Program-made: the position numbers and the translations under genes
Notes under the pieces: model-generated
What the model was told of the DNA's origin: nothing
What the model saw: only the letters and a program-made list of their open reading frames with translations
Databases searched by the model: none
In this document: piece by piece, positions 1 to 64,000 of the stretch
Position numbering within the stretch: the stretch's first letter is position 1
Layout of the letters: each line of letters opens with the position of its first letter
Assembly: GCF_036785885.1 (NCBI RefSeq)
Contig: NC_092323.1
Coordinates: forward strand, 4,876,501-4,940,500
DNA from: Coffea arabica
Lineage: Eukaryota > Streptophyta > Magnoliopsida > Gentianales > Rubiaceae
DNA: 64,000 nt
Direction of reading: 5' to 3'

Positions 1-2
1 TC

Positions 3-152
3 ATAACTGGCCTTGAAAAAAGTGGCCAAGTTCACAAGTTGGACACTTATAGGAAGGAGAAGAAAATCCTGCAGGGCAGAAGCTGTCCCCAAGACGTTTC
101 AAGTGAGGAAATGATATGTAACCTTCTATTTGCTGGTGATTTTCTAGTTTGA
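3..152 (+). CDS. possible 3' end of an upstream gene (partial)
   Basis: From the window edge one plus-strand frame stays open for 49 codons and ends at a TGA at 150-152. The peptide is rich in Lys, Glu, Gln and Ser, with no motif I recognise. It starts without a Met, so it could be the last exon of a gene lying to the left, followed by a 3' UTR. No splice acceptor or downstream coding exon is evident. It may equally be a chance open frame. No function is proposed. Confidence 0.22.
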   Translation: MTGLEKSGQVHKLDTYRKEKKILQGRSCPQDVSSEEMICNLLFAGDFLV

Positions 153-3100
153 CATGGAGGAAAACCAAATAGATGGTCTGAATGTTACGACTTTAATGGA
201 GCATTGAGTTTATCTATTTCCAGCCGTCGAGCATTTTTCGTGTGATTCATGTTGCAATTGCCAATCGTAATAGATTGGCACTAGTTTTGAATACAGATTG
301 ATCAAGTCATTGTGCTTGCGATGCATATAGTTTCTGGATGATTTGTTTTTACTCTGATAAAGTAATTCATGGATCGTGACTCTTGCAAACGCATCATAAC
401 AGGTCGAACAAATCAAAGAATTACTGCCAAATAGCTGGCAGCACAAACAATTATTGCTGATAGAATGGGTTGCTCATACATCCATTTTTGGTTGGAAAGG
501 TGTATGATGACTTGTTCAATACTACGTAAGTGCTAACTGCTTAATCATGTGATGCTTCTCCAACTCCAAGTTATGGGTATGGTAGCGTGGGATTAAAACC
601 TGGTTCGTATCTGAGGTGTTCTTCTTATGTCCAAGTGCTCATCTCTGCATTTTTTTTTTCCCGAAACGGTAGGAATTTTATATCATCACAAAACTATACA
701 GTTTTGGAGCAAGGGCTCCTATCTTTACAAGAGTGCGTTTAGCACTATGGGGTGGAGTAGTTCCGCTCCATGTCACAAAAGTTCAAAAGAGCAATTTTGC
801 TCAAGCTGTAGCACAGGCTATCAGTATTCTACTTCAACCTAACAAAAGAGCACATTCGAAACCATAAGGTCATTTTCTGGATGTCCTCCATTATAGCAGC
901 TCATCTCTGCATTTGCTGTGGTGTTCTTTGTTAAATTCTTGGATTAGTAGGATTCAGAATGCATTGATTGATGTTGAGCAGATGCCAAGACAAGAATAGG
1001 AACGTCTTCTGCGTATTCATGCTCGTCTGGTCTGACATGATTGCTTGCAAGGTTGTAGCTATAGCAGTATTAAATTTTGATATTGTGAATTGCTTCCGTC
1101 AAAGCAGAATGGTATTCTTTTTTATGGAATAATCAGTGTGACTGACAAGAGAAATGACTGCTTTAGGCATAATTATGTAGAGCCTCTTGTTTGGAGATAT
1201 TTTAGAATTCAGTTATTATTTCGAAGAATTCATTCCCTTCTAGGAACTTTTGCCGTCCGGTTGATAGATAACCTTGTAACTCGCTAGATTGCTGTTGTAT
1301 GGACACTAGTAGGCTAAGGTTCTTTAGAGATTGCAAATTCGATTCACTTGTTCCATGATCTCAGATGCTGTTGGTTGCGAGCAGATCAGCAGCCTCACGA
1401 TGTGGGCTTTATATATTTATCTTGAAAAAGAAAGGGCATATGCTGAATTCGGCTTATCCGTTGTATAAAAAACTTGCTCATGATCCATATTTTCCTACTT
1501 CACTTGACTATAGTTTGTGTGATGCTGAGATCTTCTGGAAGAATTAGTCTTCGAAAATGGCAAAGACCACGGTTTTAACAGCTCTGCTTAGAAAATGGCA
1601 AGATTTTTCAGGTGGTGGCCACGCGACGCCTTTCAAGCTCCCTGATCATAATCTACCGAACTATAAACGCTGCAGACTGCTCAAGTGCGGCATCTCATGT
1701 ACTACTGTCAACCATCCACTGATAATCTAGTAGATGGGAAAAAGAATTGACTACTGTCATTCAATCTCATCCCGATCACTCAAATTTTCTTTACTTCTTT
1801 TTTCGCCTGATAATCGCTCAAATTCTCTTTCTGTGATCCTCATCATATTTTGTTATCCACCGTCTCTCACGTATCTTTCTTGTATACATTCATAACCTAC
1901 CGGTGCTTCTTCTTTCCCTTTTTCTTTTTGTCGGGTTTAACTTTTTTTTTTTTTTTTTGTCGGGTTTATGCTGATTTACGCCTTTAGCTGTTGACCCTTC
2001 TGATCAGAAAATCCCCGCTTTCCTTTGATTGACCGGACCCAGATGTCATTTTCAAGAGATGAAAGGGGTGATTTAATTGCAGCATTTTTTCTTTAATAGA
2101 GTTTTAATTGTTGAAAAGACTAAATAAAAGGGGTAATGTCGTTCGCGCCAAATATACATTCAAGAAGTAAGTTGGTTGCGCGTGATGTCACCTCTAAGCT
2201 GACAACAACTACAAGGGCGCATTCTTACGCTATGAAGTATGGACAAAATCATCTCATTCAGCATAAATTCACAAAGTACAGGAAAAGAAACTGAATGATG
2301 AATGCACTTGCGATTATCTTGTGGGATGAAGTCAACAGAAGTGTTTTATCGATTTTTCTCCTCTCTTTGGAAGGCGGCCATTTCAAATAGACTAGTATTT
2401 CCATGATTTGAACAACTTGGCCGATTCGCAAAAGTTGCACAACTTTGATTTTGACGGATCAAAGAGAAGCATCCAATCCTCTTAAATTATTACTCCTCAA
2501 CAAAGAGAAAGGCTGAAATTCTTCTCATTTACATTTTCTGGCCTAGGAACTCGATTCTTCGAGTTTCACTCTTGCCTAAAATACGTTGAAATTATCCAAA
2601 TTCTGATCATGCAAGTTATTAATGCAGAACCCTATGCCTCAATGATTGAATGCATAGCATTTGCAGTCTTTACTCTTTTTTTTTTTTTTCTTTCTTTTCT
2701 TATCTTAGGCGGAATACTAGGTGATTTACTGAGAATGTCAATTGAATATCAAATTCCTAGTAAATTAGAGGCGATGAACAAGAAAGAGCCACACATAGTA
2801 GTTCCATGTGTCTGCAATAGAGATGTTAAAATGGATGACTTTGATGGATTTTGAGGGGTCATAATTGGGCAATGCGGACGATTGAGTCAACTCGTTTATA
2901 CCCATTTAATAAAGGATTATGATATACCTAATTACTCATTTATGACTCGCTTGAAATTCTACTTATATATATTTTTATTTTTATTTTTTTTGCTTGTTGT
3001 TTGATAAGAAATGACAACATTTTATTATGACTAGATTGGTTAACATAGAATTCTACTCGCCAACAATTTTATCCAATATAGTATGCTCTAGTCGCTACAC

Positions 3101-4665
3101 ACATTAAAAATTTGTAGAAAAAAGAAAAATATAACTCTAAACTTGCAAACCCATAGGAATTCAAAATGTATTCCAAATTGAAAAGGAAGAAGATAACTCT
3201 ATCTCATAATTACATTTATTAAGCAAATTAGAAAGCAAACAAAAGAATGATGATGAATAGAGTTGTTTGGTGGCTTTTAATGTTGGATATTATGACAGTT
3301 ATATATGTTAAAATAATAAAATGTTATGTGTAGGGTTTCACTAACAAATGTTAATTTGAAAAAGAGTACACCTGCAAAAAAAAAAGATTGAAAAGCAAGA
3401 TATTTGTAAGCAATAGAAACAAATATGGAATTTCAAAAATCAAGGACATATAGGATTTTGTCCACTCACAATAAATCGGACATTGCCAAACAAATATGAA
3501 AATTTTAAAATCAAGGGAGCGGGCATCTTTTACGTTATCACTAAAAATAGTCCCAAAAGTATTATCACTATCCTGCTTGTGACAAACAACTCTTTCAAGT
3601 TTTTAAAACTCAACTTTTACATCTTTTCCTATTTTAACAACTCAAGTCTTTTCTTTCTTTTGAAATCCTATTTTATTATAAGGAGTGATCTCGAAGAAGG
3701 GGATGGCGGGAGGAAACAGGGAGCCTTCTATTGTTGTCCTGTGGCGTACCAGCCTATTACTACTCCTTGGTGGAAATGATGTTGGCAGGGTTCGAACTTT
3801 GACCAACATTCTAGGGAAGAACTTCAAGCTCGAACCCATCCTAAACTTAGGGAAAAAATGTAAATGTCTGGATATTAGATTATTTGGGATAATTTTGTGA
3901 AAAATTACTATAACACTTTTTGGATATGATGTATGTTAGATAAAAAAAAATGGTTAAGAAAATGTGTTGATAATGTAAGCAAATAATCTCTGACCAATAA
4001 GCCAATTTAGTGAATATGGTACGTGTCTTTTTTTTTTTTTTTTTCTTTCTTTTGTTTGTTATAAACTCACAAAGCAGCGTAATGGTGCTAATGGATACCA
4101 ACGCACCCTGCCCACCCTAAACTTGGGTCGTGATATTTGAACCCACCAGCGTGTATTGGAGTATGTTTCTCGAATAATACGTCTCTTCAAACCCCATTCG
4201 CATTCAATACTAATAAAGAATTTAGCATTGGTTAGGATTAGACAACTGGTCTAATTGAGGTTTAACGTCCGGCTTAAAATGCGTTGGTCTGCGTATGAAT
4301 GCCAGGCTGCTAACAGATGATCATCAACTCACAGCACATTTCTACGCACGCGGCAAGTTTTTTACTAACTTCTTCTCTCTCTCATGTCTCAACAAACCCA
4401 TAGACAAATTCCAATCCAGATCCAATACGAGAAAAGAAGCTCCACCACACCAGGGGATAATAATATGCGGCGACACGGGACAATCTCCATTCACGATTCA
4501 ACAATTAACTCCACGTCTTTAGATATGTGGCGACGCGATTGCGTTAACCCTACTCAATCACCTTTTTTTTTAAATGTTGGATTATTTATTATTTTTTATT
4601 TATTTACACCATCAACACATTCTCTAATTGTCTATTTTTTATTTTACATATATCGCATTAAAAAA
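153..4665. other. intergenic, no gene recognised
   Basis: Short open frames here show no family resemblance and no consistent splice borders. The stretch contains T- and A-tracts (for example 1940-1957 and 4027-4045). At about 2853-2960 there is a fragment resembling the subterminal CCCATT/AATGGG-rich DNA of the hAT element at 15863-16580. A short piece at about 3690-3870 contains a GTTCGAAC motif reminiscent of a tRNA-like B box, but no A box or target duplication was found with it. Confidence 0.5.
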
Positions 4666-4818
4666 AATAAATTTTATATGTATTATCAGCGTATATATTA
4701 TCACAGTTAGATGGATGACATACATAAATAAATTTTAAATTTTAAATTCAAATTTTATACATATGTCGTATATCTAATGGTGACAGTACATGCACTGACA
4801 ATATATATAATATTAATC
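4666..4818. mobile_element. MITE, diverged copy of the 8526-8680 element
   Basis: A 153-bp palindromic AT-rich element. Its arms align with the element at 8526-8680: the left arm reads AATAAATTTTATAT.. and then ..TTAGATGGATGACAT, and the right arm ends ..GACAATATATA..TTAATCC. The short poly-A-like flanks make a target duplication hard to define. It lies about 820 bp upstream of the MCU start codon. No coding capacity. Confidence 0.55.
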
Positions 4819-5214
4819 CTTAAAAAAAATACTACATCATTCTTTACAAAAAAAAATTATCTAAAATAATCTACCATCCAACGCAACATCTACTAAGTAC
4901 CACTCGACAACGTCATCTGAAACTCTTGAAACGCCCTGCAGCTCTCCTCTTTCCTTTTATTTTTCGTATAGGCCATCCATCCAGCCACGTCACACGGAGC
5001 TTTCTCTCAGGGACTTTATCCTCTGCATCTCCCATACATGTGTTAGGTTGACCAACGCCCTCCTTCAGCCCTCTATTCCTGCCACGCGAGTTATACATGG
5101 CCAAAAGTGTTGACCAGTCAGCTCTGCTGACCGTAGTCCACATCAGGAGCGGGCCACTCCTTGATTAATTTTCGTTATAATCGGACGGCGCCGGACCCGT
5201 AACCATTTACCAGC

Positions 5215-5220
5215 CACGTG
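5215..5220 (+). promoter_or_regulatory. G-box (CACGTG) upstream of MCU
   Basis: A palindromic CACGTG about 310 bp upstream of the TATA box of the MCU gene. G-boxes are bound by bZIP and bHLH factors in plants. Its use here is inferred from position only. Confidence 0.4.
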
Positions 5221-5525
5221 TGCGGTGATTCCTAGCATATTACCTGTGCCTCAGAAGATATACGAACCCCGTGACTCAGGCTGTAATTTCTTCCCAACGT
5301 AAATGCTGTATAATCCCCCTCCTTCTCACGAGTCGCTCCCCAATTATTTCTCTCTTTCAATTAAATTAATTGCGCGTGTATTTTACTTTCTCTGAAGAAC
5401 ATATCCCAAATTCGTCAGCATATTCCATTCCATTGCGACCAACCCAATTTCTCGCGATAATTTTATTATTCTCATGGTTAAAAGTTCATTGCTTTAGTGG
5501 ATCCGTCGTCCCCACCAGAGCGACC

Positions 5526-5533
5526 TATAAATA
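5526..5533 (+). promoter_or_regulatory. TATA box of the MCU gene
   Basis: TATAAATA lies 110 bp before the ATG at 5643, leaving room for a transcription start about 30 bp downstream and a 5' UTR of roughly 80 bases. It fits the plant TATA consensus. Confidence 0.65.
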
Positions 5534-5642
5534 GGAATTTCGAGCCAACTCGGTTCTCCATTGTTGAAGCAAACCATAGCAGTCCTCTCCGTACTTTCGC
5601 GCAATAAGATCCTTACTGTATTATTATAACCGTTATTTATCA

Positions 5643-7474
5643 ATGGCGTTAAAGAAAACCCTGGCTCAGCGTCTATTCAGTATTTACAGAATAACCAATC
5701 CATCTCTAGCGAGTTGCCGGATTACTTCATCAACGACGGCGGCGCTTAATAAGGCCTTGGGCCCACGGAGCCCCGACAAAATCGCTCCGGATCCTGGAGA
5801 TGACGGGACTTTCCGGAGGTTCTTCCACCGCCTACCGATGGGGATCTCGCCGGGGCTCCGGTCGCTGCCGACCGGGGAGGGATTGATAGAGAAGTTGAGG
5901 GGAATGGACATCGCCAGAGATAGAATAAGGCTCGACGGACTGAGGCCGCCGCAGCCGCAGCAGCAGGAGGAGGAGGAGCAGGGGAAGATAACGGTGGAGG
6001 ACGCGAGGAAGCTGCTAAGACTGTCGCAGCTGGAAACGGTGAAGGCGAGGCTGACGCAGATTGAGAAGAACTGCATCTCGCAGGAGGAATTTCTGGAGAT
6101 CTGCGAGGACGGGTGTTGGGGTAGTGAACAGGCCAAACAGTTCGCAAAGATGCTCGATGAATCCGGCACGGTTATCGTGCTAGGAAATGTCGTGTTTCTC
6201 AGACCTCAACAGGTTGGTTTCCCTTCCTAGTACTTTGTTACTGTCCGATGTAATTCCAACAATGTTTATGCATATTTGATATTTGTGGTTAGTAAAAGGT
6301 TTTACGCATTTGACGAAACATGGCCGTCCAGTGGTGTGGCAAACAGATTAAGCAATTTCTGTTGTTTTTCTACTGTTTGATTCAATTTTTTTCTTGTTGA
6401 GGACTACCGAAATCTGATGAGTGTTTTTTTCATCATGTGGGGGTTTTTCTCCATGTTTTCTTGGACAGGAAAGTGAAACAATGTTACGCTCGGGTCTCTA
6501 AAACCAGATGGTGACACATTTGTTTGGGAACAATGGATCACTACTGTTCCCTGTGGAACTCTTTCTTATAATTCCCGAAGAGAAAATACTCTCTTCAATT
6601 CCTCCCCTCACCTCAAACCCCTTATTAAAAAAAAAAATAAAAATTCAGAGAAACATGGTATTTAATAGTACTCTTGCGAATTTGATCTTGGGGAAATATT
6701 TCACGTATTTCAGTATTGGGTGAGGTTCGGACAAGGAGAGAATTATAGACAAGGAAGAGTGCCAGTATTCTTGGGGGCAGGGGGTTTCTGGCTGGACTAA
6801 AATAATAATTGACCTCTTTTTTATTTTTTTCCCCCTGGGACCTTGGGAGCAATCTGGGAAGAAATAGATGATGATTTAATAATTCCATGCTTCATCTAGA
6901 AATGGATGAGGTGGAGGCATCTTTTTACACAAATGTTTTTTGTACAATTTTTTGGTTACAGGTTGTGAAAGCCATCCAGGGCCTAATGCCTGCATCTGTA
7001 TCAGTACCAGAACCCCACCCGACCGATCCAAGATTGAAGGAGGAACTGGAAGCAATGGAGGAGCAGAAGGCAGCCATTGACCAAAAGGCAGACCTGATGG
7101 TCCGTAGGGAGCTCTGGCTTGGGCTCGCCTACATGGTCCTCCAAACAGCTGCCTTCATGAGATTGACGTTCTGGGAACTTTCCTGGGACGTAATGGAGCC
7201 TATTTGCTTCTACGTCACATCCATTTACTGCATGGCTGGGTATGCCTTCTTCCTAAGGACATCCAAAGAGCCTTCCTTCGAAGGTTTCTTTCAGAGCCGA
7301 TTTAGTTCCAAGCAGAAGCGATTAATGAAGCTTAACAATTTTGACCTAGAAAAGTATAATGAGCTCCGAAAAGGTTTCTGTCCTCGGTCATCGCAGCCGG
7401 CAGCCCCGCCGAATCCCATCTCATTGACTTCATGGACCAATAACGACGCCGAGAAGATGAGAGTTCCAACATAG
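5643..7474 (+). CDS. MCU: mitochondrial calcium uniporter pore subunit (MCU)
   Basis: Encodes the pore subunit of the inner-membrane Ca2+ uniporter, which carries Ca2+ into the mitochondrial matrix. Two exons, 5643-6212 and 6962-7474, joined in phase 0 (CAG|GTTGGT donor, TTACAG acceptor) to give 360 residues. The N-terminus is rich in Arg, Ser and Thr and poor in acidic residues, as in a transit peptide. Exon 1 otherwise carries the family's N-terminal matrix domain. Exon 2 has a Glu/Lys-rich coiled coil (about 214-237), a first membrane helix (about 242-260), the selectivity-filter motif WDVMEP (265-270) and a second helix (271-289). WDxMEP is the plant form of the DIME motif, with its pore-lining Asp and Glu both present. 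Length is normal for plant MCU. The 749-bp intron holds only non-coding open frames. No defect is visible. Confidence 0.93.
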
Positions 7475-8514
7475 GCATGAAGCAAAAATGTAAAAAAAAA
7501 AAACTACTATTTTTTTGGGGGCTAGGACTACTGTATAGGTTGCAACCTTTCTTTCTATTGCCTTTCTTGTTTACCATCACCTAGTTATATTTTCTGTAAC
7601 GGCCATTGTAAGAGCGAGCGAAGAAGAGGTGTAGGCTAAGAAAACAAATTCTTTAATATCCAATCAACAGAAAAAAGTTTTTGTTGTTTCCTTGTTGGCA
7701 AGCAGAATTAATCGAGACAGCAGCTGCGAATTGATTTCTAGTTTCCGTGTCCCGAATAATTAATTTGTAGTTGCCCTAATCCACTGCTTGCCTTTATAGT
7801 AGCCATTGCAAATTAGTGGCATCAATCAACTAAAACCAAAAAAATCAATCAATTAGAATCCGACGCTGATAAAGGACAAAGGTCGGCCCGATGGCCTTGT
7901 ATTAATAGTGTTGCACATCATCATCTCGATTGAATCTGGTGTTTCATCAAGTCGAGGCAAATTTACAAATGGCATCAAACAGGTTAACAATTTGTGGCCA
8001 TAAGAAAAGATAATTCGGGATGTAAAAAAGAAAGGGAAAATGATAGACGTACAACTTGTACAGATATTTTGTTACAAATGGCCTGCACATACTAGGTCAT
8101 ATTATAGTGCCCCCGCCCGAAATACATCTGTCGGTAGTTTTAGGCCTTGTTTGGATCAGTCTTAAATCCTTGGAGCATGGAAGTAAAATAATTAACTCTT
8201 GCAGAATCTTTTTCTTTGAAAAATATTAAGTGGGACTCCACCTATACCCCACCTGAAGACTTCTCATTTGAATTCGGGGCTCAAGTTAAGCAAGCACAAA
8301 TTTAAACCTTTTTGTTGTCGAGCAAGAAAAGCGTGGAATTTCAAAAGTGAAAAGAGATATCTATAATAATTTCTATTATTATGTTAGTGAAAAGAGATTT
8401 TTTAAACATTATGTATCTTGAGTAGAACAAAATATTGGAGTTGATTAACGGTTTAAGAAACAAATAGATAAATTAAGAAAAAAATGATATTAGAAGATAA
8501 AGTGTAAAATGTAC
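7475..8514. other. 3' UTR of MCU and intergenic DNA
   Basis: The first few hundred bases are T-rich and suit an mRNA 3' end. I see no gene further on. Confidence 0.5.
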
Positions 8515-8525
8515 TATATCTTAAG

Positions 8526-8680
8526 AGTAAATCTTATATACACTGACTGACAGTGTATACACTATCATCGTTAGATTCATGACATGTGTGCAAAAGTTGA
8601 ATTTCAAATTGAAATTTTGCATAGTTGTCATTCATCCAATGCTAAAAGTGTATACACTGTCAGTGTAGAAAAGACTAATC
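8526..8680. mobile_element. MITE with 11-bp target duplication (MULE-type)
   Basis: A 155-bp element flanked by perfect direct repeats of TATATCTTAAG at 8515-8525 and 8681-8691. The arms are inverted: TACACTGAC..AGTGTATACAC on the left matches GTGTATACACTGTCAGTGTA on the right. No ORF. The target duplication of 9-11 bp is typical of Mutator-like transposons, so I place it there tentatively. A diverged copy sits at 4666-4818. Confidence 0.75.
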
Positions 8681-9214
8681 TATATCTTAAGGGAATTTAG
8701 TGCAATTAATCATTCGGGCTATCAATTATGCCTTTTTGACATTTTCGTCGTGCAATGTTAGAGTTGATTAACAATTGAGGAGGTAAAGTCTTCAGAAGAC
8801 AATGGCTTAGTTCGATGTTGTTGTTTAAGAAGGAATTCAAATGCTCGTGTGGGCTAAATAAATGAATGAAAAGAAAGGGCCTCGTAGCATCATGGATATT
8901 AATGCATGGGATCGAATGAGCAGCTGCTTGGGGGGTTTTCCTTTGAGCTTCCAACTGTGTATTTTAAATGTGTCTAAATACCAAAGCGGTTTGGACTGCC
9001 AGGGGAAAGTGCTACTGGTACAGGCGGATCCAGGGACACACGTCCTGGACCTCGAAGGAATTTCCAACATTTACCCAAGAAAAAGTCAGCATGCTCAAAC
9101 TTGGGCGGCTGACCGCATGACCCTATTATATACTAAATGGTATGCTACATGATCTGTTCACACAAAAAGAAAAAGAAATGAAGAAAGGAAAAGAAAAAGC
9201 CTTCAAGTTCCCAT

Positions 9215-9517
9215 TCTTTTTCTTTCATCTTCTCACGAAGCCACAAGAATTTCACAAATAAACCTAATCCCCGAACAATCCTCAAAAGCCGGCACCTTGT
9301 GAGGACGTCCAGGGGACTTATCTACCAAACCCCCCCAACCCCCAAGAGCGATGTGGGATAGAAACCCCACAGGAACAGCTTGTAGGGCGGCTGCTGCTAA
9401 GTGTTAAAGAACCCCCACCAACTCCAGAAGCCCCCTGTAATGTTTTTTTCTTTCATCTTCTTATGAAGCCACAAGAATTTCGCAAATAAATCTAATCCCC
9501 GAACAATCCTCAAAAGC
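9215..9517. repeat. 72-bp direct repeat around a 154-bp spacer
   Basis: Copies at about 9218-9289 and 9446-9517 share CTTTCATCTTCT, GAAGCCACAAGAATTT and CTAATCCCCGAACAATCCTC with only a few differences. The spacer is richer in C and G, contains a C-tract near 9331, and codes for nothing recognisable. Confidence 0.75.
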
Positions 9518-12500
9518 GATTATGAATGTAGAATTATATACAAGTACTATTGAGTTGATGTCCGTCTTCTATGAACCTCGTCAGACGCAATTGGCAAGAT
9601 GATCTTATTACTTATCGGATGAGATAAGAGGATCTTCAGGGCCATTTATGGCTTTTTAGTGCTTGGAAGGGGCGCTTTGATCAAGGGGGCTTGGTTTGCC
9701 TTGCCCCTGTTTAATAAACCAAACTAAACTAAATATTACTGCCATTTAATCTTCTGTTATGGCCAAAAAGTTTTTTTTTTATTTATTTTAATAGAAGTTT
9801 GGTACTGCTAACTTGCAAAATGGAAAAAATTTTCGAATATCCAGAAACCGCCGACGCCGCCCAGACAGATGTCCCCATTCTGGAGAATCGTAAAAGCACG
9901 CATATCCAATCTTAAGTTATAGCCAAAATTATAGTTCTTGTCGTCTCTACAAATTATAACATTCTGTCGTTTCGAGCTATATTCATCTCAAGTTTTTAGC
10001 GTCGTTTACCATACGATTGAAACTAGTAAGGTGATTAAAAAGAAAAAAGAAAGGACATTTGTTTATCCAACGCCTTCTTGCCAAGTATGCAGCCCTAATC
10101 AGTGAAGTAAGCAATTTTTTTTTTCTTTTGAATTAAGTGAAGTAAGCATTTATGTATGGCAGGTAAGGTTTAATTAATGTATGGCTCTTATCTGATATTA
10201 GCTGTATGGATAGCGTTGAGCTTGAGAAAGAGAGCCCGATGTATAGAAAAAGGCTTGCATGATTCGCTGGGGAATATTAATAATGTGACTCAATATGACA
10301 AAATGCTCCGTGATAAACAGCCACAATCCAGGGTTGTTCCATTCCTGTTAATGCTCTTGTCAAAATGGATCAATTTTCTGAATTTTTTAAAAAAACATTT
10401 TATTGCTCTATAGGTCATAGGACAAAACTGCTAGTATATATGAAAGTGTGGATCAGGGTGCTTACGAATTCTTCTGTGAATGAATTCATTATTCTTATCT
10501 TTGGCAGCAGTTGCTTAGCTAATTATGCTCATCTTGAAACCATATCCATTCCGGACTTCTTTTTTTTTTTTTTGTGTAGAGGCGCCAACTTGTAGATTTT
10601 GAATGCCGTATCACAATATTGCTTCGGGCTTGAAATGAAGGATAAGCATTTGAATAGCTAATAATCCATGATGGAATTTTTTTTCATAAGAATAAGAGTT
10701 AGGAAAATTGTAAGAACTTTTTGACGTGCTCCATTTTTTGACGCCCAAATAGTCGGCTATGCATTACTATTATATCTTTGGAGGGATACAAATCACAAAA
10801 CTAAAGAGATAAAGCACCCAGGTTTATTTAAATCATGTGACCCAAAATTTATTATACCACAACATTAATTCAAAACGTGAAGATGTGTCGAAATTTGAGT
10901 AACACGCGATCACAAAATTAGGTCTACCAAGTTTTTGTCAAAGGATAAAGACTTTACATGGTAAAACAAGTGTTTGTATTTTAGTTTGCTGTTTCACCTG
11001 GCAAAGGTTGTCAACATAGGTTGGTAGCTGACCGGCGACAATGGTAGACTCATAACGTTACCTATTCAACAAAGAAGTAAATTTGGTCTCTTCCAGTACA
11101 TCGTTAGACGACTTGGTGGGGTCAAATCTCGATGATGGTTTTTGAGGCAGGACATTTTGCAGATTATAACCTCTTACTGGCGGGTCTTCACTAAGTAATG
11201 TGTGTGTAGGTATATTAATGGGTTGGATATTATTAGGATTCAACCTAGACTCAATATATTTGAATAAGATTTGGGTTTACTTTTTCAAACTCAAATTATG
11301 CTTAGATCCAAATCCAATAAGAGAGTCACGAGTTTGGATAGTTTCTGACTTTCTATTATTCACATTCAAATTCAGATCCAAAGAAGAAAATGTGAAGGCA
11401 AATAAATGAAAGATTAGATGTGAATGCAGATGAAACTTTGAAAATAAATACAAGTAGTTGATAATGATTCTTTCTTTGAACTCATAATATTGCATTCAAC
11501 TTCTTGAATATCAATTTTAATATTTGAAAACATAAATTGGATGATGTTTATGTTATTTTTGAACCCTATATATTTTTAAAATATATTTATTTTAATTCTT
11601 CACTGCATGCTTAAATAAATGCCCACAAATGCTCATTAAATACCAAACCAATGAAAGATTAGAGTTTGGATTTGCATTTTTATATCCATAAGAGTCTGGA
11701 CTTGGGTTTGGATTCGAATCAAAACGATCCAATCCAAATTTTGTTCATTGATATGCCTGTGTGTATATGTGTGTTTGTTTGTTTTTTTACTTTTAACTTA
11801 ACAATATAAAGGCACGTCTTTATACTTTGGGTACAAATTCTTATTTGCTGTCTTTAACCTCTATTGTCTTAACACTAGATCATTTAGAGAGAGGGGGTCA
11901 TATGACTCATATCAGTGAACACAAATTGTGTGCCATTGAAACAATCGATACTCTTTTTTTTTTTGAAATATAAGGAGAACTTTAAGAAAAATAAAAGAAA
12001 CGACATTAGACTTCGAACCATGGATCGCAATGATACGCAATACAGAGCTAAAATCTACTATTGTCGTGAGGTTTCTGCAGCGGAATAGGTGGACAACAAC
12101 CAAAGCAGTGGGCCTTATAAACTGGGTAGCTCAAGAATTAGCGAATGGCAAGGGCCGCACTCTAAAGGCCGTCAACGAGCCGAGAATCCCCGAATCATGG
12201 ATCATCATGGAAAAGTAAAGTAAGCCCATGAAGCACAGACCAAAGGTACTTTTGGGGAGTATTTTTAACGATTGACAGCGAAGCAGACAAAATACTCGAG
12301 AAAATCTCATATGGTTTGCCGCTATACTAAAATCTTGTGAGCAAGACTACGTAAACTTGCTTGTTTGTGGTCCTGACTTTGACAATAATGCATTCGTATG
12401 GTTCAAACTTTGCGAAGGAAAACCAGAAGAAAAAGACAAATCAATTGCAATCCTATGAAAGCAGATTATTAATCACAATTCACAAGCACTTGAAATCCGA

Positions 12501-12902
12501 GTTCGACAACAGAGTTATACAAAAACAATCGCAGATTGGCCGCGCTCGATGTTGAGTGTTGGCTAAAATTCCAGTCCAAGAAGGTGCAGTACCGTGTCTG
12601 GTAGTGCTAGTAGGATGGATGGCGATTTGACGAGGAGGAGAAGCTAGTAGCAAACTAGGACGAAACGCCTCTTTAATCACCTGTCTTTCTGTGTTATGTT
12701 CTTCTGCAGTCGTGCCAAAAGCCTCAGTTGGATCATTATGGTAACCAAAGGTCACTGTCGAATGTTTCAGAAATTGGACGCAATTGAACACGCTTTGATC
12801 TCTCGGTTTTTGGGTTTAACTGTTGAAGTAGTGAACTATTGAGTGGATTGAGACTACAGCGGAGAGGCCTCATAAAAAATTTCCCCACTTTTTTAGGGAC
12901 AC

Positions 12903-12933
<31 letters not shown>

Positions 12934-14140
12934 GGGGTGGTCTTCGGGCAAGATTCCGGGAAACTTCCGAAAAGCTGTTTGTCGCTACCAAAGGTTTAGA
13001 ACAAGACGTAGATGGTTGAGCATGTCAGTTTTACAAATGAATTCAGCACCATGAACACACAAAATTTGTACGCACACACGAGTAGTAAGCATATGGTAAA
13101 TTAGCGGTGTTAAATAAACGTTTTCATCCCCTTGGTTGGCTGTGAGAGCGTTATCTTCAAGGTGGTATTTACAGGACCATTCATCCTCTTGGAATGGGTG
13201 TAATTCATTAATTATTTGGTCATGTTTTCCTAGCACATTAATTTCCTCGGTCAGAATCTCCGTTCACGACAGGGAGAGGAGACTGAGAGGGGTCGCATAT
13301 GAGCGGAGTCCATGAAGACAGACACAGACTCTTAATGATTTACAAGCAGAGCAGACCCACCTTGAAGTAGGAGTTTATTCGATTATTCAATTAGTCTAAA
13401 ACTGATTAGTTTGATCCCATGACTGATACACCAGAGAAGACGCGATTAATTCCAACATTCCCAATGGCCGATATTCCTTCCTTCCTGTCAAAGATGCACG
13501 ACTCTGCAGCAAAGAGAAATTATTGGGTCCTGAAAACGACAAATCATTGCTGGATCACATTTACTACACTAGTACTACAATTTTTTCCCACCGTTTACTT
13601 CACCACCGCCAAGGGACTGCAAATATTTGCAGAAGAAACTTCACCCACTTCTGGACCAGCCCAGTCATACTCAGCAGTAGACTGACTTATTATAGAACGA
13701 CCGATGAATATGAACAAAATCTGCGTATATTATACTCGGGGTCGGGGATTATTCACTACTATAAAGTACCCCAACATTTGAAAGCCAGGATCTAAGAAAA
13801 TAGTAGTGACAATAATATGTCAACATTGACCATTCTCACTCCATTTCATTGATGATTATGAAGCAGAGTTAATAAATCTATATAGTGGAGTAGTACTTTA
13901 AAAAAAGAGACCATCATGGCAACAAAAACTTTTTACAGCGTCCATTTTGCCCACAGCCGCAGGAAAAATCTGCAGCCCCATCTTTTATTCTCTTCTTATG
14001 TAGATACATACATAACTCTGCAGGCTGCAGAAGCAGAACGGGGGCAGTGCGGGGTCCGTAGACGTTCATTTAATTTTAACCCCCTTTATAATTTTCAGCA
14101 CCGTGGTAAAAAAAAAAGTACACAAATTTAGATATATAAA
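9518..14140. other. intergenic, no gene recognised
   Basis: No ORF resembles a known family and no exon series could be assembled. The stretch holds A/T tracts, including a 28-base T run near 12910-12932. At about 11210-11750 an AT-rich block begins with GGGTTGGATATT and ends with an inverted-looking AATCCAAATTTTG, possibly a decayed transposon. Confidence 0.5.
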
Positions 14141-14158
14141 ATATATATATATATATAT
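14141..14158. repeat. (AT)n microsatellite
   Basis: Uninterrupted AT dinucleotides just downstream of the stop codon of the ELO-like gene. Confidence 0.8.
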
Positions 14159-14193
14159 CAAGGGGATTCCCGGAACAGAGACAAACAGACCTC

Positions 14194-15126
14194 TCAAAGA
14201 TCTTTATCTTTGACTGCGTCCAAATTGTTGTCAGCCTCTTTCCCATTCATCGAGGAATGCAGATTCTCACATTCAACGCCGACGGCCTGTTTTTTTCTTC
14301 TCGTCCGCAGATGCGTTTTCACGTAGAAATTCAACGACAGCAAAAGAATTGCCCCGTTCAGCACCGAATTGAATGTCCACGCGTTCATTCCGTTACAGCC
14401 ACCCTTTATTAGGTGCAGCAGAAGCACCCCGATGTGGCACGCCAGATTGCACCCCAACAAAACCATCTGACAGTTCACCACGAAGGGGAAACACGCGCTC
14501 GGCAGCCCAATTGCGGTCCAGAATCTGTACCCGTAGACCACGGCGTATATGGAAGTCGTCAGCAGGATGGCCAGGACTTGGAACGATTGAGAGAATTCCA
14601 GCCACAAAAATGACGCGAAGATTAGGATGGAGTGGTTGAATATTTGGAAGACGGAGAGTTTTCTGCGCCGGAGGATTGTGAAACAGGTGCGGAGGCTGTG
14701 GAGGAAGCGGGAGAGGTAGTAAATGTAGGACCAGAAGAAGACGCGGCCCGAGGGGCGCGTGCCCAGAGGGAAGCAAAGCAGCCACTGGAAAGTGGTGGTT
14801 TTGGAGCGGCGCCAGAACCAACGGGTGTCGCGGATCTCGGCGGCGGTGGAGAGGAGGATCCCGGAGAAGATGGTGGCGGAGATGAGGGCCATGGAGAGGG
14901 AATGGAGGGCCGGGAGGGGCCCCAGAGGGAGGGGTCGGTGGTGGTTGCGGCGGAAAATCAGGATGTTGAGGAGGAGGTGGAGGAAGACGGAGAAAACCAC
15001 GTAAGCGGCGATGGAGGTGAAGAGGAAGGACCAGGTGGATCCCCACAACTCCGTGTTGCTCCACCGGAATTTAACGATTGAAGGATGTTCCGACAGATAA
15101 TATCTTACGTTCTGAATCAGAGTCAT
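14194..15126 (-). CDS. ELO-family very-long-chain fatty-acid elongase-like protein
   Basis: An intronless gene for 310 residues resembling the plant branch of the ELO (GNS1/SUR4) family. ELO enzymes condense malonyl-CoA with acyl-CoA in the ER. The N-terminal stretch (SEHPSIVKFRWS, 12-23) followed by WGSTWSFLFTS is typical of plant ELO-like proteins, and the chain has about seven hydrophobic segments. The catalytic signatures are altered. Where the family has KxxExxDT, this protein reads SRFLHSLRT (139-147), replacing the acidic residues. The HxxHH box is QIFNH (161-165), keeping one His. The downstream region (YAVVYGYRFWTAIG, 194-207) aligns well, so this is not a frameshift. The tail is basic and then polar. 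I infer a divergent, perhaps non-catalytic ELO member. The antisense open frames over it are composition shadows. Confidence 0.82.
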   Translation of the reverse strand: MTLIQNVRYYLSEHPSIVKFRWSNTELWGSTWSFLFTSIAAYVVFSVFLHLLLNILIFRRNHHRPLPLGPLPALHSLSMALISATIFSGILLSTAAEIRDTRWFWRRSKTTTFQWLLCFPLGTRPSGRVFFWSYIYYLSRFLHSLRTCFTILRRRKLSVFQIFNHSILIFASFLWLEFSQSFQVLAILLTTSIYAVVYGYRFWTAIGLPSACFPFVVNCQMVLLGCNLACHIGVLLLHLIKGGCNGMNAWTFNSVLNGAILLLSLNFYVKTHLRTRRKKQAVGVECENLHSSMNGKEADNNLDAVKDKDL

Positions 15127-15130
15127 CGTT

Positions 15131-15136
15131 CACGTG
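15131..15136 (-). promoter_or_regulatory. G-box in the 5' leader of the ELO-like gene
   Basis: CACGTG lies four bases upstream of the ATG, probably in the 5' UTR. It is recorded because of its position; function is unknown. Confidence 0.25.
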
Positions 15137-15854
15137 ACGAGACTCAGACGAACGTTGTTGCCGTCGTCCCCGTCGTTCCTCTTTTTCTTTTCTTTTTTTT
15201 GCTTTTTGTGACCTCAGAGATTGCCCAACAAACGAATTTTAGCTTTTGGGGCCTTGGGATTCTGCTAAGTTGTCGAAAGAGATATCCTTTTGTAAATTTC
15301 TCCTATCTGCTTCTCCTTTTTCACGTAGGATACCAAAATGTGATACGGAGAAACTGAATTGTTGGAAGTGTTCAGTCAGCCTTCCAAACGGCGGAGTAAA
15401 AATGTCAAAATATGGTGGGTTTGAGCATTTAGAAGGGGATGGGGGGGCTTTGAGCTGTTCTGTTGAATTCGGAGACGGGGAGGTTGAGTATGGTTTGAAG
15501 AGGGGCAAGGCAACCATTAGTAAAATTTATAAATGACTGGTGGATGGTGGTGACTGGTGAGAAAGAGTTGGGCCACGGGGACTCCGGTGCATGACACGGA
15601 CCATTTTTTATTGGAGGGCGGATACGGGGAATACAAAGGGCCTTATAGTGCTTTCCCTTTCTCTCTCGCGCTCTCTCTCTGGACATTTTTCATCTTCAGT
15701 TAATTATATGTTACCTAATTTATACTAGCTAATTTACCATGTAAATAAGTGCCATTCACATTTATTCCACTCACGTTTTTTGTTTAGCATCAATTTTCTA
15801 AAAATTAGTACCAACAATCTCTTTAATTACAGCAGAGATTAGTGTATTTGGTTA
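15137..15854. other. upstream region of the ELO-like gene
   Basis: Contains pyrimidine-rich tracts at 15177-15201 (likely 5' leader on the minus strand) and a (CT)n-like run at about 15656-15681. No other gene is seen. Confidence 0.45.
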
Positions 15855-15862
15855 CCTAAAAT

Positions 15863-16580
15863 TATAGGTGGCAAACCAACCCACTTAACTAAATTTACCC
15901 ATATCCGCCCAGGAATAGATGGGTATGGATGGGTATTATTGGGTAACCCATCAAACCCAATTAACCCATTTAGAATTCTCTTCTCCCACCCATTTTTTTT
16001 TTTAGATTTTTCATTTTGTCATGATGTTAACTACTTTTGTTTCATTATTATTATTATTTGTTGGTTATATTTTATTATTTTATTTTCCCTTAGTTTGTTA
16101 ATTTGCTCATTTTTCAGCACTACCAATTTATGATAAGTTTTAGCCTCTTTCTTATCTTTCTAAAATGGAATTTTAAATTTATATATGAAAAAAATGTTAG
16201 GGGTTTAAAATTTTTGGATTAAGTTTTTATATTAACTTTTATAGTACTTAGTTCAAATTTTTATATTCTTATTATTCAATTATTAAATAATATGTAATTT
16301 TACGACATAGAGTATAAATGAAAAAAAATGGTAATTAGGCTTATTGAGCATTATAAGTAAACATTTAAAACTAATGATGGGTACAAAGAGCGGTATAAAT
16401 TAATAACTTAGTTTGCAAAAATAAATTTAAATGAGTTTACAAAAAGTTAAAATAAATGGGTTATAAATGGGTAATTGGGTACCATCTAATAAAATGGATA
16501 TAAATGGGTTGACTCACTTATACCCATTACCCATTTTATCCAATTCAAACCCGCCCAAGTCACCCATTTTGACACCTCTA
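15863..16580. mobile_element. non-autonomous hAT-type element, 8-bp target duplication
   Basis: A 718-bp element flanked by CCTAAAAT at 15855-15862 and again at 16581-16588. The terminal inverted repeats are TATAGGTGGCAAACC on the left and, reversed, TAGAGGTGTCAAAAT on the right. Inside each end is a cluster of TGGGTA/TACCCA motifs, typical of hAT subterminal repeats. The interior is AT-rich and non-coding. The exact 8-bp duplication supports the hAT assignment. Confidence 0.85.
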
Positions 16581-16623
16581 CCTAAAATCATACAATAAGA
16601 AGTCTTCATAATGTTAATTTCAA

Positions 16624-17384
16624 GGGTAAATTATCTTTTAATCCTTATGTATGTGAGATAAAAAGTAGTTGGGAATATAAAAAGGTGAATTGGGAAATGT
16701 GTTTATGATGCAAACGAAATATTATTTGGAATAATTTGGCAATCCAAACACACTCATGTAACTCCATATGGTTTAAAAATTTATATATAACCCTCTTATT
16801 ATTTGGATTAAAGTGTCACTATTAATTTTTTTTCGTTAAAACTAATGGTCACTAGTAACAAGTCAAAATCAAACTAATAAATTAACAAATTTACCCCTTT
16901 ATTACTTCTTGTTTTCTCCAAACACAAAAAATGAAGAAATTGAAATAAAAAATAGATAAATAAGAATTAGAAAATAAAATTAAAGACCTATAATGATATT
17001 TGTTGTAAAAAAAGATTGATATCTTTTGTTTATTTTTTATTTATTTTTTATTTTCCTTCAATCTCTTTTGTATTTGGAGAAAATTGAGATTTTTAGACTA
17101 AAATATGGATTTTCAAAATCATATCTTCTCTTCCCGAGAGAGAGAGAGAGAGAGGGGGGAAATTTTTTTAAAAAAATAGTAAAAAAGCAAATTTGTCAAT
17201 TTATTAGTTTGATTTTAACTCTTTGCTATCTACCATTAGTTTTAACGAAAAAACTAGCAGTAACAATTTGATTCAAATTACGAGAGGGTTATATATAAAT
17301 TTTTAAATTATAGGGAGGTTATGTGCTATAGTACCAAATAATAAGGGGGGGTAAAAGATAATATATTCTAATTTTAATTGACCC
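16624..17384. mobile_element. MULE-type foldback element, 9-bp target duplication
   Basis: A 761-bp element flanked by TAATTTCAA at 16615-16623 and 17385-17393. The arms (about 16751-16905 and 17186-17345) are long imperfect inverted copies sharing AAATTTATATATAACCCTC and TTTTCGTTAAAACTAATGGT. The left arm seems to contain an extra A/T-rich insert at about 16640-16750 ending in AATCCAAACACA. No coding sequence; long terminal inverted repeats plus a 9-bp duplication are Mutator-like features. Confidence 0.8.
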
Positions 17385-17393
17385 TAATTTCAA

Positions 17394-18731
17394 TTCAGAG
17401 ATAGGTTGATTATTTTTAAAGTTTGACAATAGATTCACTTTTTTGATGTGTTTTATCGTGAATTGTTAAGGTAGCAAATAGGAAAAAAATGTCTTTAAAT
17501 AATGCCAAGTAAACATCTATTGGATAAACCTTCTAATTTTTTCTATTTTAAGAAATAAAAAGAGGTGAAAATATTAAATGTATGTGTGTGTTTTGATGAC
17601 GCATGTCCACCATTTGTTGCATTTAATAACCTCAATGAAAAATCTAGAGCATGTAGCACAGCCTAAAAGAAAATGCGTGTGATATCAAAAATTGTGGGCA
17701 AAAATTATAAAATTAGATATAAAAAGTGCTTAAATATAATGAGAGCAATGATTTGAATACGTACATTGATTGAAGGAGCAACAAATTGTGTGCATTATCC
17801 AGTATTTATTGTGGGCAATCGGAAAAAAAATCTAGCATAGCGTTTCTTGTCGTCTAACTTTCGGACCCTGCACGAAAAGCATACACCTTTTCCACGTTGA
17901 AAAGGAGTGTGGCGCGGAATCTTCAGTAATTATCCGTCCCTTTTTTTTTTCTTCCCACTGATTGTTTTTGTTTTTTTCCCCACCCCCAATTAGATGGAGA
18001 CTAGCCGAGGGAACTGTTTTCTGTTTCCTGCACCATGAACAGCGCGATATTCGAAAGGGGCAATTATAGTTTCGTCATGTGTACTTAACCATGTGTCCAA
18101 TCTTCGGTTCCCACGATTACTCCTCGCAGCCTGGGAAACGATGCACATATTTCAGCACCTCCCTGTGAAAACTGAAACTGCCTCGTGTAAATAATCAAGC
18201 CTTTATTTTTATGTTATGCTGCTACGCACCCCGTGACGGCGAAGTGCGCAGTCAATGATGATGGTGGGGTGGACTTGCAATTGAATCGATCCGATGGTTG
18301 GTACGTCTAACTTGTGGTTCGCGTCTCAAGTTCGGCTCTAAATTGTTGGAGAATTTCTATGTATATATATAAAAATATATGGTTGGAAGCACGCCAAATC
18401 GCGAGGCATACAAGACAAATTGGCAGATACCGCTACTGTTTTTTGAGATGTAACTGAAGAGCAAGCAATTTACGGATAACCTTTTTGGTTGGGTCGGGGT
18501 AGATTAAAGTACACCTAACAAATCACTTAAACAAGGAAAAAGGAAGACGTTCGGTGGGTTTGAAGTCATCAAAACACTATTGTCGTCAAATCTTTAAAAA
18601 CCGACTTTAGTATCCTATTATTGTATATACGTACACATTCCAGAAATATGTATATAAGTAACAAATTGATTGAATTAGAATTTCAGTTGGTCTTTGACGT
18701 TCCGTTAAACTCTTCCTCGGGTCGTGTTTAA

Positions 18732-18795
<64 letters not shown>

Positions 18796-19529
18796 GGGTG
18801 GGGTGCATCGTGTTTAAGGATTAAGTTGTGAGTGCTACTTGCTACCTACCACTGAGCAGCTGAAGAACAGCATAATCTAGAAGAAGATTCCCTACTGAAC
18901 AGTTTCCTCCTTTTTTAAAAAAAAAAGAACCACTCTCTCTAATTTTTTTTTTTTTGTTGGGAGAACACATTTTGTGCTTATATGATTGGGGGGTCAAAGA
19001 GTCGTGGACACGTGATTTAGGTGGTGATAGGCTTTTCATGACATTGGCAGGTTGTGAACGAGTTAGCGTCACTTTGAAATTGACATCTTTCGTCCTCTCC
19101 CTCCTTTTGGTTTGTTTACCTTTATTTTATTATGTCGGGTTGAAATGTGAGTATACAGATGCATCTTATCGGTACTGCAGTAGGTGAATGCATAAAGGTT
19201 TCACCATGAAAATGCTGCGTGCATGAATGATTAATGTTGTGCTAAATTTTTTTCCCTTCAAGTAACTTCTTTCAACTATTATCTGCTTAATTTAATTAGC
19301 CCTGTGAGGCACAGGCCCTTTGACCCTTTTTTTTTTTTTTTTGGGATAAGTGAAGATATTTTAAGTATAAAATCTCTCCCACGTTCGCTCCCATAAACAT
19401 TGATATATGGTAGTTGGTATTTTCTCGCGTGCATCATCCTAATATAACAGGTTAACAAACTCTGTACAATTTCCGGGGCAGGGGAAGCTCCCAAAGTAAA
19501 CTAAAAATTATGCGTGAGAAATGAAATAG
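17394..19529. other. intergenic, no gene recognised
   Basis: AT-rich and without a supportable ORF. A TATA/T-tract microsatellite lies at 18734-18795. Confidence 0.5.
18734..18795. repeat. (AT)n followed by a T-tract
   Basis: About 17 AT dinucleotides run directly into about 29 T residues. Confidence 0.85.
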
Positions 19530-19540
19530 GAGTAAGAAGC

Positions 19541-19931
19541 GCAACGGATCTTCTGTCCCAAATGTTGTGTCTTCTCTGTCTTATTTTTTATTATCTTGAT
19601 ATTTCTCATACATAAACACCATATTTTAGTTCTTGTTTGTTTCCTTAAGATCCAATAACTATTAACTGAATAATATACAAAATTTAACAAACTCAAAAAT
19701 TCAAAATGCATAAAAAATGAGATTTTTACGAATTTTTCGCTGTATTTTTTAATTTTCTATTATATATTATTTTTTTGAAACTGTTGTATTTATTTTTTAT
19801 TCAATTAATAGTTATTGAATTTTAAGGAAACAAAAAAAGAACTAAAACATGATGTTTATGTAGGAAAAATAGTAATATAATAAAAAATAGAACACAGAAT
19901 AGCACAGAGCGTGAAACAGAAGATCCGTTGC
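19541..19931. mobile_element. foldback MITE, 11-bp target duplication
   Basis: A 391-bp palindromic element. Both ends read GCAACGGATCTTCTGT inward, and the inverted similarity continues for roughly 170 bp per arm through CATAAACACCAT, TTTAGTTCTT and CAATAACTATTAA blocks. The flanks are GAGTAAGAAGC (19530-19540) and GAGTAAAAAGC (19932-19942), an 11-bp duplication with one change. Non-coding; probably Mutator-like. Confidence 0.8.
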
Positions 19932-19942
19932 GAGTAAAAAGC

Positions 19943-21382
19943 CTAGAGAGCACGTGGAGATTAAACTTACGATGAGGAATTAAACATGATTGATTACCAA
20001 TGGAAGAAAAAAAAGAAACATGCAGCAGATTCGGCCTCACCTGACGGTCCATAAGCGCTTAGTTCTTTGATTCTGAGGATTGCGGTGAATGAGTAGTGTA
20101 CGCGTTGCTGACTTTAATATGAGGGTAGATGTAAATAGCAAAAAATACAAAAGGCGGAGCGACATTTTCCATTCTTCATGGAAAATCGAGAATCAATCCA
20201 CGTGAATATGATTGCGACGGAAGCATATAGGAGAGAAAGCTTTCTAACTTTCGACTTCTATCTAAACTGTGTTGATGATTTGTACAGCATTCATTCAATG
20301 ACCGACTCATTATTATTATTTCATCGTTTTTTCTTTCTTTCTCTCTTTCTTTTTGGTGATATGATGATGGATTGAAATCCACAGCTCGAAAGGAAGCATG
20401 CATGTTTTGCTTTGGCCGGACAACAACCTATCCTTGACTAGCAAAATGTCAATCAGAATCAGCCGTGGGAGCTTTCCAGGAAGCTCCTCAAAAGAATTTA
20501 TGGTCCCCATAAGGATAAGGTGTCTGTCATCCAGCAATCGCTTCAACAATTCCACCACAAATCAATCAAAGCACAACCCAGTCCTATCCATCAAAACAAC
20601 CCCTTCTCTCACTTATTTCCCTCAAAAAATAAGAAGAAGAAAAGAGAGACTTCTAATTTTTTTTTTCTTCGTTTGAGCTACGTGCAAAACCTTTAACTCA
20701 AGGCATTTGTTGAGTGGTGACTTCTGACTCGTATTTCAAGCTCGTTTATGCAACTAACTCAGCAGAATTTTCTCCGCACTGTTGGTTAGATACTCGTTCG
20801 ATTCTTCTTCCCCCCCAACAACAAACAAATTTTGAAAAAAAAAAAGATTGAAACAAAGGACAGGTGCAGAAACGATTTAATCTCCGTCTACGTAACCAGA
20901 GAGAGGGAACGAATTTTACACCTGGATTCTATTTTGGGTCATGAAGTGAAGCATACGCATTTTCCCAGCTTCCAAACCAGTTGACGTTTGCGTTTGGTTT
21001 GTAATTTCAGTACTGGAACAGAAATCAGACTAAACATTAAACATTTAAGAAATTACTAATTCCATAATTCCTAAAGAGTTCTCTTTTTTTTCATATTGCT
21101 AAAACGTTATTAACTATTGCAAAGTAAAGCGAGGGCAATCAAATTTGTGTTGAAAAATCATAACATTTGATATTCATTCCAAGTAACCAAATTTGATAGC
21201 AACTCTAAAATTTTCATTTCATCCAACGGGTCTTAAGAAATTAACAGTAGTGCCTCAAATGCGTTTCACTGATGTTCAATCACAGGGGAAAGCCTGTTGA
21301 TGAAAATATCCTTGGCGGGCCCCAGATGCTGTAGAGGAAAGCCATACAGCATTTTATGAAGGAAATAACACTTCGAGTTTAA
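19943..21382. other. intergenic, no gene recognised
   Basis: No coding family is recognised. Short pyrimidine tracts occur at 20331-20350 and 20811-20817. Confidence 0.5.
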
Positions 21383-21648
21383 GGGTCTGTTTGTTTGGGT
21401 GGAAAAGGTTTTCCGGAAAACATTTTTCATATTTTCTGTTGTTTGGTTATCAATTAATTTGAAAAAATAATTTCTGATAGAAAATAAGTTACATCCGTGG
21501 GAGGAAAATAACTTCCTTATCTATTATTGTGAAGTTATTTTCCTCAGCCTTCTTTTCACAGTCTCGCAAGGATTTTCGATATCAGCAAACAAATCCAAGG
21601 GAAAATACCTTTCATTCCCGGCATCTCATCAGATAAACTACTCCGGCA

Positions 21649-21682
<34 letters not shown>

Positions 21683-23105
21683 ATTTTTTTTCCTTTCATT
21701 CCTGAAGAACCCCCATTTCCGCTTCCTCTGGCGTCAGTCCTCGGTGGCGATCACCTCCTCCAGCGACACTATCTGGCGGCTACCACCACATAATCTATAT
21801 ACTCACAAGCCATCTTCATTCGGCAGGTTTTTTTAACTCTCAGTTTCTCGTCTTCACGCACAAACACCTTCACTGCGTCTGTATATACAATTGCACACAA
21901 ATTTCATTTGTTTCCTTTCGAAGTTGGATTTGAATGAATTTTTATGGGTTGCTTTTGTTTTAGTTTGTTCTTACCTGATTAGAGTTAAATCTGATTTGAT
22001 TGATGCTAAATAATTAATTTGGCTGCTAAGTTTTGGGGGTTTTATGATTCTTGGAATCAGAATCCGGGTAGGGTACGGTAGTATTTTTCTTACAATCTGG
22101 TAAGACCATTTATGACAAGATTTCGATGGGGTACCACCAGAAGACAATTGGATACTTTCTTTTTCTTTTTTGGTTGAAGTTCCTGTACCCTTTTTGATGT
22201 TGGAATCAGATTGATTTCAATAACTAGTTTGAGTTTGCTGCTTTTGGGTAAACACCCGCTGATAACAAGTGACATTATTTACTTCCCATTTGCCCTAGTG
22301 ATGATTGTGTTTCATGTTGCTGATTGGGATATGGAGGAATTCTGTCTTGGATTCCTTTTGGTCGAGCTTGAAGTGCAGCCTTTTCTGTATAATTTCATTT
22401 GTCTATTCTTCTCTTGTGAATTCTTCTCTGATTTTTTGAGACTTTATTCTTCGATTGATGGTAGTGTTTTTCTTACAATCTGGTGAGACCATTTGTAAAT
22501 AGTTGACAAAATCTGATTAGGGAGGAAAACAGTTTGCTTGTGTTCATCCCAGAGAGCAGTAAACTTTTTATAAAAAAAATTACATGTCTCTTCCACGACT
22601 CAACTATTAGCTGCTTAAATCCATTATGACAGTTTGTAAGACCACAAATTGTGTGAAATAGAAAAATTAGCCTTTATCTCAAGAGCTTAATATACTGAAA
22701 TTTTTCCTCAAACGAAATGAAACACAAGCAGGGCAGCTTCCAAAGTCATGAGATTCCAAAACACTTCTCTCTGCTGTGTTTCTAATTTACCAACTACAGT
22801 CTCCAGTCCATCCTTCCCAAGTCATGAGATCCCATAAATCAGATTTTTTGGACTACTAATATAGTCAAGACTCAAGAGGCAAGGCCTGCTTGGTTGGTTA
22901 CTTGATTAGTAGCTAATTATCACTTTGCCCCAGCGACAAGGGGCATAAAGTCACCATTTTTTTGTTTATCATGAACCTAAAAAATAGAAGCGGAAAAACC
23001 TTATTAATAAACATCATATGTTATCCTACTGATCAAGTTCTGTTGCATCACTCTGACTTTTTCTGGTACACTACTAATAGTCTACTGCTACGTGAATTTT
23101 CATAG

Positions 23106-23421
23106 ATGGATCCTGGTAGTGATGATGATGAGGATGCTATTGTAATTGGTGCTGCCACTTCAGCCATAACAGCAGGATATGCAGCTCTTGAAATCTATAA
23201 AACTCCAGTTGTTATACCTAAACCACCTTATGTCAATAGGGAGCGAGCTAAAGAGCATTACATGGATAGCAATATTATATGGAAGTAGTTCCTATTGTAT
23301 AGACCAAATTAGAATGAGCCAAACTATATTTTTCCAATTACTAAATACTTTCACCATTAGAGGATTATTACAACCTACCATTCATATGTTAATAAGAGAG
23401 CAATTTTTCCAATCAGTTTAG
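23106..23421 (+). pseudogene. PIF/Harbinger transposase N-terminal remnant, frameshifted
   Basis: The first frame runs from ATG 23106 (MDPGSDDDEDA..) and stops at 23288. The reading continues in another frame as CIDQIRMSQTIFFQLLN and RGLLQPTIHMLIREQFF up to a stop at 23421. That segment matches the Harbinger nuclease signature in which an RMS.xxF helix is followed by RGLL and REQ. About 100 residues survive out of the roughly 400 usual for the family. No catalytic Asp/Glu region follows, so it cannot encode a working transposase. Confidence 0.75.
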
Positions 23422-23917
23422 CAAAGTTTTGTATATTCTGTAGCAAGCATGCTTATTCGGTGCATGTAACTGAATATTGTTTGTGAATTTCAGTTCATAC
23501 TTGAATTTTGTGATCCCCCGGTACATGGGTTTAGCATGCAATCTGAAGTGCATGTAACTGAATTTTGTTTTCTTTAGGAAGAAGTTATTGGACAATATTT
23601 GTTTATGGCCTTTAACAGATATGGTGTGGCATTATGAGGTCCAATCTAGGATCTGCATAGTCTAGGATCTGCAATAGTAGTATGCATTGCTGTTTTGGGA
23701 GAGGGTTGAATCTTAACAAGCTATGGCACAGGTGTACATGGAAAATCTCTATCCATTAGTCTCTTGGCTAGTTCTAGGCTGGGAGATATATGGCCATAAG
23801 CCAGCCATGGAAACATGAGAACCTTGAGTTGAGAAGTAATAACAACTGGTTCTGTACCCATATATCCTCTGTTTTCTGCAAGTGCTTTGTGTCTTGGCGT
23901 TCAGTGTTTTGGTTTTT

Positions 23918-23971
23918 GGGAGGGGGAGGGGGAGGGGGAGGGGTGGGGAAATGGAAATGGAAATGGAAATG
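23918..23971. repeat. (GGGGGA)n then (GGAAAT)n minisatellite
   Basis: Inside the Harbinger element, G5A units pass into GGAAAT units. The G-run spacing could allow a G-quadruplex on the plus strand. Confidence 0.75.
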
Positions 23972-24474
23972 AGGGATGGGCAAAGGTTTTAGTCTTGAAA
24001 GGGAATTTTAAACGATATCTAGAAAGACAGGGCTATGAATTTTCTAACCGAGTTTGCTGTTATCTGTCAAATACTCATATGCTTGACCTTGGACTTTGCT
24101 AATCGAAAGATCCATTGGTCGGCAGCAAGAATTAACAAATTATGAATAAATCCAAGATTCCATTAATAATTCCATTTAAGAATTCATGGTGTAATATGAA
24201 TAAATATTTTATAGAAATGATAATATAATGGGTAGAACCTAAAATTAGCTTGTAATGAAATGGATGTTTTGAGAGTAGAAAAATATTTGCAACATATCCA
24301 CAAACATATCAGAAAAAATTTTCATTGACAAACCAAACACCAAAAAATTATGAAAAAGGAATTTGGAAAATATTTTCACTTAATAACCAAACAGTGGAAA
24401 ATTATGGGAAAGGAAGTGATTTTCCAGGAAAATAACTTCGATGCAAAATATTTTCAGTCCAACCAAACGGACGC

Positions 24475-24803
24475 TAAGTGGAAAACAAACAACTTTTTCC
24501 TGCATTACTCTTTATGGGCAAGACATTTGGGAAGGAGCTGTAAGATTTTTCAACTGGGGTTTGTCAGAGTATCTATAACTGGACCAATTCATCTAAAGAA
24601 TGTCAATAAGATGAAAAAAAGCTGGCCCAATTAGCCCAATAAATGTATATTAATTGGTTCAAGCCCAGTGACCATTTCGATTTCTGGGGGGTTGACTACC
24701 GAATTAAAGGAGAATTTAAATGCCAGGTGAGAAGAGCCAGACGACTGTTATTTCTCCCTGCCTGCTTACGATGGAAAGAAAGGACTGGAATGTTCTGCAC
24801 TTT
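24475..24803. other. spacer between two Harbinger-type elements
   Basis: No gene. Its right part (24745-24796) is the first copy of a 50-bp sequence that recurs at 25548-25594. Confidence 0.5.
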
Positions 24804-25544
24804 GGTGGCGTTTGGTAAAAGGTTTCGAAACGAAGAATTTGAATAAAATTTATAATTATTATTTGGATTACTATTATCGAAATTGAGATTTTGGAATCAT
24901 ATCTAAAAATTTGAAATTCTTCAATTTCCTAGTAACTTGGAAGGTTTTGGACAAAATTCAAATCTAATTTCTATCTAATTTATTTAAAACTAGAGATGAC
25001 AATGGGAGCACCCGCCCGCCACCCGTTAAAAAAAGTTAATATATAATTATATACATATATGTAATTAAATATATATTATAATTATAATATTTAATTAAAT
25101 ATAATTATAATTATATAATATACATTATAAATATATATTTAATATATAATTTATTAGTATAATTAATATTTATATATATTATATATAATTTTAAATATAT
25201 ATATTATAATATTAGTATAATTATATTTAATTATATATAATATTTAATTTAAAACTTGTAATAATGATACATATATGTATTATATAATGTATTTTAGTAT
25301 ATGTAATATAATTGATAATAAAAGTTGTTAATTAGTTATACTAAACTTACTAATACTTTTAATTAGAAAAATATTTTATATCCCATTTCAAAAGAATCAA
25401 CGAGTCAAACATCAATTATAGTAATGATATATATTTGTGGTATTGAACCAAACAGATCTATTGGAATAACTAACTCTATTTCAAATCTAAAATGAACAAT
25501 CCCAAATCCGAATCAGATTCCAAAAGTGCTAACCAAACGGTACC
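24804..25544. mobile_element. decayed Harbinger-like element hosting a hAT insertion
   Basis: The ends read GGTGGCGTTTGGTAAAAG and, reversed, GGTACCGTTTGGTTAGCA, flanked by TTT on both sides. Near both ends are diverged inverted segments built on TTTGGATT/AATCCAAA and TTCGAAAC/GATTCCAAAA themes. The middle is taken up by the AT-rich truncated hAT element at 24991-25362. Confidence 0.5.
24991..25362. mobile_element. truncated hAT element of the 39033-39730 family
   Basis: The left end TAGAGATGACAATGGGAGCA, then CACCCGCCCGCC, matches the left end of the element at 39033. The interior shares ATTATATAATGTAT, ATGTAATATAATTGATA and TTAATTAGTTATACTAAA blocks with it. No matching right terminus (TTGCCATCCCTA-like) is found, so the copy is truncated. 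Confidence 0.7.
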
Positions 25545-25594
25545 TTTCTGTTATTTCTCTCTGCTTACATTGGAAAGAAGGACTGGAATGTTCT

Positions 25595-26247
25595 AAAGTA
25601 TTAGTTACGCCTCTGAAATTTGTTTTCTGTTTAAGGAAGCGGGTCAACGGCCGCCGTCTCCGTCGCGTTTTATCTTTCAGCAGGGGACGGTCGAAGCCGA
25701 GCCATTAATATCGCCTTTCCGACTTTCCTCATCTCCACCCCAATTTAGGTAATTTTTCTTAATTTTCTGTGGATCTTTCAACTTTTGTATATGCAGTCCT
25801 TTTGAAATCATTTTGTTTTTGTTTCGTTATCTGTTCTGTCTCATGCTTTGGTGAATAAGGGCTCGAATTTTAAGGGTTGGTTAAGGATTTAGGGTTTGTT
25901 ATGACATCTTGTTATTCATCGAATTGAAGCGTTCTCAAATTACAAATCCTTACTCGATTTTAGAAATTGGCGTGTATATCATTTGCAGGTTATGGGCTTT
26001 AGGTTAATGAGGAGTTGGGTAGAATTACAGGATGTGGTCGCTGACTTTGATCCTCAATTGTGTACCAGTTACATTGCTTCTCAATTAGTAAATTTTTTTT
26101 TTTTTTGCCTCTTTGGTGTTTTTGGCAGTTTAGGATGCTTTTTGCTATTGGCAATTATATTCGTTGGCTTTAATCAAGGTTGTTCATTTCGTCTTCAGTT
26201 CAATCCGACTATTAGTTGCTGTTTGAATTGGTGGTTTATGGTTTTTG
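25595..26247 (+). promoter_or_regulatory. promoter and 5' UTR region of the RING gene, probable leader intron
   Basis: A C/G-rich block at 25648-25748 looks like a transcribed leader. It ends with TTTAG|GTAATT (donor near 25749), and TTTGCAG at 25982-25988 is a possible acceptor. This suggests a 5' UTR intron before the ATG. The exact acceptor is uncertain. Confidence 0.35.
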
Positions 26248-26952
26248 ATGGCAAGTGATATTGGGAAATCTGCTACTGCTACTATGCCTGCTGGGACCGA
26301 GAACCTTTCTTCTTCAGGAACTGGTGATGGGGATGCTAGTGATTTTGAATGCAACATTTGCTTTGATATAGCTCAGGATCCCATCGTCACCCTTTGCGGT
26401 CACTTGTACTGTTGGCCTTGTCTCTTTAGATGGTTGCGCCACCACTCGCACTCACATGAGTGCCCTGTTTGTAAGGCCCTGATACAGGAGGAGAAGTTAG
26501 TTCCTCTGTACGGGCGAGGAAGGACTGCGACTGATCCTAGGTCAAAACCTGTCCCTGGTGTAGAAATTCCTGATCGACCTGCAGGGCAGAGACCCCAGAC
26601 AGCTCCTCCTCCTCATCCTCATCCCGATTCAGCTAACTTTCCGAATTTTGGTTTGGGGCTTGCTGGAGGATTTCTACCGGTGATGACTGCAGGGTTTGGT
26701 AACTTTTCCATGTTGGCTGGTTTTGGTGGGATTTTGCCGTCGATGTTCAGCTTTCAGATTCACGGATTTCCAACCGCACCTGTATATGGCACGGGTTCAG
26801 GATATCCACATACTTATCCTGGCGGTTATTATCATGGTGCTAATGTTCCCAGAGCTCCAATGACTCCTCAAGGTTCACAGGCTGAAGATAACAAGCTACT
26901 GATCCTTCTCCTTATAATTCTCAGTCTGGTTGTTCTTTCCTTCATATGGTGA
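26248..26952 (+). CDS. tail-anchored RING-type E3 ubiquitin ligase (RMA/RNF185 type)
   Basis: A single coding exon of 234 residues. I start at ATG 26248; the codon before it is TTG. A C3HC4 RING finger occupies 35-75, with all eight ligands visible (Cys35, Cys38, Cys50, His52, Cys55, Cys58, Cys72, Cys75). After it comes a Pro- and Gly-rich middle, and a hydrophobic segment at the extreme C-terminus (217-234, LLILLLIILSLVVLSFIW) that would anchor it as a tail-anchored ER protein. This layout matches the RMA/RNF5/RNF185 ligases, which ubiquitinate membrane and secretory-pathway proteins in ER quality control. Length fits the family. No defect is visible. Plant homologues include the RMA1H1-like proteins. 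Confidence 0.9.
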   Translation: MASDIGKSATATMPAGTENLSSSGTGDGDASDFECNICFDIAQDPIVTLCGHLYCWPCLFRWLRHHSHSHECPVCKALIQEEKLVPLYGRGRTATDPRSKPVPGVEIPDRPAGQRPQTAPPPHPHPDSANFPNFGLGLAGGFLPVMTAGFGNFSMLAGFGGILPSMFSFQIHGFPTAPVYGTGSGYPHTYPGGYYHGANVPRAPMTPQGSQAEDNKLLILLLIILSLVVLSFIW

Positions 26953-28207
26953 TGAGTGATAAATACGCATTATAGTTTTCAGTCTTACCATTTTGTAAAT
27001 GTTGCGAGGCTTTGCCAGCCCTGCATGCTGACTGTTAAATTTGAATCTTGATAACATCTCTGTCCCTTTTTTGCATTCTTGGTGAGGTTCACATTTGGCA
27101 TATAACGCTCTTCTCTAAACGAAGTTCAACCTTCTGAGTTCATGTTTACTACCTATTCAATGGAAAATAGAGGGAGGAGCTGTGGAGCGGTAATAGTTAA
27201 ATCACAGTGAAAGGACGCAGCTGCCAGTGCCAGGAGATGATTTGCCTTGCTCGAGTTGAGTTGGAGATCTCCCGTCTGTACACTGCTCTTTTCCTCTTTG
27301 GCACATAGATGTGGTAACACGTTTTTCTGATGCTGTGATGCAATCGGTACTTTGTTGGAATGGGGAAGCATTCGCAGCGATGCAGTACGCATTTTTGCGT
27401 CGTGTGAACTGTGGATATTAAAGACGAAGTACAAAGTCAGGACATTGCGAAATGGAGAAGGAAATTCTGTTGAAAGTCAGGAGGACTTTTCTACAATTAT
27501 ATGTAATGACAAAGTTCTAATGGTAACTGTTTCGTCTGCCTCAAAAAGAAAAAATTGTAGAACTTTCATAGTAAAAGGTACTCATAAAAAAAAAGGAAAG
27601 TAAAATCTGTGCTTTGCTTTATCGAAAATATGATTTAATTTAAGTACTTAAAAGGAAACTCTCAAAGAAAATAAAATCGAAGGCGTTAACTCATTAAATT
27701 CCCTCCATGGGGAGTTGATTGGGGTGCATCACCAAAAATTAATAGTTCAGAGGGCACTTGCGAACCAAATTAGAAGTTCAAGGATGTATTTTGCATCTAA
27801 TTTACTTTGTAGATTACTGCAGATGCAAGAACGTATAACAGAGCACTAGCATTGATTAGTCACTCATCACCAGTTGTACTTCAATACAGAGTTATTCTGA
27901 TCTTGTGTGGCGCCATTGTCTTCTCTCTGACTTTCCAATTGCATACACACAGCCCAGCCCCTGGCGGAGCTTTGCCCCCCGGCGAACCATTTGGTTGCGC
28001 GGTAGAAATAATTTCAGTGACTTGCCTCTGTATCCTGAGAAATTTTCATGCGGCATGGGTTATATCATATATGCAAGAAAGAGTGTACGTGCTGCAAAAA
28101 TAAGACAATCAGAAAAACTGAGTGGCGCAATAATTACTTGCTTAGTGTGAGGTAATTGAAAATTTTGAATTATTTGTGTGCTGATAATCCTAGGATGATG
28201 ATGGGTT

Positions 28208-28352
28208 GCGTTTGGATTGCAATTTTCTATAGATAATTTTAAAATATTTCTCTTATTATATTTTCTGATCACCCTTTTATTTTTCATACATCACATCATT
28301 ACAGTATATTTTTTTTTTTTACGAAAATTTCAAAAAATTACAATCCAGACGG
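28208..28352. mobile_element. short MITE
   Basis: A 145-bp AT-rich segment with inverted ends, GCGTTTGGATTGCAATTTT and, reversed, CCGTCTGGATTGTAATTTT. No target duplication could be fixed, so the superfamily is open. Confidence 0.5.
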
Positions 28353-29096
28353 AAAGAGTTTGCGCAACTTAGCTGAAAGCAAGAAATAAGTGATAACAGA
28401 GATATAATTACGAGAAGATGAGAACAAATGCTAATATTGCAATTGACGATATTCTAAAGCTGTGGTAGACTTCCAGTCATTTTTCCTTCAAAAAAAAAAA
28501 AAAACAGAAAAGAAAGACTTCCAGTCATTTTAAAAATAAGAGTTCAGAAAAAAATCTGCGAATTGAACCGATCTCTTACAATTATTAGCCAAATCTTTTC
28601 TAAATTTTGCAGTGTAATGCTTAATTCGCCTACCAGAGAGGGTCCTATGGTGCATCCATGTTAATCATTTTAACGAAGGCGTAACTAAAACATAGACATG
28701 GATAAGGGTTATATATATTAGTTTTAATGGCACATCCAATGTGTATACAATTTTAAAAACACATTACTTATATATGAATTAAACTTAATTTTTCGTATTA
28801 AAAAATTTGATCTTTTAACTATTTTTTGTATGAGATTATAATAGTTTGTTTGATAGTTATGGTACTATTGTAGTTATATTGGCAACATATAATGAAGTAG
28901 CTAAGTTTAAAGTTAATTTTGAAGGAATTGAATTAGTCATAGTGATGCTGTTATTTCCATTGAATTGAATGTCATTGTGGGCGAAAGGAGAAGTGGATAG
29001 AAGAAAAAAGGGGAAATGAGGGATGCTTTCTATATTCTATAAAGAGACGCAAAATTTTAGCACTAAAAGGTGCTCAAAGTTTATATATAGAAAGAA

Positions 29097-29098
<2 letters not shown>

Positions 29099-29142
<44 letters not shown>
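29099..29142. repeat. (AT)n microsatellite
   Basis: About 22 AT units in a row. Confidence 0.9.
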
Positions 29143-29149
<7 letters not shown>

Positions 29150-30330
29150 CCGTTATTAACCAAATGTAGAAGTATCTACAGTTACAAGAGGATTTTCTAA
29201 CCATTCGTTGATCAATACGTTATTCCTTTTCCTCTTTCTTGATGGAGAGGTGGAATCAGGTTGACGGTGGTATTTGTTTTTCTTCGTACAAACGAGAAGT
29301 TTGCTTGAAAACCTGTTTGGGAGAAGTATTCCGGGCAGGCACGACAAAACGATTATTATTATTTTTTTTTTTTAAAAAAACGACAAAACGATTAAGTCAT
29401 ACTGAATAGTGGTAATAAATAATGCCCTGGTCTAGCGCATATATGTATGGGACGTAAACGGCAGATCTTCAATCATTCCCGGGGCCGACTTTGAGGCGGT
29501 GGTCTTGATCTCACCATTGCCCACCACCCACCGGTGGTGTCGGTGGCCGCGGTACACGTACATTAGAGCTGCTACTACTTACGTTAACTTGGCCAAAGGA
29601 AAACCACAAAGTACCAAGGACGACTCGAGCAATTAATCTTTGCTAGGAGGTTTGCCTGCAGTTCTGTTCATTAGTTGGAGATTTGCGGCCTCTGCTTCTC
29701 AAAAAATTTCTCAAATTTTTTTGACGGTGTGAAAACAAAAGCCCACATTGCTGTTGCATGGAAAGGCACATTTTTACGGAGCAGAAAAACGTACAATTAA
29801 ATCATGTATAGGAGGGAGGAGACCAAAAAGGAAAAGAAGAAAAGAGAAGGAAGTAGAAACATGGATGAATGAGGACCGATGAGTTAGTATATGACATGTG
29901 GAGAACATGCATTAGAAAGTACGTTGATTGAGGAGGGCACTAATAATGAAGCATGAGACGGCCAAGGGATGACAACGCCATAACATCGTCGCATTTGAGC
30001 AGCTGCACATGCATTTGGTAGTATACCATACTACGTTAACTCAGATACTATAATTAGTAGTAGTATACTATCAATTGAGTTTATGGTACTCGTACTTTTC
30101 TTTCCTTTCTTTCAACATTTTCTCGCGATTCAACTCTGAACTGTGCCAACCATATCCGACTGTATACTTATTGATGCAGTACAAGAGGGCTCTTCATTCC
30201 AAACGAACTCTAACGAAGAAGAAATTACCCGCAATGTCCGCTCCAGTGGGTGCTGTAACAGCATCTAATCTTCTGTTATTTACGAATCTGCATTTGTTGA
30301 CGGGAGTAATATGATAGCAATTGTGTCGCA

Positions 30331-30593
30331 CTCCTTCCGTCCTATTGAAAGTGTCATATCTTACTTTTTTTACTGTTCCAAAATGCTTGTCATGTTTGAC
30401 ATTTCTAACTAATTTTTGTTCTTCGCTAATGATCCATAAAGACAACTGTGACGAGATTGCTTTCTATTTTTTACTTTAACCAATACATGATTAAGGGTAA
30501 AAGTGAAATAAAAGAAAAAATTTCTTGACGAAGTGTACTATACATAAAAAAATATATATCTCCAAATATGACTAAATATATGGGACGGAGGAG
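30331..30593. mobile_element. Stowaway-like MITE, diverged
   Basis: A 263-bp element with ends CTCCTTCCGTCCTATTGAAA and, reversed, CTCCTCCGTCCCATATATTT. The CTCCNTCCGTCC terminus is the plant Stowaway (Tc1/mariner) signature. The TA duplication is no longer clear. Non-coding. Confidence 0.7.
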
Positions 30594-31268
30594 CAGTGCA
30601 TAGTACTGTACAATAATATCAACACAAAGAGTTTGGAAATTGGTGTTTCATTTGTTTCCAAAATCAAAAGACTGCAAACCAAAAATGAACGTCTATCTCA
30701 TCCCAAAAGATAAAAGAGAAAAACAAAATTGTGAAATAGCTGAGGTATGACCAGGATTTCGCACATGAACTGACTAATTCTTGGTTAAATGTTTGGCAAT
30801 CGTCATTAAGTGAAAACACCTCTAACAAAATTAAGAAGAGTAGAGGCGTGAATGAGCGATCACGCCATGTATTCAGTTGATATTTGTCCGATCATTTACC
30901 ATTTACAAATGGTTATTAATTAGGAGATTATTATTCTCACCGATATTCATTAATGAAATGACAAAGGCCACATTTATGATAGTGTGAATCAAGAAATGTG
31001 ACACCCTGCAAGCGTAATAAAGTATTCAAAACCAGATGAGATCGGCATGTTCGCGTTGATTCCAATTATATCGAGCTAGCTGTGTACTTATCCCCTTATT
31101 ACGCCCCTAACTGATCTGCATCCTAACAGCTAATACTCCTTTATTATGCCCTTTTTTTTATTAAAAAAAAAAATTCTCGTCTTTTTGTGAGAAAAAAAAA
31201 ATAGTTCATCAATTTTTTTTAAATGTTGGGGTAGAGCATCGCCCATCGTCTTTTTAAATTTCTTGTCC
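30594..31268. other. intergenic, no gene recognised
   Basis: AT-rich with A- and T-tracts near 31149-31205; nothing codes for a recognisable protein. Confidence 0.5.
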
Positions 31269-32417
31269 CAGTGGCGGAGCCACGTGTTGTTGAGGGTTGG
31301 CAATTGCCCCCCTCAATTTTGAGAAAATTATTTTTTAGGCTTACAAATGTAGAAAATTTTAAAATTGCTTCCTATTTGCCTCCTTAAAATCTATGAAGTT
31401 TTCTTTTCTAAGTACATTTACCCCAAAATCTAATAATTTCTCTTTTCTAGTGCATTGGCCCCCTTCCCTCGACCTCAAAATGTTAAAAATTTCATTATTG
31501 TTACCTTTCACAAGAGTGTTAAAAACATCCATATTAATCCAAGTATAAACTTTGTTGATGTTTCTAAACACAAATTGGTAGTGATTTTTATTGCTAAATT
31601 TGAGTATAATTCGAACTTAAAAACATATTTTACATAGGAAGAAGATGTATGTTTTGCATAGAATTTTATTTAATTTAATTCATTATTACTGCATTTTACA
31701 CGCTGTCACAGATTGACCCTTCTAATCTTATTCTTAGGTTCCGTTTGATAAAACTGAATCTGAATGCTGAAGTCTGAATTCTGAAATCTGAATACTGAAA
31801 CAGTTAATTTGCTGAATTTTAATCACTGAAAAAAATATATGAATGTCTGAATTTTAATGCTAAACCTATTTATACTGTTTGATAAATATTTATAACTGAA
31901 TGCTTAATAAGTTTAATTTGACAATTTTGCCCTTATATCCTTTCATTCAAAAAAGAAATAGAATCTATGATTTAATTAGTTTAAAATTGTTAGGCATGAA
32001 ATGACAATATTTATTTTTAAATCAAATTAATATAAAAGATGAAATATATTATATGAAGAGTATGGAGAAAATGTGAAAGTCATTAAAAAAGGAGAAAAGA
32101 GAAACTAAAAATCATTAGATAGAGAATATTAGATTGTTTAATTAGATAAGAATTTTGAACATAATTAACAAATAAGGGTAGATTTGGTAGATAAGATAAG
32201 GTAGTTGAAGTAATTCTATTGATTTTTATCAGAATTAAGCATTCAGTTAGGATTCTTATGCTGAAAAAAATACACACAGGTTCAGCACTGCTTAACAAAT
32301 TCAGCAAATGGATTTTTATTTATCAAACACTCAAAACATTTGAATGTCTGAAAAAATTCAGATTCAGCACTTTTTTATGTTATCAAACAGACCCTTAGGG
32401 TCTTGGCTTCGCCTCTA
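31269..32417. mobile_element. hAT-like element split by a Tourist insertion
   Basis: The left end CAGTGGCGGAGCCAC and the reversed right end TAGAGGCGAAGCCAA form a hAT-like terminal inverted repeat common in plants. The sequence between is about 490 bp once the Tourist element (31737-32394) is removed. The flanking octamers TCTTGTCC and TCTAAGAC match only partly, so the target duplication has decayed or the ends are slightly off. Confidence 0.55.
31737..32394. mobile_element. Tourist-like (PIF/Harbinger) MITE, TTA target duplication
   Basis: A 658-bp element flanked by TTA at 31734-31736 and 32395-32397. The ends are GGTTCCGTTTGATAA and, reversed, GGGTCTGTTTGATAA. CTGAAT/ATTCAG motifs are repeated near both ends. 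Non-coding. Confidence 0.8.
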
Positions 32418-35193
32418 TCTAAGACCGAGCGAGTGTTTCGGGCAAGGACAGCGTATAAGGCTTTGCACCCGGTCAAGCATCTTCTTTGGCGAAGATTTTT
32501 TTACTATTTCGAGCATATTAATGGTAAAGCGAAGCCATCACAAGGTTGAAAAGGCAAACATGTCGCAATTGGGACGGCCTTTTTCACCAGTTTCTAGTTC
32601 AGCAGTCTATTCATTCAAATTTCCGATCGATGGAGCTTTCATTATCTTCATCTACGCTCGGCCCACATGGCTCCTGAGAGCAAGCAGTCGGGTGGGTGTG
32701 TGGCAATTTTCCAGTCGTGATTGCAGTCTGCAATTAAGTCTTCAGCGTAAATTATTGGCCAAAACAACAGAAAGGAGAGAGAGATAGACACACACACCCC
32801 GAATAAACTGGAACTGAATAACCAAGAAGATGAAGGTCCTTAGTCCTTACCCCCGGCTTAAAAAATATATATATATATATGAAAAAAAAGCAAGAATGTG
32901 CCAGCAAACTAGTGGAGTAAAGGCCTTTTTTTTTTTTAATAACCATTAGGTCACTGGGATAAGCCTATTGATCAGAAGAGAACTTTTAGAATTCTTTAAT
33001 TCAGGGTTCGAATCCTATACATGATAATTAGGGATGAGAAAGGTGTGAAGAGGGGTGAAAAGGCAAAAAATAAAAAAAAAATGAAAAAAAGAGGTCCTTG
33101 CTGGCTCGTTGTTGTAGTTGTCCTATATTTTGTATTATGTAACCGTTTACTTGCAACAACAGTTAAATTTAATGGATTCAGATTTTAATATATCCAAGTC
33201 GTTTGATAATAAAAAATTGAACCTTTGAATTAATTAAGTGACACTGAATTTTCTAGACAAAACTTGTTCCCAAAATTAAGTGATAAATTATACACTTATC
33301 ACTTGAACGTGATATGCACTCAAATGTATTAAATTTAATATTTAACAATTCAATAACTTAATGGATTTAAACCTCGGGTTTCATACTTCAATTTTATCAA
33401 ATGCATCCTAAATCTTTATACACAAGTTTGAGCAATTAATAAGTAAATTTGGCTGAAAAGTTCTTACATCATCTGTCAGTGCTTCGTTTTAAAACTGATG
33501 ATTGAGTTCAAGTTTTGTGAAATGTGATCGTAGACGTAGAGGGTTTTAGAAGATCCAGTAATGATGGTGGTAGGCATATATGCCTGCGTGAATTATTATG
33601 AATTGACGATGGCCTGGAGACACGGGCTCGAAAGTAGGCTCCGGAATTTAATGTTGCACTTACTATACGGAACAAAATAAGCGATGAATCAGTTGCAATG
33701 CTCACTAACTTGTCCTTGTTTTATCAGTTGGGATTTGAGTTTTCCTTTCAAGTTAAACCAGCAATGTGGGTCTGCTTTCTCCGTACATCTTTTCTGTTGC
33801 ACCTTAGTTTGGACTCCTTGAATCTGCCACCTGTTATCGGTAGAAGACTCACATGTAGTTACTCAGATTATCTCTCATCTTTTCTTCTCTGTCTTCCTTT
33901 TTTTTTTTTTTTTTTTTGTTGGGGTTAAATTTTTCGTTCAGTTGGGTGAATTTCTGATCCTATATAAGGTTGTTGTCAGCATAATTTGTTCCTAAGCTAA
34001 TGCCGCAACGATTTAGCTTAGGGATGCTCCGCAAATATCCAGCTGAAATGTTACACAGAAGACGTGACAGATCTGCTAGAACCGTCCACGACGTGGATGG
34101 CTCAACCAAATGAAATAGAGGAATTAGGAGAGCCAGAATTGGAGCATAGCGGTATTTTAATTAGAAAGTAGCATACTTACGTTGCCATGCCAGGTCCCCG
34201 GAGCAAAAGTTGACAACAACCTGCCAGTACCATTGAATTCCTTTCCACCAAAAAAAAAAAAAAAAGGGTGAATCCCTAGTATTGTTTTGATTGAATCTTT
34301 CAAATATGAATGAGAAGTTTAACACCTAATCTTTACTTGTCCATAGTTCACCAACTTTTTTCACTTTTACAATTTTTTCCTATTACCCTCCTACTCCTCC
34401 CCATATCTTTCCTATTTCCAATCGTCGTCACGTTCAGGATTTAAACACTGAACCTGATAATGAAGAGAATTCTAAGAGCACTCCTTTGGCCACGGAGGTT
34501 ATCTCAGTAGTTCAGTGATCAGCGGAGAACTCTCAGAGTACTTATGCTGCCAAGTTCAAGCGAGTCTAATAGTTGGGGGTGGGAGTTAAAAAAAGAGAGA
34601 GAAATTTTCACTTGACATTAGGTACTTCTTTTTTAATGTCAATTTACCTTTTTATTCTTTTTTAAAAGACTTAGAGCAGTTTTAGAACTTTTTTCTTTTT
34701 GGGCTTTACTTAAGTACAAATTATGAAAGACAGGATGATTTTGTTTGTCAACTTTGTACGCTAAATTTCCGTCGCTGGGGACGACAATGGAACTGGAAAG
34801 ATTCACTCTCCTTGGACTTTACCTCACCCAGCAAAACTACAGAGGTATTCTCTGTACTCTATAGTAGTCTGTAGCGTCAATCTAGTCATCCTCCAAATTT
34901 TACTCAAATATCATCGAATCGACTGACATCAAAAGAGGGTCACATTATTAATTACGCTCAAAGTTGCTGCTGCTTAAATATCACACATTGAACTCAGAAA
35001 TTCTATTAACTCCACGGCTTTGGGCAATAACTAGTGAAGGACAGACAGAAAGGAAATAATAAGAGAGAAACACACAACCGGACTTCCAACACAAAGAAAA
35101 GAGAGAGAGAGTCTTCCTCTCTCCACTCTCCCCTTCTCATCATCTTCTTTTTCCCATAATTCATTCCGTCGCCACTTGTATTTGCTCCATACG
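32418..35193. other. intergenic, upstream of GATL
   Basis: No supportable gene. At 33194-33408 a decayed Tourist-like element has ends CAAGTCGTTTGATAA and, reversed, TAGGATGCATTTGATAA. T- and A-tracts occur at 33899-33917 and 34250-34265. The 35090-35150 region is CT/GA-rich and suits the GATL 5' leader. Confidence 0.45.
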
Positions 35194-36252
35194 ATGTCAA
35201 GATTTTCTTCATCAGTTAGCCCTGTCAAGATTATTTCTCTCCTCCTGTGGTTCATCTCTACTGCTCCGACCGCTATCAATGCAACTACCAAAATCAACCA
35301 CCTACAATTCAAGTTCAGAGAAGCACCACAATTCTACAACTCTCATGCTTGCCATCACCTAAGCTACACCGCCTGCTCAGATAATGCAGTGCACGTAGCC
35401 ATGACCCTGGATGTAGCCTACCTCAGGGGATCAATGGCTGTGATTCTCTCGGTTCTTCAGCACACTTCTTGCCCGGAAAACGTAATCTTCCATTTTGTTG
35501 CTTCCGCTTCCGCAGATATTAGCCACCTGAACCTCACTATAGCCGAGTCATTTCCGTATCTTAGCTTCACAATCTATCCCTTCGATGATTCGGCCGTGGC
35601 AGGATTAATATCAACCTCAATCCGGGCTGCTTTGGATTGCCCTTTAAACTATGCGCGTAACTACCTGGCCGATCTCCTTCCTTCGTGCGTTGGAAGAGTA
35701 GTTTATCTGGATTCTGATTTAGTCCTGGTCGATGACATTGCAAAACTAGTTGCCACTCCGTTAGGTGTTCGAGCAGTTTTAGCTGCACCTGAGTATTGCA
35801 ATGCCAACTTCACCTCCTACTTTACGCCTACGTTTTGGTCCAACCCTTCACTTTCTTTAACGTTTGCCAATCGTAAACCTTGCTACTTCAACACGGGAGT
35901 GATGGTGATTGACGTGGAGAGATGGAGAGCTGGAGATTACACCACAAAGATAATAGAGTGGATGGAGCTCCAGAAGAGAATGAGAATCTATGAATTAGGT
36001 TCTTTGCCTCCTTTTTTGCTTGTTTTCGCCGGAAACATAGCCCCCGTGGATCATAGATGGAACCAACATGGTCTTGGAGGAGATAATTTTAGGGGCCTAT
36101 GCCGGGATTTACATCCTGGCCCGGTTAGCCTACTGCATTGGAGCGGAAAGGGGAAGCCATGGGCTCGACTGGATGCCAACCGGCCATGTCCTCTTGATGC
36201 CCTTTGGGCACCTTATGATCTCTTGCAAACGCCATTTCTTCTTGAATCTTGA
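35194..36252 (+). CDS. GATL: galacturonosyltransferase-like protein (GATL, GT8 family)
   Basis: An intronless gene for 352 residues; GATL genes are usually intronless and of this length. I start at ATG 35194, because the in-frame codon 18 bases earlier is TTG. A hydrophobic N-terminus (about 11-30) acts as signal peptide or Golgi anchor. The GT8 catalytic domain follows: [13 protein letters not shown] (151-163), the metal-binding DxD as [10 protein letters not shown] (171-180), [10 protein letters not shown] (231-240), [10 protein letters not shown] (271-280) and HWSGKGKPW (315-323). Key residues for UDP-sugar and Mn2+ binding are all present. GATL proteins work in the Golgi on pectin and related wall polysaccharides; the donor sugar differs among members and cannot be read here. 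No break is visible. Confidence 0.92.
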
Positions 36253-39024
36253 GGTAATCGATGATTGCATATTCTTTCTTCCTTTTTTTTTGTTTTCTGC
36301 CCATTATTTTCAGATCAGGAAATGGATCACTAGTAAATTCATTTGGTCGCGTAATTTATATTGTGTTTCCTAATTATTACAGGGGTGTTACTAGCATGTA
36401 GATTGAATTACAAAAGAAGGCAGAGATCCGTGGCTAGAGATCCTCCTCCTTTGTGAGTGAATTTTCCTACACAAATATACATATATATATATAGTATTTC
36501 AGTTCCGTAAGTTCGCCAGCTTACTGATGATGATGATGATGGCTGTTTGTATATTATACATGTAGTACTAGATTTCTTGAGTTTTTGGCTGTGTATACGT
36601 GCCTGCCGCCTGAGAGGCTGAGAACAGGTTTGAGTACAGCGGAACAAACTTTAACAAAAGTACAGACTTAGTTATCCAGAGGATCTCCTTTTGCGGCAGT
36701 TAATTACCTTGCTCGAAGTTTGTTGTCCAGAACTTGAATGTGCTATTGCCTATTGCGTTTGCTGCAAAAAAAATCCACCGAGATTCCGATTCCCTCGTAG
36801 TATTGTAGGACTGAAATTTTAAGTGGATCGCTTTGTAAATAAATATTTTCACAACAATGGCTATGGTAAATTTTTTGATAAAAATAAAAGATACTTTTTT
36901 TTTAAATTTATTTAAGAGAAATTCTAAACTTAATAAGAAAGTCAAATAGAATATTTTAAGAGCATACGACACATGGTGGCCGACTAATATCCTACCACCT
37001 CACTTGAGTCCTATTAATTAAAAAGACCATCCTTTTGATCATGTGCAACAAGAAACTAATCTGAATCCTTCCCTCCTTAGCCATACTTCATTTGCATTTT
37101 TGCTTCTTTCAAAGTCGATGCGATCATCTCGGTACTTATTTGAAGATCAACACCGATGACATAAGCCAAACTAGAAGAATTAAGTTCAAATGAGGCATTA
37201 GTTGGACGAGAAAATTTTTGCTTGAGCATAATATGAAGATGGAAAGTGTGGTACGATCCCGTAAGCATACATGTTATGCTTTTTGTATGATACAGTAAAG
37301 TCCAGGGGCGACTTTGGTTTTTCCAGCTATTATTATGAACACTAACCACGGGATAACTAGTGGCTGATAAATGACATGATCCGATTCCCGATAGGGATAG
37401 CTACCCTCATCTTGTTGAATTACTTGATTTTATTTCATTTGAGGCCTTTTCCCCCTCTTTGTTTGAGGCTTGTCGAGGCAGAATAACGCCAAATATAGTT
37501 AATCTTTTGGTAAATTTTTTTTTGTTTTTTGGATTGAATTCAATTTCGATCACCACCAAAATTTAGGTTATGTTTCCAGAATATCACCCACTAATACTAG
37601 TCTCGTATTCACAACGGAATTCAAACACAGGATCATCTATAAAAAAAAAAGTGATTCGACTTTAATTACCAACCGATTCAAAATTAGTTGACCTATGGCT
37701 TGCCCAAATTGCTCTCATGACACTTGGCTACTACGTAAATATTTCAAGGTTCTCTCGCTGATTGTACAACAATTACAACCAACTTTACATTTTTTTTCTT
37801 CGATTAGAGAGAATATTCTTTTAATAGCTGAATGGTACCAACGAATAATGTTCATAGATTTGATTAACTGCGTAATTTGACTTGAGAAACAAGAAAGAGA
37901 CCTCCTCCAATAGCCCGGACGATAAGAATTAAGTGGGAAACTTGTACGAAGACTTGAGAGTGTCGGTGCCATCCTTCTTCGGGCTGGGGGGGAGACCGGC
38001 AAATGCTTTTGTTTGAAATATTTGACGACTTCGATCTGAGAAGCACATGGGAGAACAATGAAAAGCGAGGCCTTCATCACCATGCAGCCGTCTGATTGGA
38101 TTCTTAATGAGAAAAAGATTGCAGTTGATGTTCTAAGTGGGTCCTAAACTAAAGCACCCTTTGGACAAGGACGACCAATGTCAATTACTAATAATTTTTT
38201 TTTTGTGGGGTTATAAGTAGTAATGTCCTAATCAGACTTCTTTAAAAATAACGTTTACAGAATAGGCTAGTTTAGGTTATAGGAATTCTATCGTGTCGAT
38301 AAAAAAAAAAAAAAAGATAACGTTTACAACCCAGAAAATTGGACTGGAAATGTATGCTAGGTCATTTTTTCCTTTTTCTTTCCTTTTTGAATCAAAAGTG
38401 TTAGTACTATTACGTTCCTTTCAATTCATGTAGCTGAATATTATGGACTCATTTGAGGTTTTTGATTAATCAACTTTCTAAGCCTTAAATCTCTCAGATT
38501 TTAATTGCTAAACACCTCAAATTTTGAAATTAACACCTTTAATCACTAAGATGTAACAGCTCATGATACTTTTTTTCTCCATATATATTACGCTTGAAAT
38601 TAATACTACCTTTTTTAAAAAAAAAAAAAAAAAAGTAAATATCTGCTTCATCCAATAAATGACTTCTTTTCTGGTATTCCAATATGAGGTTTCAACTTTC
38701 TGATATTTTAATTATTAAATACCTCAATTTTTGTAGGGGTATTACAAAGTCCAATTTGAAGACCAATATGGTTTAAGATCCAAATCACCAGTTGTTTTAA
38801 TCACTCAGAAAAAACGCTCCTTGTAGATAAGACATTGAGAAAGATCAGGGCTAGAATTGGGCCGTGAATGGGTATCGGATACGACAGAAGACATTTCACG
38901 ACGAAATATGAAATGGACAGATGTTGCATGGGCCTGCAGTGAGCAGACAATCTTGCGCAAAACTCAATCCAAGATTGTACCCAGGACCCACCCAAATCAA
39001 TTTTGCCAAATAGAATCTGTTTGA
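36253..39024. other. 3' flank of GATL and intergenic DNA
   Basis: No gene could be supported. Minus-strand open frames at 37077-37349 and 37715-38083 have no recognisable domain. A-tracts occur near 38299-38314 and 38618-38634. Confidence 0.45.
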
Positions 39025-39032
39025 TTGATGTC

Positions 39033-39730
39033 TAGGGATGGCAATGGGGGCACCCGCCCCACGGGGGGCTCTCGGGGCGGGGGGTGGGGAAGTATACCCA
39101 CGCCCCGTCACCCGCAAAACAAAAAAAAAAAAAAAATATATATATAAATATATATAATATGTAAGTTAATTAGTTATAAACTTATGATAATGATATTATT
39201 AGTTAGATGTATTATATAATGTATATTAGTTTATGTAATATAATTGATATTATCAATTATATGAATAATTATGCATGTCTACTAATAGAATTTATTAATT
39301 AGTTATACTAAATTTACTAATACATTTATACTAAATTTCTAATTACACTTAATAGAATAACACTTTTTTTTCAAAAAAAAGTACAAACACAATAAAGAAT
39401 TAGTGATTGCATTTGTACTAAAAGTGAAAACTTGACTATTTTAGTTATATTTATTTCATCATATTGGATTGTATTCAAATAACTTCTGTTTGATTGTTTT
39501 TATGAGTTTCAATTGTAAAATTACAATGAATAATAATTTGGTGATGTGTTGATATTTTAGGTACTTGATTATTTATTAAAATGTAATTATAATAAAATTT
39601 TATTAATCCCACGGGGAAAGCGAGGCAAGGCGGGGCGGAGGCGGGGGGAGCGGGAAACGAGGGACGGGCGAAACTAATAGGCAATGGGGCGGGGGCGGGG
39701 GCGGGGGAACCCGCCCCGTTGCCATCCCTA
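39033..39730. mobile_element. non-autonomous hAT element with perfect 8-bp target duplication
   Basis: A 698-bp element flanked by identical TTGATGTC at 39025-39032 and 39731-39738. The inverted ends begin TAGGGATGGCAATGGGG (left) and, reversed, TAGGGATGGCAACGGGG (right). Each end continues into a GC-rich block (CACCCGCCCC.. and GGGGCGGGGGCGGG), while the interior of about 480 bp is strongly AT-rich. There is no transposase. It belongs to the same family as the truncated copy at 24991. Confidence 0.92.
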
Positions 39731-39738
39731 TTGATGTC

Positions 39739-40015
39739 AGATCAAGGGAAAATAGTGGGTCGAGCTTTTGCAGGATCAAACCTCCACAAGGGACAAAATG
39801 AGGGGATAAAAAAATCGGTTCAACATCTAAATAATCAAACCTCCAAAGTGGGGGAAAAAAATGAACTTGCAAAAGTTCCTCCAAAACAAGAGTCAGCTCT
39901 CAACATTAAAAGAACTTACATTAATTCGATCACACTTCAAAACCGCGCACTAACCGGAGAACGCAATTCTGTCATCTCTAGCTCGTTAAAGCTTCAAACT
40001 TGATGAAGATGGTGC
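39739..40015. other. 3' flank of the PQ-loop gene
   Basis: Short interval between the hAT element and the stop codon of the minus-strand transporter; probably its 3' UTR. Confidence 0.5.
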
Positions 40016-43000
40016 TCATTCCTTGTTTGCCTCCACCAAGTAGTCATGACCTCTGTCGTCTCTGTTGCGCAAATATTTGTAGTATACGTACTGTAATATT
40101 ATCTGCGGTTACGTCCATTAAGGCGAAGCATCCAAATGATTGATACCATGGAAAGAGGACTAGAAGTAAAAAGGATTTTTTTTTTTTTTTTAAAAAAAAA
40201 ATATTTGAGATAAGGATACAAATAAGTCCAGCAACACACAGGCAACGGCATCTAGCAACCACGGCATGTTGGCCTTAATTTTGTCCCACTCCGTGTTTCT
40301 CACCAGAATACTGCATCCATTAATTAGTAAACAAATCCGACCAGTAATTAAAAGTCCTTTGTGTTTATTATTATTATCAGTATTTTTCGTTTGTGAGGAG
40401 TGCAGATTTGCTCCTCATTAACAATTATTTCAATTATTTACACACTTTACATATGCATACCTGCCCACATAAGCGGCATTTGCAATCAGCGCAAAGATAA
40501 ACATCAAAGGATTTAGGCCCTGTAAAGTTTGAAAAGAAGACATCTTATGATTGAGGGAAGCTATTGAAAAAAGTGTAAAGACTTAAAAATGGAGTCAGAA
40601 AAGGTTTTTAGTGCCATACCTCCACGCTTCCTCTTTTGATCTGATAAAGCAGAACAAAGGAAAAAAAACAAAACCAATACTCAGAAGAAAACCGTCATGG
40701 AAGGCGCAAGAACTCATTTTAAACCCGATAGTAATCATCTGGGCAGAGAAGAACTTACGTTTAACCATATTTGAGGAAGTCGACCGCCCATGTATATGGC
40801 AGCCATCATCCATCCCAACCATTGCCCAACTGCATTGCTTCCCATTCCGTGCTCCTGTTGTTGCCATACATAACTTCATCAACTCTTCTTATCACGAAAC
40901 GAAACAAAGCATGTGAACTCCAAGCAAGGAGGAGGAGTTGAAATTTCAGCTAAAAAAAATCATAGAGTACTTGTAATAGTTTCCTCCCACTGAATCCAAT
41001 GGATGCTTGCATCATAGCCTTGGTTTGTGTAGGCATGCTCATCGACGTCGCTACAAAAGCACCATAACCAGCCTGCGAATAAGTCATGTTTTGCAGTCAA
41101 ACAAATTTGGCGTTAGTGTTAAGTAACACAACAATTTCTGAATGGTTATGTGCTAATCTCGAGGTAATATGCCTTTTATCCCCTTTGTTGAGGAGGTTAT
41201 TTGCGCTTTTAAAATTATTTTCGTTCCAAACCGAGCCGTTTTCATGGTCACCCAGTTTCAAGTTTTAGTGGCAGATTGCGAGTGAGTTCAAACAAAGTCA
41301 AAGGAAAGGAGAAATCTGGTAAAAGCATTAATCAAGATAGGATGTCATTTCGCACTAACAATGAATGAAGAGAACATTCCAGGAAGAGTGAGTGCGTGCT
41401 TTATCATTTACGACGAGACACTTACGGATCGGGGGAGGATGGGTCTGCTCGTAGCGCTCTGGGTTGCCTCATCCTCTGACGAAGAGCCATCCTCCAGGCC
41501 GATAGCTGAAGGACCACTTCTCACTGGCCATATCGACGAACGAATGGGAGGAGTGGCGCTGCCGGCCAAAGATCTGGCTGACCTGCAGAACCTCCGTCGA
41601 ATACGTATAAGTGCACAATTGCATCTACCATTTTTGTTTTAATATATATAGAGTTAATTTGTTTTCATCACAGAAGCTAGCTATCAATTACTACTACTGG
41701 GTATCATACAAACCTTGTCAAAAGGATAAAGAAATAAATAAATCAAATGCATTCAGAAGAAGACAAATACGCACGTGTAGTAGTAATCTCTACGCTGAGG
41801 AGTTTTGGTAGCGGCGGTAGGTATCGGAATTCCTGAATCGGTCGACCTCTGTCTCTGCTTATGCGGCCTCAGAGGCTTTTTCAAGTCTTCATGACTCTGA
41901 TACACCATGAGAAATACTAAATATTAATGCAGTAAATCATATATCACGTTGTAGTATTGGAAAAAAAAAGAAGAAGAAGAAGCAAGTATAAATATGCAGC
42001 ACAAGCTGGTACAGTTGCTCAGAAGTACTGTTCCATTAGGAGAAAAAAAACCAATTGGATATAAGGTACCTCTTGTCTAGAGGTACTGTTCCTTCGAGAT
42101 TTCCACCACCCGTATATGTGATCATAGTACAAGCTCTGCAATACTAATAGCACAGTAGTCGTCGAATAAAGCTGCCCCCAGCAATTTTGACGACAAAAAA
42201 AAAAAAAGAGAGTATCTAATCAGTTCAACTTCAAGATGGTGGTGAGCTGTGACGGCACACATATAAACACTAATCAATGTGATATATACTCCCTCCCTTT
42301 TTTTATAACTGACGTTTAAGAAATTTACTCTTAAGTACTTTTATCTGTCGTTTTACTATCCCCATGCAGCATTAATTATTTTTTCACAATTTTACCCTTT
42401 TATCTCTCTTTTTCAATACAGGGTTCTTAATTACTACTCCTAGTTAGTTTGCATTGCTTTTGGCCTAGTAAAACAGCACCATTTAGTACTCTAGTGAGAA
42501 AAAACATGGATGAATTCGACAATTAATGAGGGTACAAAAGGAAAGTAGTGTATAGATTTAAACAATGAAAAACTTTTCTTAATTGGTGTGCAAAACCTTA
42601 AACGTCAGTTATAAAAAAAGGGAGGGAGTATATAATAACCAATCTGTACATTTAACACTACTTACCAGAGCGGTGTAAAATTGTGTTGGCAACTGCGCCA
42701 TCAAGAAAATGAATGGTCAGCGAGTGAGGGAGAGAGACGACAGATACGATTCTCAACCAGAGACATAAATGCTGATCTTTGCTGTATAAGAACCGCACCC
42801 CAGTTTTCTTTCTTCTTGGTCTTTGTTTTTATATTTTATCATATAAAAAATTATACTACATGGAGTAATAAATAGTAGTCCTAAAAGCAAGGGCAAACAA
42901 GAGCCTTACCGTTGCAGGTTCGAGAAGGCATCCGAATAGATTAAATATGTCACTGCATCAAGAAAGAAAAAAATACAGAATGGTTATACGGGCATCGATT

Positions 43001-43340
43001 TTAACGATTCAGATCGCCGTCTTTGAAGTGAAAATCTCCACCAATACGTGAAGAAGCTCGATCATGTCTGATTCAAAACGGAAGACAATGATACATACCC
43101 GGCAACCCATGTGAAAAGAAACAATGGAGAAATGCCATGGCTGGACTTGGTGCGGAAGTTGGTGACGATTTGAGGGATTTCGGCCACTCCCCAACAGAGG
43201 AGGCTAACAAGACCCAATGCGAAAGACGAATCATCTCTGAAGTTGCATAGGCAATCCTTGAAGTACCTGTTAACCCATCCAACGCATGGTTTTTGCTCTT
43301 TTACACAGTAAGAAATTGATTTCTGCACTAAACCCTTCAT
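40016..43340 (-). CDS. PQ-loop lysosomal/vacuolar amino-acid transporter (YPQ/cystinosin-like)
   Basis: Twelve exons rebuilt by frame and GT..AG borders: 43340-43099, 42952-42910, 42692-42666, 42171-42070, 41896-41775, 41582-41426, 41072-40971, 40854-40759, 40640-40620, 40519-40461, 40310-40220, 40102-40016. Total 382 residues, no internal stop. Two PQ-loops are visible: GVAEIPQIVTNFRTKSSHG (51-69, PQ at 56-57) and GGRLPQIWLN (288-297, PQ at 292-293). These mark a seven-helix transporter of the family that exports cationic amino acids from the vacuole (yeast Ypq1-3, human PQLC2). Between the two halves is a long polar Ser/Arg-rich loop (residues about 125-215), likely cytosolic. The C-terminus is polar. 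Exon 9 is a 21-bp microexon, and intron 3 holds a Stowaway MITE. Substrate is inferred from the family. Confidence 0.88.
42289..42628. mobile_element. Stowaway MITE, 32-bp perfect inverted ends, in intron 3 of the transporter
   Basis: A 340-bp element flanked by TA (42287-42288 and 42629-42630). Both ends begin CTCCCTCCCTTTTTTTATAA and continue ACTGACGTTTAAG with no mismatch for 32 bp, which points to a fairly recent insertion. The interior is AT-rich and non-coding. TA duplication and CTCCCTCC ends place it with Stowaway (Tc1/mariner). Confidence 0.9.
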
Positions 43341-43565
43341 ATTTTTCTCCTATATCTCGTTAGTGTTTGTTGTCGAGTGATATGATGAGAACGGCATGTA
43401 GCAGGCAGGACTAAATAAGGACTCCCATCTCGTTCACCTTAAATCGCAGGGCAAATGCTGCTGAGATATCAGTGTTTTGACCCTTCTACCCTAGACCGTG
43501 CCCGTCCAAACTCCAAACTCCTCCTCCCTCTTTTTAACCTAATAACTATACATGGCATCATATCT
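43341..43565 (-). promoter_or_regulatory. proximal promoter of the PQ-loop gene
   Basis: The 225 bp between the transporter ATG and the palindrome at 43566. No clear TATA box was found on the minus strand. Confidence 0.3.
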
Positions 43566-43842
43566 GTAGAGACCCATTGTGGATTTGTCCACCGCGGCAA
43601 CCCCGTCACCTCGGCAACCTTCTTGGGGAGCAGGAACGACCTGGACTCCCTGGTGGTCAAGAGGGTGTTGGGATGTACCGGGAGGAGCCTCCAGGTCAAG
43701 GGTTCGAATCCCTGGGGAGGCCCCTCCCGGTACATCCCAACACCCTCTTGACCACCAGGGAGTCCAGGTCGTTCCTGCTCCCCAAGACGGTTGCCGAGGT
43801 GACGGGGTTGCCGCGGTGGACAAATCCACAATGGGTCTCTAC
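43566..43842. repeat. 277-bp near-perfect palindrome with tRNA-like Pol III boxes
   Basis: The left arm 43566-43685 and right arm 43723-43842 are inverted copies of 120 bp with a single mismatch, separated by a 37-bp loop. The loop edges (GCCTCC/GGAGGC) can pair too. On the plus strand the left arm contains TGGTCAAGAGGG at 43654-43665, fitting the A-box consensus TRGYNNARNNGG. The loop contains GGTTCGAATCC at 43701-43711, fitting the B box at tRNA-like spacing. Open frames over it on both strands are nearly identical because of the symmetry and are not genes. It is most likely a SINE-derived or foldback structure. Confidence 0.88.
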
Positions 43843-44306
43843 AATATCAAATATACTTTTTTATTTTGCGTCAGTTAGTCCGTCAAATTCGAGTGATTTA
43901 TTATTCTAAAACTGAGGATACGTTGGAGAATATGGATATTGAATCAATCATCGAAGATCTTGTAGTCTCTCTTTTTTGGAAAATTCAAGAATTGGAAAGC
44001 CATAAAGTGCGTATGATTTTCGTTCAATTTACATATTCATATTTCATCATACGAGAATCATCTCATTAACTTCAGATTTAGATGTTCAAGAGTTTTAGAA
44101 ATTCATCAGCCTACGATCAGCATCTTCAAACAGCAGGGAAGAGGACAAAAATACAAGGAAAAAAGAAGGGGGGGAAAATCGCCTACTTTTATAGTTGAGG
44201 AATTGGCGCCTCCAAGTTCGAATCAACCGGGAAGAATCAAGCCAAAAACACACAATCTCCTTGGTGGGGTGTGTCTATATATGACATCTCTTAGATTTGA
44301 CAAATC
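43843..44306. other. spacer between palindrome and SINE
   Basis: No gene recognised; short chance open frames only. Confidence 0.5.
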
Positions 44307-44322
44307 ATGTGACTGGACTATT

Positions 44323-44497
44323 TTTTTTTTTTTTGTCAACACAGGGATGTTCGGGTCAATCCTTACGGGGCCCGACTAATCCCCTGCGCCTGAAGTACCC
44401 CGCCTCCAAGAGCACCCAAGCGGTATGTGAAGTCAGACTCGAACTTGTGCCACCGTGAGAATTACCCCATGGCCTCACCGGCTGACCCCGAGGGGCT
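44323..44497 (-). mobile_element. tRNA-derived SINE
   Basis: On the minus strand the element starts AGCCCCTCGGGGTCAGCCGG, which holds an A-box-like segment. GTTCGAGTC follows as B box (plus-strand 44436-44444), and the element ends in a run of A residues (plus-strand T-tract at 44323-44334). Flanking direct repeats of 16 bp, ATGTGACTGGACTATT at 44307-44322 and ATGCGACTGGACTATT at 44498-44513, differ at one base. Length (175 bp), internal Pol III boxes, A-tail and target duplication are all SINE traits. Mobilised in trans by LINE enzymes; no ORF. Confidence 0.87.
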
Positions 44498-44513
44498 ATG
44501 CGACTGGACTATT

Positions 44514-45854
44514 CTTTGGAGTAAATGTATGTTTTCTTACGCAGAACGTTTGTCCTATTACTGCTAATTACCGGGTCCTACTCCTGACATTCCCATCCAT
44601 TAAACATAATGAAGAAACAAAACTGGAGACAGCATCATTTGACAGAGTTGAGTATGGAGTATGGACAGAAACAGCTAAACAAGATAGGCCACGTTCAAGA
44701 ATATTAGGCAAATCAATAGAGGAAGAAAACATCGGGGGTGGGTTAGGCATCAAGTTGTTGGAATTTGACCCGGACGGTAATCCGCATTCAATCCCGGGAG
44801 GAGCTCACTACATTTGCACAATCCTCGTCCAATATTCTATTCCCATCGAGCATGTCCCTAGTGTTTCTTTTTGTGGATAGAAATGAGTTTTCATTAACAG
44901 CGAGGATAAGGATGGAAAGGTTCTAGAGGTCACTTCCAGTTCTCTTCTTGCTGTCACGGACTCACGGTTTTATAGACGGCTCGTGCTACACTTTTGCCGT
45001 TTCTAAGCAGCGACGGTGCGCTGCAAGCTGGAGGAGAATGTGGTACACGTGTACTCATTTGTAAACACTTGTCAGCAAAACAAAGGAAGATTATCCTGAG
45101 AACTCAGAAGCCGTCGAAACTCGTCCATGTTCTCCATTCCTGTGCTTTTGTCGGGCACGCCATTGGCCATTATTCCGTTTAGCGGTTCTGGAAGCTGCCC
45201 GCCGCACCTCTTTTCCATCGCTTTCTATCGTCGCTTTTTGCAGCTTCCTAACTACCTCTCAACGCCAGTTGGTTCTATTACCACAAACCAATGCCCTGCA
45301 CAAGTTGGATTTTCAAACATGTTTACGCCATTTCAGGTTATCCTTCCCAGTCCTCAGTCATCATATCGGCCTCCCCAAATGCATCAATGCCAGCTCTAGG
45401 GACTACTAAGCTAGTCAGCATGTTCAATGGAAATGCAGTACGCTATTTAAAAGTCACCATCTATTCAATTACCTGCAGCTGCATGGTTGGATGGTAGTAA
45501 AGTTTTAAGCAAGCAACTAAAAATATATTATGCGGGTCAACCATAAATGGGCTCCAACCTAGCCTTAATTTAGCGATGAAAATTAGTGAAATTTCTTGCA
45601 TCAAACTCATGTGACACATGATCATGAACTAATCAAAACATTCTTGAAATTGGATCAAGCTCTGTCAGCTGCAAGCAAGAGAAGTTTTTGTTCTTCTCAT
45701 ACAATGGCATAGAATACTCTTGTTAAAAGCAGCTCCAGTTGCATCGGCAACAAGTGCTCCTGGTATTCTAATCCATTTGCAAGTTAGCAGTACAGAAGTT
45801 GTATGAATATTACCTGGCCTCTGCCAAATCTCTTCAGCTATTAACAACAGAATC
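44514..45854. other. intergenic and 3' flank of the Rossmann-fold gene
   Basis: No gene supported. The last few hundred bases are probably the 3' UTR of the minus-strand gene. Confidence 0.5.
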
Positions 45855-48431
45855 TCATGGACTTGGCGGATTGTGGACGAATGGACTCTCAACATGGCGA
45901 ATTATATCCTGCAATCCAGACCTATAAGTAGGATGAAGCAGCTTCACTCCCAGCTCTTCCTTCATACGGCTATTTGAGACTCGCTTCTCCTCACTGTAGC
46001 CCCCCTCTGGGATGAGGGAGTCTGTTATTAGAGGATTGATGAGTGGTTGTCCATGGTCTGGCCACTTGCTCTTCACCAAATTCTGTGCAAATGTAAAGAC
46101 TTCCACTCGTGGGGCAGGGTCATCATCAACAATGTTGTATATTTTCCTGACAGAGAACCATACGGAAATGACAAAAAGAAAATAAAAGAAGAATAATTAA
46201 TACAACATTTCAGAGGTCATTTAAGCACAGAACTATAATGCATTATAAGCGTGTTCGTCCATCTTAGAACAGCAGCACCGAGCCACTCAGATGCATTCAC
46301 CCATTAAATGTCCCAGTGATATTTCCCAGTATGCACATCAATTGTTCGCAATTAGGCTTTTTTGACTCTAACATGCTTGCAGCCTTGAACCAACACTGAA
46401 TCATCTGAAACCATTTCTATCGCATCACAAACGCATTGTACTCACAACGCAAAACATTTCAAACTAGAAATCGAGAATTTTGAGAAAAGGATTCATCCTG
46501 CATTAAACAGGTAGCTGAACCAATACAAAGCTTCAGGACACCAAAGGTTATACATTAGAAGAAATCGAATCATCCCTAATTCGCACTTTAAAATGTTAAA
46601 ATAAGAAATTCACGGTTCTATATTTTCATTCTCTCTTTCATAATATAAAACCTCATGGTCTGGGCCATGCAGGCAAAAAGATCTATGAAATTCAGTTTAC
46701 CCTCCAGATGGCTTCTCTATGCTGGCATTGAGTGCTTGGCAGATGTCAGCAACATGGATCCTGGATGTGTAACGCCTCGATGATCGCATTCTCTGACTTG
46801 TGGACAGTGGCTCCTGCTTAATTATGGTATCAATGGCACTGCGTAGCAAAAACATTAACAGAAAATCAAGCTGATGGAAATAAGCTTGCGACAAATGAAT
46901 GCATATTCAGATGGCAGACTTATGGAGATTGAGAGATAACAATGTGGCAATTATATTTAGGAGATCGATCAGACACTATAACCTTCTGCCAGGGCCATAG
47001 ATACCTCCGAGTCGAAATATTTGTACTGCCACGTCCAGATCACGACCAAACCTTAACCATCCTTCCTCAGCAGCTAATCTAGCTCTAGCCAACTCATTAG
47101 TGGGAATGATCGGATGACTGGCAGGGAAAAATGCATTGCTTGTGAGCCTGCCAGCTATTCAAATATCATTCAATATTGTTAAAAACAAAGTCGTTGGTCA
47201 ATGCAAACTTACTCTTCATCCACCCATGCACCACAACTATCTCCATATACACCTGCATGTCAAATCCCAGAATTTCAGATATCAGTCAGACACAGAATTG
47301 ACCCCAAAAGTTGTAAGGGCAGTCATGTTCATGTATGCTAGGTCATCGCATACGTGCAAACAGATAGCATTTTATGATAAGAGAACTTACGAGTTGATGA
47401 CAAGTAACTAAGCCACCTAACATTGCCTTGTTTTAGTTTACTTTTCAATAGCCCTTTATGATGAAGCATCTGCAATAATGGTAAGACAATTAATGGAGGC
47501 AGAGATACAAGTAAAACAAAATGTTTTCAGAAGCATTATTCCTTTGACTGTCCAATTTAGCATATACTCACAGGATCACCAAGACCCGCAACAGGAGGAA
47601 TTGATATAACGAGATGACTGTGATGTTGTATGACATCAAGAACTTCCGGGCTGCAAATACAGCAAAGAAGAAACAACTCTTCAAGTTTTTTTTTTGGCTT
47701 AAGCAACGGGTGTTCAAAAAATGTAAAAGGATTATTTCCAAGATTAACATTTAATTGTGAAAAATAAACAAAACTCTTTACGGAAACATGATAACGTTAA
47801 ATTCCAGATAGTTGCAAAATTTTAACTAACAAATACTTGACAAGACCCAGGTAACAATAACTAACAGGAACAGCATAGTACATCAGCATTGTTCCTGAGC
47901 ATATCAATTAACATGTCCGTACAGGCTTCAATGTCTAAAGCAGTTATTTGTGATAAATTTCAAGGAGATTCATAAAAGGTATACAAATCCAATAGAAAGT
48001 TACTTACTACTACTACTACTACTACTAACTTACTCAGGGTCATTTGCGTCAAAGATGTAGGCATCAAATCCCATTTGTTCGAGTTTCGTTTTCTTAGGAA
48101 TGCTGGTACAGGTCCCACTCACCACCCTGCGTACAGTTATATACTAGCAGAAATGAAATGAAAAACTTCAAATAAAATGCCCCACAAACAGGAAGCTTTG
48201 GTTCCAAATTTACAAGTGATATTACCATCCTTTGTTCTTCAAATCAGCAGCAAAGAATTGTCCCACGAAACCCATGCCCAGAATAAACATCTGCAGATTC
48301 TGGGAATTTGGTATAGGACTTCCGGAGTTATCCTGCAGATTGCATCTCAGACGGAGGTAAGACGAAGCCGTCGGAGTCGAGATTGTGTGAGCAAAGCGGG
48401 GGGAAATTGCCGGCGACCGCGCCAGGGCCAT
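45855..48431 (-). CDS. NAD(P)-binding Rossmann-fold (SDR/epimerase-like) protein
   Basis: Eight exons rebuilt from frame and GT..AG borders: 48431-48226, 48126-48034, 47650-47572, 47469-47391, 47252-47213, 47147-46983, 46838-46701, 46146-45855, giving 363 residues without an internal stop. After an N-terminal stretch rich in Ala, Ser and Arg (possible plastid transit peptide) comes the dinucleotide-binding motif FILGMGFVGQFF (49-60) with GxGxxG at 52-57. Later pieces read VISIPPVAGL, WLSYLSST..VYGD (the usual place of the catalytic Tyr in extended SDRs), FRLGGIYGPGR, RIHVADICQAL and YNIVDDDPAP, all typical of epimerase-like SDR proteins related to bacterial YeeZ. Substrate is unknown. The donor of exon 6 is GTTATA, less usual but GT. 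Confidence 0.85.
48005..48027. repeat. (TAC)n microsatellite in intron 2
   Basis: Seven or more TAC units lie in the intron just after the exon 2 donor of the Rossmann-fold gene. Confidence 0.8.
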
Positions 48432-50218
48432 GCCACTACTGCACTCGACGTTGAAGTTGAAAGGGCCTCAGCAGCTGGAAGTTCTGTCTTTTAACTCTGT
48501 AAGCCTGTTCCAATTGGGCTTCGTCAACTTTATTGGACTGCAACACCCTTTGAATTTCAGGAGGCCCACCGTTATTATCCCGCTGGAAAAATATATGTAT
48601 TTTATCTTCACACAAGCCCTTTATTTATTATTGAGGTAAATGATCCGTAATTGCAAGTGCAAATTTCATTTAAAAAAAAAAAAAAAAAGAAGCGTATGTT
48701 GAAGTAATTTGGCAGGTTGGGGTGGGAAGAATTGGGTCAAGGAAAATCAATCAGCTTGTTGGCTAGCAGAACAAGTTTGCCTCGTTGTTAAGCAAAATAT
48801 TAGTAAACAAATCGCCACATGATCGATTTGTTATTACACCAGCTACATATATTTCATATCACAATTTAAGCTCAAAGGTAGAAGGAGGAGGAGCCAACGT
48901 TTTAATCCAGAATGAATAGAGATAACAATTGCGCCACCACCACAATAATAAAGAGAAATGCAATTGTATTGCATCATCGACTTTGGAATGGAGTGCTGCT
49001 GATGTCAATCAATTGGCAATTGGCTATTTGGCTATTTGGCAATTTGGCATGGTCGGTTCCTTCCGCCCAACCAATCCATGTCACGGGTGAGGTGACGAAG
49101 CTGAAAAAACACACGCGCACACAAACGTGAAACAGTGCGTTCTTTTAATTTGTTAGTCTTATTGTTAGTATTATTAGTTTTGGTATGTTTTTTTTTTTTT
49201 TTTTTTTTTTATGGTGAGTGCATTCTTCACGGAAGCTGCTACCCAGGACCGTGTTAGGCAATGTTACATTGGCCTTTAATTTAATTAAAGCTCCCCAAAG
49301 CCACAAAGCCCATGTAATGTAAGTGCTGGTAGTTTGGTTGCAAATTGTTTTTTCTCACTTTGGCTGACCAAAAGTAAATTTGTAATCCAACCGCGCTCGT
49401 AAAATCTTTAGAAATTCAAGTATCAGTTTGTCAATATGAATTCAAGTACGCTTTCGCAATTTGCTGTTAATTTATTTCTTAATAATCGCCGGCCATAATG
49501 ATTTGATATTTAATAGTTGACGATTTTCACCAAAAGTCAATATAAACTACCACCAAACATTAACATCATGGTCGTCTCTTTTCTTTCTTTCTTTTTGGTT
49601 TGCGTTTTTTGGGGGTTAGAAAAATTCAGCCACTATACTTTCAAGAGATGAACACGAACGTCAAATTAACAAATGCAGCCAAACTGTCTGCATGTGTACG
49701 TCTTATGCCCAATATGAAATTAGAAATGGAGAAACTAATAATTTTTGAAGTGGTAGTATTAAAGCTTCCCGTTTAGATTCGTTAGGGAGCAAACCTCATA
49801 GATAGATACCCATGAAAAAGAATGCTTTTATTCCACGCCTCTGTACGTTGGCTGGGGGCAAGCATAATACTATGCCAACAACTAAAAGTTTTAGCGTCAA
49901 TTCTTTCGGGCCCGAAGGAAGCTGCCATGCAGGTTCCTCCCACCAAAACTTCACGTAATCAATCACTAATGACTAAACTAACTCCCCTTCGCAGTTCAAG
50001 CTCAACACCACCTCTCTTCTTCTAACTTCCCCCGGACATGTATCAAACAAGCTACTAGTTTATTCCTTTGCTCCGCCCTTCCCCAGTAAAAATTTAAAAA
50101 ATTCGCACTCTTGCAAACCACTCTATAAAGTGTAACGAGTAATTCGTCTCCTTCAGACCCTTTTTCGTTATCAATTATCAATCCGTCCCCCTAATAAAAT
50201 TTCAGCATCAAAATCAAT
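48432..50218. other. intergenic between divergent genes
   Basis: Holds the promoters of the minus-strand Rossmann-fold gene and the plus-strand CML gene. T- and A-tracts occur near 48671-48688 and 49189-49210. No further gene is supported. Confidence 0.5.
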
Positions 50219-50806
50219 ATGGAACCCGAAAGAGTTCCCAAATCTTTTGGTTGTCTTCCGCACCGAAATCTCAAGTTGAGCTTAAGCCGGTCCAGATCCA
50301 AGTCTGCCTCCAGCTCGACCTCCAGCCCAAGAACTCCCAAATCACCCTCCGTCACCCCACGCAAAAGCACCAGTTCCAGTACGCAGTCCAAGGAAGACGA
50401 GTATCGAGAAGTTTTTCGCCGTTTCGACAACGACAACGATGGAAGAATCTCAGCAGTGGAGTTGAGGGCTTATTTTGGTTCGGTGGGAGAGTACATGTCC
50501 CACGAGGATGCTGAAACCGTGATCCGTGATGCGGACACCGATGGAGACAGCCTCATCGACTTTCAAGATTTTCTGAGGTTGATGAAGAAGGAAGGTTCAG
50601 AGGATGAGGACTTGAAGGCGGCCTTCGAAATGTTTGAATTCCAGAAAGGGTCTGGGAGGATAACGCCCAAGAGCTTGCAGAAAGTATTGAGTCGCTTAGG
50701 GGATGCCAAATCCTACGACGAGTGTGTTGAAATGATCGAAGTTCATGACACTGATGGCAAGGGCGAACTCCATTTTCAGGAGTTCCAGCAAATGATGATG
50801 GCTTAA
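50219..50806 (+). CDS. CML: calmodulin-like Ca2+-binding protein (CML)
   Basis: An intronless gene for 195 residues. A 57-residue Ser/Lys/Arg/Pro-rich leader precedes the EF-hand region, resembling the extended CML41-type proteins. Four EF-hand positions are visible. EF1 loop 70-81 (DNDNDGRISAVE) is complete. EF2 loop 106-117 (DTDGDSLIDFQD) has Asp at position 12 and Ser in place of the usual Gly. EF3 (141-152, FQKGSGRITPKS) lacks the acidic ligands and should not bind Ca2+. EF4 loop 177-188 (DTDGKGELHFQE) keeps positions 1, 3 and 12. So two to three sites are expected to bind. CMLs are Ca2+ sensors that bind target proteins. Targets and location (basic leader: plastid or other) are not readable. 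Confidence 0.9.
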   Translation: MEPERVPKSFGCLPHRNLKLSLSRSRSKSASSSTSSPRTPKSPSVTPRKSTSSSTQSKEDEYREVFRRFDNDNDGRISAVELRAYFGSVGEYMSHEDAETVIRDADTDGDSLIDFQDFLRLMKKEGSEDEDLKAAFEMFEFQKGSGRITPKSLQKVLSRLGDAKSYDECVEMIEVHDTDGKGELHFQEFQQMMMA

Positions 50807-50910
50807 CTTCAATCATCTTTGATCTTTTTGGCTTCAAGTCCCCCCTAGTTCTTTATTCTCCACAAAACATGCTGGTTCAGGGACGGGGTGTCCTGAATCG
50901 CGATCTAAGA

Positions 50911-50916
50911 AATAAA
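50911..50916 (+). terminator. poly(A) signal AATAAA of the CML gene
   Basis: AATAAA 105 bases after the stop codon, followed 14 bases later by a genomic A15 tract at 50931-50945. Confidence 0.55.
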
Positions 50917-50945
50917 ACAATGAACGCCCCAAAAAAAAAAAAAAA

Positions 50946-52033
50946 TCGAATCATGTGCAAAACACGAATCTAGCTAGCTAGAAACTCGAACAAAACTCCA
51001 AATGTAATGTGATTGCTGTTTCAGTGCTGATTGCACTTTTTAAGTTTGTCGGGTCATGCTATATATATATATACTCCTGCTGCGTTGATAAAGAGGTTTG
51101 GTCGAATCTGGATTTTCCCGTATTCTTGTTTTACATATGTTGGCTAAGTTTCATCGAGCAATGCAATTTACGAAATTAATTCGCCGAAGAGCAAGAGCTG
51201 CGAACCTACGTTTACTTCTTCTGGGAATGTAAATCAATTCCAGACAGGCTTCGACAGTAACTAATTGTACTAACTTTTTTTTCCTCCATTTCTTCGATTC
51301 TTAATCATTACCAAGGCATATCTACAAGACAGTTTAGTATTCTCCAATTCCCCCATACCTTCGTTCTTGCTTTTATGATCATCAACCGTGTAGAATCACT
51401 CTTAACTCTTTTGCTCCATGTTTTTGTGACTAATCAAAGTTCATTCGCTTGATTGATTAATTGTGAGTTTGTTTATTGATTTATCAATTATTCATGATCT
51501 AATTTAGAGATGATGTATTTACTTTCATTGCATGGCTGTTTTGTGCTAACACTAAAATTAGATTGAGTCCATAGAGTTAAAAATAAATAAATAAACAAAA
51601 GAACGATGATAAAGTACTCTAGGATCCGTCTAAGATTTTGATAAACTTTACTGTTCTTGTAGCTGAAGAACAAGGCTTCACTTTCCCTTTCTTTCCATGC
51701 TATAGTAGTCGACTAGCACCTGGGGACAACGTCAATTATTCGACTTGGTACCTTATCGGGGATGCATGGGAAAAAATAACTTGTAATATTTTCCCCCTTC
51801 ACCCTAATGCTGGTGTTTTATACGAAGGGAACCTTAATAAATAGTTTGGGCTTGATTTATTAAGACTTTATTGTGTTCGCGCGTACTCAAATTTGGATAA
51901 AAATGAAGATTCAATTAAACTATGGAATTAGATTTGAACTTGTAACAATGCGGTTCGTTAAGGTTGGAATACTCTTTTATGTTTTTTATATATGTACTAA
52001 TAGTTGAGAAATTAGATATTATTATTTATTGTA
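50946..52033. other. intergenic, no gene recognised
   Basis: AT-rich; no open frame with family resemblance. Confidence 0.5.
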
Positions 52034-52042
52034 TAAAATTTA

Positions 52043-52822
52043 GGGATAATTTTAAGAAACCACCCCTGAGATTTCTCATAAATTCACTTAGCTCCCCTAA
52101 GGTTACAAAAATTACACCCACCTCCCTTACCCATTTGAAATGACAATAGTAACATTTATATTTTAATAAAACTCCCTTGCTACCATGTTTATACAAAAGA
52201 TGGATTTTATATATTTTTTTCTTTTTATTCATTTCTCTTATAGAAGTATAGAAGAACCATTAATGTTGTCGCTAATATCTATCCAGATCAAATGTTAAAC
52301 TAATAATATTTTTTAATAACTTTCAATATCATCCAATTTTTTTGTAACTTTTTTTTGGTATCAAGATCAAGAATAAATAAAAAAATAATTATAAACAAAT
52401 GACCCAAAATCACTACCAAACTATAGTAATTCCATCAGTAAACTAGTTCATAAACTTTAAGAAAAATAAGATAACACTTTCTTCTTTATCTTAGAAAAAA
52501 TCAATATCCCCAATAAAGCATTATGAAAAATAGCAAAAGATTAATTGTTATAGTTGATTATCAAATAATAGATATTGGCATGAAAAACTTAACACTCTTT
52601 ATATGTGTGTGTGTGTGTGTCAAATTACTTTATAATTTTTTACAAAAACAAATTAAACTTTATAACATAAGGGTATTTTAGGATATTCATTAAAAATTTG
52701 ACCCCATTTTAAGGTTTGGTTACCAAAATATCAAATCAAGAAAGGTAAATGTAATTTTTAAAATATCAAGAGAGCTAAGTGAAATGGTTAGAAACCTCAA
52801 GAGAGGTTTCTAAAATTACCCC
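52043..52822. mobile_element. MULE-type element with long inverted ends, 9-bp target duplication
   Basis: A 780-bp element flanked by TAAAATTTA at 52034-52042 and 52823-52831. Left end GGGATAATTTTAAGAAACC; right end, reversed, GGGGTAATTTTAGAAACC. The inverted similarity continues for about 90 bp per arm through CACTTAGCTC and AAAATTACA blocks. The interior is AT-rich with a (GT)n tract at 52603-52620. No transposase. The end motif resembles that of the element at 16624-17384. Confidence 0.85.
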
Positions 52823-52999
52823 TAAAATTTATATGTATTATTAAAAACAAACATTATAAACATTAAAACAATAAAAAAAAACTTATGAACTTTCAAATCT
52901 AGGTCAAACCTATTAGAGATTAAATCAAATCAATCTCGATCTTAAATTTTAAACTTGTATAGTATTCAAATACAAATTCAAAGTTGAGTGAAATTTTTG

Positions 53000-53119
53000 T
53001 GTTTGGATAGCAAATTAGTTACACAAATTTATTTACTTGCATTATATATATTTTTTTAATTTCATTTTTATCACTTTTTTTTCAAAGAAATTACCCCAAA
53101 TAATCTCTCATCCAAACAC
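53000..53119. mobile_element. short MITE
   Basis: A 120-bp segment with inverted ends starting GTGTTTGGAT on both sides and AT-rich between. Target duplication not defined. An AATCCAAACAC end of the same kind occurs inside the MULE element near 16744. Confidence 0.45.
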
Positions 53120-54394
53120 GCTTGAATCAAATCAATCGATAACTTTAAAAAGAAAGATAGATCCTCAATTCATCTACAGTCCTACTCCTCGTTTCTCCGT
53201 CTCATTGTGGGAATGCAGAATTACAGAGCGGATCCTCAATTCTATTGGATGACGCTACTATGATATTCGCCGGGCCTTTGAACTCGAACGTTATTCCGCT
53301 TTGGACTTTGCTGGCGGGAAGTTGGCGGCCGGGAGGGGCGGGGGTCGGTGATAACTAGCAAGTAGCAGCCAACCCTGTCCAAAGCCGCGATGAGTTGGTC
53401 AAACTTTGACCTGGTCGTTTTCCGACTTTCTCGGATCATGAATTAGTTCATCTTTTTTGTGTTACATACTTGTTCCTTTTATGAATCTCGTTGTGGACGG
53501 CACAACCAAAGATGGAAAAGCGAGAAATATGTAAGATCACATTTGTACCACGAGGGCTCAAGCCCGTGAAAAGAATTATTTGTTCAAATAATTTGGACAG
53601 TGAACTTATCTCAAATAATATTTCGCTTGTATCATAAACACATTTTTCAATTTATTTTTTTATATTTTCAACCAACTTTTTATCTTACATACGTCACATC
53701 ACAAAAAAATGCTACATTAATTATTCCAAATAATACCCTATTCAAACAAACCCGGACAGTGCAACGCTTCCTATTTGATTGATGGGTTAATAATAATAGA
53801 CCATACACATGTATTATAATGAACGTACAAATTTTCCTTTTATCAAAGTGTTGGCATTGGTATGATACAATTGATGCTTCCATGCATCAATTAGTTATAG
53901 AAATTCTCCTTTTTGTGTTTCTTAAAATTTCAACGCAAAAAAAAATTAATTAGACCGGTTACATCCCAAACCCCAAAAACCCAAAAATAAAATTTTTAAA
54001 AAAATTTTTCTTTGAATGAATGGAGTCAATGGAGCAGCTGTTCATTTATAAGGCTTGCTCACACATGGCCAACGAAATTGATAGGACTCCGTTTTAGTTG
54101 GCGGGCGGTGGACCTGCTACTCTTCATAATTTTTAAAATTGGATCAAATTCGCGGAAACTCAGAAAACCTTTCAAGTCAAAGAAACTCCCAAAGCCAACT
54201 ATGGAGGGGGAGACGATCAGAATTGATGCTTTTGGACTGCGTCTTCTTTCTTACTTTCTAGAGATAAGCCAATTCTGTGCGCGTTCCGCCGCCTCCCTCC
54301 CCAAAAAACAAATACTCTCATAATACGCTGACCGCATCACATTTCTCAGACGCAAAATTTTTGCGCCAGTAATAGTTGGAACCTGTGATGAAAT
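53120..54394. other. intergenic and promoter of the LysM receptor gene
   Basis: At about 53576-53752 a decayed MITE has ends with CAAATAATTTGGA and ATTATTTGGAATAA. The open frame at 54012-54323 has no family resemblance and lies in the likely promoter. Confidence 0.4.
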
Positions 54395-56329
54395 ATGGAT
54401 CGTTTGCATCTTCATTTGGCTCTTTTCATCTTTCTAATCTGTAACTGTTCTTTGATCGAATCCCAGCAGCCGTACATCGGAAAGGCCACAAACAGATGCG
54501 ACAGCGCCGATAATTCCACATCTGTTCTGGGCTATAGTTGCAATGGCGTGACCCAAAGTTGCCAAGCCTATCTCACCTTCAGATCTCTACCACCTTTCAA
54601 CTCCGTTTCTTCCATCTCATCCCTCTTAGCAGCTGATCCATCCCACCTCTCCCAGCTCAACAAAGTTTCTCAAGACGCAACATTCGAGACTAACAGGACC
54701 GTGCTTGTTCCCGTCAACTGCTCCTGTTCAGGTTCGCACTATCAATTCAACACATCTTACGTTATTCAGCACGGCAACACCTACTTCTCAATTGCCAATA
54801 GCACTTTCCAAGGCTTGTCCACCTGTCAAGCTCTACAAGCACAAAATGCCAATCTTAGTACTGGGAACTTGATTGTGGGTACCAGGATTAGAGTTCCGCT
54901 AAGATGTGCTTGCCCGACTAAGAATCAAGCCGACGACGGCGTCAAATATCTGTTGAGTTATTTAGTCACTTGGGGTCAATACGTTTCTGCGATTAGCTCA
55001 ATGTTTGGAGTGGATACTGGGAAAACTCTCCAAGCCAATGGATTGTCTGAACAAAATTTTAATATTTATCCCTTTACGACTCTCTTAGTTCCGCTTCAGA
55101 ACTCGCCATCCAGTTCCCAAACTGTGGAGCCGCCTCCGCCACCGTCGCAGCAGTCACCGCCAACTTTAATTGCCCCTCCTCCAAACAGTAGCTCAAGAAA
55201 AACCTGGGTATATGCTCTCGTTGGAACTCTTGGCGGGTTAGCTCTAATAGCCGTATTTGGGCTGCTTATATTCTGGTTTCGTTTTGCTAAAAGAAAGAAG
55301 AAAGAAAAGGATTCATTTATTGCATCAGAAAGCTTTGAATCAATCGAGAAACCACTCGAGAAGAGGAAGAAGTTGGAGGAAGAAGACATGTCTCAGAATT
55401 TCTGGGATAGTTTACCTAGTTTTGCTCATTCTCTTCAACTATACACCTATGAAGAAATTAAATTGGCAACACAGAATTTTAGTCCTAGTAGTTTGATTGG
55501 TGGATCGGTTTACCGTGGTACGATCAAAGGGGATTATGCTGCCGTTAAGAAAATGAGCGGAGATGTGTCTGAGGAAATTAATCTACTGAACAAGATCAGC
55601 CATTTGAATCTTATCCGGCTTTCCGGGGTTTGTTTCAGCGATGGGTATTGGTATCTTGTTTACGAGTATGCTGCCAATGGAGCATTGAGTGATTGGCTCT
55701 ATGAAAACCAGGGCACACAAAAGAAAAAGTGTTTGGATTGGAAGCAGAGATTACAGATTTGCTTGGATGTGGCCACGGGGCTTAATTATCTTCATAGCTA
55801 CACTTCCCCTCCCCACGTGCACAAAAATCTAAAAAGCAGCAATGTTCTTCTTGATGCTGATTTCAGGGCGAAGATCAGTAATTTTGGGCTAGCAAGATCA
55901 GCAGATGGGCAAGGAGGCCAGTTTGCCTTGACCAGGCACATTATTGGGACGAAAGGTTTCATGGCTCCTGAGTATTTGGAGAATGGTCTGGTATCCACAA
56001 TGCTTGATGTTTATTCATTTGGGGTTCTCCTGCTGGAGATTTTCACTGGCAAAGAAGTCGCTGTCTTGTATGAAGCTGTGAATGTGAACTTGGCAGAGAT
56101 TCTGAGCCCTGTGCTTGACGAGAAAGACGGGATCGAGAACTTGAGCCAGATCATGGATTCTTCTCTCGGAGGAAATTATCCTTCCGAACTTGCAATTTTG
56201 CTCATCAGATTGATTGCTAGTTGCTTAAAGAAAGATCCATCTGCCCGCCCAACCATGCATGAGATTGTCCAGACTCTGTCCACATCCGTCACTGCCACAA
56301 CATCTTGGCATTCCAAACAAAGTGCCTAA
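54395..56329 (+). CDS. LysM receptor-like pseudokinase (LYK4/LYK5 type)
   Basis: An intronless gene for 644 residues. Order: signal peptide (1-23), ectodomain with CxC pairs at 109-111 (CSC) and 171-173 (CAC) that separate three LysM modules, a Pro-rich stalk (244-264), a membrane helix (about 271-294), a basic juxtamembrane region, then a kinase fold (about 350-635). The kinase is clearly atypical: the Gly-rich loop is reduced to IGGSVYRG (368-375), the HRD motif is HKN (476-478) and DFG is NFG (496-498). VAIK survives as AAVKK (382-386) and APE is present (524-526). Loss of the catalytic Asp and metal-binding Asp marks a pseudokinase. LYK4/LYK5-type proteins bind chitin oligomers and signal through an active partner such as CERK1 at the plasma membrane; some members act in symbiosis. 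Chitin binding here is inferred. Confidence 0.92.
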   Translation: MDRLHLHLALFIFLICNCSLIESQQPYIGKATNRCDSADNSTSVLGYSCNGVTQSCQAYLTFRSLPPFNSVSSISSLLAADPSHLSQLNKVSQDATFETNRTVLVPVNCSCSGSHYQFNTSYVIQHGNTYFSIANSTFQGLSTCQALQAQNANLSTGNLIVGTRIRVPLRCACPTKNQADDGVKYLLSYLVTWGQYVSAISSMFGVDTGKTLQANGLSEQNFNIYPFTTLLVPLQNSPSSSQTVEPPPPPSQQSPPTLIAPPPNSSSRKTWVYALVGTLGGLALIAVFGLLIFWFRFAKRKKKEKDSFIASESFESIEKPLEKRKKLEEEDMSQNFWDSLPSFAHSLQLYTYEEIKLATQNFSPSSLIGGSVYRGTIKGDYAAVKKMSGDVSEEINLLNKISHLNLIRLSGVCFSDGYWYLVYEYAANGALSDWLYENQGTQKKKCLDWKQRLQICLDVATGLNYLHSYTSPPHVHKNLKSSNVLLDADFRAKISNFGLARSADGQGGQFALTRHIIGTKGFMAPEYLENGLVSTMLDVYSFGVLLLEIFTGKEVAVLYEAVNVNLAEILSPVLDEKDGIENLSQIMDSSLGGNYPSELAILLIRLIASCLKKDPSARPTMHEIVQTLSTSVTATTSWHSKQSA

Positions 56330-57848
56330 AGCATATGCCTTCGGATACATGAGTTGTTTTGGAGTTTTGTAGCTTCATCTTTTTGTCTATTATTCCTGAT
56401 CTGTACATATTGATTCAAGAAATATTTGTACTGATAGAGAGAGCCATAGATCATTCCCACTTGATGGATTCAAGATTATTGTTTCTGTCACTGCTGAGTG
56501 CTGATCCTCTTTTTACTCCATAATGTGAAACGTTTTAATTCCACAATTGTTTATGCTTGTTGACACAAATTTCCTTTCACACATGCCAGCAATATCTATT
56601 TGGCATTACTCTGGTTTTTCTCCAATTCAAATCAGACTACCAGATATTCTCGTGTTCATGGGCCAGAATGAGGAATAATAAAATAAGAACCACCCTTGAG
56701 CAGCCCTCATTAAACAAATATGGGTCGGCTGGTAGGCATTTCAAATTTTCGTGAACCTACCGACCAGTAAACTTTCTGCATAAATTTGCAGCAAGAGGGC
56801 TTTGAAAGGGGCCATATAATTATGTGCATCCAGGCAAGCTAGGAGTAGGAAGGAACTTGGAGACCTGACCTGCTGACAAGAATTAGCAAGGACGTTGGAG
56901 CATATACAGAATAGCTTGAAATATTCAGAACTCTACCACTTAAGCAAGAAATGATTTTGCAACCATTAGTTGCTCAACATGTGAGAAAGGCAGAACATCC
57001 CTTACTAATATCTTTCCAGCCCTTTTTCTGTGTTTGGGGTGCACAAGAAGATTAGAGAAGGATCTCATAAAATACCCACACAACCACGGTAGCAAGCAAC
57101 ACAAAGATTAGACCTTGATCGCAGACTGATTATTTAATTTGTTAATGACAACGTGTGGTATAAAAAAGTGACCATTCAAATTTCTTTCAACAGATGAATG
57201 GAAACTTGAATAGCTTCCACACCAGGCAAAGGTTGAAGAAACAAGTCACGTCCGTTAAATATGCAACCGCGTGATACAACACAACAACTTTGAGATTGCA
57301 TGGTGTTTGAAAGCTCGTTTACACTAATTAATAAGCCAGTGTCAAAAGCATTTCTTTTTATATAATTATTTTCTTGTTTTGTTCCTTTCCTTTTGGTAAT
57401 TCAGTCCATAACCATTTCCTTCCCCTGCTCTGAAGTTTGAATAACATGGCTCAACAGCTGGTGTCAGAAAACCATTAGCCAATGTTGTTATTGCACGAAT
57501 GAATACTTTGAAACATTCCTCTGATTTTTAAGTAGGAAGGTCTTTTTCATGTCAAGAAGGTGTGTGTGATAACCAGTTGCATCTGGTGAATCAAATGCTT
57601 ATGTCTTCAAATACACTAGTTGATTTAAACTTCAAAAGGTCACTTTTGTGCGCTAAAATCGAGTTGCCTTGCGAGTAAATGCGCTCTATCATGTTGTTTA
57701 ATCATGTTTGAGTTGCCGTAGAAAATGATACCAAATAGTAGTAATAGCTTTTCCTTTCAGAGTATAAACTCCCCACCTGCAAGATGTTCAACTGGTCCCT
57801 TACCAGTTTTCATCCGCTCGACTTCTAAAAGTTCTAGTCAATAGGTAC
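56330..57848. other. 3' flank of the LysM gene, intergenic
   Basis: No gene supported. The interval ends at the retrotransposon LTR; GGTAC at 57844-57848 would be the target duplication, but the other copy lies outside the window. Confidence 0.5.
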
Positions 57849-58250
57849 TGATGCGACTGCTGAAGTGAAGGTCCGACCTGACCGGGTGCCTAGGGAGCGA
57901 GCGGAGTCGTCCGACCTGCGCGCGGGCGAGCTGCGGGGCTGGGTCCCCTGTAGCAACTCCGACGATCAAGTCAGAGGAAGATTTGTAAGTGAAAGAGTAG
58001 AGATTGTGCTATGAATAGCGTACCTTGTGTTTTCCCCCACGCATGGTATTTATAGAGTCACAGGTAGTAGTCTCCTAGTAGAACAGGGAGTCCTTATGGG
58101 AGCATAACTCTCCCTAGGGCTCCATAGCTTAGTTAGGGCGTGCTTGGGCTCTGCAGCCCGCGCGGCCCATCCAAGCCGACCTGCTGGGCCGGGAACCTCC
58201 TACCAGCCGAGCTTATGGGCCAGGCCGACGTGTTCGTGGGCCCCACTACA
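57849..58250 (-). repeat. 3' LTR of the Tat-type retrotransposon
   Basis: A 402-bp segment, TGATGC..ACTACA on the plus strand, so TG..CA at its ends in either reading. It is followed at 58251-58266 by a minus-strand purine tract. TATAAATA on the minus strand (58047-58054) is a candidate LTR promoter. Borders were set from the TG/CA ends and the purine tract, because the partner LTR is out of view. Confidence 0.7.
58047..58054 (-). promoter_or_regulatory. TATA box inside the LTR
   Basis: The plus-strand TATTTATA reads TATAAATA on the minus strand, in the middle of the LTR, as expected for a U3 promoter. Confidence 0.55.
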
Positions 58251-58266
58251 CTAGCCCCCCCTCAAG
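58251..58266 (-). other. polypurine tract before the 3' LTR
   Basis: The minus strand reads CTTGAGGGGGGGCTAG directly before the LTR start TGTAGT. It would prime plus-strand DNA synthesis. Confidence 0.6.
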
Positions 58267-58486
58267 TCTAGAGTCATCGATCGTGCGCGTGAATCTAGGC
58301 CGAATTCTAGGAGGTCATGTCAGCTCCTTGTGGGACCCGCCGTCAGAGAGTGGTGCAAGCAACCGTCGCGTCAGTTCGCGTCGGTCACCTCAATCGTCGC
58401 CTCGGCCAATTATGGCGGTTAGGAACGGTTCCCCATAACTGCTTTAATAAATGCGCGCCTCTTCGTTTTCCCGCGCTGTCGCTGCC

Positions 58487-58494
58487 TATAAATA
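58487..58494 (+). promoter_or_regulatory. TATA box of the antisense ORF
   Basis: TATAAATA on the plus strand, 192 bp before the ATG of the antisense ORF, followed by a pyrimidine-rich leader (58519-58600). It points away from the retrotransposon's own transcription. Confidence 0.6.
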
Positions 58495-58678
58495 GGGTCC
58501 TCCAAGCGTCATTTTCACTCTCCTCCTCTCATTTCTTCAGTTCGCTCCTTCACTCCCCAGTTCGCTGCTTCATTCCTTTCTCTTCAAGAACACATCGGGT
58601 CGCCCCGCCTTAAGAGCCCAGAGTCAGCCCGGGCAATCCTTAGATCATCCTTTCACCAGTAAGTCCCCCTTTCCTTTT

Positions 58679-60925
58679 ATGTCTTCTTACAGTTCGGATA
58701 GTTCTGACGTTACCAGTTCAGCCCATAGGCACAGAGCAGCCAGCCCCATACTCTTAGATAGCAGCTCTTCCGATTCCTTTAGCTCTTCTCCTTCTATTTC
58801 ATTTGGACCGAGACCAGTAGCCTCGCCTAACCTGTCCCCAGTTAGAGTAATGAGCCCAGCTGAGCGACCTGCCCAGCCTATAGTAGGAGCAGCCGAACAG
58901 GCTGCTCCGGATCAGATGGCAGCAGGGACCTCAGGGGCGCTGAGGGGCGACTTTGGAGAGGTCGACACTATTCCCCCAGCCCTGGCTCAAAAAGATGTTG
59001 ACGAGCTGGCGGAAAAATACGAAATTCCGGCCCAGTTCGAGCCCAGGGCCGCCCGTCCAGGGGAGGTCGCCAGCCGACCTCCCCCTGGCTTCGTGGCGAT
59101 CTACAGGGACCAACTGATGGCTGGCCTCCGTCTGCCCATCCCCAACTTCCTCTTCTTCATTCTTACCTTCTGGGGTATTCGCATAACCCAGGTCATCCCC
59201 AACGCTGTTCGCTCTATCATAGGCTTTTTCATCCTCTGCCGAGCACTCGAAATCCCTTTTTCTCTTGACCTATTTCGAGCCTTCTTCCAGATGAAGGTCA
59301 GCGGGAAGGTGCCTGGGTGGTTCTATTTCGCCCGACGAAGTGGAACGAAAACCTCCACCCGCGAGGTGTTTACGGGGGCACCTTCCTCCATCAAGGACTG
59401 GAAGCCTCAGTTCTTCTTTGTGAAGAACCTAGGTTTTCCTCCCCTTACCTGGAGAGCAGAGACTCAAGTCTCAGATCCCATTCCGTCCCCGCTCCCCGTG
59501 TCCGAGCTGAGCCGCCTACTCAGCTCGGACACGAAGCTGGACGTGAAGGAGTTCAGCAATGGCCAGCTTTGGGCGGCGGGGCTGATCCGAGCTAGCTCCT
59601 CGGATCCTTCCTTAGAGGATAGGCCACTCTCGACAGACGAGCTGGACGCCTGTAACTATCCTGCCCCTCCATCATCATCATTATATATATATATATTTTT
59701 TTTTTTTGAACCGCTGACCTCTTGGCCTTCTGTTTGTGCAGTGAAACGGTTTTCCTCACTTCTATCCATTGGCGGTAGCAGCAACTCGGGCGCCGCTACT
59801 CAGACTCCGTCGGCCATCCCAGCCAGCTCGGTGCCTGCTCCCGTACCTCAGCCAGCTCCCGCCCAATCCTCCAAGGCGGTTGAGGCTGGGAAGAAAAAGA
59901 AAAAGAAAACCACTGCTAAGAGAGCCAGGGTGGAAACGCCCTCGTCCCCAGCTCGGGAGGAGAGGCCAACACCCGAGCCCGCCCAAAGCGGCCACTACGG
60001 CGTGAACACCGTCGAAGAGCAAGCCCGCGCTGAAGCTCCTCCAAACCTGTGGCAACGCCAAAGCTCCCTGCTCTTCGACCCCCAGACGCAGCTGACGACG
60101 CACCAACACCCTATGCACTTCTGCCCCCAGTGGAAGCTATCCATAAACGACCGAGCTCAGTTCCCAGACGCAGCTCGGGAGCTTATCCAGGGCGCCATCC
60201 TTCCACGCGACTTCAACCTAGTCAAGACCATGGATTCGTCCGATCTCCTCAATTACTATTACACGGGAGCAGCACAGGTCGGTATTCTCCCATTTCTTTG
60301 CTATAGGTAGGAGGTTACTCTTGTCATGATTTTGACGCCTCCACACTTGTCCTGACAGATGAACGTGGTCGGGCCCGAACTGGCCAAGCGTTACGAGGGC
60401 CTGCTCCCCCTGCTGACTGAAACGAAGGCGGCCAACGAGAAGTTGCTCAGCCAGAACGCAGCAGCTGTGGCCGAAGCTGAAGGCCTGAAGAAGCAGCTCG
60501 CGCAAGTCCACACAAACTTCGAGCTAGAACTGAAGAAAAACGCCGATCTAACCTCACAGCTGAAAGAGGAACAGAAAAAGGCAGCTGGGTTGTCTGCTCA
60601 GGCAGAGGCAGCTAGGGCTGAGGGAAGCCAGGAGGGTGTGCGGACCTTCCTGAGGTCCGAGGAGTTCAGGGGCGACCTGGCCATCCTGAATACCCCCGTT
60701 CTGCAGCACGGGTATTCCCAGGCCCTGCAGGAAGTGCAGGGGCTAGGGCTACCCGGGTTTGACCTGGGAAACTTTCCCAGCTACAATCCCCTAGCTGTGG
60801 AGCAGCTCGACCGCCTGGTGGAGGGCTATATGCACGGGCGGAAGCTGGTCGACCTGGTTGCCGACCCCCTGCTGCCAGTGACCACTCCTGAATCCGAGCA
60901 GGAGGAGGAGGAGGGTGAAAACTAG
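58679..60925 (+). CDS. antisense ORF of the retrotransposon (putative gypsy-type transposon protein), with introns
   Basis: Read on the plus strand, opposite to pol. I propose three exons, 58679-59651, 59742-60277 and 60359-60925, joined in frame to 691 residues. The first intron (90 bp; GCCT|GTAACT to TTGTGCAG) contains an AT/T-tract which, if not removed, adds a run of Tyr, Ile and Phe to the protein. The second (81 bp; CACAG|GTCGGT to CTGACAG) contains a stop. The N-terminus is Ser-rich. The middle (about residues 145-310) resembles the plant 'putative gypsy type transposon' domain (FFILTFWGIRITQVIPNA, GWFYFARRSG, KDWKPQFFFVKNLGFPP). Then come a basic patch (KKKKKKTTAKRAR), a coiled coil (about 520-610) and an acidic C-terminus. 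The role of such proteins is unknown. Confidence 0.72.
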
Positions 60926-61192
60926 AATAGGGCTTAGGGTAGAACCCGAACTATCGGTAGTTCGTTTTGTATGAACTCTGCTCTTCATTGTACAGTTTTT
61001 ATTGAATGAAATGAACAGCCTTCCTTTTGTCTTATACTTAATCGCATTTGCAAAGTTTCTCACAACAAGACATATCAGTTCGGCCTTATGCCGACATAAG
61101 TGAGCTATTCCCTAAGATGAAAACAGCTTATTAGTCAAATACACTAGCATTAATCAAAGTCTTGACCTTGAGACGAACTGTCGTGTGCGAGC
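60926..61192. other. spacer between convergent ORFs
   Basis: 267 bp between the stop of the antisense ORF and the stop of pol. Must contain the 3' end of the antisense transcript; an AATGAA near 61009 could serve as poly(A) signal. Confidence 0.45.
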
Positions 61193-64000
61193 CTAACGAA
61201 AAATCCTCAGGTTGGAATTGTGCCAAGTACGAGGGACCTCTTCCCCGCTGAGGTGAGCTAACCTGCAGTATCCAGCACGGTCTGCTTCTTTCACCACATA
61301 GGGTCCTTCCCAATTTGGACCCAGCTTACCAGTGCCCTGAAGCCGACTTACGCTGTTCTTCCTCAGGACCAGGTCCCCTTGCTTAAAAGCCAGAGGCTTT
61401 ACCCTAGCATTGTAGTGTCGCGCGATCTGTCCCTTATACTTGGCCATGCGTATAGCTGCTTCTTCTCTCCTCCCTTCCAGCAAGTCCAGGTTAAGACGCA
61501 GCTCCTCTTCATTGTCCCGAGCTATGAAGTTCTGAACTCTGTTCGAAGGAACACCTATCTCCGCCGAGATCACCGCCTCCGCTCCATAGGTCAGCACGAA
61601 AGGAGTCTCCTGCGTAGCAGTTCGGGGAGTGGTTCGGTAAGCCCACAATATGGTCGGCAGTTCGTCCAACCACCCAGTTCGGGCGGACTCCATCCGTGTC
61701 TTTAAGCCGTGCAGTATGGTCCTGTTGACGTTTTCGACCTGGCCGTTTGCCTGAGGGTGGCCTACCGAGGTGAAGTGCTGCCGGATTCCGAGCTCCGTGC
61801 ACCAACCTTGAAGAGCAACGTCAGCGAACTGGCGTCCATTGTCCGAGACCAGGACATGGGGTATACCAAATCGGCAAACGATGTTTTTCCAGAGGAACTT
61901 CTGCACCGACCTGCTGCTAATGGTGATAAGGGGCTCGGCCTCCACCCATTTGGTGAAATAGTCTACAGCCACAACCACATGCTCATAGCCCCCTGGAGCT
62001 CGGGGAAATGGACCCAACAGGTCGATTCCCCATTGGAAAAAAGGCCAAGGGCTCTGAAGAGGGATCATCTCCTGAGTCGGGGCGTGATGGATCGGCGCAT
62101 GCAGCTGGCAGGACTTGCACCGAGTTACCAGCTCAGTCGAATCCAAGAATATGGTCGGCCAGTAGTAACCAGACAGCATTCCTTTCTTGGCCAAAACCCT
62201 CGGGCCGACGTGGTTTCCGCAGATGCCCTCGTGCAACTCACGCAGGATGTAGTTTCCCTCCTCCGGAGTAATGCACCTCAGCCACGGGCGTAGGTAGGAT
62301 TTCTTGTAAAGCACCCCATTTGAGAGCTCGTATCCCCGCGACCTGAGGAGGACCCTTCGCGCCTCCACCCGGTCTTGAGGGAGCTCTCCATTAGCTAAAT
62401 ACCGTATAATGGGATCCATCCATGAGCTCACTACTTGAATAACAGACAAGTCCACCTGGTCATACGCCCGATTTCTGACGACTTCCACCAAGACTTCTTT
62501 GTTCAGCGTGCCGACCGAGGTGGAAGCTAGCTTGGACAGAGCATCCGCCCTCTTATTTTGGCTCCGAGGGACCTGCTTGAGCGCGAATACTTTGAACTGG
62601 GCCCTTAGCTCATGCACTTTGGCGACGTACCTTCTTAGGGGCTCCTCCTTAACTTCGTAGCTTCCCCCTACCTGGTTGACTATCAGCTGTGAGTCGCTGT
62701 AGACTTCTATTGACTCGGCCCCCAACTTCCGAGCTATCACCATCCCTGCGACCAGGGCCTCATATTCGGACTCGTTGTTAGAGGCCCTGAAATCAAACCT
62801 CAGGGCGTAGGCCAACTCATCCCCCAGAGGGCTAGTCAGGAGGAGCCCGGCTCCGCATCCTTCCTTGCTTGACGATCCATCTACGAACAGGGTCCAGACT
62901 GGAATGATCTGATCAACTTCGCCAGTGGCCTGTTCGATCTCGACAGCCTCTTCGGCGTGTTCAGCCTCCGCTGCGTCTCCGATCTGTCCGGCCTGAGCTC
63001 CCTTTGTGGCCTGCCCGACCTTGACATGCCCCTCCGCCTGCTCGGCCTTGAAAGCCTTGGCGGCTCGCTCGACCTGGGCAGCTTTTTCGGCCTGCCTGGC
63101 CTCTGCCGTGCCTTGGGTCGTCCGGGATCGGGTCGTCTGCGCGGCCTCGACAGCTTCTCCGACCTGCTGGGCCTCGGCTGTGTCTCTGGTCCGCTTGGCC
63201 TGCGGCTCCGATTGTCCGAAGGAGACCCCTTCGGCTATAAAATCTGCCAATGCTTGGGCCTTAATGGCCGTGCGAGATTGGTAGCTGAGGTCGTATCCGG
63301 ACAGCTCCACGGCCCACCTCACCATTCTACCTGAGGCGTCAGGCCTTGAAAGAATTTGCTTGAGTGGCTGGTCGGTCATAACCACCACTGGGTGAGCTTG
63401 GAAATATGACCTGAGCTTCCGAGCCGCGTGAACTAACGCCAAGACATATCGCTCAATCGAGGTGTACCTTGTCTCCGCGCCCTGTAGAGCTCGGCTGACA
63501 TAGTATACAGGCTTCTGGACTTTTCCTTCGTCCCGAACTAGTACCGCACTGATCGCCTCCTCCCCTACTGCTAGATAGATAAATAAGGTTTCTCCATGCG
63601 CAGGAGAGGTCAAGGACGGCAATCGTGCGATGTGGGCTTTCAGCTCGTCAAACGCTTGCTGACACTCGGGGGTCCACTCGAACTGAGGGCCTCTTCGCAG
63701 GGCCCTGAAGAAAGGAAAACCCCGAACTGCAGATTTCGACAAGAACCTGTTCAATGCCGCCATCCTGCCAGCCAGCCTTTGAACCTCTTTTATGCTTCGG
63801 GGAGGAGCCATGTCCATGATGGCTTTTACCTTGTCGGGGTTAGCCCTTACTCCGTCTTTTGATATCATGTATCCAAGGAACTTGCCCGACCCGACCCCGA
63901 AGGTGCACTTCTTGGGATTTAGCCGCATCCGCGAGCTCCGTAGGACGTCAAAGATCTCCCTGAGGTCGTCGACGAACTGCTCCTGAGTTCGGCTTTTCAC
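61193..64000 (-). CDS. pol polyprotein of the retrotransposon (RT end, RNase H, second RNase H, integrase), partial
   Basis: 935 residues with no stop, entering from the right edge; the first visible codon is GTG and not a true start. Order: end of reverse transcriptase (NPKKCTFGV, GYMISKDGV, up to about residue 100), RT-linked RNase H (about 105-258, ending in ALADFIAE), an Ala/Glu/Gln-rich linker (about 260-363), and a second RNase H of the type with LFVDGS (Asp374), EYEAL (Glu413), YSDSQ (Asp436) and RADALS (Asp486). Integrase follows with zinc ligands His590, His597, Cys628, Cys631 and catalytic Asp660, Asp720 and Glu756. All key residues are present. The double RNase H is characteristic of Tat-lineage gypsy elements. 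The C-terminal end (KQGDLVLR.., WEGPYVV..) is the usual integrase tail. Confidence 0.93.
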   Translation of the reverse strand: MKSRTQEQFVDDLREIFDVLRSSRMRLNPKKCTFGVGSGKFLGYMISKDGVRANPDKVKAIMDMAPPRSIKEVQRLAGRMAALNRFLSKSAVRGFPFFRALRRGPQFEWTPECQQAFDELKAHIARLPSLTSPAHGETLFIYLAVGEEAISAVLVRDEGKVQKPVYYVSRALQGAETRYTSIERYVLALVHAARKLRSYFQAHPVVVMTDQPLKQILSRPDASGRMVRWAVELSGYDLSYQSRTAIKAQALADFIAEGVSFGQSEPQAKRTRDTAEAQQVGEAVEAAQTTRSRTTQGTAEARQAEKAAQVERAAKAFKAEQAEGHVKVGQATKGAQAGQIGDAAEAEHAEEAVEIEQATGEVDQIIPVWTLFVDGSSSKEGCGAGLLLTSPLGDELAYALRFDFRASNNESEYEALVAGMVIARKLGAESIEVYSDSQLIVNQVGGSYEVKEEPLRRYVAKVHELRAQFKVFALKQVPRSQNKRADALSKLASTSVGTLNKEVLVEVVRNRAYDQVDLSVIQVVSSWMDPIIRYLANGELPQDRVEARRVLLRSRGYELSNGVLYKKSYLRPWLRCITPEEGNYILRELHEGICGNHVGPRVLAKKGMLSGYYWPTIFLDSTELVTRCKSCQLHAPIHHAPTQEMIPLQSPWPFFQWGIDLLGPFPRAPGGYEHVVVAVDYFTKWVEAEPLITISSRSVQKFLWKNIVCRFGIPHVLVSDNGRQFADVALQGWCTELGIRQHFTSVGHPQANGQVENVNRTILHGLKTRMESARTGWLDELPTILWAYRTTPRTATQETPFVLTYGAEAVISAEIGVPSNRVQNFIARDNEEELRLNLDLLEGRREEAAIRMAKYKGQIARHYNARVKPLAFKQGDLVLRKNSVSRLQGTGKLGPNWEGPYVVKEADRAGYCRLAHLSGEEVPRTWHNSNLRIFR

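Follow-up and report, generated by a model that had tools for sequence, protein, structure and literature searches.

An antisense gene beside the 3' LTR

The window analysed here is a stretch of 64,000 nucleotides of the Coffea arabica genome (positions 4876501-4940500 of the contig), containing several host genes and part of a minus-strand LTR retrotransposon which runs out of its end. Between the pol region and the 3' LTR of this element lies a plus-strand gene, on the strand opposite to gag-pol, which starts with an ATG at 58679 and whose stop codon ends at 60925. Its three exons of 973, 536 and 567 nt join into 2076 nt, encoding 691 amino acids plus the stop. The features of the window are as follows:

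14197-15129, minus strand: host gene of the ELO family
26227-26949, plus strand: host gene for a RING finger protein
35038-36249, plus strand: host gene for a glycosyltransferase of family 8
50198-50803, plus strand: host gene for an EF-hand protein
57849-58250, minus strand: 3' LTR, 402 nt (alignment of the LTR pair)
58255-58262, minus strand: polypurine-tract-like stretch adjoining the 3' LTR (direct reading of the sequence; LTR end from the LTR pair alignment)
58487-58494, plus strand: TATA motif upstream of the antisense gene (direct reading; motif in 44 of 49 aligned copies)
58679-59651, plus strand: exon 1, 324 codons and 1 nt (translation; median dN/dS 0.15; 32 of 48 copies open)
59102-59296, plus strand: Transposase_28 (TRP28, PF04195) domain within exon 1, residues 142-206 (E 1.1e-12; 48.5 bits against a cut-off of 26.2)
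59652-59741, plus strand: intron 1, 90 nt, GT..AG, with a CTGAC branch-like motif about 29 nt from its 3' end (copy alignment; same site in the distant copies L068 and L069)
59742-60277, plus strand: exon 2 (translation; median dN/dS 0.10; 35 of 48 copies open)
59891-59929, plus strand: Lys/Arg-rich stretch in exon 2, resembling a nuclear localisation signal (direct reading; putative role)
60098-60432, plus strand: largest extent of a probable recombined patch of intron-bearing type, the smallest being 60172-60374, thus 203-335 bp (diagnostic sites)
60278-60358, plus strand: intron 2, 81 nt, GT..AG (direct reading; missing in 35 of 49 aligned copies, present in distant copies)
60359-60925, plus strand: exon 3, with a predicted C-terminal long helix, coiled-coil-like (translation; median dN/dS 0.11; 36 of 48 copies open; model of copy L028)
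61193-64000, minus strand: 3' part of pol of the same element, leaving the window, with the RT end, RNase H, a second RNase H and integrase (PF17919/PF17917, PF13456, PF17921, PF00665)

An ORF of 691 residues spread over two GT..AG introns had been proposed in the initial annotation, and every one of its coordinates is right at base level. As it also held, both introns keep the frame, each being a multiple of 3 in the window copy, and the raw frame (58496-60310) is stopped in intron 2, by a codon at 60308-60310. Intron 1 of this copy contains no in-frame stop, so that the frame would stay open if it were retained. The TATA box which the annotation placed at 58487 reads TATAAATA, and lies 188-228 nt ahead of the ATG in 43 of the 44 motif-bearing copies among the 49 aligned. 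Its location of the gene between pol and the 3' LTR of a minus-strand Tat-type element is borne out by the LTR pair and by the dual RNase H of pol, and its remark that antisense ORFs are known in the Tat lineage agrees with the literature, where antisense TRP28 ORFs are stated to be characteristic of Retand elements (Vicient 2025, PMC11963269).

The host element is an insertion of approximately 9.4 kb on the minus strand with both LTRs present, the partner LTR lying beyond the window at the equivalent of 66870-67271. The two LTRs are identical at 399 of 402 positions, with 3 mismatches and no gaps, and the 5-bp target duplication GGTAC is found outside the outer ends of both. This small divergence, along with the duplication, marks the insertion as young; a substitution rate of 1.3e-8 per site per year would place it roughly 0.3 million years ago. 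In pol, the order PF17917/PF17919, then PF13456, then PF17921 and PF00665 is that of a Ty3/gypsy element with a dual RNase H ahead of integrase, an arrangement reported across the Tat family (PMC9289625). The 2.94 kb between the end of the pol frame at 61193 and the inner end of the LTR at 58250, which hold the antisense TRP28 ORF, fall at the low edge of the 2,933-6,566 bp published for this region in Retand (PMC11963269). Judged by its sequence, the element is a Retand/Tat-type LTR retrotransposon, with Retand separated from other Tat groups by structure and with most of the RT outside the window. A LysM receptor-like kinase gene of the LYK4/5 type (54392-56326, plus strand) is located about 1.5 kb from the 3' LTR, and the putative antisense promoter points away from it.

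Introns and splice sites among the copies

Copies of the gene were sought in 1.198 Gb of genome sequence. One DNA search, in which 40 of 414 candidates were scored, a second in which 40 of 240 were scored, and the additional copy L055 gave 49 copies for alignment; L047 (truncated) and L056 and L066 (together one interrupted copy) are not part of this set. The last of these belongs to an intron-bearing copy (C22:54562300-54572000) that an insertion has apparently divided, close to the end of exon 2, into parts lying some 5.4 kb from each other. The aligned copies form three groups: N, 35 copies without intron 2; W, the three copies that include the window's; and I, 11 intron-bearing copies, one of them (L062) cut off within the intron.

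Intron 1 is common to the family. It begins with GT in 48 of the 49 aligned copies and ends with AG in 48, the sole copy with both borders mutated (AT..AA) being L060 (C3:53639570-53643878), in which all three exons are also broken. A branch-point-like YTRAY motif is found in 47 of the 49, located 17-55 nt from the 3' end and mostly at -28 or -29. The intron is 75-116 nt long; in 34 of the 49 copies this length is not divisible by 3, and exon 2 is still open in 35 of 48. The inner part of the intron is less conserved than exon 1: in the window and the intron-less copies, median aligned identity there is 66%, with gaps in 11 of 53 columns, against 85% and 0 of 973 columns for exon 1. An exon-1 protein search, which scored 123 of 1,322 candidates and reached families down to 56% identity, extends this picture. 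In 32 of 124 matches from which the intron 1 gap was estimated, 26 gaps were obtained, measuring 74-102 nt with 3 coding nt included.

In intron 2, GT..AG borders occur in 13 of the 14 intron-bearing copies, the fourteenth being the copy cut off inside the intron, and all 13 complete copies have a YTRAY motif, at -27 to -30 in ten and only at -12 in three. The distant copies L068 and L069, which are 46-56% identical to the intron-less copy L028 in exons 2-3, each have the two introns, bordered by GT..AG, at identical positions; L070 was left unscored for introns, as its similarity to exons 2-3 stops short of intron 2. Both copies thus keep the borders at a distance where about half of the residues have changed. 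The initial annotation had named conservation of splice sites and frame among related copies as a check, and the copies support its reading. For intron 1, borders, branch-like motif, TATA box and frame are conserved in the family; for intron 2, the same site is used in L068 and L069 while the intron is missing in 35 of the 49 copies.

On these signals both introns are, apparently, spliceosomal. For excision of intron 2 there is indirect evidence in the 35 of 49 copies from which it is gone to within 1-2 nt of its ends. In the sense genomic RNA they would be carried in reverse, which points to a separate antisense transcript. An antisense pre-mRNA would start downstream of the TATA box beside the 3' LTR, and removal of both introns would yield a protein with a TRP28 domain and a coiled coil that is probably located in the nucleus and probably has a regulatory role.

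Probable loss and regain of intron 2

In group N, intron 2 is missing to within 1-2 nt of both ends, while it is present in groups W and I (3 and 11 copies). Because most close copies are without the intron, a recent insertion was considered, and was overturned by the two distant copies and by matches split at the junction. From a protein search with intron-less exons 2-3 (111 of 1,395 candidates scored), 120 of 165 matches were examined: 36 span the intron 2 junction without a break, none of them below 80% identity. Split at the junction, with an implied gap of 69-101 nt, are 39 pairs of pieces, to which the window and the I copies contribute. The presence of the intron in distant copies and these split matches indicate, most simply, that intron 2 is ancestral and was lost in N.

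The clade of the window copy lies within N. W nests with the near-N copies L011-L018 with supports of 100, 99 and 94 in exons 1, 2 and 3, and N and W together form a clade with supports of 67 (exon 1, midpoint-rooted), 93 (exon 2, rooted) and 57 (exon 3). Exon 1 unites the I copies in one clade (support 100), although the rooted trees of exons 2 and 3 do not. All supports are ultrafast bootstrap values read after re-rooting; L062 was excluded from the trees, and L025, L064 and L065 from that of exon 3. At 114 sites separating near-N from I, W is of N type at 98, of I type at 13 and of neither at 3. Seven of the I-type sites are consecutive, running from 60172 to 60374 with sites of N type on both sides (60097 and 60433), and the other six are scattered outside this patch. 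So long a run was obtained once in 200,000 shuffles, and sliding identity reveals the same switch of type around intron 2. It is therefore most likely, as far as these alignments go, that the window copy regained intron 2 within a patch of 203-335 bp by recombination with an intron-bearing element. A search with intron 2 and its edges returned three intron-bearing loci outside W, which at 72-77% identity did not include the donor.

The manner of the loss may be approached from the junction and from the position of the intron. Most intron-less copies read CAG/GTGAAC, the slash marking the junction, whereas exact splicing of most of the sampled intron-bearing relatives would give CAG/ATGAAC, so that either a further substitution accompanied the loss or the intron was deleted with an offset of 1-2 nt. 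Intron loss mediated by mRNA favours the intron nearest the 3' end. Intron 2 holds this position in the antisense mRNA, which fits a loss through the copying of spliced antisense mRNA by reverse transcriptase. The regain could have followed from template switching to an intron-bearing element.

An ordinary deletion, by slippage or end joining between CAG repeats at the intron ends and with no part for spliced RNA, is a possible but rather doubtful alternative. CAG is indeed present at both ends of intron 2, a single event would suffice, and a deletion shifted by 1-2 nt would yield the observed CAGGTGAAC with no substitution. Such an event would not, however, readily account for both ends of the loss lying no more than 2 nt from the splice sites with the frame kept, nor for the loss of only that intron which mRNA-mediated loss would favour; moreover, exon 3 starts with A, G or C depending on the copy, which makes one substitution unremarkable. 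It is also conceivable, though improbable, that W never lost intron 2, and that several intron-less sublineages lost it in parallel or exchanged an intron-less patch among themselves by recombination. Recombination between families is evident here and patches could move in either direction, but the nesting of W with L011-L018 in all three exons would then call for about three or more losses or transfers, against one loss and one regain.

Loss by mRNA copying and regain by template switching belong to a wider proposal. Intron-based reporters of retrotransposition have been described (PMC12786077). The present introns would survive each round of retrotransposition, being reversed in the sense genomic RNA and thus unspliceable there. 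An antisense intron reads CT..AC in the sense genomic RNA and is unremovable from it, while the antisense mRNA is spliced. The balance tips slightly towards the Retand antisense gene being a natural counterpart of an antisense-intron retrotransposition cassette, in which an intron is now and then lost when spliced mRNA re-enters reverse transcription, and can be restored when templates are switched between families packaged together. If so, a gene with introns can travel on a retroelement over the long term thanks to its antisense orientation, and intron gain and loss within a mobile lineage record its recombination history.

The predicted spliced protein and its relation to known elements

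The copies also bear the mark of selection on the encoded protein. The median dN/dS values of 0.15, 0.10 and 0.11 for exons 1, 2 and 3 are taken over 481, 576 and 614 pairs respectively, restricted to pairs with dS above 0.05 and with L062 excluded. Exons 1, 2 and 3 are broken in 16, 13 and 12 of 48 copies, as expected for old copies. When frames were compared, using 400 random pairs for each exon, stops numbered 0.7-1.5 per 1000 codons in the exon frame and 16-66 in the other five frames (43-46 copies). The low dN/dS, the frame-specific scarcity of stops and the frame-breaking lengths of intron 1 together argue for selection on a spliced protein, and by these sequence measures all three exons are under purifying selection.

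The same evidence weighs against a role for the antisense RNA in place of the protein, for example through double-stranded RNA silencing the element. Such a role has been discussed for antisense transcripts of elements of this kind (PMC7264820) and the two roles may coexist, but as a sole explanation it is very unlikely, as dN/dS of 0.10-0.15, the scarcity of stops in one frame and introns which break the frame unless spliced all point to selection on a spliced protein. That the long plus-strand frame results from base composition or from a minus-strand gene, and that the introns are chance GT..AG pairs, is refuted: the apparent dN/dS of the minus-1 frame is low too (0.18-0.21), an expected effect of coinciding third positions, yet that frame holds 23-57 stops per 1000 codons, and the intron borders are kept in the distant relatives.

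In the protein itself, residues K51-K55 and K59-R62 of the Lys/Arg-rich stretch do not vary among the 19 sequences of alignment A2, which took 19 of 23 distinct open sequences; alignment A1 took 23 of 32, with exon 1 of the window replacing that of L048. A structure model of exons 2-3 of L028, a natural intron-less copy, predicts one long helix at residues 180-278, in agreement with the coiled-coil C-terminus of the initial annotation. The ten-residue blocks from 201 to 250 have mean pLDDT values of 94-96, the mean of the whole model being 55.5. The site of intron 2 coincides with the start of this helix (L028 residue 179/180), and retention of the intron would consequently yield a helix-less protein. 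The AlphaFold model of exon 1 is uninformative (mean pLDDT 34), and solved structures gave no match to exon 1. A PHROGs search returned nothing meaningful, and scans of IMG/VR with the exon-1 and exon-3 proteins, sensitive to close relatives only, found no relative. Matches to DUF7030 and Get5_bdg were dropped, their scores being under the respective cut-offs. Selection, the basic stretch and the long helix, taken with published statements on relatives, form the basis on which the protein is probably a nuclear regulator.

Overall, we estimate the probability at about 0.87 that this is an accessory gene of a Retand/Tat element, running counter to gag-pol, driven by a promoter of its own and interrupted by two spliceosomal introns. 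The sequences show how the gene is built, that its protein is under selection, that both introns are conserved, that one lineage lacks intron 2 and that the sequence type switches around this intron in W; it is from them that we infer transcription, splicing, the function of the protein, loss through mRNA copying and regain through template switching.

A number of parallels can be drawn with known systems. The TRP28 ORFs of Retand share with the window gene their position between pol and the 3' LTR, their antisense orientation, the TRP28 domain and a proposed DNA-related role (PMC11963269). That survey scored ORFs of at least 600 bp as single frames, whereas in the window gene three exons appear to be spliced into a single unit; the antisense ORFs listed separately for other clusters (TRP28, Smc-like) may be exons of one gene. 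The main text of that paper has no word beginning with "intron", and the same is true of PMC7264820; among the open-licence papers searched, no report of introns in Retand antisense TRP28 genes was found. The gene23 of maize Grande is likewise an antisense accessory gene between pol and the 3' LTR (PMC7264820). It is transcribed from its own upstream promoter and encodes a nuclear protein (PMC7264820), for which the possible counterparts in the window gene are sequence features, namely the TATA motif and the Lys/Arg stretch.

Ogre, a related large Ty3/gypsy element, also has a spliceosomal intron, but this one belongs to the sense RNA and is spliced out of a fraction of the transcripts only, while the introns described here are antisense and unspliceable from genomic RNA. 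In HTLV-1, a spliced antisense transcript of a retroelement arises from near or in the 3' LTR (PMC1459196), as is proposed here. The protein of its antisense gene, named HBZ (PMC11963269), is unrelated, and its transcripts start in the 3' LTR, whereas the TATA box of the window gene is just inside the internal region. An earlier review has called for possible antisense and spliced transcripts to be examined (PMC7264820). The conserved introns are an argument, from DNA alone, that the gene has long been expressed in evolution as a spliced antisense mRNA, and they define exact junctions, 59651/59742 and 60277/60359, which can be sought in RNA data already available. In its apparent loss and regain, intron 2 preserves traces of recombination between element families and perhaps also of antisense mRNA having been reverse transcribed.

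Annotation by ORF length underestimates or splits these antisense proteins. The length of intron 1 is a multiple of 3 in some intron-2-less copies, and ORF callers would there report an intron-free gene with a junk insert. In L011, L012, L015, L018, L035 and L036, all without intron 2, exons 1-3 form, together with intron 1, a single open frame of 717-786 amino acids.
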